Positions 1 through 64,000 of a DNA stretch of 64,000 nt are shown here, piece after piece. Numbering within the stretch: the stretch's first letter is position 1; every line of letters begins with the position of its first letter. The position numbers and the translations under genes are program-made. This stretch comes from an uncultured SAR86 cluster bacterium (GTDB lineage: Bacteria > Pseudomonadota > Gammaproteobacteria > Magnimaribacterales > D2472), in NCBI GenBank assembly GCA_905478035.1, contig CAJQGX010000005.1, positions 1-64,000 on the forward strand, in the 5' to 3' direction. Under the pieces are notes generated by a model, which worked only from the letters and a program-made list of their open reading frames with translations, was not told where the DNA came from and did no database searches.

Positions 1-269
1 ATCAAGAAATTGAGACCTTAAAAATAGAAAATCAACTTAAGCTAACATTTATAGGTGAATGCTGGATAGAACTTTATTCAGGAGAAACTCTCATTGAAAG
101 TCAGTTATTCCAATCAGGAGATTTTTATCAAGTAATTATTCAAATGCCTTATAAAATTATTGTTGGAAATGCTGATGCAGTAATAGGGGCATATAATGGT
201 ATTGAGATTGATTTTATTACCAATGCTAATAGACTTAATGTAAATACTATTATTTTTAATGATGAATAA
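1..269 (+). CDS. rodZ: RodZ cytoskeletal protein, C-terminal part (partial)
   Basis: Only the last 88 codons are in the window; the reading frame is open from base 3 to a TAA at 267-269. The translation contains '[13 protein letters not shown]' and '[15 protein letters not shown]', the pattern of the periplasmic DUF4115 domain at the C-terminus of RodZ, the membrane protein that links MreB filaments to the wall-elongation machinery. The next gene is ispG, overlapping by 11 bases, and rodZ-ispG-hisS order is conserved in gammaproteobacteria. The cytoplasmic helix-turn-helix and membrane segment lie off the left edge, so the identification rests on the tail domain and context. Confidence 0.8.
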
Positions 270-1359
270 TTGGATAACAAGAAAAGATACCAAAGCTATA
301 AATGTTGGCAATGTGGTTGTTGGTAATAAGAACCCTATTAGTGTCCAATCAATGACCAATACTAATACTTGTGATGTGATCGCTACTGTCAAACAAATCA
401 ATGATTTAAAGGCTGCTGGAGCAGATATAGTTAGGGTCTCAGTTCCAGGTTTTGAAGAAGCTGCTGCATTTAAAGAAATTAAGAAATCTGTTGATATGCC
501 ACTTGTTGCAGATATTCATTTCGATTATAAAATTGCACTTGAAGTAGCAGATACTGCAGATTGCTTGAGAATCAATCCTGGAAATATTGGAAAAGAGGCT
601 AGAGTAGCTGAAGTTATAAATGCAGCAAAATTTAATAATGTACCAATAAGAGTTGGAGTTAATGCTGGTTCTCTTGAAAAAGATCTTCAAAAAAAATATG
701 GTGAGCCAAATGCAGATGCTTTGGTTGAATCTGCACTAAGACACGTAGAAATACTTGATAAATTTAATTTCGACAATTATAAAATGAGCCTAAAAGCATC
801 TAATATTGAAATGACAGTTGAGGCTTATAGAAAAATATCTAAATTAATTAATCAGCCCTTGCATTTAGGTATTACCGAGGCAGGAAGTTACAGGGCTGGT
901 ACTGTAAAATCATCTATTGGAGTTGGTATGCTTCTCTCTGAAGGCATTGGAGATACTATTAGAATATCTCTTGCTTCTGATCCTGTAGATGAGATAAAAA
1001 TTGGCTGGGATATATTAAGAAGTCTAAATATAAGGAGTAGAGGAGTTAAAATAATTGCATGCCCAAGTTGTTCTCGTCAAAATTTTAATGTTATAGAAGT
1101 TGTAAACGAATTAGAAGAACGTCTTGAAGATATAAGTGAGGATATTGAGGTTGCTGTAATTGGCTGTTACGTTAACGGTCCAGGTGAAAGCAAAGCTGCA
1201 GAAATTGGATTGACTGGCGCTAGCCCTCAAAATTTATTATATGTTGACGGGTCGCCTGATAAAAAAATTAATAGTAAAGATATCGTCAAAGAAATTGAAG
1301 AGAGAGTAAGAACAAAAATTTCTTTAAGAGATTCACCAGAGATAATAGTAAGGAGCTGA
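259..1359 (+). CDS. ispG: 4-hydroxy-3-methylbut-2-enyl diphosphate synthase (IspG/GcpE)
   Basis: This is the [4Fe-4S] enzyme of the penultimate MEP-pathway step, converting methylerythritol cyclodiphosphate to HMBPP. At 366 residues it has normal length: an N-terminal TIM barrel ('[13 protein letters not shown]' near residue 25) and a C-terminal cluster-binding domain with Cys268, Cys271 ('IACPSCSRQ') and Cys303 ('GCYVNGPGE', followed by the conserved Glu310). Two adjacent ATGs (259 and 262) are possible; both overlap the end of rodZ, so translation is probably coupled. hisS follows one base after the stop. The last enzyme of the pathway, IspH, is also in this window at 27134. Confidence 0.97.
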
Positions 1360-1360
1360 A

Positions 1361-2623
1361 ATGGATAAAATTCACTCATTAACAGGAATGCTAGATCACT
1401 ATAATGATGGTGATAAAGAAAATATGTCTGTAAAAATATTCGAGACTGAAAAAAGAATAAGAAAAATTTTTTTAAATTATAAATATAGTGAAATCAGAAC
1501 ACCTGCATTAGAAGATACTAATTTATTTATTCGCTCTGCAGGAGATGCATCAGACATAGTAAATAAAGAAATCTATTCTTTTGATGATAAAAATAATAAA
1601 AATATTGCTTTAAGACCAGAAGGAACTGCTAGCGTAATTAGGGCAGTAATTGAAAAAAAACTTGATCAATCAAGCCATAAACTTTGGTATATGGGACCAA
1701 TGTGGAGATATGAAAGGCCGCAAAAAGGAAGATATAGACAATTTTATCAAGCTGGTGTTGAAATTCTTGGCTACCATGAAGGCGCTGCAGAATTTGAGAT
1801 CATATCGATGGTATGTTCAATAATTGAAGAATTTAGTATAGAAAATTGCACAGTAAAAATAAATCATCTTGGCGATGAAGAAAGCAAAAAGTTATTTTGC
1901 AATGCTTTGGTTTCATATCTTGAGCCTTTCAAAGATCAGTTAGATGAAAAAGATCTTTCTAGACTTAGTAAAAACCCCTTAAGAGTTCTTGATTCAAAGA
2001 ATACAGAAACCCAATCTCTTCTAAAGAATGCACCATCTCTAAAAGATTTTATTAAACCTTCTGCATTATCTTTGCTAGAAAAAATAGAAAATGAATATAA
2101 GGATATATGCAATATTGAAATTGATTACACGTTAGTAAGAGGCCTTGATTATTATTCTGGTTTTGTATTTGAGGCTTTATCATCAGAACTTGGTGCTCAG
2201 GACTCTTTCCTAGGCGGTGGAAGATATGACAGTTTGTCATCAAAACTTGGTGGTAAAAGCCTTCCGTCTATAGGAATGGCGATAGGCATCGAAAGATTTG
2301 CAAGCTTAATCAAAAATTTTACAGTTTCGAATAAAATTGTTTCATTTATTACACTTACTAGCAATTTAGAGTCAAAACCATATAAAATAGCGCACCAACT
2401 TAGATCATTGAATAGTAATATTGTTTTAGATTTACAGTTATCTGAGGGCAGTCTTAAATCTAAACTCAGAAAAGCAAATAAAAATAATTCAGACTACGCA
2501 ATTATTATTGGAGAGGAAGAATTGAAGGATGGAACTGCTGTTATTAAGTTTTTGAATGATGAACTTAAAGATCAGCAAACTGTCTCAATTAAAGAATTGC
2601 TCAGTTTTTATAAAGCACTATAG
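1361..2623 (+). CDS. hisS: Histidyl-tRNA synthetase
   Basis: Class II aminoacyl-tRNA synthetase that charges tRNA-His. Its 420 residues match the bacterial family length. Visible signatures are the motif 2 region 'MWRYERPQKGRYRQFYQ', the histidine-binding 'LVRGLDYYSGFVFE' and the motif 3 region 'GGGRYDSL...GMAIGIERF'. An anticodon-binding domain makes up roughly the last 90 residues. The gene starts one base after ispG and is followed 15 bases later by yfgM, consistent with one transcript for ispG-hisS-yfgM-bamB-der. Confidence 0.97.
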   Translation: MDKIHSLTGMLDHYNDGDKENMSVKIFETEKRIRKIFLNYKYSEIRTPALEDTNLFIRSAGDASDIVNKEIYSFDDKNNKNIALRPEGTASVIRAVIEKKLDQSSHKLWYMGPMWRYERPQKGRYRQFYQAGVEILGYHEGAAEFEIISMVCSIIEEFSIENCTVKINHLGDEESKKLFCNALVSYLEPFKDQLDEKDLSRLSKNPLRVLDSKNTETQSLLKNAPSLKDFIKPSALSLLEKIENEYKDICNIEIDYTLVRGLDYYSGFVFEALSSELGAQDSFLGGGRYDSLSSKLGGKSLPSIGMAIGIERFASLIKNFTVSNKIVSFITLTSNLESKPYKIAHQLRSLNSNIVLDLQLSEGSLKSKLRKANKNNSDYAIIIGEEELKDGTAVIKFLNDELKDQQTVSIKELLSFYKAL

Positions 2624-2638
2624 CTTCAGGAAAAAATT

Positions 2639-3274
2639 ATGAATGAAATATATGACAACGATAAAAGATTTTCAGGTTTACAAAATTTCTATACAAAATA
2701 TAAAACAATTTTATTAATATCTGTTATATCTTTTGTCCTTGCTTTTGTTATTTCATTATCAATGAATCTTATTTCTAAAAATAATAATGAGAAAGCTGCA
2801 TTAGTTTTTAGTGAGTGGTCTGATTTTGTATCCCAAGATGATGAAGTTAATGCTCAGAATTCATTTAATGAGCTTGTTAATTCATATAAACAAACAGGAT
2901 ATACAAAAATTGCTTTACTTGAAGTGGCAACAGGCCAAGCTGCTGATGGCGATATTGATAACGCTCTTATTAATTTTTCTTTGCTTATTGATCTTACTGA
3001 CGGGTATAACGGCAATAAAATCTATAATAAGCTTGCCAGAGTTAGCTCTGCAAGAATATTGGTATCCAAAGAAAAGTTTGATGAAGCATTGGCTATACTT
3101 GAGAAATACTCATCTTCTTCAACAAATGCTTTTATTCATGAGCTAACAGGAGATATTCTTGTAAAAAAAGAACAAGACTCTCTTGCTAGGGAGCAGTATC
3201 TCAAGGCAGAAAACTCATATAGTGATGAGACATCAAAATCTATTGTTGCAATGAAGTTAACAGATCTAAAATGA
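2639..3274 (+). CDS. yfgM: YfgM-like tetratricopeptide membrane protein
   Basis: A 211-residue protein with a short cytoplasmic N-terminus, one hydrophobic segment at about residues 24-46, and a periplasmic helical repeat region ('GYTKIALLEVATGQAADGDIDNA' style TPR helices). In E. coli, YfgM is an ancillary subunit of the SecYEG translocon that works with periplasmic chaperones. Sequence identity in this family is low, so the call leans on topology, size and the conserved position between hisS and bamB. Its stop overlaps the bamB start by four bases (ATGA), implying coupled translation. Confidence 0.85.
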   Translation: MNEIYDNDKRFSGLQNFYTKYKTILLISVISFVLAFVISLSMNLISKNNNEKAALVFSEWSDFVSQDDEVNAQNSFNELVNSYKQTGYTKIALLEVATGQAADGDIDNALINFSLLIDLTDGYNGNKIYNKLARVSSARILVSKEKFDEALAILEKYSSSSTNAFIHELTGDILVKKEQDSLAREQYLKAENSYSDETSKSIVAMKLTDLK

Positions 3275-4443
3275 ACACTTCAAATACATTTCTTTATAGA
3301 AAGCATTTCATTACTTTGCTTGCTATAGCTTTACTTTCCTCTTGTTCTTCAATGGAGTCATTGAGGTTTTGGGATAATGATGAAATAGATCTTGATGAGC
3401 CTAGACCTTTGGTTTCATTTACAAATAAGCTGGAGCTCAATCAAAATTGGAATATTAAATTTGATGGAGAAAACTCTCTTGGAAATTTTATACCTGCTTT
3501 TAGTGGAGATAATTTATTTGCATCTGATAGCTCAGGAAATATCAAATCTATAGAAATACTATCTGGCAAAGTGATTTGGGAGACTGAGACTAACTTTCTT
3601 TCATCAGGTATTGCAGCTGGATTTGGAATTTTGGTTATATCTGATGTAGATGGAAATGTAATTGCATTAGATCAAAAAGATGGGACTCAATTGTGGGCTG
3701 CCAATGTAAAAGGTGAAGTCTTATCAGCTGCTGCCATAGATGCTAAATATATTATTGTTAAAACCGGGTCGGGTGATTTAATTGCACTTGACAAAAATAG
3801 TGGCGAAACAAAATGGTCATATAGATCTAAACTTCCAACTCTAACAATTAGAGGTAGTAGCAGCCCAGTTATATTTGAAAATGAAATTTACGCTACCTTT
3901 GATAGCGGAAGACTTGGAGTCTTTCAAATTGATTCGGGCTTTCCTGTATGGGATGGAGCTATATCATATGTTAGCGGTGCTTCAGAACTTGAAAATATAA
4001 TTGATGCTGATTCAAATCCTGTGATTGATTCTGGACTAGTATTTACAACAAATTATCAAGGAAACCTTAATATTTTTGATATTGCTCAAAAAAGGTCTGT
4101 TTGGACAGCAGAAGTTTCATCATTTTATTCTCCTGTTGTTCTAAGAGGTGTAATGGGAGTAGTTGAGTCAAATTCAAATATCAAATCTTTTTCTATGAAA
4201 AGTTTTGAAGAATCATGGAGCACTGATGAATATTCTAATAGGGTTCTATCAAATCCAATTAGTTTCAATGGATATATCGTAGTTGGTGATTTTGAAGGAT
4301 ATATTCACCTTATAGATCCTCTTAACGGAAAAACTGTTAGTAGAAAAAAAATATCTAAAAAACCAATCAAAAGCTTGATTAGCAGAAGCAATAATTTTTA
4401 TGTAATTGACCAGGGATTCAGTTTATATTCGATAAGTATATAA
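3271..4443 (+). CDS. bamB: Outer membrane assembly lipoprotein BamB
   Basis: Scaffold subunit of the BAM complex that inserts beta-barrels into the outer membrane. The N-terminus has a lipoprotein signal with lipobox L22-S23-S24-Cys25; the serine after the cysteine suggests outer-membrane sorting. The rest is a PQQ-type beta-propeller with repeated blades such as 'GKVIWETET', 'GTQLWAANV', 'GETKWSYRS' and 'FPVWDGAI', ending with 'IHLIDPLNGKTV'. The 390-residue length is standard. It sits between yfgM and der as in other gammaproteobacteria. Its likely clients here include the two TonB-dependent receptors at 39974-45602. Confidence 0.95.
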   Translation: MNTSNTFLYRKHFITLLAIALLSSCSSMESLRFWDNDEIDLDEPRPLVSFTNKLELNQNWNIKFDGENSLGNFIPAFSGDNLFASDSSGNIKSIEILSGKVIWETETNFLSSGIAAGFGILVISDVDGNVIALDQKDGTQLWAANVKGEVLSAAAIDAKYIIVKTGSGDLIALDKNSGETKWSYRSKLPTLTIRGSSSPVIFENEIYATFDSGRLGVFQIDSGFPVWDGAISYVSGASELENIIDADSNPVIDSGLVFTTNYQGNLNIFDIAQKRSVWTAEVSSFYSPVVLRGVMGVVESNSNIKSFSMKSFEESWSTDEYSNRVLSNPISFNGYIVVGDFEGYIHLIDPLNGKTVSRKKISKKPIKSLISRSNNFYVIDQGFSLYSISI

Positions 4444-4458
4444 ATATGAAACTAGCTT

Positions 4459-5844
4459 ATGTTTACTTCAATCGCAATTATAGGTAGGCCAAATGTTGGC
4501 AAATCAACCTTATTTAATAAGCTAACAAGATCTCGTAAAGCTATAGTCTCAGACTTTTCTGGATTAACTAAAGATAGGAACTATGGCTATATAACTTTCG
4601 GAGACCAGAAAACATTATTAATTGATACTGGCGGCATAGCCCAAGATGAATCAATTCTAAAAGAAGATATTGCAGAGCAGGCTTGGATTGCTGCAGAAGA
4701 GTCAAGTCTTATAATTTTTCTTTTAGATGGATCTGAGAATTTAAATAAAGAAGACTTAGATATTCTTACAAGTCTTAGAAAGCTCAATAAAAAATTTATA
4801 ACTGTTTTAAATAAAATTGACAAAAAAACAGATTCACTTCTCAAGGTTGATTTAAACAAAAAGGGCATAAATGATTATTTTGAGATTAGTGCCGAACATT
4901 CAAGAAATATAAGCGATCTTCGTTCGTTTATAAAAGACTCATTACCAACAGAAAAATACGAATCACCAGAAGGAAAAAAAATAGCTGTTTTAGGTCGGCC
5001 AAATGCTGGAAAGTCTACTTTTATAAATAAATTTATCAAAGAAGATAGATTAATCGTGTCTGAAATAGCTGGTACAACTATAGATGCTATTAGTATTCCA
5101 TTTTCTGTTGATGATAAGGATTTTATTTTTATTGATACTGCTGGTATTAGAAAGGGCTATAGAAATAGTCATAAGATTGAATATTTTTCATATGTAAGAG
5201 CTATGCATTCAGTAGAGGAGTGTGATGTTGTTATTTTTATATGCGATGCCCAAGAGGGTTTAGTTGATCAAGATCTCAAAATAATAAATATGATATGTGA
5301 GATGGGTAAGCCAGTTCTAATCGCTTTTAATAAAATTGATTTACTCTCAAAAAAACAAAAGGAAGAGATTTATGAAACTAAAAGAGCTCAATCTAATTTT
5401 GTTGCTGATTTTATAAAATTAGAGATTTCTGGTATCAAAGGTTTAGGTTTTAAGAGACTTTTTAGAATAGCAAACAGTCTCATAGACAGATCTCAGAAAA
5501 AACATTCAACCTCATCACTTAATCAGATGCTTGGTAAATTTATATCTCAAAGCGCTCCTCCGTCAGTCAGCGGTAGGGTTTTAAAGCTAAAACATGTCCA
5601 TTTCGCAGGTATTAACCCAACTACTTTAGTGATCCACTCCAATCAAGATAAGAAGATACCTCAGAACTATAAAAAATATCTTGAAAATTCTTTTCGTTCA
5701 GCACTTAAGTTACAAAGTATTCAATTAAGATTGATTTTTAGGAAGTCTGAAAATCCATATGAATCAAAAGTTAATAAATTAACTGATAGGCAAATAAAGA
5801 AGAAACAAAGATTAATTAAATATAATAAAAAAAATAAGAAGTAA
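4459..5844 (+). CDS. der: Ribosome-assembly GTPase Der (EngA)
   Basis: Essential GTPase with two tandem G domains needed for 50S subunit maturation. Both P-loops are visible, 'GRPNVGKST' near residue 10 and 'GRPNAGKST' near residue 179, each with its own DTGG/DTAG G3 motif and NKID G4 motif. A KH-like C-terminal domain follows from about residue 355, ending in a lysine-rich tail. The 461-residue length is typical. The lack of a gap after bamB suggests it is the last gene of the ispG operon. A separate promoter precedes the following sdh operon. Confidence 0.97.
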   Translation: MFTSIAIIGRPNVGKSTLFNKLTRSRKAIVSDFSGLTKDRNYGYITFGDQKTLLIDTGGIAQDESILKEDIAEQAWIAAEESSLIIFLLDGSENLNKEDLDILTSLRKLNKKFITVLNKIDKKTDSLLKVDLNKKGINDYFEISAEHSRNISDLRSFIKDSLPTEKYESPEGKKIAVLGRPNAGKSTFINKFIKEDRLIVSEIAGTTIDAISIPFSVDDKDFIFIDTAGIRKGYRNSHKIEYFSYVRAMHSVEECDVVIFICDAQEGLVDQDLKIINMICEMGKPVLIAFNKIDLLSKKQKEEIYETKRAQSNFVADFIKLEISGIKGLGFKRLFRIANSLIDRSQKKHSTSSLNQMLGKFISQSAPPSVSGRVLKLKHVHFAGINPTTLVIHSNQDKKIPQNYKKYLENSFRSALKLQSIQLRLIFRKSENPYESKVNKLTDRQIKKKQRLIKYNKKNKK

Positions 5845-5852
5845 TATATTTT

Positions 5853-5885
5853 TTCATAATCAGAGAAAGAATTCTCCTGTATAAT
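5853..5885 (+). promoter_or_regulatory. Putative sigma-70 promoter of the sdh-suc operon
   Basis: A perfect -10 hexamer TATAAT lies at 5880-5885, directly preceded by TG. A recognisable -35 is weak (TTCATA at 5853-5858 is too far; TAATCA at 5857-5862 has 17-bp spacing). A small inverted repeat, GAGAA-AGAA-TTCTC at 5863-5876, occupies the spacer and could be an operator. The site lies 44 bases before the sdhC ATG, the only sizeable gap ahead of the TCA operon. Confidence 0.5.
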
Positions 5886-5928
5886 CTGTCAACACTTTAA
5901 ATTACATTAAACTATAATTTTTTTGACT

Positions 5929-6312
5929 ATGAATCAAAGACCTGTATATATTGACTTAAGAAAAATAAAGTTACCAATGTCAGCTTTTTCATCTATTACC
6001 CATAGACTTTCTGGTATGTATATTTTTTTTATTTCCTTACCTCTTTTTATTTACTTGCTATTCAACTCTACTAAAAATAAAACATCGTTTAATTTGGTTT
6101 ATGAAGACTTACAGTCAATATCCATATTTTCTATTTTTATTTTTTTGAGTTTTGCTATCTTTTGGTATCACATCCTTACAGGTGTCAGGCATCTGATTAT
6201 GGACTTTTTCCATATCGGTGAAACCTTAGAAGGCGCATACTATTCATCAATTTTTGTTCTAGCTTTATGGCTTATGACAACAATTGGGTTATTTGGGTAT
6301 TTTTATTTATGA
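5929..6312 (+). CDS. sdhC: Succinate dehydrogenase cytochrome b556 subunit
   Basis: Membrane anchor of complex II that helps bind haem b and ubiquinone. The N-terminus 'RPVYIDLRKIKLPMSAFSS' then 'THRLSGMY' is diagnostic for SdhC: the Ser and Arg near the quinone site lie in 'SITHRLSG'. Three hydrophobic helices follow, and the haem-ligand region is 'HILTGVRHLIMDF'. I place the start at the ATG at 5929; a TTG two codons upstream (5923) is in frame but adds nothing conserved. The 127-residue product overlaps sdhD through ATGA at 6309-6312. Confidence 0.92.
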   Translation: MNQRPVYIDLRKIKLPMSAFSSITHRLSGMYIFFISLPLFIYLLFNSTKNKTSFNLVYEDLQSISIFSIFIFLSFAIFWYHILTGVRHLIMDFFHIGETLEGAYYSSIFVLALWLMTTIGLFGYFYL

Positions 6313-6668
6313 AAGGTTCACTAATTTGGTCCATTCAAAGATACAGCTCGCTATTTATTCTTGCTTACTTTGTATACTTTGTTTTTTACTTATTGAATGC
6401 AACTGATTCATATCATGAGTGGTCTCTTTTTATATCATCCTTTGAAATGAGAGCAGCAACTTCATTAACTGCATTACTAATAATTCTTCATGCATATATT
6501 GGCCTTTGGACTGTTGGAACAGATTATCTGACCAAAAGGACACTTGGTTTTTTAAATAAAGGTTTATCAAATCAAGCAAACTTAATAAGGGGAATATACT
6601 ATTTTATATTTATCTTTAGCGGACTGCTTTATTTAGGAGTAATCTTATATATAATATGGACAATATAA
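6309..6668 (+). CDS. sdhD: Succinate dehydrogenase membrane anchor subunit
   Basis: Second small integral-membrane subunit of complex II. The 119-residue protein has three predicted transmembrane helices and the segment 'ILHAYIGLWTVGTDYL', containing the His haem ligand and the Asp-Tyr of the SdhD quinone site ('H...G...DY'). An in-frame ATG at 6267 lies deep inside sdhC; ATG 6309 overlapping the sdhC stop is much more likely and gives the usual family length. The next gene, sdhA, starts 45 bases downstream behind an AAAGG ribosome-binding site. Confidence 0.9.
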   Translation: MKGSLIWSIQRYSSLFILAYFVYFVFYLLNATDSYHEWSLFISSFEMRAATSLTALLIILHAYIGLWTVGTDYLTKRTLGFLNKGLSNQANLIRGIYYFIFIFSGLLYLGVILYIIWTI

Positions 6669-6713
6669 ATGATTAATATAATTAATTATAAAAATAAATA
6701 ATAAAGGTCTTTA

Positions 6714-8501
6714 ATGAGCAATAGTATTTTAACCAATGATATAAAAACAATAGAATTCGATGCTCTTATAGTCGGCGGTGGTGGCTCAGGGATGAGGGCT
6801 TCTTTAGAATTAGCTAAATCTGGACTTAAAACTGCAGTTGTATCAAAAGTATTTCCAACTAGATCTCATACAGTTTCAGCTCAAGGTGGGATTACATGTG
6901 CAATAGCAAGCGCAGATCCAAATGATGATTGGAGATGGCATATGTATGATACCGTCAAGGGTGCTGATTTTATTGGTGATCAGGATGCAATAGAATATTT
7001 GTGTTCAGAAGGTCCTAAAGCTGTTTTTGAACTTGAGCACATGGGTTTGCCGTTCTCAAGGTTTGAAAATGGTAGAATTTATCAAAGACCATTTGGTGGT
7101 CAGTCTAAGGATTTTGGTAAAGGTGGCCAAGCTGCAAGAACATGTGCAGCTGCAGATAGAACTGGCCATGCTCTGCTTCATACTTTATATCAAAACAATG
7201 TTAAAGAAGGCACAAACTTTCTGAATGAGTGGTTTGCAGTAGATATAGTCAAAAATAGTAAAGATGAGGTAACGGGTGTAATAGCTTTCTCAATTGAATC
7301 CGGTGAGGTTGCGTATTTGAAAGCACAGGCTACTGTTATGGCAACAGGTGGAGCAGGAAGGATATATGCATCAACTACCAATGCATTAATAAATACTGGT
7401 GATGGCCTAGCAATGGCTTTAAGAGCTGGTTTCCCAGCTCAAGATATGGAGATGTGGCAATTTCATCCCACTGGAATATATGGAGCAGGTTCATTAGTAA
7501 CAGAAGGTTGTAGAGGAGAGGGTGGCTATCTCATTAATAAAGATGGCGAGAGATTTATGGAAAGATATGCTCCAAATGTTAAAGATTTAGCTGGAAGAGA
7601 TGTTGTTGCACGATCAATGGTATTAGAAATTTTAGAAGGAAGAGGTTGTGGTGAAAATGGTGATCATATATTCCTTAAACTAGATCATCTAGGCGCAGAT
7701 GTACTTAATTCAAAACTACCAGGTATATGTGAGCTCTCAAGAACCTTTGCTCATGTTGATCCTATATATGAACCAATTCCTGTAGTGCCAACATGTCACT
7801 ATATGATGGGTGGCACCCCAACAAATGTTAATGGCCAGGCTTTTAAAAGAACAAATGGAAATGATTCAATTATTTCAGGTTTATTTGCAGCAGGTGAAGC
7901 TGCATGTGTATCTGTGCATGGAGCAAATAGGCTTGGCGGTAATTCTCTTTTAGACTTAGTTGTTTTTGGAAGAGCAACTGGAATGCATATACAAGAAGAA
8001 CTTAAATCTGGCGGTGGTGTTGAATCTTCTTCTAATGATGATATTAATGCATCACTTGAGCGTTTAAATAAATTAAATGAATCTACTAGTGGGCATGATA
8101 CTGCTTCAGTAAAGAGAGAGTTACAGGAATGTATGCAAAATTATTTTGGTGTTTTCAGAAGAGGCGATTTTATGGAAAAAGGCTTAAATGAGTTATCTGA
8201 AATTAGAGAGAAAGTTAATAACTTACATCTTAAAGATAAAAGTTCTGCATTCAATACTAGTAGAGTTGAGGCAATAGAGCTTCAAAATCTATTTGAAGTT
8301 GCTGAGGCTACAGCTATATCTGCTTTTGAAAGAAATGAAAGTAGAGGGGCACATGCTAGAGATGATTTCCCTGATAGGGATGATGAGAATTGGTTATGTC
8401 ACTCTTTTTATGATCCAGTCGATAAAAAAGTTTCAAAAAGAGAAGTAAATTTTGCTCCTACAAAAGTAGATGCATTTCCACCTATAGTGAGAACTTATTA
8501 A
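6714..8501 (+). CDS. sdhA: Succinate dehydrogenase flavoprotein subunit
   Basis: Catalytic subunit of complex II, oxidising succinate to fumarate with covalently bound FAD. The FAD-binding 'GGGGSGMRA' lies near residue 21, and His52 in '[11 protein letters not shown]' is the expected flavinylation site. Active-site segments include '[11 protein letters not shown]', '[10 protein letters not shown]', '[10 protein letters not shown]' and '[13 protein letters not shown]'. The 595-residue length is typical. Its TAA stop shares a base with the ATG of sdhB. Confidence 0.98.
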
Positions 8502-9244
8502 TGTCTGGCAATCAATTAGAAGTGAGTATGTATAGATACAATCCTGAACAGGATAAATTTCCGTACATGAAAAAATATAAAATAGATAAACCAGCTAGAG
8601 ATATTATGGTTCTCGATTTGCTCCATCTACTTAAAGAAGAAGATGAATCAATTTCTTATAGAAGATCCTGCAGAGAAGGTGTATGCGGTTCTGACGGAAT
8701 GAATATAAATGGTAAAAATGGCCTGGCATGCATAACACCAATATCATCTGTTTTAAAAAAAGATAAGATTGAATTGAGACCCCTTCCAGGACTTCCTGTT
8801 ATTCGAGATCTTGTTGTTGATATGACAGAGTTCTATGCACAATACGAAAAAATAAAACCATTTTTACAAAACAATACAACAGCGCCTGAGCAAGAAAGAC
8901 TTCAATCTCCTGAAGATAGAGATAAATTAGATGGTTTATATGAGTGTATTCTTTGTGCTTGTTGCTCAACAAGTTGCCCATCATTTTGGTGGAATCCTGA
9001 TAAGTTTGTAGGACCAGCAGCTTTACTTCAGGCATACAGATTTATTGCAGATTCAAGAGACCTTGAAACAGTTGAAAGGCTTGATGAGCTTTCAGATCCA
9101 TTTAGTGTTTATAGATGTCATGGAATTATGAATTGTGTCAGTGTTTGCCCAAAAGGCTTGAACCCAAATAAAGCAATTGGAGAAATAAAATCAATGCTTT
9201 TAAAGTCTAAGAAGAATATAATTACATCCGATGGAACTAATTAA
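8501..9244 (+). CDS. sdhB: Succinate dehydrogenase iron-sulfur subunit
   Basis: Electron-transfer subunit of complex II with three Fe-S clusters. The [2Fe-2S] ligands are in 'SCREGVCGSDGMNING' plus the later 'LAC', and the [4Fe-4S] and [3Fe-4S] ligands are in 'CILCACCSTSCPS' and 'CVSVCPKGLNP'. The 247-residue length is normal. The start overlaps the sdhA stop by one base, giving coupled translation. sucA follows after 16 bases, continuing the same operon. Confidence 0.97.
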   Translation: MSGNQLEVSMYRYNPEQDKFPYMKKYKIDKPARDIMVLDLLHLLKEEDESISYRRSCREGVCGSDGMNINGKNGLACITPISSVLKKDKIELRPLPGLPVIRDLVVDMTEFYAQYEKIKPFLQNNTTAPEQERLQSPEDRDKLDGLYECILCACCSTSCPSFWWNPDKFVGPAALLQAYRFIADSRDLETVERLDELSDPFSVYRCHGIMNCVSVCPKGLNPNKAIGEIKSMLLKSKKNIITSDGTN

Positions 9245-9260
9245 AAAAATTACTTAGACA

Positions 9261-12065
9261 ATGAACCAATCAATGGAAGAGCTTTGGAAAAGCTCTCACA
9301 TTTCAGCAGGCCATGCTGATTACCTTGAATCTCTGTATGAGATATATCTAACTGACTCAGAAAACCTATCAACAGAGTGGCAAGATTTTTTTAGCAATCT
9401 ACCTTCTGATACAAGTTCAAAAAAAGATGTTTCCCATCAAACTATAATCGATGAGTTCAAAAACTTGCCAAGAAACTCATCTCTTCTAACCGAAGAGATT
9501 GATGAAAGGCAAGGGAAGGTGATTAGACTTATTCAAGCATACAGAAACAGGGGCCATCAAGAAGCTAAATTAGATCCTTTAGGAATGATGGACAGAAAAA
9601 CTATTGAAGATCTAGATATAGAATTTCATGGTCTATCTACAGATGATCTAGATGTTGAATTCTATACCGATACTTTTTTAACTGGATCAAAAAAAGCAAG
9701 CCTAAGAGATATCGTTTCAAGTTTGAGGTCTATTTATTGTGGAACAATTGGAATTGAATATAACTATATTATGGATTCTGATGAGCGAAGATGGTTTCAG
9801 AAGAGATTTGAATCAAAACTAGAACAATATTCTTTCACTAAAGATGAAAAATTGCATATATATGAAAGATTAAATTCTGCAGAAGGTTTAGCAAAATATC
9901 TAGCTGCTAAATATCCAGGCATGAAGCGTTTTGGTATAGATGGTTGTGAATCCTTAGTGCCTTTAATAGATGCTGCCATTCAAAACTGTGGAGAATTGGG
10001 TGCTAACCAAATTTGCTTTGGGATGGCCCACAGAGGAAGGTTAAATTTATTAGTTAATGTATTGGGTAAAATTCCTGCTGATTTATTTTCTGCTTTTGAT
10101 GAAACTGCCGAGCTAGAAGGTGCAAATACAGGTGACGTTAAATATCATTTAGGCTTCTCATCAAACCTTAATACTCCTGGTGGAGAAGTTCATGTTTCTC
10201 TCAATAATAATCCATCACATTTAGAAATTGTAGATCCAGTTGTATTAGGCTCTGTAAGAGCAAGACAAGATAGGCTTGGAGACTCTCAAAGAAAGAAAGT
10301 TGTTCCAATACTCCTTCATGGAGATGCTTCCTTTTCAGGCCAAGGGGTTGTAATGGAATCACTACAAATGTCGCAAACCAGAGGATTTTATGTAGGTGGA
10401 ACAATACATATTATTGTGAATAATCAAATTGGTTTTACAACCAGTAATAAAAATGATGCTAGGTCTACAGATTACTCAACAGATGTAGCAAAAATGATTC
10501 AAGCTCCAGTGATTCATGTAAATGGTGATGATCCAGAGATGGTAATTAATGCAGTAAAGATCGCTACAAAATATAGACATAAATTTAACAAGGACATTGT
10601 TATTGACTTATTCTGCTATAGAAGAAGAGGACATAATGAAGCAGATGACCCTTCAGCAACTCAGCCATTAATGTATAAAACAATTGCTAAACATCCTTCA
10701 GTATTAAACCAATATCAAGATCAGCTTATAGCTGAATCCATACTTACAAAAGAAGAGGCCTCATCAATAAAATCAACTTATAGAGAATCGCTTGAGGACG
10801 GTAAAATTGTTGCTAAAAATCTCTCTTTAAAACCAAATGATTCGCTTTGGTTTGACTGGAATGAGTATTTAGATGTTTTGTGGTGGCCCAAAATAGATAC
10901 GTCTTTTGATAAGAATAAGTTTAAACAACTGGGTTCTGAAATCTGTGATGTTCCACCCTCATTTACAATAGGGAAACAGGCATCAAAAATATTCGATGAT
11001 AGAAGAAAAATGAGTGGCGGCGGCTTGGAGATAAATTGGGGCTTTGCCGAAACCATGGCATATGCATCATTGTTATCTGAAAAATTTCCAATACGAATTA
11101 CTGGCCAAGATGTAAGAAGAGGTACCTTTTCACATAGGCATGCGTGTGTCTTTGATGCAGAAGATGGAAGGGGATATATCCCGCTATCAAAAATTGCTGA
11201 AAATAATAATACAAGATTCGATATTTATGACTCTTTATTATCTGAGGAAGCTGTTCTAGCATTTGAATACGGTTACTCTGCAACATGGCCAACTGGCTTA
11301 ACAATTTGGGAGGCTCAATTTGGTGATTTTGTTAATGGTGCTCAAGTTGTAATTGATCAGTTTATAGTTTCAGCACAACATAAATGGGAACGATTGTCTG
11401 GCTTAGTAATGCTTTTACCTCATGGTTATGAAGGACAAGGTCCTGAACATAGCAGTGCTAGAATTGAACGTTTTCTTCAATTATGTGCTTCTGAAAATAT
11501 TCAGGTTTGTGTTCCAAGCTCTCCATCTCAAATCTATCATTTGCTAAGAAGACAAGCTATCAGAAAAATGAGAACCCCTCTTATAGTTATTTCACCAAAA
11601 AGTCTTTTAAGAAACCCAAGTGCTGTCTCAACTATTGATGAATTGACTGATGGATCTTTTGAGTGCGTAATAGATGATAATGTAAAAAATAAATCAGATA
11701 TTTCAAAAGTAGTACTTTGTTCAGGTAAAGTATTTTATGACCTAAAAGAACAAAGAGATAAAGAAAATAAAGGCAATATTGCTCTAGTTAGGATTGAACA
11801 ATTGTATCCATTTCCATATGATGACCTCCAAGAAGTGTTATCAACCTATGAGAACTTGAAAGAGGTTATTTGGTGCCAAGAAGAACCAGCTAACCAGGGT
11901 GCATGGTTTAGTCACAGGCATAGAATTCAAAGAGTATTAGATAGGTTTGATACTAAAAGGGAAATATCTCTTGTAAGCAGGCCAGCTGCAGCGGCTCCGG
12001 CTGTAGGTATGATGAAACTTCATTTGAAACAGCAAAGCAATCTTGTTGAAGAGGCTTTAAAATAG
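9261..12065 (+). CDS. sucA: 2-oxoglutarate dehydrogenase E1 component
   Basis: Thiamine-diphosphate-dependent decarboxylase of the 2-oxoglutarate dehydrogenase complex. The 934-residue protein shows the family N-terminus ('[21 protein letters not shown]' region), the active-site stretch '[17 protein letters not shown]', the thiamine-diphosphate motif around '[13 protein letters not shown]...QIGFTTS', and '[17 protein letters not shown]'. The C-terminal domain contains '[22 protein letters not shown]'. It passes its succinyl group to SucB, encoded eight bases downstream. Confidence 0.98.
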
Positions 12066-12073
12066 GAAACATT

Positions 12074-13264
12074 ATGGCAATTGAAATAAAATCTCCAACT
12101 TTTCCAGAGTCTATAGCAGATGGAACTGTTGCTAACTGGACTAAAAAAGAGGGTGAAAGTGTTTCACAAGACGAAGTCATAGCAGAGATTGAGACTGATA
12201 AGGTTGTTTTGGAAGTTGTAGCCCCATCTGATGGGGTTGTTTCAAAAATTTTAAAAAATGAAGGTGATATAGTAAATAGCGCTGAAGTTATTGGTGAATT
12301 TTCCGAAGCAGATACAAATAATCAGCCCAAAGCAGCAAAAGAAATAAAAGAAGAACCTCCTGAAGTTATTCAAGAACAGCCAAAAAAAGTTATAAATAAA
12401 AATGGACCAGCTGCAAAAAAACTTATTTCAGAAAATAACTTAGATGTAACATCCATAAAGGCATCTGGAAAAGATAATAGAGTAACGAAGGCTGATGTTG
12501 TAAATCATCTTAATAAAGAAGAACACTCTTCGTCACCAATAATCATATCAAAACCTACATCTAACAGACCAGAAAAAAGAGTCAAAATGACGAGACTCAG
12601 AAGTACAATTGCTAAAAGATTGGTTAATGTTCAACAAGAAACAGCAATGCTTACCACTTTTAATGAAGTTGATATGTTGCCGATAAAAGAACTGCGTGCT
12701 AAATATGGCCAAGAGTTTGAGAAGCAACATGGTGTAAAACTTGGTTTTATGGGATTTTTTGTAATTGCTGCAGTTCAAGCATTAAAAAAATCTCCAATTG
12801 TAAATGCCTCAATTGATGGTAATGATGTTGTTTATCATGGATATCAAGATATCGGTGTTGCGGTTTCAACTGAAAGAGGATTGGTAGTTCCAATCATAAA
12901 AGATGCTGATATGAAATCACTTCCAGAATTAGAAAAATCAATCTTAGAATATTCAGAGAAAGCAAGAGATGGAAAACTTTCCATTGATGAAATGCAGGGT
13001 GGAACATTTACGATATCTAATGGAGGAGTGTTTGGTTCATTATTATCCACTCCAATTCTGAATGCTCCTCAGACAGCAATATTGGGTATGCATACTATTC
13101 AAGAAAGACCTGTTGCAAGAAATGGAGAAGTTGTTATTAGACCTATGATGTATTTAGCAATGAGTTATGACCATAGGCTTCTAGATGGTAAAGAGGCCGT
13201 CAGATTTTTAGTTTCGATTAAAGAACAATTGGAATCTCCTGAAAGATTGCTTTTAAATTTATAG
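12074..13264 (+). CDS. sucB: Dihydrolipoyl succinyltransferase (E2 of 2-oxoglutarate dehydrogenase)
   Basis: E2 core enzyme that transfers the succinyl group from its lipoyl arm to CoA. A single lipoyl domain occupies residues 1-77, with lipoyl-lysine Lys43 in '[11 protein letters not shown]'. A flexible linker is followed by a small subunit-binding domain at about 105-145 ('[32 protein letters not shown]' region), then the catalytic domain with His367 and Asp371 in '[14 protein letters not shown]'. The 396 residues fit the family. The order sucA-sucB-lpd means the complex is encoded as one block. Confidence 0.97.
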
Positions 13265-13268
13265 GTAA

Positions 13269-15852
<2,584 letters not shown>

Positions 15853-15856
<4 letters not shown>

Positions 15857-16725
15857 GTATTTTAGTAAATAAAGAAACAAGAGTAATAGTTCAGGGGTTC
15901 ACAGGATCACAGGCCACCCTTCATTCAGAACAAGCTATTGAATATGGTACAAACATAGTTGGAGGTATTACTCCTGGAAAGGGAGGCCAAACTCATCTTG
16001 GCCAACCAGTTTTTGATACTATGGAAGAGGCTAAAAAGGCTGTGAATCCAAATGCCTCATTGATATTTGTTCCTGCACCTTTTTGTAAAGATTCTATTTT
16101 AGAAGCAGCTGAATCCGGCATTGAATTAATTATATGCATCACAGAAGGAGTGCCAACTTTGGATATGCTTGATGTTAAAAAAAGAGTAGATGAGCTTGGA
16201 GTTACCCTTATTGGGCCAAACTGTCCTGGAGTTATTACTCCAGGTGAAGCAAAGCTAGGAATTATGCCAGCAAGTATTCATATGCCAGGAACGGTAGGAA
16301 TCATTTCAAGATCTGGAACATTAACCTATGAAGCAGTTAAACAGACTACCGATCTTGGATTAGGTCAGAGTAGCTGTGTTGGTATTGGTGGTGATCCAAT
16401 ACCTGGGTCTTCATTTATTGATATTCTAAAATTATTTGAAAATGATGAACAAACTAAAGCTATAGTCATGGTTGGGGAGATTGGAGGAACTGCTGAAGAG
16501 GATGCAGCAGAATATATTAAAAATCATATTTCAAAACCAGTTATTTCATATATAGCAGGACAAACTGCACCGGCTGGAAAAAGAATGGGTCATGCAGGTG
16601 CTATCATAGCTGGCGGCAAAGGAACTGCTGCGGATAAAATAGCAAAATTAAAAGAGTGTGGTGTCCATATCGCTGATAATTTAGTTGAAATTGGAGCCAA
16701 AGTAGCTGAAGTTATAAATAGTTAA
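15853..16725 (+). CDS. sucD: Succinyl-CoA synthetase alpha subunit
   Basis: CoA-binding and phospho-histidine subunit of succinyl-CoA synthetase. The N-terminal Rossmann domain has '[15 protein letters not shown]' and '[15 protein letters not shown]'. The catalytic phospho-His is in '[18 protein letters not shown]' near residue 247, and '[19 protein letters not shown]' is also typical. The 290-residue length is standard. This ends the sdh-suc operon; the next gene begins 27 bases downstream on the same strand. Confidence 0.98.
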
Positions 16726-16751
16726 GCTATATCAGTAATTGAGATTTTTAA

Positions 16752-17159
16752 ATGAATAGCAAGATTATAGAGGGCAAAGCTTTTTCTTGTTTTTTGCATC
16801 AGCCTGATATCAAATCTAACCCTCAATGGTCACTCAGATTAGTCCCCTCTGAAATCGAACAACAAAGATTTAAGAAATCTGGCTATAAAATGAATATGGA
16901 ATTCATAGATAATTCTGAATATGGTATGTCTGTTCTTTTAAGAAGAAAGGTGAAACATATGGACGATGTATTAGAAAAGCCATTATTATTTGATATAAAA
17001 AAACAGCCTTTAGAATTATTTGATGAGCTTCCAGACGGTTCAAATGTGATGGTTAAATACAGTGAATGGGAGGGAGTTTCTAAATTAGATAATATGCTTC
17101 ACAAAGGCTTAGATTTAATAGCAGTTATCTTATTAGACAAGGCACCAAAGCTTTTTTAA
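16752..17159 (+). CDS. Small protein resembling phage single-stranded-DNA-binding proteins
   Basis: A 135-residue protein with no signal peptide or membrane segment. From memory of the family, its layout follows phage-type (T7-like podovirus) ssDNA-binding proteins: an N-terminal 'EGKAFSCFLHQPDI...PQWSLRLVPSE' strand pair, a central 'VLLRRKVK', 'KPLLFDIKKQPLE', then 'PDGSNVMVKYSEWE' (the GNGS-like turn) and a final 'HKGLDLIAVILLD' strand. I infer an OB-fold; nucleic-acid binding is not shown. It follows sucD closely but has no metabolic link to it. The stop region overlaps the convergent MATE gene by four bases (17156-17159). An uncharacterised non-phage family is possible. Confidence 0.5.
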   Translation: MNSKIIEGKAFSCFLHQPDIKSNPQWSLRLVPSEIEQQRFKKSGYKMNMEFIDNSEYGMSVLLRRKVKHMDDVLEKPLLFDIKKQPLELFDELPDGSNVMVKYSEWEGVSKLDNMLHKGLDLIAVILLDKAPKLF

Positions 17160-18514
17160 AAACTTTTAATCCTAAGAAATTTTTTAATAATCCAATTCAA
17201 TCTTATTATTGATAAGAAAGAAAATATTGTTAAGCCTATAATCATTCCATACCACATTCCAGCTGCACCTAGAGGTTGACTAACACCTACTGTGGTTAAG
17301 TAATATCCCATAGGCATTGCAAAGATCCAATATGAAATGAACAATAGAACCATTGGTATAAATGTATCTTTAAATCCTCTTAAGCTTCCCAGAGCTCCCA
17401 TCTGAATTCCATCAGGTAACTGAAATACTGCAGCAAATATTAATAGACTTACTGCAAGATCAAATACCAATGGATCAACTGTATATATACTAACAATGAA
17501 TTCTCTAAATATTAAAATTACTATGCTATTCAAAAGAGCTGTAAGCATACACATATATATTGTTGAATATGAGGCAACCTTAGCTTGTTTTGGATTATTT
17601 TCACCAATTAAATTTCCAACTCTTGTTGCTGCTGCAAGCCCAATAGATAAAGGGACCATAAAAAACAAGCTAGCTATGTTGATAGCTATAGAGTGACTTG
17701 CAACTATAGTTTCACCCAATGTTCCTAGTATTATCGCTGCACCAGAAAACATACTAAGTTCTATAAAAATTCCTAATCCAATAGGAAAACCAAGTTTAAA
17801 AACTTCTTTTGTTGTAGATGCTGTAGGTGGAGAGAATTGCTTAAAAGGTTTAGTTTTTTGATAACTTTTTGATAGAGCAATATAAATAAACAATGTAACC
17901 ATCATTACAAATGAAACAATGGTGGTTGCAATACCGCAACCAACACCACCAAGCTTTGGAGCTCCCATCCACCCATAAACAAACATTAAATCTAAAGGTA
18001 TATTTATAAGCATGCCAACTGCAGCTATACAAAAAACTGGTATCGTTAATGTCATTCCTTCGCTATAACATCTTAAGCAAGTAAAAACAGTTATAAATGT
18101 GAAGCCAAGAGCTACAGCTTTCAAATAGCTTATTGATATATCAGTTATGCTTTTTTCAATAGGTAAAAAATTTAAAATTAGATCCATATTCATAAATAAC
18201 AAACCAATAAGAATTCCAAGGGCAAGGGCTATCCATAGTATTTCTCTAAGCTTTTGACCTATTTCATTAAACTTTTTTGCTCCGTAGAGTTGGGCAACTA
18301 TTGGAGTAACTGAAAAAATAACTCCCGATACAAACATCCAGATAGTTGTAGAAAACGCATTACCAACTGCAAGACCAGCAAGATCACTAGAGCTTGCTCT
18401 TCCTGCAATGATTGTGTCAGTTGCACCCATCAACATATAGGATAGCTGTGATCCAAATATAGGTACTCCAATCTTAATAAGTTGCCTAAATTCAGAAATA
18501 TATTTATTAATCAA
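17156..18514 (-). CDS. MATE-family multidrug/sodium antiporter
   Basis: A 452-residue integral membrane protein with about 12 hydrophobic helices in two homologous halves, the layout of MATE exporters (NorM/DinF type) that expel cationic drugs using Na+ or H+ gradients. Supporting motifs are 'GVPIFGSQLSYMLMGATDTIIAGR' in the first helices, 'GNAFSTTIWMFVSGV', and the second-half counterpart 'GFPIGLGIFIELSMFSGAAI'. The gene is read leftwards and converges on the 16752 gene. On its upstream side it diverges from the acyltransferase at 18582. The substrate cannot be told from sequence. Confidence 0.92.
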   Translation of the reverse strand: MINKYISEFRQLIKIGVPIFGSQLSYMLMGATDTIIAGRASSSDLAGLAVGNAFSTTIWMFVSGVIFSVTPIVAQLYGAKKFNEIGQKLREILWIALALGILIGLLFMNMDLILNFLPIEKSITDISISYLKAVALGFTFITVFTCLRCYSEGMTLTIPVFCIAAVGMLINIPLDLMFVYGWMGAPKLGGVGCGIATTIVSFVMMVTLFIYIALSKSYQKTKPFKQFSPPTASTTKEVFKLGFPIGLGIFIELSMFSGAAIILGTLGETIVASHSIAINIASLFFMVPLSIGLAAATRVGNLIGENNPKQAKVASYSTIYMCMLTALLNSIVILIFREFIVSIYTVDPLVFDLAVSLLIFAAVFQLPDGIQMGALGSLRGFKDTFIPMVLLFISYWIFAMPMGYYLTTVGVSQPLGAAGMWYGMIIGLTIFSFLSIIRLNWIIKKFLRIKSF

Positions 18515-18581
18515 TTTTTTTTAACAGTAATTATTTTTTCGCTACTTTATCATATTAAAATAAGTTAACTAGGAGAATATA

Positions 18582-19301
18582 ATCAGAAAAGATAATAGGC
18601 CATATTGGATTAAAAAAGTTGCAACAAGACTTATTAAAATTTACGTAAACCATTTTTTAAAACCTCAATTTTTATATTTAGGTAAAGGCGGAGCATACTT
18701 TAAACCAAAGTATATAAGTGTTTTTGGCAATAATGTTTCCCTAGATGATTATCCAACACTTATTGGTGCAAGCGATGCATATATTCAATTTACATCATGG
18801 AATATTGGAGAGTGTAAGGGCGAAATAAAGATTGGTAAATATTCACTTATAACACCAGGAGTAAGGATCATGGCTGCTGAAAGTATTGTTATTGGTGATG
18901 CTTGCATGATTGCTCATGGAGTTTATATATCTGATGCTGATTGGCATGGCATTTATGATAGAGCTGAGCCAGTTGGAAAAACAAAACCAGTTGTTATTAA
19001 AGATAATGTCTGGATAGGTGATAGCGCAATAATATGTAAAGGTGTAACTATAGGCAATAACAGTATTATTGGGGCAGGGGCAGTTGTTACAAAAAATGTT
19101 CCACCGAATTCAGTTTTTGCAGGTAATCCTGCTCAATTAGTTAAAGAACTTGATGATGTTGAATTTAATACCAGAGCAAATTTCTTAGAGGACCCAATAA
19201 AACTGGCTAAAGACTTCGATGCATTAGATAAATACACTCTCGGAAATAATTCATTTATTGGATGGATTATAAGCTTAATTAATCCAAATGATTCTCATTG
19301 A
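18582..19301 (+). CDS. Hexapeptide-repeat acyltransferase with a non-canonical (ATC or ATA) start
   Basis: A left-handed beta-helix acyltransferase (LbetaH family). Hexapeptide repeats are clear in the C-terminal half, for example 'VIGDACMIAHGVYISD', 'VIKDNVWIGDSAIICKGVTIG' and 'NSIIGAGAVVTKNVPPN', with a candidate catalytic His in 'DADWHGIYDRAE'. Homologous sequence continues upstream of the first ATG (18870) through 'RPYWIKKVATRL' to a TAG at 18570-18572. No ATG, GTG, TTG or CTG is in frame in between. An AGGAG ribosome-binding site at 18571-18575 is six bases before ATC at 18582 (or three before ATA at 18579), so I start there, giving 239 residues. The acyl substrate is unknown. Confidence 0.8.
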   Translation: MRKDNRPYWIKKVATRLIKIYVNHFLKPQFLYLGKGGAYFKPKYISVFGNNVSLDDYPTLIGASDAYIQFTSWNIGECKGEIKIGKYSLITPGVRIMAAESIVIGDACMIAHGVYISDADWHGIYDRAEPVGKTKPVVIKDNVWIGDSAIICKGVTIGNNSIIGAGAVVTKNVPPNSVFAGNPAQLVKELDDVEFNTRANFLEDPIKLAKDFDALDKYTLGNNSFIGWIISLINPNDSH

Positions 19302-19303
19302 AT

Positions 19304-20353
19304 ATGAAAATTGTTGTTGATGAGAAAATCAAACTCTTTTCTAATATTGTTAATGAATTAGATTGTTTTGAAAATATAGAATTTATTTATATAAATAGTA
19401 AAGAAATTGATAACAACATATTAATTGATGCGGATGCACTTTTTATTAGATCAACCACTATCGTTAATGAAAGTCTTTTAAAAAATACAAGAGTTAAGTT
19501 AGTTGGATCAGCAACAGCAGGCCTTGATCATCTTGATACTAATTACCTTCATTCAGAAGAGATAAAATGGTTTTATTCTCCAGGGTGTAATTCTAGCTCA
19601 GTTGTTCATTATGTTTTAGCTGCAATTGCCCATTTGGATAAGATCAATATAATTTCAAAAGAGTCAAATACAATTGGAATTATTGGCTGTGGGAGTATTG
19701 GTAGCAAGCTCCATTTAGTATTAAATAAATTAAATATCAAAAGTATCGTTTGTGATCCATATCTTAAGTTTAATCATCTTTCTTCTACTGAAGAGGTTGA
19801 GAAATGTGAATTAATTTCAATACACACACCATTATCTTTTGAAGGCTCTCATCCTACTTTCAATATGATCAATAAACTTTTTTTCGATCGATCGAATGTT
19901 AAAACACTCATAAACACGTCAAGAGGATCTATAGTTAATGAAAATGATTTATTAAAACTTGAACATATTAATTACGTAGCTGATGTTTGGGCTAATGAAC
20001 CTAGCCCAAACTCAGATATTATAGATAATGCAATCATAGCTACGCCTCACATTGCAGGACATAGTCATGAAGGGAAGGTCAATGGTACTTTAAATTTATT
20101 ACTTGAACTTAATAAGTATTTAAATATTAATAATGAAAGTTTTAAGAAAAATAATGAATCTATACTGAATTTTAGAAAAAAAGATTATTTGAGTATAGAT
20201 GAGGTAACCTTAAATGATTTTAGTAATTCATATAATATTATTAGTGAGTCAATAAATTTTAAGAATTTAAGCAAAATGTCAGGTAAATCTCTACAAGCTG
20301 GTGAATTCAATGAAATCAGAGCAAAACATGAAAAAAGGCATGACATTATCTAA
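19304..20353 (+). CDS. pdxB: 4-phosphoerythronate dehydrogenase (PdxB)
   Basis: NAD-dependent 2-hydroxyacid dehydrogenase acting in the DXP-dependent route to pyridoxal phosphate. The N-terminus 'MKIVVDEKIKLF' matches the PdxB start, and the central Rossmann motif is 'IGIIGCGSIGSKL'. Catalytic-region segments are 'LINTSRGSIVNENDLL', 'VADVWANEPSP' and 'ATPHIAGHSHEGKVNGT', the latter containing the active-site His. The C-terminal domain is rather divergent. I use ATG 19304; an in-frame TTG at 19298 overlaps the previous stop. At 349 residues it is somewhat shorter than the usual roughly 380. Confidence 0.88.
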   Translation: MKIVVDEKIKLFSNIVNELDCFENIEFIYINSKEIDNNILIDADALFIRSTTIVNESLLKNTRVKLVGSATAGLDHLDTNYLHSEEIKWFYSPGCNSSSVVHYVLAAIAHLDKINIISKESNTIGIIGCGSIGSKLHLVLNKLNIKSIVCDPYLKFNHLSSTEEVEKCELISIHTPLSFEGSHPTFNMINKLFFDRSNVKTLINTSRGSIVNENDLLKLEHINYVADVWANEPSPNSDIIDNAIIATPHIAGHSHEGKVNGTLNLLLELNKYLNINNESFKKNNESILNFRKKDYLSIDEVTLNDFSNSYNIISESINFKNLSKMSGKSLQAGEFNEIRAKHEKRHDII

Positions 20354-20436
20354 TCTGCTCTAAAAAAATGCATATTTTATCCCTTAATTAATGGGTTTCT
20401 ATAGAAATATATATTTTATATATATATAATTCATAT

Positions 20437-20452
20437 CTTAAGTAATCTTAAG
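20437..20452 (+). promoter_or_regulatory. Tandem CTTAAGT operator-like repeats
   Basis: Two copies of CTTAAGT start at 20437 and 20447, exactly 10 bp apart, about one helical turn. The core CTTAAG is itself palindromic. The pair lies about 30 bases upstream of a sigma-54-like promoter, a plausible place for an activator or repressor to bind. Short AT-rich repeats also arise by chance, so this is tentative. Confidence 0.35.
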
Positions 20453-20479
20453 TCCAAACCATTTACGCACTCTACAAAT

Positions 20480-20497
20480 TTGGCACTTAAATTGCAT
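20480..20497 (+). promoter_or_regulatory. Sigma-54 (-24/-12) type promoter candidate
   Basis: The sequence TTGGCACTTAAATTGCAT has GG at 20482-20483 and GC at 20494-20495, separated by exactly 10 bases. It matches the TGGCAC and TTGCA halves of the sigma-54 consensus. The start site would fall near 20507, leaving a short leader to the ATG at 20540. Whether the organism encodes RpoN cannot be seen here. Confidence 0.5.
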
Positions 20498-20539
20498 ATA
20501 GTTTATATATACATTTTTATATTTTTAGGGGTAATCGTA

Positions 20540-20938
20540 ATGAATTCAGCAAAAGTTAATGATAGATCAAAGAAAATTGCAAGAAAGTTAATAAAAAGGG
20601 TGCTTAGCACTTCAATTGAAAATCCAGATAACCCTGAGTCGATAGCTTTTTTTCAGGCTGATACTTATAGGTTTTATTTTTTAATGAGCTTCATGTGGGA
20701 ATTCTTTGAAGGAAATGAAATTTCTCAAGAATATGCAATCTCTCTTGTACCAAGAAAGTTTGCATCTAGAATCAAGAGACTTCAAGTATTAAAACAAGCA
20801 GTTCAACTTGGCTTCATATATGAGCAATCATCTGAAGTTGATAAAAGAAGACGAATATATGCTCCAACGGAAATTCTTCTAAAGGATTTTCTTGACTATG
20901 CTGAGAATACTGCTGTTGTTGTTGAGACAAATACATAA
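20540..20938 (+). CDS. Small winged-helix (MarR-like) DNA-binding protein
   Basis: A 132-residue basic protein. Its middle reads as a helix-rich region ('ADTYRFYFLMSFMWEFFEGNE'), a helix-turn-helix-like stretch ('ISQEYAISLVPRKFASRIKRLQVLKQAVQLGFI') and a wing with 'SSEVDKRRRIYAPTEILLKDFLDY', the pattern of MarR-type winged helices ('D.R.r.y.lT'). I start at ATG 20540 behind AGGGG at 20527-20531 rather than at an upstream ATG (20480) that lies within the promoter. It is a monocistronic unit with its own unusual promoter. Target genes are unknown. Confidence 0.6.
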   Translation: MNSAKVNDRSKKIARKLIKRVLSTSIENPDNPESIAFFQADTYRFYFLMSFMWEFFEGNEISQEYAISLVPRKFASRIKRLQVLKQAVQLGFIYEQSSEVDKRRRIYAPTEILLKDFLDYAENTAVVVETNT

Positions 20939-21000
20939 ATATATAATTTGAAATCAATTTAATCCTACCTATATCTATAGTTGTTCATTACAATTATCAG

Positions 21001-21390
21001 ATGACTGAAAATCAAGATAATAATTATTGGAAAAAAAAACTTTCTGAGGAAAGTTATAGAGTTACCAGAGAATCAGGAACCGAAAGCCCATTTACTGGTA
21101 AGTATTGGGATTTTGATGAGTCTGGTATTTATCACTGCATTTGCTGTAATACCCAACTCTTTGAGTCTGATACAAAGTTTGATGCTGGTTGCGGTTGGCC
21201 AAGTTTTTTTATTCCAATGGATCAATCCTCCATTGAGGAAGTAAATGATAATTCCCATGGCATGTCTAGAACAGAAGTTAAATGCAAAAATTGTGATGCG
21301 CATTTAGGTCATGTGTTCAATGATGGCCCAGAACCAACAGGCCTAAGATATTGCATTAATTCAGCATCAATTGATTTTGATAAAAAATAA
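21001..21390 (+). CDS. msrB: Peptide-methionine (R)-S-oxide reductase MsrB
   Basis: Cytoplasmic repair enzyme that reduces the R-epimer of methionine sulfoxide in proteins. The 129-residue protein shows zinc ligands Cys46/Cys49 ('[10 protein letters not shown]') and Cys95/Cys98 ('[12 protein letters not shown]'), the substrate-pocket 'GCGWPSFF', and catalytic Cys118 in '[12 protein letters not shown]'. Cys64 in 'AGCGWPSF' is at the position of the resolving cysteine in many members. There is no signal peptide. murJ begins nine bases after the stop. Confidence 0.97.
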
Positions 21391-21398
21391 AATCAATC

Positions 21399-22946
21399 AT
21401 GCTCTTAACCAAGAATTCATTTTTTAAATCATTAAAAAAAGTTGGTTTATGGACTGGCCTCTCAAGAATTTTTGGTCTTATTAGAGATATCTCAACAACA
21501 AGCCTTCTTGGAGCTTCTGTATTCCATGATATTTTTGTTGTAACTTTAAAAATTCCAAACCTTTTCAGAAGATTTTTTGCAGAGGGGGCTTTCAATCAGG
21601 CGTTTATTCCTGTCTATAGCGACTTTTATCGTGCAAATGATGAAAAAGCTACTAAGGAATTCTTAAATGCCTTAGCTGGCTCTTTTTTAAGCATCTTATT
21701 TCTTATTACAATAATCGTTCTTTTAATAACTCCTATATTCATACTAATTTTTGCGCCTGGCTTTTATTTTGATGATTTTAAAAGAGAGGTAGCTATAAAT
21801 GTTTTGCAAATAATGTTCCCTTATCTTGGTTTAATTTCATTAGTTGCTTTTGCTGGCGGTATTCAAAATACTCATGAAAGATTTTCATTACCAGCAGCGA
21901 CGCCTATAGTCTTTAATTTATGTTTAATTTTGGCTGCTTTGGTGATTGCACCTCGCTTTGAGATGCCCATTTATGCATTGGCATGGGGTGTTTTATTAGC
22001 AGGGGTAATTCAGCTATTGATTCAATTGTTTCCTTTAAATGCTATCAACAGATTGCCAGTACCCAAATTAAATTTTTCAAACAAAGGTTCGCAAAAAGTT
22101 TTTAAATTAATGGTTCCTGCGATCTTTGCTGGTGGAATTATTCAGATAAATCTCTTAATCGACACAATTTTTGCATCGCTTTTACAAACTGGAAGCCCAA
22201 CCTGGTTATATGTTTCAGATAGATTAATTCAGCTTCCTATGGGTTTATTTGCTATAGCAATCGGAACTGTCTTATTGCCCACTCTTTCAAAAATAAATAT
22301 TGATACTAATTTAAATGAATTTATTCATCAGGTTAAAAAAGGTCAAAGATTTGTTATCTTTATCGGGATCCCATCCTTTATTGGGCTTGCAATTTGTGCA
22401 AATGATATTTTAAGTACTGTTTTTTTACGAGGTGAGTTCTATCAAGATGATGTAAATCAATCCTCTAAAAGTTTGGTTGCATTTTCAATTGGACTTCCCT
22501 TTTTTATGTTGATGAAAGTTCTGACTCCTGCATTTTTTGCAAGAAAAGATACTAAAACACCCATGTATATTGCCTTATTATCTTTATTTCTCAATGCATC
22601 GTTAAATTATATTCTTGCATTTAAATTAGGATATGGGCATGTTGGCTTAGCTATAGGTAGCTCCATATCTGCAATCATAAGTGTTTTAGTAATGGAGTAT
22701 ATTCTTATGAAACAAAGCATAGTTAAAATTGAAAATCCGTTAAATAGATTCAATGTATCCATTTTGTTATCATCAATTTTTTTAACAGTATTTCTTTTAG
22801 CTTTTTCAGCAATTATTAATTTTGAAGTACTTACGCAACTAGAAAAATTTTTCTATCTTGGATTAGAGGTTTGTATTTCAATTATTATCTATTTTGGTAT
22901 TAGTAGAATTATTAATGGTAAGGATGTAAAAGGGTTTTTTAGTTAA
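21399..22946 (+). CDS. murJ: Lipid II flippase MurJ
   Basis: Polytopic inner-membrane protein (515 residues, about 14 helices) that moves the peptidoglycan precursor lipid II to the periplasm. The N-terminus has 'TGLSRIFGLIRDISTTSLLGAS', followed by 'IPNLFRRFFAEGAFNQAFIPVY', which is diagnostic for the MviN/MurJ family and contains the essential arginines. It heads the conserved run murJ-ribF-ileS-lspA-ispH with gaps of only two or one bases, or overlaps. Confidence 0.97.
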   Translation: MLLTKNSFFKSLKKVGLWTGLSRIFGLIRDISTTSLLGASVFHDIFVVTLKIPNLFRRFFAEGAFNQAFIPVYSDFYRANDEKATKEFLNALAGSFLSILFLITIIVLLITPIFILIFAPGFYFDDFKREVAINVLQIMFPYLGLISLVAFAGGIQNTHERFSLPAATPIVFNLCLILAALVIAPRFEMPIYALAWGVLLAGVIQLLIQLFPLNAINRLPVPKLNFSNKGSQKVFKLMVPAIFAGGIIQINLLIDTIFASLLQTGSPTWLYVSDRLIQLPMGLFAIAIGTVLLPTLSKINIDTNLNEFIHQVKKGQRFVIFIGIPSFIGLAICANDILSTVFLRGEFYQDDVNQSSKSLVAFSIGLPFFMLMKVLTPAFFARKDTKTPMYIALLSLFLNASLNYILAFKLGYGHVGLAIGSSISAIISVLVMEYILMKQSIVKIENPLNRFNVSILLSSIFLTVFLLAFSAIINFEVLTQLEKFFYLGLEVCISIIIYFGISRIINGKDVKGFFS

Positions 22947-22948
22947 TT

Positions 22949-23902
22949 ATGTATTTAATTAGAGGCCAGCATAATTTAGATTTCTTTAAATCACAGAGTT
23001 TTGATAAAGAGCCTATTCATGGAACTATTGGAAATTTCGATGGTTTGCATTTAGGACATCAGTCCATCCTTGAGAATATTAAAAAATCTGCAAGAAGTTC
23101 AAATGGAAAGACAGTAGTATTTTTTACAGAACCTCATGCATCAGAATTTTTTGCAAACATGAGATCTAATAGTAATTCAGCTCCGCCTAGACTCTGTCCA
23201 TGGAGAGAAAAATTTAAACTTCTTGATAGTTTTGGAATTGATTTTGCTTTTTTTCTAAAATTTAATAGTTCACTTAGGCAGATGACACCTGAAGCATTTA
23301 TTAAAAACATACTAGAGCCTATGAATTTAAGTTCGCTTACTATTGGAGATGATTTTAGGTTTGGTGTTAACAGAGAAGGTGACTTTGATTTATTAAAGAA
23401 TTGGGGTTTTAAAAAGGGGATAGATGTTACCAAGACTGAAACTTTTAAATATTTAGATGAGAGAGTAAGTAGCACAAGAATCAGAAAGGCCATATCAGAT
23501 AATGATTTTGATTTAGCATCAAGTCTTTTAGGAAGGCCTTATACTTTTTCTGGAAAAATTGTTCATGGCCAGCATCTGGGTCGAACCATAGAAGTACCTA
23601 CTGCTAACCTATGGTTACCAAAACAAAAACTACCTATCTCTGGAGTTTATGCAGTTCAATGTAAGCTCAATGGCATATCTTTAAAAGGTATTGCTAATAT
23701 GGGTACACGTCCAACTGTAGGCGGCACAATGCCAGTTCTGGAAGTACATCTATTCGACTTCTCTCAAGAAATATATTCACAAAGATTGGAAGTAGATTTT
23801 AGGCATAAAATTAGAGAAGAAAAGAAATTTAAGAATCTAGACATGTTAAAATCACAGATTAGTAAAGATATAACTTTAGCAAAAACACTACTACAAGACT
23901 AA
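22949..23902 (+). CDS. ribF: Bifunctional riboflavin kinase / FAD synthetase
   Basis: Converts riboflavin to FMN and then FAD. The N-terminal adenylyltransferase domain has 'GTIGNFDGLHLGHQSIL' (HxGH-type motif) near residue 26, and 'STRIRKAISDNDFDLASSLLGRPY' at its end. The C-terminal kinase domain begins with 'SGKIVHGQHLGRTI' and includes 'PTANLWLP' and 'GVYAVQC', ending around 'VDFRHKIREEKKF'. The 317-residue length is normal. FAD is required by SdhA and Lpd encoded in this window, though no regulatory link is visible. Confidence 0.96.
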   Translation: MYLIRGQHNLDFFKSQSFDKEPIHGTIGNFDGLHLGHQSILENIKKSARSSNGKTVVFFTEPHASEFFANMRSNSNSAPPRLCPWREKFKLLDSFGIDFAFFLKFNSSLRQMTPEAFIKNILEPMNLSSLTIGDDFRFGVNREGDFDLLKNWGFKKGIDVTKTETFKYLDERVSSTRIRKAISDNDFDLASSLLGRPYTFSGKIVHGQHLGRTIEVPTANLWLPKQKLPISGVYAVQCKLNGISLKGIANMGTRPTVGGTMPVLEVHLFDFSQEIYSQRLEVDFRHKIREEKKFKNLDMLKSQISKDITLAKTLLQD

Positions 23903-23903
23903 T

Positions 23904-26675
23904 ATGACACTTAATTACCGGGATACACTTAATCTTCCTCAGACTGAATTATCTATGAAAGCTGGGCTTCCAAGAAAAGAACCTGAAATTCTTAGTTTTT
24001 GGGATGATATAGACTTGTATAACAAAATACGTGAGCAAAATAAGAATAATAAAAAATTTATTCTTCACGATGGGCCTCCATATGCAAATGGAGCGATTCA
24101 TTTAGGTCATTCTGTAAATAAAATTCTTAAAGACATTACTATAAAATCAAAAACTTTGCATGGCATGGATGCCCCATATGTTCCTGGCTGGGACTGTCAT
24201 GGCCTTCCAATTGAACTCAATGTTGAGAAGAAGCATGGCAAAAGAAGTGAGCTTGTTCAGGATAAAAAAATGTTTCAGGAGGCGTGCAAAGAATATGCAT
24301 TAACTCAAATAGATAGCCAGAAGCAAGATTTCATAAGACTGGGTGTTCTTGGTGAATGGGATAACCCCTACAGAAGTCTTGATTCATCTTTTGAGGCAAA
24401 TGCAGTCCGTGCTTTAGGTAAAATATTTGAGGCTGGACATATAGAGAAGGGTGAAAAGCCAGTTCATTGGTGCCAAGATTGCGGATCAGCACTTGCAGAA
24501 GCAGAGGTTGAGTATCAAGATAAAACTTCTAAATCTATAGATGTCTCATTTTTAGTGAACGAGGAATCTCTTCAAAATTTAAATGATGCTTTTAGTACAA
24601 ACATTTCTGATAATGTTTCTTTTGTAATTTGGACAACAACTCCATGGACTATACCTTCTAATGTTGCTGTTTGTATCAATCCTGATTTAGATTACGCTCT
24701 TATCAAATTAAATAAATCTTATTTAGTTATTGCTGAAGCAATGATTGAGCAATGTATGGAAAGATGGGGAGCATCTTCAGAACTAATTGCAAAAACCCCA
24801 GGAAAAGATTTACTTAATATTTCTCTTAGTCATCCATTTATTGATAGAAATTCTGAATTGCTGCATGGAGATCATGTAACTACGGAAGCTGGAACCGGAT
24901 GTGTTCATACAGCACCTGCTCACGGGATGGATGATTATTTTATTTGCAAAAAACATGGCATAGAAACATTCAAAGCTCTCAATAGCAAAGGGTTGTTTAT
25001 AGATGAATTTGATTTTATAGCAGGTTTACCAGCATCAAAAGCAGACCCGTTAGTAATTGAAAAGCTTATTGAAGTAAATGCACTAATTAATTCTGATGAT
25101 TTTTATCATTCCTATCCTCATTGTTGGAGACACAAATCACCACTGATTTTCACTTCAACTGCCCAATGGTTTATTTCTATGAATAAATCAGGGCTTCTAG
25201 ATGAAGCACTTAAAAGTATTGCTGGTGTCAAATGGGAGCCATCTTGGGGTGAACAAAGAATAGAAGGCATGTTGACCGATCGACCAGATTGGTGCATATC
25301 AAGACAAAGAAATTGGGGTGTTCCTATAACATTGGTTGTTCATAAGGAATCTGGAGAAATACATCCACAGCAAAATGAACTTTTTAGAAAATTTGCAGAT
25401 CTTATTGAGATAAATGGAATATCTTCATGGGATTCATTAAGCTTAAATGATTATATTGATGATAGTGATTCATATATCAAGATTACTGATTCTTTAGATG
25501 TATGGTTTGATTCCGGGGTAACCCATTTTGCTGTTTCAGAGCAAAGATTTGAAGATGGTGTTGTGGCTGATTTATATCTTGAAGGATCAGATCAACATAG
25601 AGGATGGTTTCAATCATCTCTTTTAACAAGCATTGCAATGAATGGAAGGGCTCCATATAAATCAGTTCTCACTCATGGCTTTGTTGTTGATGAAAATGGA
25701 AGGAAGCAATCTAAATCTCTTGGTAATGTAGTTTCACCTCAGAAGGTTTGGGATTCCTTGGGCGCAGACATTTTAAGATTATGGGTTGCATCTGCTGACT
25801 TTAGAAGTGAAATGGTTGCATCAGATGAGATTTTAAAAAGAGTATCAGATCAATATAGAAGAATCAGAAATACCTTTAGATTTATTCTAGGCAACTTGAA
25901 TGATTTTGATGAAAGTAAAATGGTATCTTTTGAGGATCAAATAGAATTAGATAAATGGATCATTCTTGAAACATCTAAATTACAAGATGATGTTTTAAAA
26001 TTATATGATTCATATTCATACCATAATGTTGTTCAAAGAATTCATAATTTCTGTGTAAATGAATTAGGTGGTATATATCTAGACATTGTCAAAGATAGGT
26101 TATACACCTGCAAAAACTCTTCTAAAGCAAGACTATCCTGTCAAACAAGTCTTAATTATGTTCTAAATACAATGGTTAGACTTGTCGCACCTATTTTATC
26201 TTTTACCTCAGAAGAGATTTGGCAAACCCATCCTTCCCTAAAAGAACAAAGTGAATCTATCTTTCTTTCAAAATATACTGACAATAATGTTAAGGGTAAT
26301 TGCTCCATCAGTTCATCTGATTGGGTACGAATATTTGAAATCAAAGATCTTGTGAACCAGTCTATTGAGAAATTAAGAAATGAAAATATGCTTAAAGGTT
26401 CACTCGATTCTAATGTAATTATTTCTGCTAATATTGAAGATAAATTGATTCTTGATAAGCTTGGCTCAGAATTACATTTTGTATTTATATCATCTAAGGC
26501 ATCAGTGGTTGAAGGTGATAGTTTGTCTATCCAAATTGATCAATTACATGATGAAAAATGTACAAGATGCTGGCATAGAGATGATTCAGTGGGACAAAGC
26601 AAAGATCATCCAGAAATTTGCTCAAGGTGCGAAGTAAATATTGGCGAAACGGGTGAGAGCAGGTCTTTTGTTTAA
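23904..26675 (+). CDS. ileS: Isoleucyl-tRNA synthetase
   Basis: Class I synthetase of 923 residues with an editing domain. The HIGH-type motif is 'PYANGAIHLGHSVNKILKD' near residue 60, the KMSKS loop appears as 'GRKQSKSLGNVVSP', and the editing site is 'TTEAGTGCVHTAPAHGMDDY'. The C-terminal zinc finger has 'CTRCWHRDD' and 'CSRCEVNIG'. The gene's end overlaps lspA, a conserved neighbour. Confidence 0.98.
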   Translation: MTLNYRDTLNLPQTELSMKAGLPRKEPEILSFWDDIDLYNKIREQNKNNKKFILHDGPPYANGAIHLGHSVNKILKDITIKSKTLHGMDAPYVPGWDCHGLPIELNVEKKHGKRSELVQDKKMFQEACKEYALTQIDSQKQDFIRLGVLGEWDNPYRSLDSSFEANAVRALGKIFEAGHIEKGEKPVHWCQDCGSALAEAEVEYQDKTSKSIDVSFLVNEESLQNLNDAFSTNISDNVSFVIWTTTPWTIPSNVAVCINPDLDYALIKLNKSYLVIAEAMIEQCMERWGASSELIAKTPGKDLLNISLSHPFIDRNSELLHGDHVTTEAGTGCVHTAPAHGMDDYFICKKHGIETFKALNSKGLFIDEFDFIAGLPASKADPLVIEKLIEVNALINSDDFYHSYPHCWRHKSPLIFTSTAQWFISMNKSGLLDEALKSIAGVKWEPSWGEQRIEGMLTDRPDWCISRQRNWGVPITLVVHKESGEIHPQQNELFRKFADLIEINGISSWDSLSLNDYIDDSDSYIKITDSLDVWFDSGVTHFAVSEQRFEDGVVADLYLEGSDQHRGWFQSSLLTSIAMNGRAPYKSVLTHGFVVDENGRKQSKSLGNVVSPQKVWDSLGADILRLWVASADFRSEMVASDEILKRVSDQYRRIRNTFRFILGNLNDFDESKMVSFEDQIELDKWIILETSKLQDDVLKLYDSYSYHNVVQRIHNFCVNELGGIYLDIVKDRLYTCKNSSKARLSCQTSLNYVLNTMVRLVAPILSFTSEEIWQTHPSLKEQSESIFLSKYTDNNVKGNCSISSSDWVRIFEIKDLVNQSIEKLRNENMLKGSLDSNVIISANIEDKLILDKLGSELHFVFISSKASVVEGDSLSIQIDQLHDEKCTRCWHRDDSVGQSKDHPEICSRCEVNIGETGESRSFV

Positions 26676-27150
26676 GAAAAGATTTTTTGTAACTATAGCT
26701 TCTATATTTGTTTTAGATATTGTAACTAAGCAGTATGCACTGCGGGGGTTAGTAGAGGGAGCGTCATATGAGTTTCTACCTTTCATTGATTTATACTTAA
26801 CTTTTAATTCTGGTGTGGCATTTGGCTTTTTAGATATTGGTAATAGGGTTATTTCAAATATCCTTACATTGATTGGCATCCTTATAGTTATTTATGTATT
26901 TAAATTGATTAAAAATGAAACAGATAATCTAAAACAGTATTCCTTGTCATTAATATTAGGTGGAGCGTTAGGAAATATTATAGACAGGTTTACAGATGGA
27001 CTAGTAACAGATTTCTTACATCTTAAAATCGCTGATTTTTCATTTTTTATATTTAATATTGCTGATGCCTCAATATCCTTAGGTGCAATCTTCTTAATAT
27101 ATCTTGAGCTATTCAAAAAGAACCATTTGAGCAATGAACAAACAAATTAA
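26641..27150 (+). CDS. lspA: Lipoprotein signal peptidase (signal peptidase II)
   Basis: Inner-membrane aspartyl protease that cleaves prolipoprotein signal peptides, needed here for BamB and the lipoprotein at 60980. Family motifs are '[10 protein letters not shown]', 'FNSGVAFGF', '[14 protein letters not shown]' (catalytic Asp) and '[11 protein letters not shown]' (second catalytic Asp), on four hydrophobic helices. No ATG start exists. TTG at 26641 gives 169 residues, but GTG 26653 or TTG 26668 are in frame and equally plausible; all overlap the 3' end of ileS. ispH overlaps the end of lspA by 17 bases. Confidence 0.94.
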
Positions 27151-28072
27151 ATTAGCTAATCCAAGAGGCTTCTGTGCAGGCGTAGATAGAGCTATAGATA
27201 TAGTGAATAAAGCTCTAGATAAATTTGGAAGTCCTGTTTATGTAAAACATGAGGTTGTACATAATAAATTTGTTGTTGAAGATCTTAAAAGTAGAGGGGC
27301 AATTTTTGTTGAAGAAATAGACGAAGTACCAGATAACTCATTGGTAATTTTCAGTGCACATGGAGTTTCACAAGAAGTTGAAGAAACTACAAAATTAAGA
27401 AAACTTGAATACTTTGATGCTACTTGCCCCTTAGTTACAAAAGTTCACATGGAAGTGATAAGGAATGCTAGGGCTAATAATGACATTATATTAATTGGGC
27501 ACGAAGGTCATCCTGAGGTTGAAGGCACTATGGGTAGGCATATAAAAAATGAATCCAGTAATATCTTTTTAGTTCAGGATGAGCAAGAAGCCTCTAGTAT
27601 AGTCATTGATAAGCCAGATCAATTAGCAATAGTAACTCAGACAACTTTAAGTGTTGATGATACAAAATCTATTATCGATATTTTAAAAACAAGATTCCCA
27701 AGCATAAATATTCCAAAAAAAGATGATATTTGCTATGCAACCCAAAACAGACAAGATGCAGTAAAGCAACTAGCGCTGGAATCTGATTTTATGATTGTGG
27801 TTGGTTCGAGTAACAGCTCGAATTCTAATAGACTACAAGAATTAAGTGAAAAGTGTGGTTGTAAATCTGTTCTTATTGATAGCTTTGATGACCTGGATCT
27901 TTCAGAAATTGAAGGAAAAGAAATAATAGCTATTACAGCAGGAGCATCAGCGCCTGAATCAAGGGTTCAAGAAATAGCTTTGGCGGTTAGAGACTATACT
28001 GGTGCAGTAATAATGGAGCATGGGGTTGATGAAGAAAATATATATTTTAAACTTCCTCCCGCACTGAGATAA
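27134..28072 (+). CDS. ispH: 4-hydroxy-3-methylbut-2-enyl diphosphate reductase (IspH/LytB)
   Basis: Last enzyme of the MEP pathway, reducing HMBPP to IPP and DMAPP. The [4Fe-4S] ligands are Cys14 ('[11 protein letters not shown]'), Cys98 ('[11 protein letters not shown]') and Cys200 ('[11 protein letters not shown]'). Substrate-binding His residues lie in 'HEVVHN', 'SAHGVS' and '[13 protein letters not shown]', and '[11 protein letters not shown]' is also conserved. The 312-residue length is typical. It overlaps lspA by 17 bases; many gammaproteobacteria have fkpB between these two genes, absent here. Confidence 0.97.
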
Positions 28073-28612
28073 ATGATAATTAAGAATCATCTAATTTCTG
28101 ACATAAAATATATAAAGTCTCCAAACTTTAATAACAGACCCCAAAATACATCCATAGATCTCTTAGTAATTCATTCAATAAGCCTACCACCTAAGGTTTA
28201 TGGAAATGATCATATAGAACAATTTTTTTTAAACTGCCTTGATAGTTCCTTAGATCCTTTTTATGAAGAAATCAAAAACCTAAAGGTATCAGCACACTTA
28301 TTAATAAAAAGAACTGGTGAGGTTATTCAGTTTGTGCCATTTAATATGAGGGCATGGCATGCAGGAGAATCAACATTTAAAGGGAGAGATGATTGTAATA
28401 GTTTCTCTATAGGTGTTGAGCTTGAGGGTTCAGAAGATGATCCTTTCGAAGATATTCAATATGATAAGCTTAGTGAAGTTACAGTTTCTCTAATAAATGA
28501 ATATAAAAATATTACCAAAGACAATATTAGGGGTCACTCGGATATTGCACCAGGAAGAAAAACAGACCCTGGTAAATTTTTTGATTGGAAGAAGTACTTA
28601 AATAATGTCTAA
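28073..28612 (+). CDS. ampD: 1,6-anhydro-N-acetylmuramyl-L-alanine amidase AmpD
   Basis: Cytoplasmic zinc amidase of peptidoglycan recycling. The three zinc ligands correspond to His34 ('LLVIHSISLPP'), His155 and Asp165 ('RGHSDIAPGRKTDPG'), as in E. coli AmpD. The middle contains 'SAHLLIKRTGEVIQFVP' and 'RAWHAGES...CNSFSIGVELEG'. The 179-residue length matches. There is no signal peptide, as expected for AmpD. It overlaps the next gene, an AmpG-like importer of the same pathway, by eight bases. Confidence 0.95.
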   Translation: MIIKNHLISDIKYIKSPNFNNRPQNTSIDLLVIHSISLPPKVYGNDHIEQFFLNCLDSSLDPFYEEIKNLKVSAHLLIKRTGEVIQFVPFNMRAWHAGESTFKGRDDCNSFSIGVELEGSEDDPFEDIQYDKLSEVTVSLINEYKNITKDNIRGHSDIAPGRKTDPGKFFDWKKYLNNV

Positions 28613-29861
28613 ATTCAATAAGCTTTTTGTAATGTTTTGCTTGGGCTTTGCATCAGGCCTTCCTTACATGATCATTATAAGTACATCTACTGCATGGCTT
28701 AGAGACGCAGGTGTAGATCTTGCATACATAGGTTTTTTTTCTTGGGTTACTTTTATGTATGCCTTTAAGTTTTTATGGGCACCTTTAATTGATAGGTTTT
28801 CTATTCCAGTATTAAAAAAATATGGACATAGGAAGAGCTGGATTGTTTTGATGCAGAGCATTATTTTTGTTAATTTAATAATACTTTCAAACATCGATCC
28901 AAAGAATAATTTTATGCTATTTAGCTTAATAGCTTTTCTTATTGGGCTCTCTGGATCTATTCAGGATATAGCCATAGATGCATTTAGGATTGAATATGCT
29001 GATATCAATGATCAAGGAAGCCTTGCGGCTACTTATCAATTTGGTTGGAGATTAGCAATTATTATAGCAACCTCATTTGCTTTAATATTTGCTGATACTA
29101 ATGGGTGGTCTTTAACCTTCAAAATAATGGCAGCTTCTATGTTTATTGGCCTTCTTGGTTTAGTCTTTTCAAAGGAAGAAAAAAATCTACAACTTAGCAG
29201 GTTAAGTTTTAGTCAATCAATTAAAGATCCTTTTGTTGATTTTTTATCCAGGTTTGGGTTTTTTGCAGCAGCGATCTTGCTGATGATAATAGCTACTTAC
29301 AGGCTTACAGATATTGTAATGGGACCAATGGCAACACCTTTCTATATTGATATGGGCTTTTCCTTAACAGAAATAGGAGCGGTTGTTAAAATTGTTGCTC
29401 TTATAGCTTCAATACTTGGAATTTCTTTAGGGGCAATTTTGTTAAAGAAATTTAATATATATAAATCTCTTTTAATTGGAGCTTTTTTGGTAATGATAAC
29501 TAATATTTGCTTTTCTTATGTTGCAGTCTCAGAAAAGAGTATTACATCATTATCTTTTATCGTTGCAATGGATAGTCTTGCTGCAGGTATTGTAGGAACA
29601 GTCAATATTGCATTTCTAACAAGCCTTGTCTCAAAAAAATATACGGGCTTCCAATATGCTCTTCTAACTGGATTTATGGCAGGCCCTGGCTTTGTATTAA
29701 AAGGTCTATCAGGGCTTTGGGTTTCATATCTTCAAGGATTATATGGAGATAATTATGGCTGGATGGGTTTTTATGTAACAACATCACTTCTAACATTACC
29801 TGTAATATTCTTCTTATATTTTAATAGGAGTTTTTTAATAAAATATGAACAAAGCTTATAA
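28605..29861 (+). CDS. ampG: AmpG-like muropeptide permease (MFS)
   Basis: A 418-residue major-facilitator protein with about 12 hydrophobic helices. The N-terminus 'FCLGFASGLPYMIIISTSTAWLRDAGVDLA' and 'YAFKFLWAPLIDRF' closely fit AmpG, the importer of GlcNAc-anhydroMurNAc peptides. 'GSIQDIAIDAFRIE' is also typical. The tight coupling to ampD supports the function: AmpG brings muropeptides in and AmpD removes their peptides. The end overlaps the VanZ-like gene by 17 bases. Confidence 0.9.
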   Translation: MSKFNKLFVMFCLGFASGLPYMIIISTSTAWLRDAGVDLAYIGFFSWVTFMYAFKFLWAPLIDRFSIPVLKKYGHRKSWIVLMQSIIFVNLIILSNIDPKNNFMLFSLIAFLIGLSGSIQDIAIDAFRIEYADINDQGSLAATYQFGWRLAIIIATSFALIFADTNGWSLTFKIMAASMFIGLLGLVFSKEEKNLQLSRLSFSQSIKDPFVDFLSRFGFFAAAILLMIIATYRLTDIVMGPMATPFYIDMGFSLTEIGAVVKIVALIASILGISLGAILLKKFNIYKSLLIGAFLVMITNICFSYVAVSEKSITSLSFIVAMDSLAAGIVGTVNIAFLTSLVSKKYTGFQYALLTGFMAGPGFVLKGLSGLWVSYLQGLYGDNYGWMGFYVTTSLLTLPVIFFLYFNRSFLIKYEQSL

Positions 29862-30180
29862 AATAATTTTCTTTTTATCATTAGTTATAATCATGTGGCT
29901 AAGTCTAGTTCCTTCATCATCCATACCTAACATAGCTGCCTTAAGTTTCTTGACAGATAAAGGTATTCATTTCCTTATATTTTTATATTTATCCTTATTA
30001 GGTTTATTTTGTAGATTTAAGATTTCAAATTTTTTCTTATTAACTACTATTTTTAGCTTTGGTCTTCTTATTGAGGTAATTCATTTTTATCATCCATATA
30101 GATATTTTGAAATAGCAGATATTGTTGCAAACTCATTAGGAATTTTATTAGCATCGTATTTTTTTCAAAAAAAAGATTAA
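29845..30180 (+). CDS. VanZ-like small membrane protein
   Basis: A 111-residue protein with three to four hydrophobic segments. The motifs 'DKGIHFLIFLYLSLLG' and 'GLLIEVIHFYHPYRYFEIADIVANSLGILLA' are those of VanZ/YcgQ-type proteins (Pfam VanZ): a His in the second helix and the 'E..Q....R..e..D...N..G' pattern, with His replacing Gln here. The biochemical role of the family is not settled. Translational overlap with the AmpG-like gene suggests an envelope-related function, which is inference. Confidence 0.8.
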   Translation: MNKAYKIIFFLSLVIIMWLSLVPSSSIPNIAALSFLTDKGIHFLIFLYLSLLGLFCRFKISNFFLLTTIFSFGLLIEVIHFYHPYRYFEIADIVANSLGILLASYFFQKKD

Positions 30181-30208
30181 GTTATCTATTGATTTCTAAT
30201 ATTTCGAC

Positions 30209-30230
30209 CTTAACTATTGTTTAAGTTAAG
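30209..30230 (+). promoter_or_regulatory. Inverted repeat upstream of groES
   Basis: CTTAACT at 30209-30215 and AGTTAAG at 30224-30230 form a perfect 7-bp inverted repeat with an 8-base spacer, 47 bases before groES. It is not the CIRCE element (TTAGCACTC-N9-GAGTGCTAA). It could be an operator or a weak end-of-transcript hairpin for the VanZ-like gene; no T tract follows, so I favour an operator, with low certainty. Confidence 0.35.
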
Positions 30231-30276
30231 AAACTAACTAAAATTCATAAAATTAATTTTTATTGGGAGATAGAAA

Positions 30277-30564
30277 ATGAAATTAAGACCTTTACATGAC
30301 AAAGTTCTCGTAAAAAGAACTGAAGAAGAGGAAACTTCAGCCGGAGGTATTATTCTTTCTGGTTCGGCAAAAGAAAAGCCATCACAAGGTGAGGTAATGG
30401 CGGTTGGTCCTGGAAAGAAAGATGATTCAGGTGAGGTAATGCCGGTAGGTGTTAGTGTTGGTGATATTGTTATTTTTGGTCAGTATGGCGGAAATGAAAT
30501 TAAACTCGACGGCGAAGATTTTCTCATATTAGGTGAGAGCGACATCTTCGGTGTTATTCAATAA
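30277..30564 (+). CDS. groES: Co-chaperonin GroES
   Basis: Heptameric lid of the GroEL folding chamber. The 95-residue protein begins 'MKLRPLHDKVLVKR', carries the mobile loop 'EEETSAGGIILSGSAKEKPSQGEV' region that docks on GroEL, and ends 'GESDIFGVIQ'. It is preceded by a strong GGGAG ribosome-binding site and followed 27 bases later by groEL. The two are clearly an operon closed by the terminator at 32253. Confidence 0.98.
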   Translation: MKLRPLHDKVLVKRTEEEETSAGGIILSGSAKEKPSQGEVMAVGPGKKDDSGEVMPVGVSVGDIVIFGQYGGNEIKLDGEDFLILGESDIFGVIQ

Positions 30565-30591
30565 GTAATTAAAATTAAGGGAGAAATATAA

Positions 30592-32235
<1,644 letters not shown>

Positions 32236-32252
32236 TTCTAAATCTTTATATA

Positions 32253-32278
32253 AAATGGGGCTTTTGCCCCATTTTTAT
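32253..32278 (+). terminator. Rho-independent terminator of groESL
   Basis: AAATGGGGC pairs with GCCCCATTT around a short T-rich loop, followed by a run of T. It lies 18 bases after the groEL stop codon and cleanly separates the chaperonin operon from the PuuD-like gene. Confidence 0.9.
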
Positions 32279-32331
32279 TAGATTTAAGACACATTTTAAT
32301 TTAATATAAGGTATACATTTAAGGGAGCATT

Positions 32332-32967
32332 ATGGACATTCTAACTGACCAATCTTTTTTCAGAGCCTTTCACATTCTATTTGGAATTACATGGATAGGA
32401 TTACTTTATTACTTTAACTTTATTCAAGGTGAGTACGTAAAAGTTGCTAACCCAGATGCCAAGGCAGATGTCTTCAAAAAACTTGCTCCAAATGCTTTGT
32501 GGTGGTTCAGATGGGCTGCACTATTTACTTTCTTAACAGGAGTTATTTTACTTCATCAAATAACAGCTAAGTTAAGTACAGAGATTATTCTTGGTGCAAC
32601 TATGGGTACATTCATGATGTTAAATGTATGGGGTATTATTTGGAGAAACCAAAAGATTGTTCTGGGTATGAAAGAGGGTGATGCTGCTGTTGCAGGAGCA
32701 AAGGCAGGATTAGCATCAAGAACAAACACTCTATTTTCAGTACCAATGCTGATGTATATGGTTTATTCAGCTCATAGCGGAAGTGCATATATTTCTATTG
32801 ATGGCTGGTCAAGTACGAGTCTTCTTTTGGGATTAGCAATAATTTTTATTATTGAAGCAAATGCAATATGGGGAAAAATGTTACCGGCTATCACATCAGT
32901 AAGAGCAGTTATAACTTCGTCATTTATACTTGCAGTTGTATTGAAGCTCATTACAGACATTTTATAA
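32332..32967 (+). CDS. PuuD-like membrane protein (urate oxidase N-terminal domain family)
   Basis: A 211-residue protein with about six hydrophobic helices. The opening 'FRAFHILFGITWIGLLYYFNFIQ' and 'NALWWFRWAALFTFLTGVILL' match the membrane domain named Urate_ox_N/PuuD (DUF989), found in membrane urate hydroxylases fused to a cytochrome c domain. Here the cytochrome domain is missing, so urate oxidation should not be assumed. Conserved His ('FHILFG') and Trp residues suggest haem or redox involvement, which is inference. The gene has its own leader and GGGAG site. Confidence 0.72.
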   Translation: MDILTDQSFFRAFHILFGITWIGLLYYFNFIQGEYVKVANPDAKADVFKKLAPNALWWFRWAALFTFLTGVILLHQITAKLSTEIILGATMGTFMMLNVWGIIWRNQKIVLGMKEGDAAVAGAKAGLASRTNTLFSVPMLMYMVYSAHSGSAYISIDGWSSTSLLLGLAIIFIIEANAIWGKMLPAITSVRAVITSSFILAVVLKLITDIL

Positions 32968-33012
32968 ACAATATAATTTAAAAAACTTTAAAAATTCTTA
33001 AGGAGAATTTAT

Positions 33013-33597
33013 ATGTCTAACAAACCATCGAGAGAAGAAGCATTGAAAGCTGTAAGAACCCTAATATCTTGGGCAGGAGATGATCCAGATAGAGAAGGTT
33101 TAATAGAAACTCCTGACAGAGTTGTCAGATCTTATAACGAATTCTTTTGTGGTTATGAGGAAGATGCAGAGGCTGTTCTTGGAAAAACGTTTGAAGAAGT
33201 AGAAGGTTATGACGAGGTAGTTATTGTAAGAAACATCAGAGTTGAGTCTCATTGCGAACATCATATGGTGCCGATTGTAGGTGTAGCTCATGTTGGTTAC
33301 ATACCAAATAAAAAAGTGGTTGGTATAAGTAAACTTGCACGAGTTGTAGATATTTATGGAAAAAGACTTCAAACTCAAGAAACCATGACAGCCCTAATAG
33401 CTGATACCATCGATAGAGTTCTTCAGCCTAAGGGAGTTGCAGTAGTTATTGATGCAAACCATGAATGCATGTCTACAAGAGGAATTCATAAAACAGAATC
33501 TAGTACTATTACTAGCAGAATGCTTGGTAGTTTCAGGGATAATATTGAAACTAGGGCAGAGTTCATGAACTTAATTAATTCTCCAAAAGCATTTTAA
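33013..33597 (+). CDS. folE: GTP cyclohydrolase I (FolE)
   Basis: Zinc enzyme that forms dihydroneopterin triphosphate from GTP, the first step of folate and pterin synthesis. Zinc ligands are Cys81 and His84 ('[13 protein letters not shown]') and Cys152 ('[10 protein letters not shown]'). '[19 protein letters not shown]' and '[12 protein letters not shown]' are family hallmarks. The 194-residue length is normal. The Maf gene begins directly at the base after the stop codon. Confidence 0.97.
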
Positions 33598-34236
33598 ATG
33601 ATCGATGATTCGATACTTTCTAGTATCAATCCTGTCACACCAATAATTCTAGCATCTGGCTCAGAGAGTCGAAAAGTCATGCTGGAAGACGCTGGTATAA
33701 ATTTTTCAACCATTACATCTGAAGTTGATGAAGATGCCTTAAAAATTAAAATTGCTTCTATGCCTTTTAATAATCAGGTTATTGAACTTGCAAAGGCTAA
33801 GGCTGCAGTGGTGAGCTCAAAAAATCCTGGAAATATAGTTATTGGCGGTGATCAAATGTGTATTTTTGAAAATAGAGTATTTGATAAACCAGGCTCAGTT
33901 GAAAAAGCAATAAGCAATCTAAAATTATTATCTGGAACAACACACTTTCAATATAGTGGCGTATGTATCTATAAAGATGGTGTGTCTTTGTGGGAATATT
34001 CGGAAGTTGTTGAAATGAATATGCATGATCTATCAGAAGAAGAAATTATTAATTATGTAAAACTTGAAAATCCAATTCATGCAGCAGGTGCATATAAGTT
34101 TGAATCTCTTGGATGTAACTTATTTTCTAGTGTAGATGGCTCATCATATACAATTAGAGGAATGCCATTATTACCACTACTAAATGAGCTCAGAAATTTA
34201 AAAATTATAGATCTAAATAGAATCTCAAAAAATTAG
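33598..34236 (+). CDS. Maf-like nucleotide pyrophosphatase
   Basis: A 212-residue Maf/HAM1-fold protein. The start 'PIILASGSESRKVMLEDAGINF', 'SEVDEDALK', 'IGGDQMCIFENRVFDKP' and 'YKFESLG' correspond to the conserved Maf active-site blocks (the S-x-x-R substrate motif and the catalytic Asp in GGDQ). Family members hydrolyse modified or canonical nucleoside triphosphates. It is more divergent than Maf or YceF of E. coli, so I do not assign a subtype. It is in a compact run with folE and cysS. Confidence 0.85.
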   Translation: MIDDSILSSINPVTPIILASGSESRKVMLEDAGINFSTITSEVDEDALKIKIASMPFNNQVIELAKAKAAVVSSKNPGNIVIGGDQMCIFENRVFDKPGSVEKAISNLKLLSGTTHFQYSGVCIYKDGVSLWEYSEVVEMNMHDLSEEEIINYVKLENPIHAAGAYKFESLGCNLFSSVDGSSYTIRGMPLLPLLNELRNLKIIDLNRISKN

Positions 34237-34240
34237 AACA

Positions 34241-35629
34241 ATGCAGCCTATCAAAATATTTAATACTCTTTCAGGCAAAAAACAGGATTTTCATCCTTTG
34301 GATTCTGGTCATATTAAAATATACGCTTGTGGGCCAACAGTTTATAACTATGCTCATATTGGTAACGCTAGAATGGCTGTTGTTTTCGATACCCTTGTAA
34401 GAGTTTTAAGGTTCCAATATCCAAAAGTAACCTACGTTTCTAATATCACAGACATCGATGACAAAATTATAGATGCAGCTAATGAGCAAAAAGTACCCAT
34501 AAAGGAAATCACTGAAAAGTATACTAATATTTACAATACTGATATGGCTGCGCTATGTGTAAATATTCCTGATATACAACCCAAGGCAACACAATATATT
34601 CCAGAAATGATTAGTCTTATTAAAGATCTAATTGCTAAGGATCATGCTTATGAAAAAGAGGGGCATGTTTTATTTCATGTACCTTCTTATGAGAACTATG
34701 GAAAATTATCAAATAGAAATAGAGATGAGCAAATAGCAGGTAGCAGGATTGAGGTAGCGCCATTTAAAAAAGATCCAGCTGACTTTGTTCTATGGAAACC
34801 AAGCTCTGATGCGCAACCTGGGTGGGATTCTCCATGGGGTTTTGGTAGGCCTGGATGGCATACAGAATGTTCGGCTATGTCTGAAAAAACATTAGGCTTA
34901 CCATTTGATATTCATGGGGGTGGAAGAGACTTAACATTTCCTCATCATGAAAATGAAATAGCGCAAAGCTGTTGCTCTAGCGCTGACATTAATAGCCCAA
35001 ACTCATATGCAAATTATTGGATGCACAACGGATTCGTGACTGTTAACGGAGAAAAAATGTCTAAATCCCTAGGCAATATTATTTTAGTGAGAGATTTATC
35101 GAATAATTACCATGGTGAGGTTATCAGGCTTGCATTAATGTCTTCACATTACAGACAAGGCCTTGATTGGAATGAAAAAGTTATACATCAGGCAAAGAAA
35201 CTTTTAGATAAGTTATATACCATTCTATTCGATCTTAAATCTGAAGATTTGGTTGAAATAAAGGATAGAGAGTGGGTTAAACCTTTAATGGACGATCTTA
35301 ATACTCCAGGATTTATTGCTAATGTAAATAGCCTTATTAAAACTTATGCATCTTCACCTGATGAGAATAAAGCAATCTTAAAAAGTAAGCTGATTCTTTT
35401 AGGCAATCTCATGGGAATATTACAAGTAGATCCAGAATCATGGTTTGAAAAGGATAATTCAACTATAAATCTTGATGAAAAAGAAATAAAAGCATTAATA
35501 TCAAAGCGTAACGAAGCTAAAATAAATAAAGATTATGAAAAGGCAGATGCTATAAGAGATGATCTAATGAAAAATGGAATTGAGATTATGGATAGTAGCT
35601 CAGGAACAACATGGAAAATTAAGTCATGA
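34241..35629 (+). CDS. cysS: Cysteinyl-tRNA synthetase
   Basis: Class I synthetase of 462 residues. The zinc/HIGH region reads 'YACGPTVYNYAHIGNARM', the tRNA-Cys specific segments include 'RPGWHTECSAM' and 'GGGRDLTFPHHENEIAQS', and the KMSKS motif is 'GEKMSKSLGNI'. The C-terminus carries the DALR-type helical domain. It overlaps the next gene by four bases. Confidence 0.98.
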   Translation: MQPIKIFNTLSGKKQDFHPLDSGHIKIYACGPTVYNYAHIGNARMAVVFDTLVRVLRFQYPKVTYVSNITDIDDKIIDAANEQKVPIKEITEKYTNIYNTDMAALCVNIPDIQPKATQYIPEMISLIKDLIAKDHAYEKEGHVLFHVPSYENYGKLSNRNRDEQIAGSRIEVAPFKKDPADFVLWKPSSDAQPGWDSPWGFGRPGWHTECSAMSEKTLGLPFDIHGGGRDLTFPHHENEIAQSCCSSADINSPNSYANYWMHNGFVTVNGEKMSKSLGNIILVRDLSNNYHGEVIRLALMSSHYRQGLDWNEKVIHQAKKLLDKLYTILFDLKSEDLVEIKDREWVKPLMDDLNTPGFIANVNSLIKTYASSPDENKAILKSKLILLGNLMGILQVDPESWFEKDNSTINLDEKEIKALISKRNEAKINKDYEKADAIRDDLMKNGIEIMDSSSGTTWKIKS

Positions 35630-36225
35630 ATGATAGTAGTACCTTATCCATTCCTGATAGCTATGATCAGATATCAGATACTCTAGGAACTGCAGAACTG
35701 ATTCTAGATGATGCAGTAGAGAATGCAAAAACACTTTTTCATACTCTTGTCCTTTCCTCTCATGATGAAGATAAAATAGTATCAAGAGTCGTAGTTTTAA
35801 GAGAGTTTAATTCTAAAGAAAGATATCTACGTTTTCATACAGATGCTAGAGCTCCAAAAATTAAACATTTCAAGAAAAATAGCAATGCATCATTGCTTGG
35901 TTATGATCCAGCATTAAAAATTCAACTAAAGCTCCAAGGAAGTGTTGATGTTCATTTCAATGACGATGTAACTAAATTATCTTGGAATGAATCAACTACC
36001 AGATCAAAAAAGTGTTATTCCGTAGAGGGAGGCTCATCATTGAAAATAGAGAATCCTTCTGAATATGATTTAAAAGATGGAAATATTGAAGATGGATATT
36101 TAAATTTTGCAGTTCTTAAATTTAAATATACATCCTTGGAATTCCTTTATCTTAAAAGTTCAGGACATAGAAGAGCAATTCATTCATGGAATGAAGGCCT
36201 TGTTTCTAATTGGCTTGTACCTTAA
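35626..36225 (+). CDS. PNPOx-fold flavin-binding protein
   Basis: A 199-residue protein related to pyridoxamine 5'-phosphate oxidase. 'HTLVLSSHDEDKIVSRVVVLREFN' and 'LRFHTDARAPKIKHFKKNSNASLLGYDPALKIQLKLQGSVDVHF' align with the FMN-binding split barrel (R.V.lR, T...S.K...l..np.....W). The C-terminal part, 'GYLNFAVLKFKYTSLEFLYLKSSGHRRAIHSW', also fits. It is not close enough to PdxH to call it that, although PdxB at 19304 shows that the pathway operates. Its start overlaps the cysS stop. Confidence 0.75.
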   Translation: MNDSSTLSIPDSYDQISDTLGTAELILDDAVENAKTLFHTLVLSSHDEDKIVSRVVVLREFNSKERYLRFHTDARAPKIKHFKKNSNASLLGYDPALKIQLKLQGSVDVHFNDDVTKLSWNESTTRSKKCYSVEGGSSLKIENPSEYDLKDGNIEDGYLNFAVLKFKYTSLEFLYLKSSGHRRAIHSWNEGLVSNWLVP

Positions 36226-36250
36226 AAAAGACTAACCCTCTCTACCCTAT

Positions 36251-36297
36251 TAATTAAATATGAATATTAATGTAATATTAATATTCATATTTAATTA
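36251..36297 (+). promoter_or_regulatory. Perfect 21-bp inverted repeat overlapping a leader and RBS
   Basis: Arms at 36251-36271 and 36277-36297 are perfect reverse complements around a 5-base loop (GTAAT). The arms contain only two G/C pairs at most. Just outside, CCC at 36245-36247 can pair with GGG at 36298-36300, which is the ribosome-binding site of the 36309 gene. There is no T tract, so it is not a normal terminator. As RNA it could hide the ribosome-binding site; as DNA it could be an operator. Confidence 0.7.
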
Positions 36298-36308
36298 GGG
36301 AGAAAATA

Positions 36309-36794
36309 ATGAATAAATTTTTATTAAGTGGCTTATTGATTTTATCAACAAGCTTTATTTTTGCTGATGGTCATTCGTCTGCAGAAAAAGAAGTATTAAA
36401 AACTCTTGCAACTTATTTTGAGGCAAGAAATGCCAGTGACTGGGACACAGTTGTTGCTCATGAGAGTAAGTCAGGAACCTATGGAACCAATTCAGATGGA
36501 AGCTTTCATAAACCTGTTGTAAAACAATCAGCAGAGGACTGGGCAACATCAGGCCAGGGCGGCTCACTCAATATCCATTATCCTGAAGCCATTCAAATAG
36601 CGGATGATGTAGTTTATGTAAGATTTTATTACGAAGGAATGACCGAAGTAGCAGGAAATTCAAAGCCATACAGAACTAGAGTCACCATGAATTGGGTCAA
36701 AGAAGGAAATAAATGGGTAGCTAAATCTCAACATTATTCATCAGCTTCATATGGTGGAGTTCACGTTTCACAAGCTGCTGATTTCGAGGACTAA
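36309..36794 (+). CDS. Secreted NTF2-like (SnoaL/DUF4440-type) protein
   Basis: A 161-residue protein with a signal peptide of about 19 residues ('FLLSGLLILSTSFIFA', cut before 'DGHSSA'). The mature part has the cone-shaped NTF2 fold pattern: a first helix pair 'EKEVLKTLATYFEARNASDWDTVVAHES', a middle strand block, and the C-terminal strands 'YRTRVTMNWVKEGNKWVAKSQHY'. No catalytic residues can be assigned. It is followed two bases later by another secreted protein, so the two are probably exported together as one unit under the inverted-repeat element just upstream. Confidence 0.7.
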   Translation: MNKFLLSGLLILSTSFIFADGHSSAEKEVLKTLATYFEARNASDWDTVVAHESKSGTYGTNSDGSFHKPVVKQSAEDWATSGQGGSLNIHYPEAIQIADDVVYVRFYYEGMTEVAGNSKPYRTRVTMNWVKEGNKWVAKSQHYSSASYGGVHVSQAADFED

Positions 36795-36796
36795 AA

Positions 36797-37489
36797 ATGA
36801 AAAATATTTTATTAGTAATACCTTTAATAATTAGTTTTGCAGCATTTAGCGCTCATCATGAAAATGGTGATCATAGTGATGTAAAAATGATGGAACATAA
36901 CTTTGCCTATCTTTCTTCATATACGATGCCAGCCGGATCGAATGCAGACAGAATTGCTAAGAGCCTTTTAGAGAATGTTAATACTTTAGAAGAGGATGGA
37001 TATAATGTTTGTGGATTATTAAGACATCAATTTGGTGGAGATAGAGCATTCTATAGTTATTGTTACTTTGATAGCTGGGAGCAATTTGCAAAAATTAATG
37101 ATTCAAATGAACCAGTAACGAGAGAGCCTAAGCAAATATATGGTGACCATACTGATAACATAGTAGCTATGGTTGAAAAGAATTTAACCAAAGCAACTCC
37201 ACATGTACTTATGGCTACTTATACTTTTGGACCTTATTTAACAGATAACCAAAAAAGAGCTAATGCTAAAACTATTTTTAATGCATATGACTCTGCCTTT
37301 GGCGGATGTAATTTAATGGAGCATTTCTGGGGGCCAGAGCAAGCTTGGTATTTTGTATGTGGCTATGAAAATTACGCAGACTTTGCAAATAAAGTAGAGG
37401 TATTAAGCGGAATACATGAAACCGAGTTAGCTGATTTAAAGCTTGATGTTATGGATCATTCAGATGATTTAATGATTAGAGTTAAATAA
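36797..37489 (+). CDS. Secreted protein with two tandem related domains, function unknown
   Basis: A 230-residue protein with a signal peptide ('LLVIPLIISFAAFSA'). The mature chain contains two similar halves. Half one is about residues 38-105 ('YLSSYTMPAG', 'VCGLLRHQFGGDRAFYSYCYFDSWEQFAKI') and half two is about 137-205 ('LMATYTFGPY', 'GCNLMEHFWGPEQAWYFVCGYENYADFANKV'). Both follow a beta-alpha-beta-beta-alpha order like dimeric alpha/beta-barrel proteins, with a cysteine pair at equivalent positions. I do not recognise a named family. Confidence 0.65.
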   Translation: MKNILLVIPLIISFAAFSAHHENGDHSDVKMMEHNFAYLSSYTMPAGSNADRIAKSLLENVNTLEEDGYNVCGLLRHQFGGDRAFYSYCYFDSWEQFAKINDSNEPVTREPKQIYGDHTDNIVAMVEKNLTKATPHVLMATYTFGPYLTDNQKRANAKTIFNAYDSAFGGCNLMEHFWGPEQAWYFVCGYENYADFANKVEVLSGIHETELADLKLDVMDHSDDLMIRVK

Positions 37490-37506
37490 GTAAATAAATT
37501 GATGAT

Positions 37507-37533
37507 AAAAACCCTCTTTATGAGGGTTTTTTT
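37507..37533. terminator. Rho-independent terminator, probably bidirectional
   Basis: AAAACCCTC pairs with GAGGGTTTT around TTTAT, with seven T after the stem on the plus strand and an A/T-rich flank that gives a T run on the minus strand. It ends the 36309-37489 unit and, read leftwards, the tRNA-Arg gene that finishes two bases away. Confidence 0.9.
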
Positions 37534-37534
37534 A

Positions 37535-37609
37535 TGGCGCCCTCTGCAGGAATCGAACCTGCAACTAATCCTTAGGAGGGATCTGTTATATCCATTTAAC
37601 TAAGAAGGC
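37535..37609 (-). tRNA. tRNA-Arg (anticodon CCT)
   Basis: Read on the minus strand, the 75 bases fold as a cloverleaf: acceptor GCCTTCT pairs with AGAGGGC (one G-U), the D-arm is GTTA...TAAC, and the T-arm is GCAGG-TTCGATT-CCTGC. The anticodon loop is CTCCTAA, with the anticodon CCT at plus positions 37574-37576, so it reads AGG codons. The 3' CCA is encoded. It diverges from thrS. Confidence 0.93.
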
Positions 37610-37650
37610 TTATTTAAAAAAAAGATAGTTTATAACATTAATTAAGAGTT

Positions 37651-37668
37651 TATTAGTTATAACTAATA
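37651..37668. promoter_or_regulatory. 18-bp perfect palindrome between tRNA-Arg and thrS
   Basis: TATTAGTTATAACTAATA is a perfect palindrome. It lies where the -35 region of thrS would be and also upstream of the divergent tRNA gene, so a protein bound here could influence both. The binding protein is unknown. Confidence 0.5.
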
Positions 37669-37686
37669 CAGTTCAATATTTGCATA

Positions 37687-37692
37687 TATAAT
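37687..37692 (+). promoter_or_regulatory. thrS -10 element, predicted leaderless start
   Basis: A perfect TATAAT ends seven bases before the ATG of thrS at 37699, placing the transcription start at or next to the start codon. No Shine-Dalgarno sequence lies between them. No clear -35 hexamer is seen; the palindrome at 37651-37668 covers that position. Confidence 0.55.
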
Positions 37693-37698
37693 GATGTA

Positions 37699-39630
37699 AT
37701 GAAAATTACATTACCAGATGGAAGTATAAGAGAATTAGCTGATGGCTCTTCAGGTCTTGATCTTGCATCTGATATTGGTCCGGGATTAGCTAAGGCAGCA
37801 ATAGCAGTTACAGTTAATGGAATTCAAAAAGATCTAAGTGACCCTATAGAAAAAGACTCCGAAGTATCGATCATAACTATCGATTCTAATGAAGGTATAG
37901 AGATAATGAGACATACTCTTACTGCACAGGTTTTAGCAAGAGCTGTTAAAAATTTATATCCAGAATCAAAATTAGCAATAGGACCAACTATTAATGATGG
38001 TTTTTATTATGATTTCGAGTTCAAAAAAGCAATTTCACCAGATAACTTAGCATCTATTGAAAAAGAAATGAGATCAATTATTTCTAATGGTTCGTCCATT
38101 ACCAAATCACTTCATTCAAAATCTGAAGCAATGAATATATTTAAAGGGGAAGGCGAAACTTATAAAGAATCTATTATTGAAGAATCCGAACAGGAGGATA
38201 ACTTCCAGCTTTATTCTCAGGATAATAATGAATTTGTTGATTTATGCCGTGGACCCCATTTACCAAGCCTAAAACATATTGGCGCCTTTAAATTAACTAA
38301 ATTAGCTGGAGCATATTGGAAAGGTGATTCTAATAATAAAATGCTTACTAGAATTTATGGCACTGCATGGAAAAATGAAAAAGAATTAAATGCCTACCTT
38401 CTTAGGATTGAAGAAGCAGAAAAAAGAGATCATAGAAAGCTTGGTAAAGAAATGAATTTGTTTCATTTCCAAGAAGAAGCCCCGGGTATGGTTTTTTGGC
38501 ACCCTAATGGCTGGATAATATACAGACTGTTAGAAAACTTCATTAGAAACAAACTTGAGAAATATAATTATCTTGAAATTAAAACTCCTCAAGTTGTGGA
38601 TAGGAAATTGTGGGAAGCATCTGGCCATTGGGATAAATATAGAGAAAATATGTTCATTACAGAGATAGATGAAGAACATGCTAATGAAAAAAGAACAAAT
38701 GCCTTAAAACCAATGAACTGTCCATGCCATGTTCAGATATACAACCAAGGACTTAAATCATATAGGGACCTTCCTTTGAGATATGCAGAATTTGGGTCAT
38801 GCCATAGATATGAAGCCTCTGGAACTATGCATGGTCTTATGAGAGTCCGGGGATTTACTCAGGATGATGGCCATATATTTTGTACAGAGGAACAAATTGA
38901 AAAGGAAACAGAGCTTTTCATAAGTTTACTATCAGATATATACAAAGACCTTGGATTTGAAACATTTGATATTAAACTATCGACAAGACCCGAGGTAAGG
39001 GTTGGTAGTGATGAAGTTTGGGATAAAGCAGAGGCAGCTTTGGAAGGTGCAATTACAAAATTAAATCTTCCATTTACCTTGGAAGAGGGTGATGGAGCAT
39101 TTTATGGACCTAAGCTTGATTTTGTATTGACTGATGCCATTGGAAGAGAATGGCAATGTGGAACATTTCAAGCTGACTTTAATTTACCTGAAAGGCTTGA
39201 TGCTGAATATGTTGGTGAAGACGGATCAAAGCATAGACCAGTAATGATACATAGAGCAGTTCTAGGATCCTTTGAAAGATTTATAGGAGTTTTAATTGAA
39301 AACTATTCAGGAAGACTTCCTTTTTGGCTAGCACCACTTCAAGTTTCTGTAGCTACAATTATCTCTGATGTAGATGATTACGCAAAAGAGATAATTGAGA
39401 GCCTGGAAGATGCTGGAATTAGGTGTCATGCAGATCTCAGGAATGAAAAAATTAGTTATAAAGTCAGAGAGCATAGTTCTGCTAAAGTTCCAGTCATAAT
39501 GGCGTTAGGACAACGAGAAAAGGACAATAGAACAGTTTCTATAAGAAGAATTGGAAGTGATAAAACAGAAACTTTAGACTTAGATGAAGCTCTCAAGGCT
39601 CTTTCGGTTGAGAATAAGAATCCTCAGTAA
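37699..39630 (+). CDS. thrS: Threonyl-tRNA synthetase
   Basis: Class II synthetase of 643 residues with the full domain set. An N-terminal TGS domain ('[22 protein letters not shown]') is followed by an editing domain with '[18 protein letters not shown]' and '[11 protein letters not shown]', then a catalytic core with motif 2 '[23 protein letters not shown]' region and Cys/His zinc ligands ('[12 protein letters not shown]'), and a C-terminal anticodon-binding domain. In many gammaproteobacteria infC-rpmI-rplT follow; here yidD does. Confidence 0.98.
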
Positions 39631-39641
39631 TCAATGATGCA

Positions 39642-39842
39642 ATGTTTTTTATAAAACTATTTACATTGCCAATTCGTTTTTATAGATACTTCATATCACC
39701 ACTTACCCCGCCAACATGCAGGTTTGAGCCCACATGTTCTCAATATGCAATTAATTCTATAGAAGAAAATGGAGTTATAAGAGGCTCTATTATGGCTGTT
39801 AAAAGAATTTCAAAATGTCATCCTTGGTATAAAGGAGACTGA
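39642..39842 (+). CDS. yidD: Membrane protein insertion efficiency factor YidD
   Basis: A 66-residue protein with the strongly conserved '[28 protein letters not shown]' and '[12 protein letters not shown]' features of YidD, a small membrane-associated protein that assists YidC-dependent insertion. Two start codons upstream (39634, 39637) are in other frames. The family usually sits in rpmH-rnpA-yidD-yidC; here it is twelve bases after thrS, so it has been relocated. Confidence 0.93.
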
Positions 39843-39973
39843 ATTCATAATTACAGCTTTATATATATAAAAAACATTGATTTATTTAATATATATAAAT
39901 ATAGATATATACGGGCATTAATGCTATATTTTTTATATACATAAGTTCAATGAAGCCATTAGGGGGGTCAAAT
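39843..39973 (+). promoter_or_regulatory. Leader region of the first TonB-dependent receptor
   Basis: This gap is very AT-rich with several TATATA runs. It holds a perfect 10-bp palindrome GCATTAATGC (39915-39924) directly followed by a -10-like TATATT (39925-39930). A strong AGGGGGG ribosome-binding site is at 39961-39967, five to seven bases ahead of ATG 39974. No -35 hexamer is convincing. A similar 'GGCAT..TAATG' sequence is found in front of the second receptor. Confidence 0.4.
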
Positions 39974-42676
39974 ATGAACAAAATATCTAAATTTGCATTA
40001 AGTTGCAGTGTAGGATTTCTTTTCTTTATTTCTTTAAATGTTGTCTCGCAAGAGGTTGAAGAAGTAGTTGTTACAGCTACTAAAAAAGCTGAGTCTGTTC
40101 AGGACCTAGCCTTATCAATCCAAGCATTCACAGCTGAGGATGTTTCAGAAAATATGATTGAAAACATGAGTGACTTAGCCGAAGTTGTTCCTGGATTGAT
40201 TATGGATAAAGGTATCGGATCAGGTGCTTCTTATTCAATCAGGGGGACAGGATCATATGGTGTTGGTGCTGCGGTTATTGGAGCTGTTGTAACAGCCTCT
40301 AACGGTCATAGTTACAACTCATCAACTATCGCTGATATAGGCTTCTTTGATGTTGAAAGGGTTGAAGTTCTAAAAGGGCCACAAGGTACATTATTTGGTA
40401 GAAATGCCGTTGCTGGTGTTATTAATATGATTACAGCCAGACCAACAGCTGAAGCTGGTGGCTATGTAGAGTTAGAAGCTGGTAATCTTGCATTAGCCAA
40501 AACTAATATGCACTACAACTTACCTATTACAGATAGCATAAGAACTAGGCTTGCTTTCACATCTAAAAAAAGAGACGGCGTTACTGAAAACATTAATACT
40601 GGAAATATGTTTAATGATGTAGATAGCTGGGGTGCAAGACTGTCTATGGATATAGATATTGGCGATGACTCAACTCTAAAGTTTACTTATGAAACTTATG
40701 AAAGTGACGACAATAGAAACAATGTAGGAACATCTTTTTGTGAACCTCATCCATTATATGGTTGTAGTCCTTTCACTCTAGGAACTCCTAATACTCCTGC
40801 CGATTCAAGAGGAAGCACTGCTGCATTGTTTAATTTAATTGGTGCATTGAACTTTACAGCTGATTCAAACTCCTATGTTGGTGCTTTAACTCCTAATACA
40901 TTTAAGAAAGCAAATTTAAATAGAGAGCCAGTTCATCAACAAACTGCTGACTTTGCTACTATTGAGTTTAATCACGATATAAATGACGACTGGAGTATGG
41001 TTGCTAAATACTCCTATTCAACAAGAGACTATTATCATATGAATGATAATGACTATTCTGTTTCAGTTCTTCCATTCCCTGGATTAATTCCAACAACAGG
41101 AATACCTATGTCATGGTACGGTTGTTTTGGTGGAGAGGGCTATGGATTTTGTGAAACTATAGATTCAGATAGAACTTATGAGTTCTCAGATGTAGTTACT
41201 AATACACAACAAGGTGAAATTACATTTATTTCTGATAAAGATGGACCTGTAAACTTTGTTTTAGGTGCATATACGTTTGATCAAAGAAATAACAACAGAT
41301 ATCAAGTTCAGACAGCTTCTTGGAACATGATTTCAAAAGCATCTCAACATCCCTATAATATGCCTTTATTTGGTGGAGCTTTAACTGGATATGGTGGTAC
41401 TGACTTCTTCCTAGCTATGGTGCTTGGTGCTCCAGCTTCTTTGGCACCTCCAGGGATCTTTGCCTTATTAGGTCAACCTAAATACGAAGTTCCAACTGAT
41501 ATTCAAGGATTTATTAATGAAGACCATGTGAGATCTAAGTCTTTGGCTGTATTTGGTGAAATGTATGTCGATTTATCAGAAGAAACTAAAATGACAGTTG
41601 GGCTAAGATGGAATGACGACACTGTCAAAGATAGCGTTGCCTCATGTTTAACATTCTTTAGTTGTCCAAAGTATCCGCTATCTCAAAAATTAACAGGTGA
41701 GTATGGGTTCTACCCAACACAAGTAACCGAGACAGACGATGCTTTAGCTTATAAATTAGCTATTCAACATGACTTGTCTGACAATCAGATGGTGTACGCA
41801 AGCTATACCACTGCTGTGAAAGCAGGTGGTAACAACCCAAATTCAACGGGTACTCCAGATCCATATGCCCCAGAAGAGACTGGTGTATTTGAACTAGGTA
41901 CAAAAAGTATTCTTATGGACGGCGCATTACTATTTAATGCTGCTATCTACAAAAATTCTACAGATGGAATGTTAATTTCATCAATTGTTGAGGCTGGATC
42001 AAAGAATAATAATGTTGATGCAGAAATAGAAGGTTTCGAAGGAAATGCAATTCTATTCTTAAGCGAAACTACTAGATTAGACTTTAGCTGGCTTGCAGTG
42101 AAAACTGAAATTGGAGACTTTTCTCTAATTAACCCATTAAACCCTAATGGCGCAACTCAGCTATTAAGCCCAGTAATAAATGCAGATCCTCAGGGTATTG
42201 TCAGATATGCAGTCACAGATGCTGGGGTAATATTTAAGTCTGCTGGATCATTGTGTTTAGCACCTTTCAACCCTGCTGGTGGAGTTCCATGTTCTAATCC
42301 TGGAATTTTAACCGATGTTACTGGTAATCAGCTGCCTCAATCTCCTGAACTGTCTTACAGTTTGTCTCTCAATCAAGATTACAATACCGATGGTGGTGTA
42401 ACTACATTTAGACTTACTTATAGGTATCAATCAGAAAGATTTGGCGATGTATTTAACTCTGAAAGAGCAACTATGAATGAGCATAAATATTTTGATACAA
42501 AAATTACGTATCAACCAAATGATGCAAACTGGTTTGTTTCTGTTTATGGCAAAAATCTAGCAAATGATCAATTTGTTGGAACTTGGGCCGCAGCAAGTCC
42601 TCTTCAAGGTGGAACCACATTTGCAACTTACACTGATCCAAGAACTTGGGGTGTACAGTTTGGAACATCTTTCTAG
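39974..42676 (+). CDS. TonB-dependent outer-membrane receptor 1
   Basis: A 900-residue receptor with a signal peptide ('LSCSVGFLFFISLNVVSQ'). An N-terminal plug domain starts with 'EVEEVVVTATKKAES', includes 'SIRGTGSYGVGA' and ends near 'VEVLKGPQGTLFGRNAVAGVINMIT'. A 22-strand type barrel follows, ending in a terminal aromatic ('WGVQFGTSF'). Loops contain cysteine pairs ('FCEPHPLYGCSPF', 'CFGGEGYGFC') likely to form extracellular disulfides. Such receptors import large or scarce nutrients using TonB energy; the substrate cannot be inferred. I start at ATG 39974 behind AGGGGGG rather than the earlier ATG at 39950. Confidence 0.93.
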   Translation: MNKISKFALSCSVGFLFFISLNVVSQEVEEVVVTATKKAESVQDLALSIQAFTAEDVSENMIENMSDLAEVVPGLIMDKGIGSGASYSIRGTGSYGVGAAVIGAVVTASNGHSYNSSTIADIGFFDVERVEVLKGPQGTLFGRNAVAGVINMITARPTAEAGGYVELEAGNLALAKTNMHYNLPITDSIRTRLAFTSKKRDGVTENINTGNMFNDVDSWGARLSMDIDIGDDSTLKFTYETYESDDNRNNVGTSFCEPHPLYGCSPFTLGTPNTPADSRGSTAALFNLIGALNFTADSNSYVGALTPNTFKKANLNREPVHQQTADFATIEFNHDINDDWSMVAKYSYSTRDYYHMNDNDYSVSVLPFPGLIPTTGIPMSWYGCFGGEGYGFCETIDSDRTYEFSDVVTNTQQGEITFISDKDGPVNFVLGAYTFDQRNNNRYQVQTASWNMISKASQHPYNMPLFGGALTGYGGTDFFLAMVLGAPASLAPPGIFALLGQPKYEVPTDIQGFINEDHVRSKSLAVFGEMYVDLSEETKMTVGLRWNDDTVKDSVASCLTFFSCPKYPLSQKLTGEYGFYPTQVTETDDALAYKLAIQHDLSDNQMVYASYTTAVKAGGNNPNSTGTPDPYAPEETGVFELGTKSILMDGALLFNAAIYKNSTDGMLISSIVEAGSKNNNVDAEIEGFEGNAILFLSETTRLDFSWLAVKTEIGDFSLINPLNPNGATQLLSPVINADPQGIVRYAVTDAGVIFKSAGSLCLAPFNPAGGVPCSNPGILTDVTGNQLPQSPELSYSLSLNQDYNTDGGVTTFRLTYRYQSERFGDVFNSERATMNEHKYFDTKITYQPNDANWFVSVYGKNLANDQFVGTWAAASPLQGGTTFATYTDPRTWGVQFGTSF

Positions 42677-42690
42677 AAATTAGATGAATT

Positions 42691-42720
42691 AAAAAGGCTG
42701 GAAATATTCCAGCCTTTTTT
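42691..42720 (+). terminator. Rho-independent terminator after receptor 1
   Basis: AAAAAGGCTGGAA and TTCCAGCCTTTTTT form a strong stem around a short ATA loop with a T tract, 15 bases after the stop codon. It indicates that the two receptor genes are transcribed separately. Confidence 0.92.
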
Positions 42721-42755
42721 ATATATAAAAATAATTTCTTTTTTATATATAAAAT

Positions 42756-42784
42756 TTGTACTCAATTCTTGTTTAAATTATAAT
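42756..42784 (+). promoter_or_regulatory. Putative sigma-70 promoter of receptor 2
   Basis: A perfect TATAAT at 42779-42784 is preceded at a 17-bp spacing by TTGTAC at 42756-42761, which shares the TTG of the -35 consensus. It is followed by the inverted repeat GCCTA-CAT-TAGGC at 42791-42803, close to the predicted start site. Confidence 0.55.
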
Positions 42785-42790
42785 TATATA

Positions 42791-42803
42791 GCCTACATTA
42801 GGC
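42791..42803. promoter_or_regulatory. Small inverted repeat at the receptor 2 start site
   Basis: GCCTA and TAGGC flank CAT, overlapping the position expected for the transcription start. The following bases GGCATATTAATG resemble the GGCATTAATG in front of receptor 1, so the two genes may share a regulator. Short repeats in AT-rich DNA can be accidental. Confidence 0.35.
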
Positions 42804-42833
42804 ATATTAATGACATTTTTAAGGGGATCATTC

Positions 42834-45602
42834 ATGTCGAACATAAAATTATTTTTAAAAAATACCTTATTATTTAACCTTGTCTTCATTTCATTTGCTA
42901 CATCAGCACAAGAGGTAGAAGAAGTTGTTGTTACTGCTACTAAGAAAGCAGAGTCAACACAGGATTTAGCGCTTTCTATCGAAGCTCTAACCGCAGAATC
43001 TCTTGATGTTAATCAGGTTTATGATGTTTCTGATCTTGCTGAGGTAACTCCAGGTCTTGAAACCTCTAAAGTAATTGGTTCTGGTTCAGGTTGGACAATC
43101 AGAGGAATGGGCTCATTTGGTATCGGTGCTGGTGTTACTGCATCAGTAGTTACAGCTGTTAATGGTCATAGTGTTAACGATAGTGTTGTTGCTGATACTG
43201 GATTTTTTGACTTAGAAAGGGTTGAAGTTCTAAAAGGGCCTCAAGGTACTTTATATGGAAGAAATGCAGCTAATGGTGTTATTAACTTAATTACTGCAAG
43301 ACCAACATCTGAATTTGAAGGTAAATATAGCGTTGATGTTGGTAATTTTGGAAAAATTCAAACTGAAGCAGTTGTAAATATGCCTTTATCTGATCGTCTA
43401 AGAACTAGACTTGCTGTTTTGTCTAATAAAAGAGATGGAATGATAACCAATACAGTTACTGGAAATGATTTTGATGACAGAAGTGATACTGCTTATAGAC
43501 TATCAGTAGATTATGACATTTCAGATGTTACTCAACTTCAGTTTACATACTCAGATCAAAAAAGTGACGATAATAGAATGCAAGAAGAAGTTTCATTCTG
43601 TGCTCAAAGCTTATTCTTTGGTTGCAGCCCTTATGAAAGAGGTGGCATGAATGTTGCTGCAGATACAAGAGGACACTTTGCTGGGGCATTTGCTTTACTT
43701 GCTCATTTACCAAATGGACAAGTAGAAAATTCTTTTGCTAACCCAGTCGCTTCTAGAGACTTTACTAAAGTTGGTCTAAATAGAGCCCCAACTCACTATC
43801 AAAAACAAACTGTAGCGAATCTACAAATTAATCATGATTTAAATGAAAACTTGTTGCTAACAGCTAAGGTTTCATATGAAACAAGAGACTTTCATCAAAG
43901 TGGAGATCAAGACTTATCATATACAACGACTCCTTTTGCTGGAACTGCAGCTAGCTTAGGCCAGCCTCCGGTTTCAGGTTATTTATGTTTTGGTGGAGAA
44001 AGACAATTCTGTGAAAATGTCGATTCAGAAAGAATTTATGATTTTTCTGACGTAAATATGAATGGAACTCAAATGGAAGTTAACTTAGTTTCTGACTACG
44101 ATGGTCCATTTAACTATACAGTTGGTCTTTATCAAATAGAAAATAGAAATGATAATGTTTATATTGTTCAAACTGCTGGATCACAAATGATGACTAGTTT
44201 TGGAAACCATCCTTATAGTTCATTGGTTCAAGCTTTAGGCTTCCCTGACTGGTCAGCTAAAGGTGGAGTAGGTTTTTATCAAGATATGCTAACTTGGCTA
44301 GGTCTTGCTGGTAATGCCCTTGGATGTCAGGCTGGAGCACCAACATGTAATCCTGCTTTAATTCCTGCTTTTAATGCGCAAACAGCTAAGCAAGCTGGTT
44401 ACCCTGACTTTACAGTGCCAACAGAATTAGGCGGAATCATAAATGATCAAAATGTTGATGATATTTCAAGAGCTTTATACGGTGAAATGTATTTCGATCT
44501 TTCTGAAGACACTAAATTAACTTTAGGTGCTCGATATCAAGAGGATGAGGTTGAAGCTACTACTTATAATGAAACTGGTGCCCCAGGTTGGCAAGCAAAT
44601 GGTGGATGGCTTGTAGAGAACAGAGACACTCTTCCATTCGTTACAACAGAAGTTAAAGAAGATGACCAGTTCTCATACAAAATAGCACTTCAGCATAATC
44701 TAAGTGATGATGTTATGGTTTATGGTAGTTATACAACAGCAGCTAAGGCTGGTGGTGTTAATGCTGGAGCTAATCCAACAACTTATGATGCTGAAAAAGC
44801 TGGTGTTTTAGATATCGGTTTAAAAAGCATATTATTTGATGGCGCTATGCTTCTTAACATGAATGTTTTTAATGCTCAAAATGATGGCTTCCTTGTAGCT
44901 GCTGTTGTTGATACAGGCACACAAAACAAAAATATAGATGCAGAATTTACTGGTTTTGAAGGTAACTTGATAGCGTTCTTATCAGAGACTACTAAGCTTG
45001 AAGCAAACTGGTTATTCCTAGATCACGAAGTTGTATCAGATACTATGCTGATTGATTACTTAAACCCAACAGGTTCAACTAGTACTTTACAAGAAGTTCA
45101 AGTTCCTGGTACTAATGGTCTAGTAACAACTGCTGTATTTAATGATGGAACACAGTGGTTTAAATCAGCTGGTTACAACTGTTCAATCCCAGGTTTATAT
45201 ACATCTGGTTGTGCAGGTGGTGTTGCTGGTATAGCTCAAAGTATTAAAGGTAATAATCTTCCTGGATCTGCTGATAAGTCATACGGTTTATCATTAACTC
45301 AAGATATGGTTTCAAGCAATGGTGTAACTTCTGCTAGATTCTCATACAGATACACAGGTGCTGCTGATCTGAGTATATTTAACATGGAAAGACTTAGAAT
45401 TGATGAGCGTGTATCTATGGATCTGCTTGTTAGATACACTCCTAACAGTGATGATTGGTATGCTGGTCTATATGTTAAAAACTTAAGAAATAAGCAAAAC
45501 ATCAATTCATTACGTGAATCAAGTAATGTTGGTGGCGGTGCTTTATTAGGTTCATTTACTGATCCAAGAACTTACGGTGTTGAGTTCGGAGCTAAATTCT
45601 AA
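42834..45602 (+). CDS. TonB-dependent outer-membrane receptor 2
   Basis: A 922-residue paralogue of receptor 1. After a signal peptide ending near 'FISFATSAQ' the plug begins 'EVEEVVVTATKKAES' and contains 'TIRGMGSFGIGAG' and 'VEVLKGPQGTLYGRNAANGVINLIT', nearly the same as receptor 1. The barrel and loops are more divergent, with cysteine pairs at equivalent places ('FCAQSLFFGCSPY', 'CFGGERQFC') plus extra loop cysteines around 'GCQAGAPTC'. It ends 'YGVEFGAKF'. The start is ATG 42834 behind AAGGGGA. Conserved plugs with variable loops suggest duplication followed by ligand divergence. Confidence 0.93.
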   Translation: MSNIKLFLKNTLLFNLVFISFATSAQEVEEVVVTATKKAESTQDLALSIEALTAESLDVNQVYDVSDLAEVTPGLETSKVIGSGSGWTIRGMGSFGIGAGVTASVVTAVNGHSVNDSVVADTGFFDLERVEVLKGPQGTLYGRNAANGVINLITARPTSEFEGKYSVDVGNFGKIQTEAVVNMPLSDRLRTRLAVLSNKRDGMITNTVTGNDFDDRSDTAYRLSVDYDISDVTQLQFTYSDQKSDDNRMQEEVSFCAQSLFFGCSPYERGGMNVAADTRGHFAGAFALLAHLPNGQVENSFANPVASRDFTKVGLNRAPTHYQKQTVANLQINHDLNENLLLTAKVSYETRDFHQSGDQDLSYTTTPFAGTAASLGQPPVSGYLCFGGERQFCENVDSERIYDFSDVNMNGTQMEVNLVSDYDGPFNYTVGLYQIENRNDNVYIVQTAGSQMMTSFGNHPYSSLVQALGFPDWSAKGGVGFYQDMLTWLGLAGNALGCQAGAPTCNPALIPAFNAQTAKQAGYPDFTVPTELGGIINDQNVDDISRALYGEMYFDLSEDTKLTLGARYQEDEVEATTYNETGAPGWQANGGWLVENRDTLPFVTTEVKEDDQFSYKIALQHNLSDDVMVYGSYTTAAKAGGVNAGANPTTYDAEKAGVLDIGLKSILFDGAMLLNMNVFNAQNDGFLVAAVVDTGTQNKNIDAEFTGFEGNLIAFLSETTKLEANWLFLDHEVVSDTMLIDYLNPTGSTSTLQEVQVPGTNGLVTTAVFNDGTQWFKSAGYNCSIPGLYTSGCAGGVAGIAQSIKGNNLPGSADKSYGLSLTQDMVSSNGVTSARFSYRYTGAADLSIFNMERLRIDERVSMDLLVRYTPNSDDWYAGLYVKNLRNKQNINSLRESSNVGGGALLGSFTDPRTYGVEFGAKF

Positions 45603-45618
45603 GAGATTGGAAATAATT

Positions 45619-45649
45619 AAAAAAGCCCAGTTTACTGGGCTTTTTTTTT
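45619..45649 (+). terminator. Rho-independent terminator after receptor 2
   Basis: AAAAAAGCCCAGT and ACTGGGCTTTTTTTTT form a strong stem around TTT, ending in a nine-base T run, 16 bases after the stop codon of receptor 2. Confidence 0.95.
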
Positions 45650-45664
45650 GCTCCATAATGGCGT

Positions 45665-46138
45665 ATGTTTAAACTTCCCTATATAGCAAATCAAATAACT
45701 GTTACCTCAGATATGTGCGATCACAATGATCACATGAATGTTAATTATTACTACAAAATGTTTGATGAAGTTTATTCAAAACTTTATTTTGAAGAGTTAG
45801 ACTTCTCTCCAGAGTATGTAGCTAGTGGTTTTTCGACATTTACTTTAGAGGACAATATTAGGTATCTAAAAGAATTTCGTCTTGGAGATAAGATTTATCC
45901 TTCATTTCTTTTAACCAATGCAAACGAAAAAATGCTACATTTTGTGGGTATTTTGCTTAATGAAAACGACGAGCTTGCAGCAATTTTTGAAACTGTTTTA
46001 GGACACATTAATCTTAATGAGAGAAAAATGACGCCTTTCTCAGATGACAGATTAAAAAATATCATTGCATACAAAAACGAAAGCAAGCTAGACCAAGACT
46101 TGCCTTTTGAACTGAAGCTTAAGATTAGAGATTTATAA
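45665..46138 (+). CDS. Hotdog-fold acyl-CoA thioesterase
   Basis: A 157-residue protein of the 4HBT-like hotdog family. 'CDHNDHMNVNYYYKMFDEVYSKLYF' is the classic N-terminal block with the catalytic-loop 'D.n.HmN...Y...f', and 'LEDNIRYLKEFRLGDKIYPSFLL' is the second strand block. Such enzymes hydrolyse acyl-CoA thioesters; closely similar domains occur with carnitine dehydrogenases, but substrate cannot be fixed from sequence. The gene starts 16 bases after a terminator, so it must have its own promoter, and abuts the following secreted nuclease-fold gene. Confidence 0.82.
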   Translation: MFKLPYIANQITVTSDMCDHNDHMNVNYYYKMFDEVYSKLYFEELDFSPEYVASGFSTFTLEDNIRYLKEFRLGDKIYPSFLLTNANEKMLHFVGILLNENDELAAIFETVLGHINLNERKMTPFSDDRLKNIIAYKNESKLDQDLPFELKLKIRDL

Positions 46139-47137
46139 ATGAAAACTAGGCTTAAGTTATATTTGGTTTTAGTTTTAATCGTTCCAGTTGTTCATTCAGA
46201 ATCTTTTACAATAATGACTTTTAATGCTCAAAATCTTTTTGATACATTGGATGATGAAGGAAAGGATGACAAAGCTTATTTGCCATTAGAGCTTAAGCAA
46301 AATGAGGAGCATCAAAGGTCTTGCAGTAATATAAATGTAAAGGCTTGGAGAAATGAATGTTTTTTCTTAGATTGGAATGAAGAGACTAAAGACGCAAAGC
46401 TAAAAATTCTTTTCAATAACATAATTACTTATAACGCTGGTGGTGCTGATGTTATTGCACTTCAAGAAATAGAGAATAAAAATATCTTAAAGCAACTGTT
46501 TGATTTGCTTAAGCCATATGGTTATACAGACTATGAGCTTTTAGATAGCACGGATAAGAGGGGAGTTGATACTGCTTTTATTTCAAGATACAAGCTTTCA
46601 AATCCTTCTTTGCATTACGTAAAATTCTCCCCAAAATTTGCTACATATGATACGAGACCTATTTTTAAAATCACTGCATCAATAAATCAAAAAGAGATTG
46701 TTATTTACAATCTTCACTTCCCATCTAACTTTAATGATCTTCAAATGAGAATAGAATCATTTAATTTATTGAAAGATTTATTAGCGAAAAATAATGAGCC
46801 ATCAATAGCTCTTGGTGATTTTAATTTAAGCTCAAAAGATGATACTAAGTTCAATATCTATAGCAATCAACAAGATGTTTGGTATGTCTCCCACCTTGAG
46901 GGCTGTAAAGGATGTAAAGGTACTCATTATTACAGTTATGATAAAACATGGAGTTTCTTGGATGCGATATTTGTATCAAGAGATAGGGGTATTACATTTA
47001 ATAATAAAAGCATTCAATTGCATAAAACAGAATTCAATAGCTATGCTGACTCTGGCAGGCCAATTAGATTTAATGCAAAAGCAAAAAAGGGTGTTTCTGA
47101 CCACTTTGCAGTAGTAGCTGAGATTAAGCTTAATTAG
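46139..47137 (+). CDS. Secreted endonuclease/exonuclease/phosphatase-family protein
   Basis: A 332-residue protein with a signal peptide ('LYLVLVLIVPVVHS'). The mature domain is an EEP fold: 'FTIMTFNAQNLFDT' (Asn), 'VIALQEIENKNIL' (Glu metal ligand), 'IVIYNLHFPSN', 'SIALGDFNLSSKD' (Asp-x-Asn) and 'GVSDHFAVVAEIK' (catalytic Asp-His). A candidate cysteine pair, 'EGCKGCKGTHYYS', lies before the last block. Secreted relatives degrade extracellular DNA or nucleotides, which could supply phosphorus and nucleobases; that is inference. It overlaps the convergent MerC gene by eight bases. Confidence 0.85.
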   Translation: MKTRLKLYLVLVLIVPVVHSESFTIMTFNAQNLFDTLDDEGKDDKAYLPLELKQNEEHQRSCSNINVKAWRNECFFLDWNEETKDAKLKILFNNIITYNAGGADVIALQEIENKNILKQLFDLLKPYGYTDYELLDSTDKRGVDTAFISRYKLSNPSLHYVKFSPKFATYDTRPIFKITASINQKEIVIYNLHFPSNFNDLQMRIESFNLLKDLLAKNNEPSIALGDFNLSSKDDTKFNIYSNQQDVWYVSHLEGCKGCKGTHYYSYDKTWSFLDAIFVSRDRGITFNNKSIQLHKTEFNSYADSGRPIRFNAKAKKGVSDHFAVVAEIKLN

Positions 47138-47477
47138 TTCTTAGTTTGTGATTCCAAAAATGAGCTAGAATTAACATTGTCCCAAATCCTATTGTTAATA
47201 TAATTTCAACATTTGTATCAAAAAATAGAGCAATAAAAAGCCCTATAGTTCCAATAACACCAAAAATTATAGGATGAGGCTTTTCGTGTTGTTTGTATGC
47301 TGAGGGAAAACTTATTAAACCAATGATAACCACAAAAATTAGCAGTATGGGATGCACAAACTCTTCAGATATTGATAGCATGCTTGCTGACCCAACGCCT
47401 CCTAGAAGAAGAAAGGCAGATAGCATACAGTGGACTACACATAGTCCAGAGAAAAATATCCCCAGTTTATCTCTCAT
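47130..47477 (-). CDS. MerC-domain membrane protein
   Basis: A 115-residue membrane protein with four hydrophobic helices. 'GIFFSGLCVVHCMLSAFLLL' contains the paired cysteines in the first helix ('C..HC') characteristic of MerC-family proteins, which can transport mercuric ion. No merA, merR or other mer gene is nearby, so a mercury role should not be assumed. It is 19 bases downstream of the cupin gene on the same strand, suggesting a two-gene unit. Confidence 0.78.
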   Translation of the reverse strand: MRDKLGIFFSGLCVVHCMLSAFLLLGGVGSASMLSISEEFVHPILLIFVVIIGLISFPSAYKQHEKPHPIIFGVIGTIGLFIALFFDTNVEIILTIGFGTMLILAHFWNHKLRTN

Positions 47478-47496
47478 TACTTATTTGAGTAGGAGT

Positions 47497-47895
47497 TTAT
47501 TTTCTCCAACCACCTCTATCAAATATTCTTAAATAGGTAAGTTGGTCATGCTCTGAATTATTAATAACTTTACAATAATCACCGGATTGAACCAAAACAA
47601 CATCACCCGAAGTTAATTCATAAGAATCCTTATGCTCAACACCAAAAGATGGATCAGATCCATGTCCTTCATCAGTATTCATGTATTCAATGATTTCCAT
47701 TGTTCCACGTCCATTTGTGATGACATAAACAACATCAGAATCAATTAACTTATGTCCATGAGTACCTTTTCCAGGTTGTATAACTGTTTTACTAGCAATT
47801 ACCCTTGTTAATAGATCATTAGTCCAGACGGCATAATCCTCATTTACATTATGAGGTGAGCCACCAACTCTAAAGTTATTATATTTTTTAGCCAT
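47497..47895 (-). CDS. Cupin-domain protein
   Basis: A 132-residue single-domain cupin. The metal-binding first motif is recognisable as 'PGKGTHGHKLIDSDVVYVITNGRGTM' (H.H...E replaced by H.H...D) and the second as 'VQSGDYCKVINNSEHDQLTYLRIF'. Cupins serve as sugar isomerases, dioxygenases or small-molecule binders; there is no further clue here. A good AAAGGA ribosome-binding site precedes the start on the minus strand. It diverges from metY with 199 bases between. Confidence 0.8.
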   Translation of the reverse strand: MAKKYNNFRVGGSPHNVNEDYAVWTNDLLTRVIASKTVIQPGKGTHGHKLIDSDVVYVITNGRGTMEIIEYMNTDEGHGSDPSFGVEHKDSYELTSGDVVLVQSGDYCKVINNSEHDQLTYLRIFDRGGWRK

Positions 47896-47965
47896 AAGAT
47901 ATTCCTTTTGTTTTGATAATTATAGATATTAAATATAAACATGTCAGCAAATTATTGTCTTGCTG

Positions 47966-47993
47966 TTGTTATTTAATTTAGTATAAATATAAT
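47966..47993 (+). promoter_or_regulatory. Sigma-70 promoter of metY
   Basis: TTGTTA at 47966-47971 (four of six -35 positions) and a perfect TATAAT at 47988-47993 are spaced by 16 bp. The predicted start near 48000 coincides with the first base pair of the riboswitch stem described below, which strengthens both calls. Confidence 0.65.
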
Positions 47994-47998
47994 ATGAA

Positions 47999-48046
47999 GG
48001 CGCCTTTTGATATCAGCTTGCCGGCGCAACAAAATAGGCTAAAGAG
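47999..48046 (+). ncRNA. SAM-II/SAM-V-like riboswitch (H-type pseudoknot)
   Basis: The leader of metY contains a 5-bp stem GCGCC (48000-48004) with GGCGC (48023-48027). Its loop holds TTGAT and CTTGCC, and downstream lies GGCTAAAGAG (48037-48046). CTT (48017-48019) can pair with AAG (48042-48044), and GCC (48020-48022) with GGC (48037-48039), leaving a T-A bulge, which makes an H-type pseudoknot. The GCGC...TGAT...TTGC...GCGC...GCTAAA order is that of the SAM-II and SAM-V classes, which control methionine-pathway genes in marine bacteria. A competing hairpin GAGAA (48044-48048)/TTCTC (48060-48064) overlaps its 3' end. Ligand binding is not shown. Confidence 0.72.
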
Positions 48047-48094
48047 AACTTATAATTATTTCTCAAAGTTGTTCACTTTTTTAAAGGAAAAATT

Positions 48095-49387
48095 ATGAGT
48101 AAAACATACACAAACCCAGAAACCATAGGCCTTCATGCTGGCTGGAGAAAGGATGATAATACTAACTCAGTAGCTGTACCAATTCACCAAACTACAAGTT
48201 TTCAATTTGATGATACAGATCATGCAGCAAATTTATTTTCTCTTTCTGAGCTAGGAAATATCTATTCAAGAATTATGAACCCTACATGTGCTGTATTGGA
48301 AGACAGAATAGCAGCCCTAGAAGGTGGTGTTGGTGCATTAGCTGTAGCATCTGGGCAGGCTGCATCCACAGTAGCTATTCAGAATATAGCTAAAAATGGT
48401 GACAATATTGTTGCTTCTTCTCATCTTTATGGGGGAACTTATAATTTATTTAAAAATGTTATGTCTGATATGGGTATTGAGGTTAGATTTGTGGATCCTT
48501 CTGATCCTCAAAACTTTGCCAATGCCACTGATGACAAAACTAGAGCATATTATGGAGAAGTTCTGCCTAATCCAAGTTTTGAAGTTTTCCCTATTTCAGA
48601 AGTTGCTGAAATTGGTAGACCTTTAGGAATTCCTTTAATTGTTGACAATACTGCTGCACCAGTTATTTGTAAGCCATTTGATCATGGAGCAGCCATCGTA
48701 ATGCATTCAACTACTAAATTTATTGGTGGTCACGGAACATCTATTGGTGGAATTATTGTTGATAGTGGTAATTTTGATTGGGAAGCTGTTCCTGAGAGAC
48801 AGCCTGCTTTAAATACTCCAGACCCTTCATATGGTGGTGCTGTTTGGACTGAGGCTGTTAAACCTTTAGGACCTATTGCTTATATATTAAAGGCAAGAAC
48901 AACTATATTAAGAGATATGGGAGCCGCTATGAGCCCATTCAATGCATTTATGTTTATCCAAGGTCTAGAAACACTAGCTTTAAGAATGAAAGAGCACACA
49001 AGCAACGCAGAAAAGGTTGCAGAATATTTATCAAACCATGACTCTGTAGAGAGAGTCATCTATCCTTCTAAAATGGATGGGTATGCTAAAGAAAGGGCTG
49101 ATAAGTATCTTACAAGAGGAAATGGCGGATTAATGGGCTTTGAAATCAAGGGTGGTATAGAGGCTGGTAAGAAATTTATTAATGCGCTAGAAATGGTTTA
49201 TCACGTAGCAAATATAGGCGACTCAAGAAGTCTTGCTATTCATCCAGGTAGTACTACTCATAGCCAACTTAATGAAGAAGAGTTAAAGGCAGCTGGAATC
49301 ACTCCAGGATTCGTAAGGCTTTCTATTGGGCTAGAGCATATAGATGACATTATTGCTGATTACGAACAAGCTCTATCTAAAATATAA
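48095..49387 (+). CDS. metY: O-acetylhomoserine sulfhydrylase (MetY)
   Basis: PLP enzyme making homocysteine directly from an acylated homoserine and sulfide. The 430-residue length and 'TIGLHAGWRKDDNTNSVAVPIHQTTSF', 'NIYSRIMNPT', 'LEGGVGALAVASGQAA' fit MetY rather than the shorter MetB/MetC enzymes. The PLP lysine is Lys208 in 'MHSTTKFIGGHGTSIGG', and the C-terminus has 'HPGSTTHSQLNEEELKAAGI' and 'RLSIGLEHIDDI'. A riboswitch-like leader lies upstream, which fits feedback by S-adenosylmethionine. The acyl donor (acetyl or succinyl) is not certain. Confidence 0.93.
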   Translation: MSKTYTNPETIGLHAGWRKDDNTNSVAVPIHQTTSFQFDDTDHAANLFSLSELGNIYSRIMNPTCAVLEDRIAALEGGVGALAVASGQAASTVAIQNIAKNGDNIVASSHLYGGTYNLFKNVMSDMGIEVRFVDPSDPQNFANATDDKTRAYYGEVLPNPSFEVFPISEVAEIGRPLGIPLIVDNTAAPVICKPFDHGAAIVMHSTTKFIGGHGTSIGGIIVDSGNFDWEAVPERQPALNTPDPSYGGAVWTEAVKPLGPIAYILKARTTILRDMGAAMSPFNAFMFIQGLETLALRMKEHTSNAEKVAEYLSNHDSVERVIYPSKMDGYAKERADKYLTRGNGGLMGFEIKGGIEAGKKFINALEMVYHVANIGDSRSLAIHPGSTTHSQLNEEELKAAGITPGFVRLSIGLEHIDDIIADYEQALSKI

Positions 49388-49398
49388 GAAAATTCATT

Positions 49399-49911
49399 TT
49401 GAGCCAGGAATTAGTAACCTATATAGTTCTTGGCTCAGAATCTAGATTAAAAAATGTCAAACTCCCACTAGATACTAAATATGAAGAATATTTATTATCT
49501 AACTTGTCAGCGGAATCCTCTTATCAAAATCAGTTAGATGATTTAGTTACTTCTTGCAAAGGAGAGCTTGTAGTATTTTTACCTCCATCTTCGTTTCCTA
49601 ATTCAGAGGCAAAAGAATCTTTAAAGAAAATTGCTTTAATTGGATTATCTTCTTGGGGTTGGTTTGAATATAGCCTTAGAAGAAAAAATATTATTCAAAA
49701 CTTTAAAAAAGTTAGTACCTTGGTAAGAAGTACTCCTGATATCGAGCAGGGTATTTTTTTTACAAAACGTCTATATTTTTCTATTGGTGGATCTGGTTCA
49801 TTTTCTTCAGAAACATTTTCAGAATTATCAAAAAGATTATATTCACGAATTGATCCACAAAAACCACTTCCTGCTCTTATAATAAGAACCAAGAATCTTA
49901 AATTAAATTAG
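49399..49911 (+). CDS. Reduced glycosyltransferase-like protein, TTG start
   Basis: A 170-residue protein whose second half resembles the C-terminal portion of family-2 (rSAM/selenodomain-associated type) glycosyltransferases: 'SSWGWFEYSLRRKNIIQNFKKVSTLVRSTPDIEQGIFFTKRLYFSIGG' matches the W.GRF......R......GdqaiFvrR..F...GGf pattern. The N-terminal nucleotide-sugar domain is shortened and lacks an obvious DxD. No in-frame ATG exists, so a TTG at 49399 is used. It lies between metY and ccmA with gaps of 11 and 5 bases. It may be a degenerate enzyme or a specialised binding protein. Confidence 0.55.
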   Translation: MSQELVTYIVLGSESRLKNVKLPLDTKYEEYLLSNLSAESSYQNQLDDLVTSCKGELVVFLPPSSFPNSEAKESLKKIALIGLSSWGWFEYSLRRKNIIQNFKKVSTLVRSTPDIEQGIFFTKRLYFSIGGSGSFSSETFSELSKRLYSRIDPQKPLPALIIRTKNLKLN

Positions 49912-49916
49912 GTAAC

Positions 49917-50498
49917 ATGAAGAAAATTTTGGCTGCAGATAATCTATGCTATTCAATAAATGAAACAAAGCTTTTTCAGGGACTTTCCTTTGATTTATTT
50001 GAAGGAAAAGCAATTCATGTTTTAGGCGGCAATGGTTCTGGTAAAACTTCACTTTTAAAAATAATTAGCGGTCTATCCAAGCCTACTAGAGGATCAATTA
50101 CAAAATCTAATAAAAAAAACGTATGCTTTGTTGGTCATAAAAACGCCCTAAAACAGTATCTTACAGTTGAAGATAACTTATCTTTATTAGAAGTAGATAA
50201 ACATAATGATATAAATGCTTTTCTTAAAAAGCTCGAGCTATCAAAATTATTAGATGTAATGGTTGCTAGTCTATCTTATGGCCAACAAAAAAAACTAGCC
50301 TTACTAAGACTCTTTTTAAATGATTCTGATTTGTTGGTACTGGATGAGCCTTGTGTTGGATTAGATAGAAAGTCTCAAGATATTTTATGCTCTTTTTTAA
50401 GAGAGCAAAAAGAAGAAAAAAAGGCTCTAATTTTTTCTTCTCACATTTCTTTGGATGTTGATTCTGAATACATAAATCTCGACAAAGCTATTTCATGA
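49917..50498 (+). CDS. ccmA: Haem exporter ATP-binding protein CcmA
   Basis: ABC ATPase of the CcmABCD complex that releases haem-loaded CcmE during cytochrome c maturation. Walker A is 'GGNGSGKTSLLKIISGL' near residue 40, the signature is 'SLSYGQQKKLALLRLF' and Walker B is 'LLVLDEPCVGLD'. The 193-residue length is that of CcmA, a short ABC protein. The gene overlaps ccmB by four bases and opens a nine-gene block for c-type cytochrome assembly. Confidence 0.96.
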   Translation: MKKILAADNLCYSINETKLFQGLSFDLFEGKAIHVLGGNGSGKTSLLKIISGLSKPTRGSITKSNKKNVCFVGHKNALKQYLTVEDNLSLLEVDKHNDINAFLKKLELSKLLDVMVASLSYGQQKKLALLRLFLNDSDLLVLDEPCVGLDRKSQDILCSFLREQKEEKKALIFSSHISLDVDSEYINLDKAIS

Positions 50499-51142
50499 AA
50501 TTAATTAATTTTGAATTTTTAAAACTCCGTAAAAAATCAAGAGGTTGGTTAGGTCCTATTCTTGTTTTTATTTTGATCATGACCGCATTTCCATTGACTG
50601 TAGAAATCCTAAATAAAAATCTTGAACAGGCGTTTTTTTCAATATTGTGGATTGCAACTTTATTAGTGATGATGTTGGCAACTGAAGATATTTTCTTAGA
50701 AGATTACAATGATGGCTCCTTGGAGCAGATGGCTATAAAGTATGATTCTTTATCAGGCCTAGTAGCCACAAAAATTTTTGTTTATTGGGTATTGATAGGC
50801 ATTCCAATTTCTTTAATAGGAGCTCTATATGGATTTGGTATAACCAGATCTTCAGAATCAGCCTTACAAATATTACCCATATTATTGATTACAACTTATA
50901 TATTTCTAAATGTATTTAGTTTTGGAAATGCATTAAGTCTTACTAAGGGCTCTATTTTAGGTACTCTTATTACCATGCCTCTTGTATTGCCTTTGCTTGT
51001 TGTCTTGGGGAAGGTGGTAATTGCTATAAATCTAGGTATTAGTTTTTTAGGATTTCTTTTTCTTTTATTAGGAATCTTATCGATTATAATACTTATATTA
51101 CCAATGATTATCTCTTTTGTTATCAAGGCGCATTTAGAGTAA
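50495..51142 (+). CDS. ccmB: Haem exporter membrane protein CcmB
   Basis: Integral membrane partner of CcmA. The 215-residue protein has six hydrophobic helices; 'EDIFLEDYNDGSLEQM' is the conserved cytoplasmic loop of CcmB, and 'TLITMPLVLPLLVVLGKVV' also fits. It overlaps the ccmA stop through ATGA. The next gene, ccmC, starts 28 bases later. Confidence 0.93.
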   Translation: MKLINFEFLKLRKKSRGWLGPILVFILIMTAFPLTVEILNKNLEQAFFSILWIATLLVMMLATEDIFLEDYNDGSLEQMAIKYDSLSGLVATKIFVYWVLIGIPISLIGALYGFGITRSSESALQILPILLITTYIFLNVFSFGNALSLTKGSILGTLITMPLVLPLLVVLGKVVIAINLGISFLGFLFLLLGILSIIILILPMIISFVIKAHLE

Positions 51143-51169
51143 CTTTGGTCTAAATCTATTAGCTATATT

Positions 51170-51901
51170 GTGATAAAAAAGTTTATACATCAGTTTGCAT
51201 CGCCAAAAACCTATCTATTTCAGGTTGACAGAGCATATCCATATATTTTTTATGCCTCCCTATTTGTTTACATAGGATCACTATTTTGGGGTTTGTTTTT
51301 AACATCCGAAGACTTTGTCCAAGGAAATTCATACAGAATAATCTATTTACATGTTCCAGCCTCTTTCATTTCACAATCTCTGTATCTTGCGATGGCTTTT
51401 GCTAGTGCTATTTTCTTAATATGGAAAGTAAAACTTTCTGCATATTTGGTTAAATCTATTGCTCCGATCGGAGCAGTAACTACTTTTATTGCATTAGTCT
51501 CTGGCTCTATATGGGGCATTCCTACTTGGGGTACTTGGTGGGCATGGGATGCAAGAATAATATCCACTTTGATTTTATTTATAATGTACTTAGGTTTGAT
51601 TTCACTTCATGACTCTTTTACAGATTACGAGAAGGCTGATAAATTTTTAGCAATTCTAGTTATTGTGGGTTCAGTCAATATACCGATTATAAAAATGTCT
51701 GTTGAATGGTGGAGCACGCTTCATCAAACAGCCTCAATAACAGTAACAGAGAAACCTGCAATAGATGCCTCCATGCTTTATCCACTTTTTGGTTCAATTA
51801 TTGGTTTTAGTGGTATTGTTTTCTGTCTTGTAATCCTGTCTTCTAAACTACAGATACTTTTACGTGAAAAGAATAAAAGTTGGGTAAAAGATTATGTTTA
51901 A
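51170..51901 (+). CDS. ccmC: Haem handling protein CcmC, GTG start
   Basis: Inner-membrane protein of the haem-handling family that presents haem to CcmE. The tryptophan-rich periplasmic motif is 'WGIPTWGTWWAWDARI' at about residues 114-130, with external haem-ligand histidines in 'YLHVPASFISQS' and 'WWSTLHQTASI'. Six hydrophobic helices are expected. The 243-residue frame starts with GTG at 51170; no ATG fits. It overlaps ccmD by eight bases. Confidence 0.94.
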   Translation: MIKKFIHQFASPKTYLFQVDRAYPYIFYASLFVYIGSLFWGLFLTSEDFVQGNSYRIIYLHVPASFISQSLYLAMAFASAIFLIWKVKLSAYLVKSIAPIGAVTTFIALVSGSIWGIPTWGTWWAWDARIISTLILFIMYLGLISLHDSFTDYEKADKFLAILVIVGSVNIPIIKMSVEWWSTLHQTASITVTEKPAIDASMLYPLFGSIIGFSGIVFCLVILSSKLQILLREKNKSWVKDYV

Positions 51902-52067
51902 TTTTGCATTTGATTCCATTGGTGAAGCTTTTATGATGCAGAGTGCTAATGGTCAATATCATGGAATATATGTATGGTCAGTAGTGTTTATCGTCTTAAC
52001 GTCATTGCTGGTAACATTTTTTATCTATAAAAGAAAAATTAGGAATATTGGAAAAAAAATTAAATGA
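51894..52067 (+). CDS. ccmD: Haem exporter accessory protein CcmD
   Basis: A 57-residue protein that is easy to miss. It has a short periplasmic N-terminus ('SANGQYHGIYVWSVVF', with the Tyr-x-x-Tyr-Val-Trp block typical of CcmD), one transmembrane helix and a basic cytoplasmic tail 'YKRKIRNIGKKIK'. CcmD stabilises CcmC-CcmE-haem and is needed for release of holo-CcmE. It overlaps ccmC at its start and ccmE at its end (ATGA at 52064-52067), exactly the expected place. Confidence 0.93.
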   Translation: MFNFAFDSIGEAFMMQSANGQYHGIYVWSVVFIVLTSLLVTFFIYKRKIRNIGKKIK

Positions 52068-52468
52068 AGGCAGTTAGAAAAAAACGCTTAGTTACTGTTT
52101 TAGTTTTATTGCTTACTTCGGGCCTTGGCTCAATGTTAATTATAAAAGCACTTGATTCAAACTTAGACTTTTTCTTTACACCTTCTGAAATTTTTAAAGA
52201 TGAACTACCTGATAATAAAAGAATTAAGGTAGGTGGAATGGTTCTTGAGAATTCAGTTACTAGAGACGGCACAAATATAATTTTTAAGATTACAGACTAC
52301 AAAGAATCTATTCAGGTTGAATTCGATGGCATTGTCCCAGATTTATTTAAAGAGGGAAGTGGCGTTGTTGTTCTAGGTTATCTAGATAACGAAATTCTCA
52401 AAGCTGAAAAGGTTTTAGCAAAACATGATGAAAACTATATGCCACCAAGTTTAGATATAGAAAAATAA
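52064..52468 (+). CDS. ccmE: Cytochrome c-type biogenesis haem chaperone CcmE
   Basis: Periplasmic OB-fold haem chaperone anchored by an N-terminal helix (residues about 9-30). The covalent haem ligand is His121 in 'LAKHDENYMPP', followed by Tyr125 (HxxxY type). 'RIKVGGMVLENSVTRDG' and 'VEFDGIVPDLFKEGSGVVVLG' are conserved strands. The 134-residue length is normal. The start overlaps ccmD and the stop directly abuts ccmF. Confidence 0.96.
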   Translation: MKAVRKKRLVTVLVLLLTSGLGSMLIIKALDSNLDFFFTPSEIFKDELPDNKRIKVGGMVLENSVTRDGTNIIFKITDYKESIQVEFDGIVPDLFKEGSGVVVLGYLDNEILKAEKVLAKHDENYMPPSLDIEK

Positions 52469-54361
52469 ATGTTAGTTCAAATAGCACATTTCCTTTCAAT
52501 TCTCTCAACTGGTCTTTTTTTTACTACCTTTCTTTTATCTTTTTTATTAGATAATAAGGACAGAAATATAACCAAGCTTATCTCAAGAATATACTCGCAT
52601 GGTTTTTTATTACTATTTGTATCTTTCCTTATTTATGTATTCTTAGCACTTAATGACAGCTTTAATGTTCTTTACATTGCTCAGCATTCAAATAGTTTGC
52701 TACCCAACTTTTATAAAATAACATCTATATGGAGTGCTCATGAAGGCTCTATGTATCTTTGGATAGTATTCTTATGTCTTTGGGGTTTTTTATATAGCTA
52801 TTTTGTATCACCTGAAGATGAACTTAAGGCAAAGGCCCTAGGTATTATTTCTTTAATAGCTGTTGGGTTTCTATCATTTCTTTTGTTCACCTCGAATCCA
52901 TTCGAGACAATTTTGCCAGTAGCTCCTATTGATGGAGCTGATATAAATCCAGTTCTTCAAGATCCTGCCTTGGCTATTCATCCTCCAACACTATACTTAG
53001 GCTATGTAGGATTTGTAATAGCATTTGCAAATGCAATCTCATTTTTATTGAATGGGGATAATAAAATTAAATGGGAAGACTCAGTTAGAATATGGTCAAT
53101 TTCTGCATGGGTGTTTCTAACAGTTGGTATAGCCTTAGGGAGTTGGTGGGCATATTATGAGCTTGGTTGGGGTGGTTATTGGTTTTGGGATCCAGTAGAA
53201 AATGTTGCATTAATGCCATGGCTAGCAGCTACAGCATTCATTCATTCACTAAGCGTTTCATCTAAATCTAAGCTTTTAAGGATATGGACTATTTTGCTCT
53301 CAATAATGGTCTTTTCACTCAGTTTATTTGGTGCTTTTATTGTTAGGTCTGGAATCATTGATAGTGTTCATTCATTTGCAAACGATCCAGAAAGAGGATT
53401 ATATCTTTTAAGCTTTGCTGGAATTTTAGTTGTTTTATCCTTAGCTGTATTTTCTTATAGACTCCCATCATTAATATCTAATAAAAATATAGTTTCTTTT
53501 TCAAAAGAATCTTTTATATCAATAAATAATATTATTTTTGGGACATTAATTTTTTCAACAATGCTAGGGATTCTTTATCCATTAATATATGAATATTTAT
53601 ATCTTCAAAAAATTAGTGTTGGGGCGCCTTACTATAATGCAATTTTTGTTCCTTCTACAATACTTGCATCTTTATTTTTATTTTTTTCTGTTGATGCAAA
53701 ATGGCAAAGGACATATAAGGTTATTAATACCCACTCAGCAATGCTTCTTTCAGGAATTCTTTCATTATTGATCACAGTTTTAGTTATGTTCTTTTCTAAG
53801 ATTTCAAGTTTGTGGATTCTTATTTCATTGTTCACTGGGTTATTGGTAATAATTAGATACATCTTTGTAATAGTAAATTTCTTAGTCAATAAAAAGTACT
53901 CAAATCCATATAGCATTGCTGCTCATATTGGCTTGGGTATGTTAATAGTTTCAATTGCATTAAATAGTGAGTTCAGCTCAGAAAGAGCAATTAATATTAA
54001 TCTCAAGGGCAAGGATACTTACAAGGGTTATGAGGTAAGCTTTGATAATCTAGAGTTAATAAAGATGTCTAATCATGACAGCGTCAAAGCTTCATTTGTT
54101 TTTAGTGACTCAAAAGGAAAAAGGTTTATTTTGAGTCCTGAAAAAAGAAAGTATTTCACTCGAGGTCAGATAACTACTGAAACAGCTATCTATGTAACTC
54201 CTCTTAAAGATATTTATATAACTTTAGGAGACCAACTTGAGGATGGGAGCTGGATTGTAAATATTCAATTTAATTATTTTATTCGCTGGGTATGGCTCTC
54301 TGCTATTTTAATGGCTTTAGCCGGATCCTTTTTAGCATTTTCACTGAGGAGGGTTGATTAG
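52469..54361 (+). CDS. ccmF: Cytochrome c haem lyase subunit CcmF
   Basis: Core haem-attachment protein of 630 residues with about 15 transmembrane helices. The tryptophan-rich haem-binding motif 'GWGGYWFWDPVENVALMPW' lies near residues 234-252, and 'SLFGAFIVRSGIIDSVHSFA' and 'SIWSAHEGSMYLW' are also diagnostic. A periplasmic domain precedes the last helix. The end shares one base with the GTG of ccmG. It receives haem from CcmE and works with CcmH and CcmI. Confidence 0.97.
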   Translation: MLVQIAHFLSILSTGLFFTTFLLSFLLDNKDRNITKLISRIYSHGFLLLFVSFLIYVFLALNDSFNVLYIAQHSNSLLPNFYKITSIWSAHEGSMYLWIVFLCLWGFLYSYFVSPEDELKAKALGIISLIAVGFLSFLLFTSNPFETILPVAPIDGADINPVLQDPALAIHPPTLYLGYVGFVIAFANAISFLLNGDNKIKWEDSVRIWSISAWVFLTVGIALGSWWAYYELGWGGYWFWDPVENVALMPWLAATAFIHSLSVSSKSKLLRIWTILLSIMVFSLSLFGAFIVRSGIIDSVHSFANDPERGLYLLSFAGILVVLSLAVFSYRLPSLISNKNIVSFSKESFISINNIIFGTLIFSTMLGILYPLIYEYLYLQKISVGAPYYNAIFVPSTILASLFLFFSVDAKWQRTYKVINTHSAMLLSGILSLLITVLVMFFSKISSLWILISLFTGLLVIIRYIFVIVNFLVNKKYSNPYSIAAHIGLGMLIVSIALNSEFSSERAININLKGKDTYKGYEVSFDNLELIKMSNHDSVKASFVFSDSKGKRFILSPEKRKYFTRGQITTETAIYVTPLKDIYITLGDQLEDGSWIVNIQFNYFIRWVWLSAILMALAGSFLAFSLRRVD

Positions 54362-54897
54362 TGATTAGCGTATTTAGGTTTTTTATTTTTGCAGTACCAG
54401 TATCTCTGTTAAGTTTTCTATATTTTTTTATTAATGATAATGATTATTATCCAGGAGCAGATTTCACAGTTTCAGAGATGCCAGCTTTCGAGCTTAATGC
54501 TTTATATGATAACTCTATAATCAGTAATTCAGATCTAAAAGGAAGCTATCTTATTAATGTTTGGGCAAGCTGGTGTATTACATGCAGAATTGAACATGGG
54601 TTTTTAGTCAGGCTAGATGCTCAAAACATACCTATTGTTGGCCTTAACTATAAAGATGATAAAGATGATGCAATCGAATGGTTAAGTAAATATAAAGATC
54701 CATATGGATTAATCATCCATGACTTTTCTGGATCACTAGCACTAGATATGGGAGTAACCGGCGCTCCAGAAACATTTTTAGTTAAAGATGGAAAAATAAT
54801 TGCTCATTTTAGTGGAGAGGTTAATAAAAGAATTTGGTCTGATGTATTTGTTCCAGTTATTAAAAAAGAAAAGGTAAAATGGAATGATCAAATATAG
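54361..54897 (+). CDS. ccmG: Thiol-disulfide oxidoreductase CcmG (DsbE), GTG start
   Basis: Membrane-anchored periplasmic thioredoxin that keeps the apocytochrome CXXCH cysteines reduced. One N-terminal helix is followed by a thioredoxin domain with active site Cys72-Ile-Thr-Cys75 ('NVWASWCITCRIEH') and the cis-proline loop 'GVTGAPETFLVKDG'. The central dipeptide is Ile-Thr rather than the usual Pro-Thr or Gly-Pro, a mild deviation. The GTG start overlaps the ccmF stop, and the end overlaps ccmH by 14 bases. Confidence 0.94.
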   Translation: MISVFRFFIFAVPVSLLSFLYFFINDNDYYPGADFTVSEMPAFELNALYDNSIISNSDLKGSYLINVWASWCITCRIEHGFLVRLDAQNIPIVGLNYKDDKDDAIEWLSKYKDPYGLIIHDFSGSLALDMGVTGAPETFLVKDGKIIAHFSGEVNKRIWSDVFVPVIKKEKVKWNDQI

Positions 54898-55261
54898 TCT
54901 ATTAACCATATTATTTTTCACTCAATTAATAATTAGTGATTCTCTTTATAATTTTGAAAATGCAGCAGATGAAAAAAGGTTTTATAACCTTATCAAGGAA
55001 ATAAGATGTCCAAAATGTACTAGTGGATCTTTAGCAAGTTCCAATGCACCTGTTTCTGTCGATATAAAAGAAAAAATAATTGAACTGATAAAGGAGGGCA
55101 AAACAGACAAAGAAATTAAAGAATATATAGCTTTAAGATTTGGCAATTCTGTTTTATATAATCCAGGATTTAATCAGGATACTTATTTTTTATGGATTGC
55201 ACCCTTTGCAATATTATTTATTTCTATGACCTTTTACTACTTTAGAAGACGAATTAAATGA
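54884..55261 (+). CDS. ccmH: Cytochrome c maturation protein CcmH
   Basis: Periplasmic thiol reductant with a C-terminal membrane helix. The 125-residue protein has a signal sequence, the active-site pair Cys42/Cys45 ('IRCPKCTSGSLASSNAPVSVDIK' region, family LRCPxCqnqs), and 'IKEYIALRFGNSVLYNPGFN'. It accepts electrons from CcmG and binds apocytochrome. This is the short CcmH form without the fused TPR domain of E. coli; that function is expected in the next gene, which overlaps by four bases. Confidence 0.93.
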   Translation: MIKYSLLTILFFTQLIISDSLYNFENAADEKRFYNLIKEIRCPKCTSGSLASSNAPVSVDIKEKIIELIKEGKTDKEIKEYIALRFGNSVLYNPGFNQDTYFLWIAPFAILFISMTFYYFRRRIK

Positions 55262-56031
55262 TTTATATATATCTTTTATGTTTCTTCTCATTGATACCAG
55301 TAATTGCTTATCTGTTATCCATAAATACTAAAAATAAGGGCTATATATTAGGAATATCAATGCTTGTTATTCTTGCATGTTTATTTAGTTTTACGGGAAA
55401 GTTTTCATTTTTAGGATCTCTAAACAAGCAATTATTGACAGATAACATGTACGCAAATATTCAAGATGATAATGATATCTCTGATGACATCTTTACAAGT
55501 TTTGAAAAACTAATTAATGATGAAGATAGAATTTATTGGATGCAGAGTCTTATTTTAGAAGCTATTGATGGCAAAAAATATAATTCAGCAGAGAGTCTGA
55601 TAACTTATTCAGAAAGGTATTTCAAATCCAGTGAAGAGAAATTTATTTTTTATAGCCTTTACAAGGATTTAAGAGATTCTAAATTTCCTATATTTGCTAA
55701 TTCAAAAATCATTGTAGATTTTAATAAACCTAATGATTGTTCAATATTTTCTGGACTGATTGAGATTTTTATTATGAATGGCCCTCAGATACCAATTGCT
55801 AATGCCAATTTTAATAAAGAGGAAGTGGTCATACTTAACAATACAAGCTCTTCTATTCCAGGTTTTGATATTGCTTCGGCTTATCTTAATAAGGAAACAG
55901 TTGATATTAAAGTTGAATTAGAATGTACTAAAAGTGGATTTGAATATACTTCAGAAGTTTTGATATTACTTGATCAAACAACACCATCAAATACCTATAA
56001 AATTAGCTCAAATGAATGGTTAAAAAAGTAA
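55258..56031 (+). CDS. ccmI: Probable CcmI-type cytochrome c assembly protein
   Basis: A 257-residue protein with two N-terminal transmembrane helices separated by a short loop ('LIPVIAYLLSINTKNKGYILGISMLVILACLF'), then a helical TPR-like region and a C-terminal beta-rich domain with 'FSGLIEIFIMNGPQIPIANANF' and 'PGFDIASAYL', like the immunoglobulin-like domain of CcmI. CcmI delivers apocytochromes to CcmFH. Sequence is strongly divergent and shorter than usual, so the call depends on topology and its position at the end of the ccm operon. Confidence 0.7.
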   Translation: MIYIYLLCFFSLIPVIAYLLSINTKNKGYILGISMLVILACLFSFTGKFSFLGSLNKQLLTDNMYANIQDDNDISDDIFTSFEKLINDEDRIYWMQSLILEAIDGKKYNSAESLITYSERYFKSSEEKFIFYSLYKDLRDSKFPIFANSKIIVDFNKPNDCSIFSGLIEIFIMNGPQIPIANANFNKEEVVILNNTSSSIPGFDIASAYLNKETVDIKVELECTKSGFEYTSEVLILLDQTTPSNTYKISSNEWLKK

Positions 56032-56070
56032 CAATAGTTTAATATATTCATAACAAAATAACTCTTCGCA

Positions 56071-59058
56071 ATGCAGCTTAAACACATAAAACTAGCAGGT
56101 TTTAAAAGTTTCGTAGATCCAACGAAGATATCCTTTCCCACAAATTTAGTTGGCGTTGTTGGTCCAAATGGATGTGGTAAATCAAATGTCATTGATGCAG
56201 TTAGGTGGGTGCTTGGAGAGCTATCAGCTAAGAACCTTAGAGGCGAATCAATGGTTGATGTTATTTTTAATGGCTCTGAAAATAGAAAGGCATCAGGTCA
56301 ATGCAGTATAGAGCTGCTTTTTGATAACTCAAGTGGAAAAATTGGTGGTGAATACTCAGCATTTAATGAAATTTCTATAAAAAGATTAATGAATAGAGAT
56401 GCACAATCTACCTATTTTATAAATAGCACAAAATGCAGAAGGAAGGACGTTCAAGATATATTTCTTGGAACAGGTCTTGGTCCAAGCTCATATGCAATCA
56501 TAGAACAGGGAATGGTAAGCAGATTGGTCAGTGCAAAACCGGAAGAATTAAGGACCCATATCGAAGAAGCTGCTGGAGTATCTAAATATAGAGAGAGAAG
56601 AAGAGAGACTGAAAGCAGAATAAAAAAGACAAAAGAGAACTTATCTCGTGTTAAAGATATTAAAGATGAAATTGAAAGACTTATTCGTAGATTAGAAAAT
56701 CAAGCAAATGCTGCAGAAAAGTATAATGCTCTCAAGAAAGAAGAGTCAGAAAACCAAATTAATACAGCTATATTATTTTCGTTGGAAGCTAAAAATAATA
56801 GAGATCAACTTCAAAAGAACCTTGATGGTTTAAATAGAGACCTAAAAATAAAACAGGCTGAATCCGATACAAAACAATCACAAATAGATGAATATAGAAC
56901 TCAGAATGAATCAGTTGTAGATTCTTATGAAACAGCACAAAAGAATTTCTACAGTATTGGATCAGAAATAGCCAAGCATGAGGCTGATCTTCAAAATATA
57001 TCTAAATCAGAATCTTCAAATCTAGAATCTCTTGAAAGAGCCAAACAAAGCTATAAAAAAGCATTAGAAAAAGAATCATCTTTTAAAGATCTTAGCCCTA
57101 AGCAGCAGGAGTTAAAGCTTAATATAGCGATAATTAAGGCATTAGATGCTGTAAAAAATAAAGATATAATTTTAGAGAGAACTAAACCCTTAGAAAGCGA
57201 TATTGAATCTAAGCAATTGGATCTAGATTCAAGAGAAGAGACAATAAAAGCAGCTAAAGAAAAACAAAGAATTGCAAATGAAAAAGTTAATGAACTACAA
57301 GCAATGAGTTATTCAATTGGGGGCAATATAGCAAGACTTGAAGGTAGTATCCTTAATCTAGAAAAAGTAAAAACCCAAGCTAATAAAGATCTTATATCTG
57401 CAAAAGAAAACTATGAAAGAGCTTTAGAAAAAGAATCTAATGCTGAAAATTTAAGTCCCAAAGAAAAAACAATACATTTAATTGATAGCATTTCTGAGCT
57501 TTTAACCAATCTTGGCTCTAATGGAAATCTTATTAATAAAAAGGTAAAAGAATTAAAAGAATTATTAATGAGCATTCTAAAGATTGCATCTGACCAATCT
57601 AAATCTTTTACAGACGAGTTTCTTAAAAGAAAAAAAGAGATTGAAGATCTCCTTAAAAGTAATTCAGAAGAAAAGATATTAGCTGAAAAGGATCTTTCGA
57701 TTCTCCACGATGAGCAAAAAACCTTAATCGACGATCTCGCTTCTAATAATGCTATTTTATCAAAACTAGATGCAGAAGTAAGAGAGCTGGATGGAGGTAA
57801 GTTATTTGTAGCTAATGAATTAAGATCAATAGAAAAAGAAATAAATGATCTTAAGCTCGATTTAAGAACCTATGAGATTAATCTACAAAATGCATCTCAA
57901 ATACTTGATAAAGCTGAAATTGATATTTCAGATTTAAACTCTGAAGAGTATCAAGGAATGGATCTTGAGGGTCTAGAAGCATCTCTTGATGAGGTACAAA
58001 AAAATATTAATAACTTAGGTTCTATTAACTTGGCATCTCCAGACGAATACCTAGAAAGACAAAATGAATTATCTGAAAATATTCAAAATAATCAAAATAG
58101 AAAACTAGAAATTCAAAATATTATGTCTGATTTAGTTAACAAAAGCTCAGAAGCGGAATCAGTTTTATTGGATATTCGCCAGAAACAATCTAGATTTAAC
58201 GAGAGTATGAGAGAGCTTGAAAATAAGAAGTCCATAGCTGAATTAGATCTTAAATCAATATCTGAAAAAGTTACTAATGTAAGATTAGATCTAAAAACTT
58301 ATGAGATAAATCTAGAAAATGCTAATACTAAAATAAAAGAAGCTGGATTAAAGATAGAAGATATAGATTATTCTAAATATGATGGGTTAAATACCAAAGA
58401 TCTTCAAGATAGACTTGCCGAAATCCAAGCTAAGATTATTAGATTAGGGGCTATAAATTTAGCCGCTCCAGAAGAGATTGCTCAAGAATCAAAAAGAAAA
58501 GAAGAGCTAGATATTCAATATGAAGATTTAACTGATGCCTTAGATAAACTTTCTGGTGCAATTAAGACAATTGATGCAGAAACAAAAACAAGGTTCCAAG
58601 ACAGCTTCGATGCTATCAACGTTAGAATGAAAGAAGTTTTCACAAAGCTTTTTGGAGGAGGCTATGCTGAATTAGCTTTAACTGAAGGTGATGCCTTAAA
58701 TGCTGGTGTTGTGATTATGGCAAGACCTCCTGGTAAAAAGAATTCATCTATTTCTCAACTATCTGGTGGTGAAAAAGCTTTAACTGCATTGGCTTTAGTT
58801 TTTGGTATATTTGAATTAAATCCTGCCCCATTTTGTATCTTAGATGAAGTGGATGCACCTTTAGATGATTTAAACACCATGAGATTTATAAATATGGTTG
58901 AAGAAATGTCAAAGACTGTTCAATTTATCTTTATAACCCATAATAAAGTTTCAATGGAAAAAAGCGACCACCTAATGGGTGTCACTATGCAAGAGGCCGG
59001 GGTCTCAAGAATGGTTTCTGTTGATGTAAACCAAGCTCTAGAATTTGCAGAGGCATAA
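56071..59058 (+). CDS. smc: Chromosome segregation ATPase Smc, apparently hingeless
   Basis: ABC-type SMC ATPase. The head halves are canonical: Walker A 'GPNGCGKSN' (residues 31-39), 'SSYAIIEQGMVSRLV' and 'EEAAGVSKYRERR' at the N-side; signature 'LSGGEKALTALALVF' (897 on) and Walker B 'FCILDEVDAPLDD' (921 on) at the C-side. The total of 995 residues is about 160 short of usual bacterial Smc. I find no hinge domain in the middle; the whole of 165-830 reads as coiled coil. Two segments are duplicated: 327 and 447 ('YKKALEKES', 'YERALEKES', each followed by 'LSPK'), and 596 and 739 ('LDLRTYEINL', 'LDLKTYEINL'), with 'LGSINLAS' at 649 and 'LGAINLAA' at 792. zipA starts at the next base. Confidence 0.93.
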   Translation: MQLKHIKLAGFKSFVDPTKISFPTNLVGVVGPNGCGKSNVIDAVRWVLGELSAKNLRGESMVDVIFNGSENRKASGQCSIELLFDNSSGKIGGEYSAFNEISIKRLMNRDAQSTYFINSTKCRRKDVQDIFLGTGLGPSSYAIIEQGMVSRLVSAKPEELRTHIEEAAGVSKYRERRRETESRIKKTKENLSRVKDIKDEIERLIRRLENQANAAEKYNALKKEESENQINTAILFSLEAKNNRDQLQKNLDGLNRDLKIKQAESDTKQSQIDEYRTQNESVVDSYETAQKNFYSIGSEIAKHEADLQNISKSESSNLESLERAKQSYKKALEKESSFKDLSPKQQELKLNIAIIKALDAVKNKDIILERTKPLESDIESKQLDLDSREETIKAAKEKQRIANEKVNELQAMSYSIGGNIARLEGSILNLEKVKTQANKDLISAKENYERALEKESNAENLSPKEKTIHLIDSISELLTNLGSNGNLINKKVKELKELLMSILKIASDQSKSFTDEFLKRKKEIEDLLKSNSEEKILAEKDLSILHDEQKTLIDDLASNNAILSKLDAEVRELDGGKLFVANELRSIEKEINDLKLDLRTYEINLQNASQILDKAEIDISDLNSEEYQGMDLEGLEASLDEVQKNINNLGSINLASPDEYLERQNELSENIQNNQNRKLEIQNIMSDLVNKSSEAESVLLDIRQKQSRFNESMRELENKKSIAELDLKSISEKVTNVRLDLKTYEINLENANTKIKEAGLKIEDIDYSKYDGLNTKDLQDRLAEIQAKIIRLGAINLAAPEEIAQESKRKEELDIQYEDLTDALDKLSGAIKTIDAETKTRFQDSFDAINVRMKEVFTKLFGGGYAELALTEGDALNAGVVIMARPPGKKNSSISQLSGGEKALTALALVFGIFELNPAPFCILDEVDAPLDDLNTMRFINMVEEMSKTVQFIFITHNKVSMEKSDHLMGVTMQEAGVSRMVSVDVNQALEFAEA

Positions 59059-59679
59059 ATGCAAAGTAATTTTGATATATATCTAATTGGCTTTTCTGTT
59101 TTAATTTTTTTGACGATTCTATTTTTCTTTATCAGAAAGATTTCTAGCTCAAATGATTTGAAGGTAAAAATTGAACCAGTCTCTGATTCGTTTGAAATTA
59201 AAGAATTCGATGATGTGAAGCTAGAAACCCAAAAGTCATTTGATTTTGAAGAGCAAGAGTTTGTTAGTGATCAAGAATTAGTAATTCTTAATTTAATTTC
59301 AGTCGATAAATCTTCCTTTGATATTGATCAACTCTTTGGTTTTATGAATAACTCTAGAGCAAGATTGGTCCACGGTTTTTTTTCCTACAAAGGCTCTAGC
59401 AAAAAAGAAGTATTTAGGGTTGCTAATGCATTGAATCCAGGAACATTTGAGGAGAATACAAAATCATTTGCTATTTTAATGGTAACTGATTTAAACAATG
59501 TTGAAGACCCTCTATCGGCTGTTAGAGAAATGGTGGCATTTGCTTACAACTTTTCTGAAAAATTTTATGCAAACATCTGTGATGCTGAAAGATTACCAAT
59601 AACCAAACAAATGATTTCACACATAGAATCTAAAGCTCAAGAAGTCATGAGATTAAGGCAACTAAAGAAGTTTGATTAG
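59059..59679 (+). CDS. zipA: Cell division protein ZipA
   Basis: A 206-residue protein with an N-terminal membrane anchor (residues about 7-26), an acidic linker, and a C-terminal FtsZ-binding domain: 'LVILNLISVDKSSFDIDQLFGFMNNSRARLVHGFFSY', 'FAILMVTDLNNVEDPLSAVREMVAFAYNFSEKFYANICDAERLPITKQMI'. It tethers FtsZ to the inner membrane. The linker is much shorter than in E. coli (328 residues). The order smc-zipA is the conserved gammaproteobacterial arrangement, in which NAD-dependent ligA normally comes next. Confidence 0.92.
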   Translation: MQSNFDIYLIGFSVLIFLTILFFFIRKISSSNDLKVKIEPVSDSFEIKEFDDVKLETQKSFDFEEQEFVSDQELVILNLISVDKSSFDIDQLFGFMNNSRARLVHGFFSYKGSSKKEVFRVANALNPGTFEENTKSFAILMVTDLNNVEDPLSAVREMVAFAYNFSEKFYANICDAERLPITKQMISHIESKAQEVMRLRQLKKFD

Positions 59680-59687
59680 TATACAAA

Positions 59688-60983
59688 ATGGCAAATAATA
59701 TGCTCCCATGGAAAATTATTCAAAAACTTGAAAGTGACAATAGCAGGCTATTCAAAGAAGATGTTGTTGAAAATCACCTTAATGACATAGAAATTCAAGA
59801 AGGCTTGGCTATGTGCCTAGATTCTTTAGTAACTTTTGGTGTTAAGCAAGTGCCAGATTCAAGTCAAGATGGCCCAGGCCTTAGTTGGGTTAATTTTAAA
59901 AGGAATGCAATCTTATTGATCAATCGTGATAAAACTGGACATGCTGCAAGGGACTTAATTATTGAATTAATGCATGAGGCAACTTCTGAACAATGGAACG
60001 ATTGGTATAGACGAATTCTAATAAAAGATCTCAGATGTGGAGTAAGTGAAAAAACTGTAAATAATGTTGCAAAAAGAATGGGTATCAAATTTAGAGTACC
60101 AGTTTTTTCATGCATGCTAGCGCATGATGGGGCCAAGCATCCAAAAAAAATAAAAGGACCTTGTTTAGTTGAATATAAGTATGATGGAGTCAGAGTAATA
60201 GCAATTACCAAAAATAGCTCAACAACCTTATATAGCAGGAACGGAAAAATTTTAAGTAACTTCCCTCATATTGAAGAGGCTCTTAGCAAAAAGGAATTTA
60301 ATAATCTTGTCCTTGATGGAGAGGTTATGAGTGATGACTTTCAGTCTTTAATGAAACAGGTGCATAGAAAAACAAACGCAAAGACAGATGATGCTTACCT
60401 TGCCTTGTTCGATGTGCTGCCACTATCAGAGTTCAATGAAGGAAAAAGTATATTAGATACTTTGCAAAGAAAAGAAATACTAAACCAACTTTCAAAAGAT
60501 TTCTCAAAATGTATCAAGCCAGTTGATTTTACTATTATTGATTTTGACACTGAGGCCGGCGAAGAAACCTTTTCAAAAATGAATAAAAAAGCTTTAAGCG
60601 AAGGTTATGAAGGCCTAATGATTAAACCAGAAAGTGCAATATATGAAAGTAAAAGAAGTCATGCTTGGCTAAAAATTAAACCATTTATAGAAGTCACTTT
60701 AAAAGTAGTAGATATTCAAGAGGGAACAGGCAAACATGCAGGTAAGCTTGGTGCATTCACTGTAGAAGGTCAGGATGATGGTAAATTCTTCTCTTTGAGT
60801 GTTGGCAGCGGCCTAACAGATGAAGATAGAGAAAAGTTCTGGGCTTCAAAAAATCAACTTATTGGCCAATTAATTGAGATAAGAGCTGATGCAATTACAC
60901 AGAGTATGGAAGGCGAAACGTATAGCTTACGATTCCCAAGATTTAAAACTTTTAGAGGATTTGAAGTAGGAGAGAAAATATGA
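59688..60983 (+). CDS. ATP-dependent DNA ligase of T4-like type
   Basis: A 431-residue polynucleotide ligase. Motif I is 'VEYKYDGVR' with adenylated Lys164, motif III is 'LDGEVMSDDF', motif IV 'EGYEGLMIKPESA' and motif V 'SHAWLKIKPF'. The C-terminal OB domain has 'GAFTVEGQDDGKFFSLSVGSG' and 'LRFPRF'. An N-terminal helical domain includes 'RRILIKDLRCGVSEKTVNNVAKR', like the 'RRVMMRDLECGAS' stretch of T4 ligase. It occupies the place of ligA after zipA. It lacks the zinc-finger, HhH and BRCT domains of NAD-dependent LigA. Its stop overlaps the next gene by four bases. Confidence 0.93.
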   Translation: MANNMLPWKIIQKLESDNSRLFKEDVVENHLNDIEIQEGLAMCLDSLVTFGVKQVPDSSQDGPGLSWVNFKRNAILLINRDKTGHAARDLIIELMHEATSEQWNDWYRRILIKDLRCGVSEKTVNNVAKRMGIKFRVPVFSCMLAHDGAKHPKKIKGPCLVEYKYDGVRVIAITKNSSTTLYSRNGKILSNFPHIEEALSKKEFNNLVLDGEVMSDDFQSLMKQVHRKTNAKTDDAYLALFDVLPLSEFNEGKSILDTLQRKEILNQLSKDFSKCIKPVDFTIIDFDTEAGEETFSKMNKKALSEGYEGLMIKPESAIYESKRSHAWLKIKPFIEVTLKVVDIQEGTGKHAGKLGAFTVEGQDDGKFFSLSVGSGLTDEDREKFWASKNQLIGQLIEIRADAITQSMEGETYSLRFPRFKTFRGFEVGEKI

Positions 60984-61597
60984 TGCTTTCAAAAAAATCA
61001 AATTTTTTTACTTTTATTGTTTTAATTTTCTTCTTTCAATCATGCGTTACCAAACCGCCTGAAAATCCAGATAATATCTGTCTTATTTTTGAAGAGAAAA
61101 GAAGTTGGTACAAAGCTGTAATGAGATCTGAAAAAAGATGGAAAATACCGCCATATGTTTTAATGTCTTTTGTATACCAGGAATCAAGTTTTCAGTCAGA
61201 TGCTAAACCAGAAAGAGAAAAACTTCTTGGGTTCATTCCATGGTTCAGACCTTCAACAGCAGTTGGTTACTCGCAGGCATTAACCATGACATGGGATGAT
61301 TATAAAGATGAGACTGGTAACTCAAGGGCTAACAGGAAAGATTTTAGGGACTCTGCTGACTTTATTGGTTGGTATGCTAGTAAAGGATACTACCAAGGGT
61401 TTGAACGCACTGATGCAAGATCTCTTTATCTTGCATATCATGAAGGATATGGTGGATTTAAGAAAAAATCTTATAGAAAAAAACAATGGCTGATCAAAGT
61501 CTCTGATAGAGTCCAGGCAAGATCTACTAAGTATCAACAACAATATTGGGGTTGCGCTAAAGATTTAAAGAAAAAGAAATTTTTATTTTTTGGGTAA
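60980..61597 (+). CDS. Lytic transglycosylase-like lipoprotein
   Basis: A 205-residue lipoprotein with lipobox ending at Cys22 ('FFFQSC'). The mature domain resembles SLT transglycosylases that cleave peptidoglycan glycan strands: 'YVLMSFVYQESSFQSDA' gives the candidate catalytic Glu68, 'AVGYSQALTMTWDDYKDE' corresponds to the G.mQ block, and 'ARSLYLAYHEGYGGFKK' corresponds to the AYN.G block with HEG in place of N.G. The usual target would be the periplasmic face of the outer membrane. It abuts the convergent peptidase gene with zero bases between stops. Confidence 0.8.
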   Translation: MMLSKKSNFFTFIVLIFFFQSCVTKPPENPDNICLIFEEKRSWYKAVMRSEKRWKIPPYVLMSFVYQESSFQSDAKPEREKLLGFIPWFRPSTAVGYSQALTMTWDDYKDETGNSRANRKDFRDSADFIGWYASKGYYQGFERTDARSLYLAYHEGYGGFKKKSYRKKQWLIKVSDRVQARSTKYQQQYWGCAKDLKKKKFLFFG

Positions 61598-64000
61598 TTA
61601 AATATTTTTTAATTTAAAACCCATTTCTTGAATTTCATCTTGAAAACTTTCACCTGCTATAACAGACCTTTTTGACTCATTAAACAAATATTTTTTTGAT
61701 ACTCTTACCAAATCATTTACAGAACATTCTTTAACTCTATTTCTAAAGATCAATCTATCTTCTTGTTTCTTGTGGTCTAACTCATTCATAAAATCACTCA
61801 TTGCCTCTCCATATGGTGACATGGGTTTATCTATACTTGAAATAACTCCTAAGATACCTTCATCTAGCTGAGCCTCTGATATATTCGAAAGAGACCAATC
61901 TCTTGAATTTTTAAATTCTGCAAAAGTTTCAGAACACTTTGGATCTCTGTATGAAAAGAATTTGAATACCTTGTTATTTGAATCTTGCATAGCGCCAGAC
62001 CCATATGCTCCACCTTTTTCCCTTATCGCAGAATGCAAGTAACCATTCCGAAGAACAGCTCCAAGAACTGATAGGGCTGGCGCATCTTTATGAGATGACT
62101 CGACTGTTGGAAATGCCTCAGCACAAAAACAAACCTGCGATCCTGTTATCCATCCTATTGAATCATGCTGAATCTCAACATAGTTTTGGTTATTTACATT
62201 ATGCGCATGCATATCATGAGATATTTTTAAATTTAGCTGATCTTCTTCTAAAGAAGATGCTGTAAATATATATTTTGGTATTGATGATATTTTAGATTGA
62301 ATAGATTTAAGGTTTTTAATATAAGAATCAAGAGCGCTATCGTCTTTGATATTCTTTGATAATATTCCAGTGTTATTGATAAACCTTATTCCGGAAGTAA
62401 TATCATTTGTTGAGGCCTCAGGAGTAATTTGAGCTGCTGCGTTAGCCATTGCAAGAACGTGACCATTTTGAGTAAGTGATTGTTCATTATCTGCAGATAT
62501 AAAAGTTAATAACTCTTGAATCCTCTTATTTTCATCAAAATTCGCTTCATGAACAGTTTTTAAAATTAACTCCTGCATTAGATGCGCATTTTTTTCTAGG
62601 CTTTTGCCACTTACTTTTAAGGCAAGTCGTTGCTCAGAATTATCCTCACTAGGAATCATTGTAAAAGTTGCAGAAATTCCTCCAGTAATTGAAGATTGAT
62701 ATTTCTGAACTTGCTCATAGGATTCTGATCCCAATCCGATATCAGTCAATGAACTAGTATATAAACTTGAAATTTGTAGCTCTTCATTGGTCAAGCTTTC
62801 ACAAGGAAAAAGCATAGTATGATATACAAGACCATTTGTTCCTGATTTGTAATAGTAATTTTCTATATTATTAGATGATGACACCGATGGCATAGGATAT
62901 TTTCTTGAGACTGGAATATCTTCTTTAGTAACCTTGGGTAAAGTTTCTGGATCATCAATCTTTTCTTGTCGTTCCTCTAATGCTTGAGCTAACTCAACAA
63001 TTTTATTTTTATCATTTTCTGTAAGATTTTTAGTTTTTTCTATAATCTTTTTATTAATATGATCTTCATTTTTTTTATTAAACTCAACGTCTGGCACTAA
63101 AGAATAATTTAATTTATGAGTATTATTAATAAGGTGCTTCTCAATTAAACCCTCAATATAATTATCATGCTCAAGCCTTTCTTTAATAATATTAAAAGCA
63201 TTATCCAAATCAAGAATATTTAAGGGGTCATCATTGTGTATACATGCAGGAAGACATGTAAGCATAATTTGAAGGCCAAATGGCATTCCGGATCCTGTTA
63301 TTTCTCTTTGCCTTATTTCAAGCTGATGAAGAGAGGAATCTATAAGCTCTTTTGGGATGCCCTCAGATACTAGTCTTTTTAGACAATCAATAATAAGGTT
63401 TTCAACCTCAAGGTGGTTACCAGAACTGACGCCCTCAAGCCCAGCTGCAAAAACAAGCTCTTTTTGATCAGCTTCAAGCCCAGTAAGTGGAGAGGGCGAT
63501 TTGCCGAGTGAAGAATTCTCTAAAGCTTTTCGTAGAGGGGATGCTGAATTATCTAATAATATATTAGACATTAGATATGTCTCTAAAAGCTCCACTGGAT
63601 TATGACTTTCATTAAGTAACCAGCTAATTACCACATGATGATTATCTTCATCTCCCGGAAGAGGATTGTAGAAGTCAGATACTATTTTGGGTGAAGATAT
63701 TCTTTCTTCATTTTGAACAGCTATAACCTCCGATGAAGGTTCAAAGCTTGATAAAACATTGTCCTTTATAAACTCTTGTATTTGTATTGGATCAACCTTA
63801 CCAAATGTAAAAAAGGTTGCATTGGAAGGGTGATAATGTTTTTGATGAAAGTTTACTAAATCCTTGTGAGTTAAATCTAATATCTTTTCTGGATCACCAC
63901 CACTATTATGTTTGTAAGTAGATGATGAATAAAGATGTCGGGACATCCCATGCCATAGCTGACTTGTTATGGAGCTCATCGCTCCTTTCATCTCATTATA
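61598..64000 (-). CDS. PreP-like M16C metallopeptidase (C-terminal part, partial)
   Basis: The frame runs off the right edge: the first codons in the window read 'YNEMKGAMSSITSQLWHG', followed by 'SGGDPEKILDLTHKDLVNFHQKHYHPSNATFFTFG'. These are features of presequence-protease-like (insulinase, M16C) enzymes. The catalytic HxxEH zinc site, expected about 100 residues before this point, is outside the window. The C-terminal half has 'REKGGAYGSGAMQD', the conserved R...G.AYG substrate-clamp block. Members degrade short peptides such as cleaved signal sequences. No signal peptide can be judged. At least 800 residues are encoded here, as expected for a protein near 970. Confidence 0.9.
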   Translation of the reverse strand, partial: YNEMKGAMSSITSQLWHGMSRHLYSSSTYKHNSGGDPEKILDLTHKDLVNFHQKHYHPSNATFFTFGKVDPIQIQEFIKDNVLSSFEPSSEVIAVQNEERISSPKIVSDFYNPLPGDEDNHHVVISWLLNESHNPVELLETYLMSNILLDNSASPLRKALENSSLGKSPSPLTGLEADQKELVFAAGLEGVSSGNHLEVENLIIDCLKRLVSEGIPKELIDSSLHQLEIRQREITGSGMPFGLQIMLTCLPACIHNDDPLNILDLDNAFNIIKERLEHDNYIEGLIEKHLINNTHKLNYSLVPDVEFNKKNEDHINKKIIEKTKNLTENDKNKIVELAQALEERQEKIDDPETLPKVTKEDIPVSRKYPMPSVSSSNNIENYYYKSGTNGLVYHTMLFPCESLTNEELQISSLYTSSLTDIGLGSESYEQVQKYQSSITGGISATFTMIPSEDNSEQRLALKVSGKSLEKNAHLMQELILKTVHEANFDENKRIQELLTFISADNEQSLTQNGHVLAMANAAAQITPEASTNDITSGIRFINNTGILSKNIKDDSALDSYIKNLKSIQSKISSIPKYIFTASSLEEDQLNLKISHDMHAHNVNNQNYVEIQHDSIGWITGSQVCFCAEAFPTVESSHKDAPALSVLGAVLRNGYLHSAIREKGGAYGSGAMQDSNNKVFKFFSYRDPKCSETFAEFKNSRDWSLSNISEAQLDEGILGVISSIDKPMSPYGEAMSDFMNELDHKKQEDRLIFRNRVKECSVNDLVRVSKKYLFNESKRSVIAGESFQDEIQEMGFKLKNI

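Follow-up and report, generated by a model that had tools for sequence, protein, structure and literature searches.

A Natural Hinge-Less Smc with a Nested Rod Duplication in SAR86 Bacteria

Introduction

Smc proteins are generally held to dimerise through the hinge, their standard dimerisation domain, which requires about 150 residues. Among other SMC-like proteins, RecN has a short coiled coil and no hinge, and would be the nearest precedent for dimerisation at the tip of a coil. Bacillus subtilis Smc accepts the Rad50 zinc hook in place of its hinge, and the nature of the dimeriser counts for less than the length of the arms; the arms of natural prokaryotic Smc proteins cluster near 238, 341, and 515 residues (PMC5344682). 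The coiled coil is interrupted by a segment known as the joint (PMC5526789), and the hinge was proposed in 2025 to act as a gate for obstacle bypass (PMC12647877). An oceanic "hinge-less" SMC cluster, which was assigned to Actinobacteria, has no zinc hook and was not seen beside a normal Smc, was also described recently in a paper in which SAR86 and Gammaproteobacteria do not appear (Sussfeld et al. 2025, PMC12153180).

Here, a Smc encoded in a 64,000-nucleotide stretch of an uncultured SAR86 cluster bacterium (contig CAJQGX010000005.1, hereafter the window) was compared with these systems. Like canonical Smc-ScpAB (TIGR02168), it has the head and joint motifs, coiled-coil arms, ScpA/ScpB partners, and smc-zipA gene order, whereas its 995-residue chain lacks the hinge and the hinge-proximal arm halves and carries a second head-proximal rod within the arms. 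The cluster of Sussfeld et al. is likewise marine, hinge-less, and devoid of a zinc hook, but belongs to another phylum as assigned there, and no internal duplication was described for it (PMC12153180); its existence also outdates the statement, made in a sequence-only reading of the window, that every known Smc dimerises by a hinge. Engineered B. subtilis mini-Smc and Smc(zinc hook) proteins, in which the arms were shortened or the hinge was swapped, support growth and keep a folded dimerisation domain, whereas the SAR86 change is natural and its apex consists, by prediction, of helices only (PMC5344682). SMCL-1 of Caenorhabditis elegans is SMC-like and without a hinge, but it lacks conserved signature-motif residues and regulates condensin, whereas the SAR86 heads are intact and belong to the only Smc found (PMC5373644). 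A hinge-less Smc as such has been reported once before (PMC12153180), while neither the order-wide loss in SAR86 nor the nested duplication of the rod seems to have been described; for the latter, a search of the open literature found no paper.

The smc Gene, Its Neighbourhood, and Its Partners

By sequence, the gene at 56071..59058 (forward strand, stop included; 995 aa) is a true smc, which was filed as a hinge-less variant rather than a canonical Smc because the hinge (PF06470) was not found in its product. The protein scored 836.5 bits against the NCBIfam model TIGR02168 (cut-off 567.35), Pfam detected SMC_N, and both ends matched solved Smc heads in the PDB (E about 1e-106). The split ABC ATPase head is complete: Walker A (GPNGCGKSN) lies in the N-terminal half (residues 1-170, 56071..56580, +), and the signature LSGGEKA and Walker B CILDEVDAPLDD lie in the C-terminal half (residues 862-995, 58654..59055, +), all of them intact. 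No RecN model was among the NCBIfam matches, RecN being a different family. No second Smc, with or without a hinge, was found in the source genome (a draft of 57 contigs, 88% complete).

The gene sits between a cytochrome-c maturation cluster and zipA (59059..59679, +; PF04354, E 9e-13), a conserved gammaproteobacterial neighbour of smc that lies downstream of it in 27 of 27 SAR86 loci; this conserved order provides positional evidence that 56071-59058 is the native smc. The closest named relative is the single-cell genome AAA076-P13 (87% identical), and SAR86A belongs to the same family (f1). The source genome also encodes ScpA and ScpB, adjacent to each other on contig C55. ScpB was detected in 38 of 41 SAR86-order genomes and MukB in none of the 41, including the source genome; the MukB N-terminal domain (PF04310) was absent from the Pfam scan of the 995-aa protein.

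Further downstream, an ATP-dependent DNA ligase is encoded at 59688-60983 (+), at the position that the NAD-dependent LigA occupies after smc-zipA in relatives. Searches for LigA (PF01653) found none in the source genome and none in several near-complete members of the family, among them the single-contig genomes G001 and G007, whereas it adjoins smc in other family members (G009 and G015). The ATP-dependent enzyme looks like an in-place replacement of the replicative ligase.

Absence of a Hinge

Pfam SMC_hinge (PF06470) gave no match at E<=1 in the 995-aa protein and zero matches across the whole source genome (88% complete); as a control, the same model detected a full-length gammaproteobacterial Smc (E 1.6e-9). 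A purpose-built profile derived from the hinges of 66 full-length gammaproteobacterial Smc proteins, which reached at least 100.6 bits on all 66, had no match on the 995-aa protein and did not exceed 3.7 bits on the short Smc proteins. The AF2 model of the 995-aa protein contained no strand between residues 171 and 861 and had helical arms (mean pLDDT 71.5), and the arms of the 732-aa SAR86A Smc were helical throughout, its apex likewise being modelled as a short helix, a loop, and a long helix (mean pLDDT 73), both models being of moderate confidence (pLDDT 71-73) and built from alignments of 17-18 sequences. The absence of a hinge noticed in the sequence-only reading was thus confirmed by Pfam, by the dedicated profile, and by the predicted fold. 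Rad50/SbcC and archaeal ASRPs also combine SMC-like heads with a coiled-coil hairpin without the Smc hinge, but they dimerise by a CXXC zinc hook, whereas the only cysteines of the 995-aa Smc are at residues 35, 78, 122, and 922. As none is present between residues 123 and 921, a hook of the Rad50/SbcC type was ruled out.

Hinge Loss across the SAR86 Order and Beyond

A survey of 151 SAR86-order genomes from four families revealed no hinge match reaching the Pfam cut-off (0 of 151, including 0 of 40 at >=90% completeness). The Smc proteins of this order fall into discrete length classes (727-733 or 995-996 aa in f1, 733-736 in f4, 821-827 in f2, and 809-810 in f3), compared with 1,120-1,179 aa (about 1,165) in the hinge-bearing gammaproteobacteria examined. 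The 732-aa Smc of f1 is colinear with residues 1-335 and 824-1165 of the full-length protein, with about 56 residues in between, and the hingeless form of ~730 aa is present in a complete chromosome (CP097973). This comparison of sequences places the loss of the hinge, together with the hinge-proximal halves of the arms, in an ancestor of the entire order, which accounts for the hinge-less state of the 995-aa protein. The sequence-only reading had proposed that a copy of the arm hairpin replaced the hinge, which is no longer tenable: hinge and hinge-proximal half-arms are already gone in the ~730-aa relatives and across the order, implying that the hinge was lost before the rod was duplicated. 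No homology was detected between the apex sequences of different SAR86 families, which argues against one conserved dimer interface at the apex.

Hingeless Smc proteins were also observed in two other gammaproteobacterial families with small genomes (about 1 Mb), namely f145 (926-956 aa; L090, L230-L237, and L239) and f42 (931-947 aa; L041 and L226-L229). The order mates of f42 have hinge-bearing Smc proteins of 1,134-1,176 aa (two of these were checked, with hinge scores of 151-155 bits), and the f42 heads cluster with these proteins (0.845 support), which makes a loss common to SAR86 and f42 unlikely. In an early head tree of smaller size, the other short forms had come out next to SAR86; this position was not upheld with more outgroups. 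Taken together, these sequences suggest that at least two, perhaps three, independent hinge losses are likely to have occurred in Gammaproteobacteria.

Nested Duplication of the Arms

Between the heads, the 995-aa protein contains two pairs of repeats arranged around a short apex, all on the forward strand. On the N-side, an outer repeat A1 (residues 228-347, 56752..57111) is followed at an offset of 120 by an inner repeat A2 (residues 348-467, 57112..57471), the junction being LSPK followed by ..ELKLNI. On the C-side, the inner repeat B1 (residues 515-657, 57613..58041) ends in a second, joint-like INLASP motif, and the outer repeat B2 (residues 658-800, 58042..58470) starts with DEYLERQ and ends with INLAAP. 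Copies of ALEKES are found at residues 331 and 451, of LSPK at 341 and 461, and of INLA at 652 and 795. A1 and A2 are 31% identical (z 8.9 against heptad-preserving shuffles) and B1 and B2 are 32% identical at offset 143 (z 10.6), while other windows of the protein have a mean identity of 8-9% and a maximum of 18%. Across relatives, repeat identities range from 27 to 51% (z 6.7-16.8 against the same kind of shuffles; other windows <=20%), and both pairs reach 51% in L016. All 19 distinct long forms (18 of 995 aa and one of 996) align without internal gaps and have two junctions in common, LSPK.. followed by ELKLNI and INLA.P followed by (D/E)EY. Hence the N-side repeats with shared ALEKES and LSPK and the nested order A1-A2-B1-B2, both pointed out in the sequence-only reading, hold; on the C-side, its offset of 143 and second INLA motif also stand, and only the term "close copies" overstates an identity of 31-32%.

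The apex (residues 468-514, 57472..57612), delimited by AF2 secondary structure, is predicted to form a short helix, a loop at 479-481, and a long helix. Its conserved sequence (LSPKEKA..LLD from residue 461 ... ILkIAsdQSK) and the joint represent conserved islands in an otherwise variable coil. In the AF2 model, residues 171-861 are helical with joint breaks, and the head-proximal arms were matched by profile, so the protein is predicted to have a pair of long coiled-coil arms and a joint close to the heads; additional mid-arm helix breaks were predicted at 338-342 and 615-656. Full-length Smc matches A2 with residues 239-335 of its head-proximal arm (probability 96%) and B1, end to end, with residues 828-970 (probability 97.5%), indicating that the rod still present next to the heads was the source of the copy, which includes part of the joint. 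The 732-aa form has a Smc head plus joint (5xei) as its best fold match. The unequal repeat lengths (120 versus 143 residues), which had been raised as a caveat against simple pairing of the arms, are real but largely explained by non-helical joint breaks on the C-side strand. From AF2 secondary structure, arm length was estimated at roughly 290-340 residues in the 995-aa form, which is near the canonical 341, and at about 170-190 in the 732-aa form.

History of the Inner Rod

In the head tree, 995-aa forms occur in three places, each next to ~730-aa forms. In the rod tree, outer rods, including A1, track the host lineage, whereas the inner rods are all united in a single clade (UFboot 100); the inner A repeats and the inner B repeats are also each monophyletic in trees of their own. 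Independent duplication in each genus was rejected (dlogL 202, AU p 7e-6). Between a position of the inner clade beside genus g9 and an origin at the base of f1, the former fitted better, though not significantly (AU p 0.79 versus 0.23), and a count of events on the head tree gave about seven losses for the f1-base origin and about two transfers for the g9 origin. The ratio of inner to outer divergence was 2.4-2.6 within genera and for g1 versus g4, and 1.1-1.4 for g9 versus others. These patterns hint at lateral spread of the inner rod between lineages, but the low g9 ratio may instead reflect saturation.

Forms of ~730 aa and of 995 aa coexist within genera, both in g8 (L014 versus L035) and in g9 (L015-L017 and L121 versus L074, L076, and L077). 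In G036, another member of g8 (L019 / L095), a ~1,000-aa form is split by an in-frame TGA into frames of 709 and 212 aa, which may reflect either an error of assembly or a broken gene.

Discussion

The comparison strongly supports an origin of the 995-aa form after hinge loss, by insertion of a copy of the head-proximal rod at the helical apex of a ~730-aa Smc. It is probable that the protein is the single functional Smc of its host and the motor of Smc-ScpAB, shaped by order-wide hinge loss and later rod insertion, with its subunits joined through apex and rods. As the comparison shows, both the hinge and the arm halves next to it disappeared in an ancestor of the SAR86 order, and what was left was a short rod with a small helical turn at its closed end; later, in the family that contains SAR86A, one recombination event would have inserted the rod copy at this turn, and the resulting A1-A2-apex-B1-B2 arrangement would have restored a near-canonical arm length and added a partial second joint in mid-arm. 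The absence of the hinge supports the earlier suggestion that the subunits need another way to join. The protein most likely operates as an otherwise normal head-driven Smc-ScpAB motor, with subunits that would be held by the helical apex, rod-rod contacts, heads, and kleisin instead of a hinge, and joining by apex and rod contacts together with heads and ScpAB seems the most likely arrangement.

Several other explanations were considered. Sequence profiles can overlook diverged domains, but the arms are separated by no more than about 45-55 residues, which form helix or short loop throughout in both models, and the 732-aa form of f1 lacks full-length residues 336-823 with about 56 residues in their place; this length is too small for a hinge, and the idea of one diverged past sequence detection is effectively refuted. 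Nor is there much room for a Smc that is degenerate or dispensable, or for an artefact of assembly: the source genome is a draft of 57 contigs and one relative (G036) has an in-frame stop, but the same gap-free architecture recurs in 19 distinct sequences from single-cell and MAG assemblies, the shorter hingeless form is part of the complete chromosome CP097973, and zipA synteny is kept. Furthermore, dN/dS in close pairs was 0.01-0.02 for the heads and 0.05-0.22 for the inner rod (synonymous sites are near saturation in more distant pairs), which, along with the conserved apex and joint islands, indicates a maintained protein rather than a relic, so that decay or artefact is extremely improbable.

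How the rod was lengthened and how the subunits are held leave somewhat more latitude. Tandem duplication is the commoner mutation, and either repeat, taken alone, looks tandem, so the arms might have grown by two separate events (A, then B); however, intermediates of about 850 or 875 aa were absent among the relatives examined, the inner A and inner B repeats are each monophyletic, and both units extend over the full distance between apex and joint, for which a single hairpin insertion needs no coincidence. We therefore consider two tandem duplications rather unlikely and infer a single insertion. With regard to joining, monomers could be held only by head engagement plus ScpA/ScpB, as an open V with no joining at the apex and no closed ring. 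The retention of ScpA and ScpB, the lack of detectable apex homology among SAR86 families, and the nature of the f1 apex, merely a short helix-loop-helix, would fit such a molecule, but within f1 the apex is conserved above the surrounding coil, rod-rod contact along the arms belongs to canonical Smc (PMC5526789), and the hinge or hook is considered essential as a module for dimerisation (PMC6969161, PMC5344682). The open molecule thus has perhaps one chance in a few, and apex and rod contacts remain the favoured means of joining.

A bolder reading, which we regard as speculative and rather doubtful, is that a condensin can lose the hinge completely and be rebuilt through the exchange of arm modules: the inner rod would have had a single origin, passed from genus to genus by recombination, and added a mid-arm elbow from the copied joint, and the complex would work without an apical dimerisation domain and hence without a hinge gate. 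If there is no apical joint, SAR86 Smc would also lack the gate for bypassing obstacles that the hinge has been proposed to form (PMC12647877).

An abundant ocean order living without the hinge, plus at least one further loss in other gammaproteobacteria with small genomes, shows that the hinge is dispensable in nature, and its role becomes directly testable by comparing related species. The natural matched pairs of about 730 and 995 aa within one genus would in turn allow the effect of arm length to be tested. SAR86 may therefore be considered as a natural experiment of a Smc motor without a hinge.
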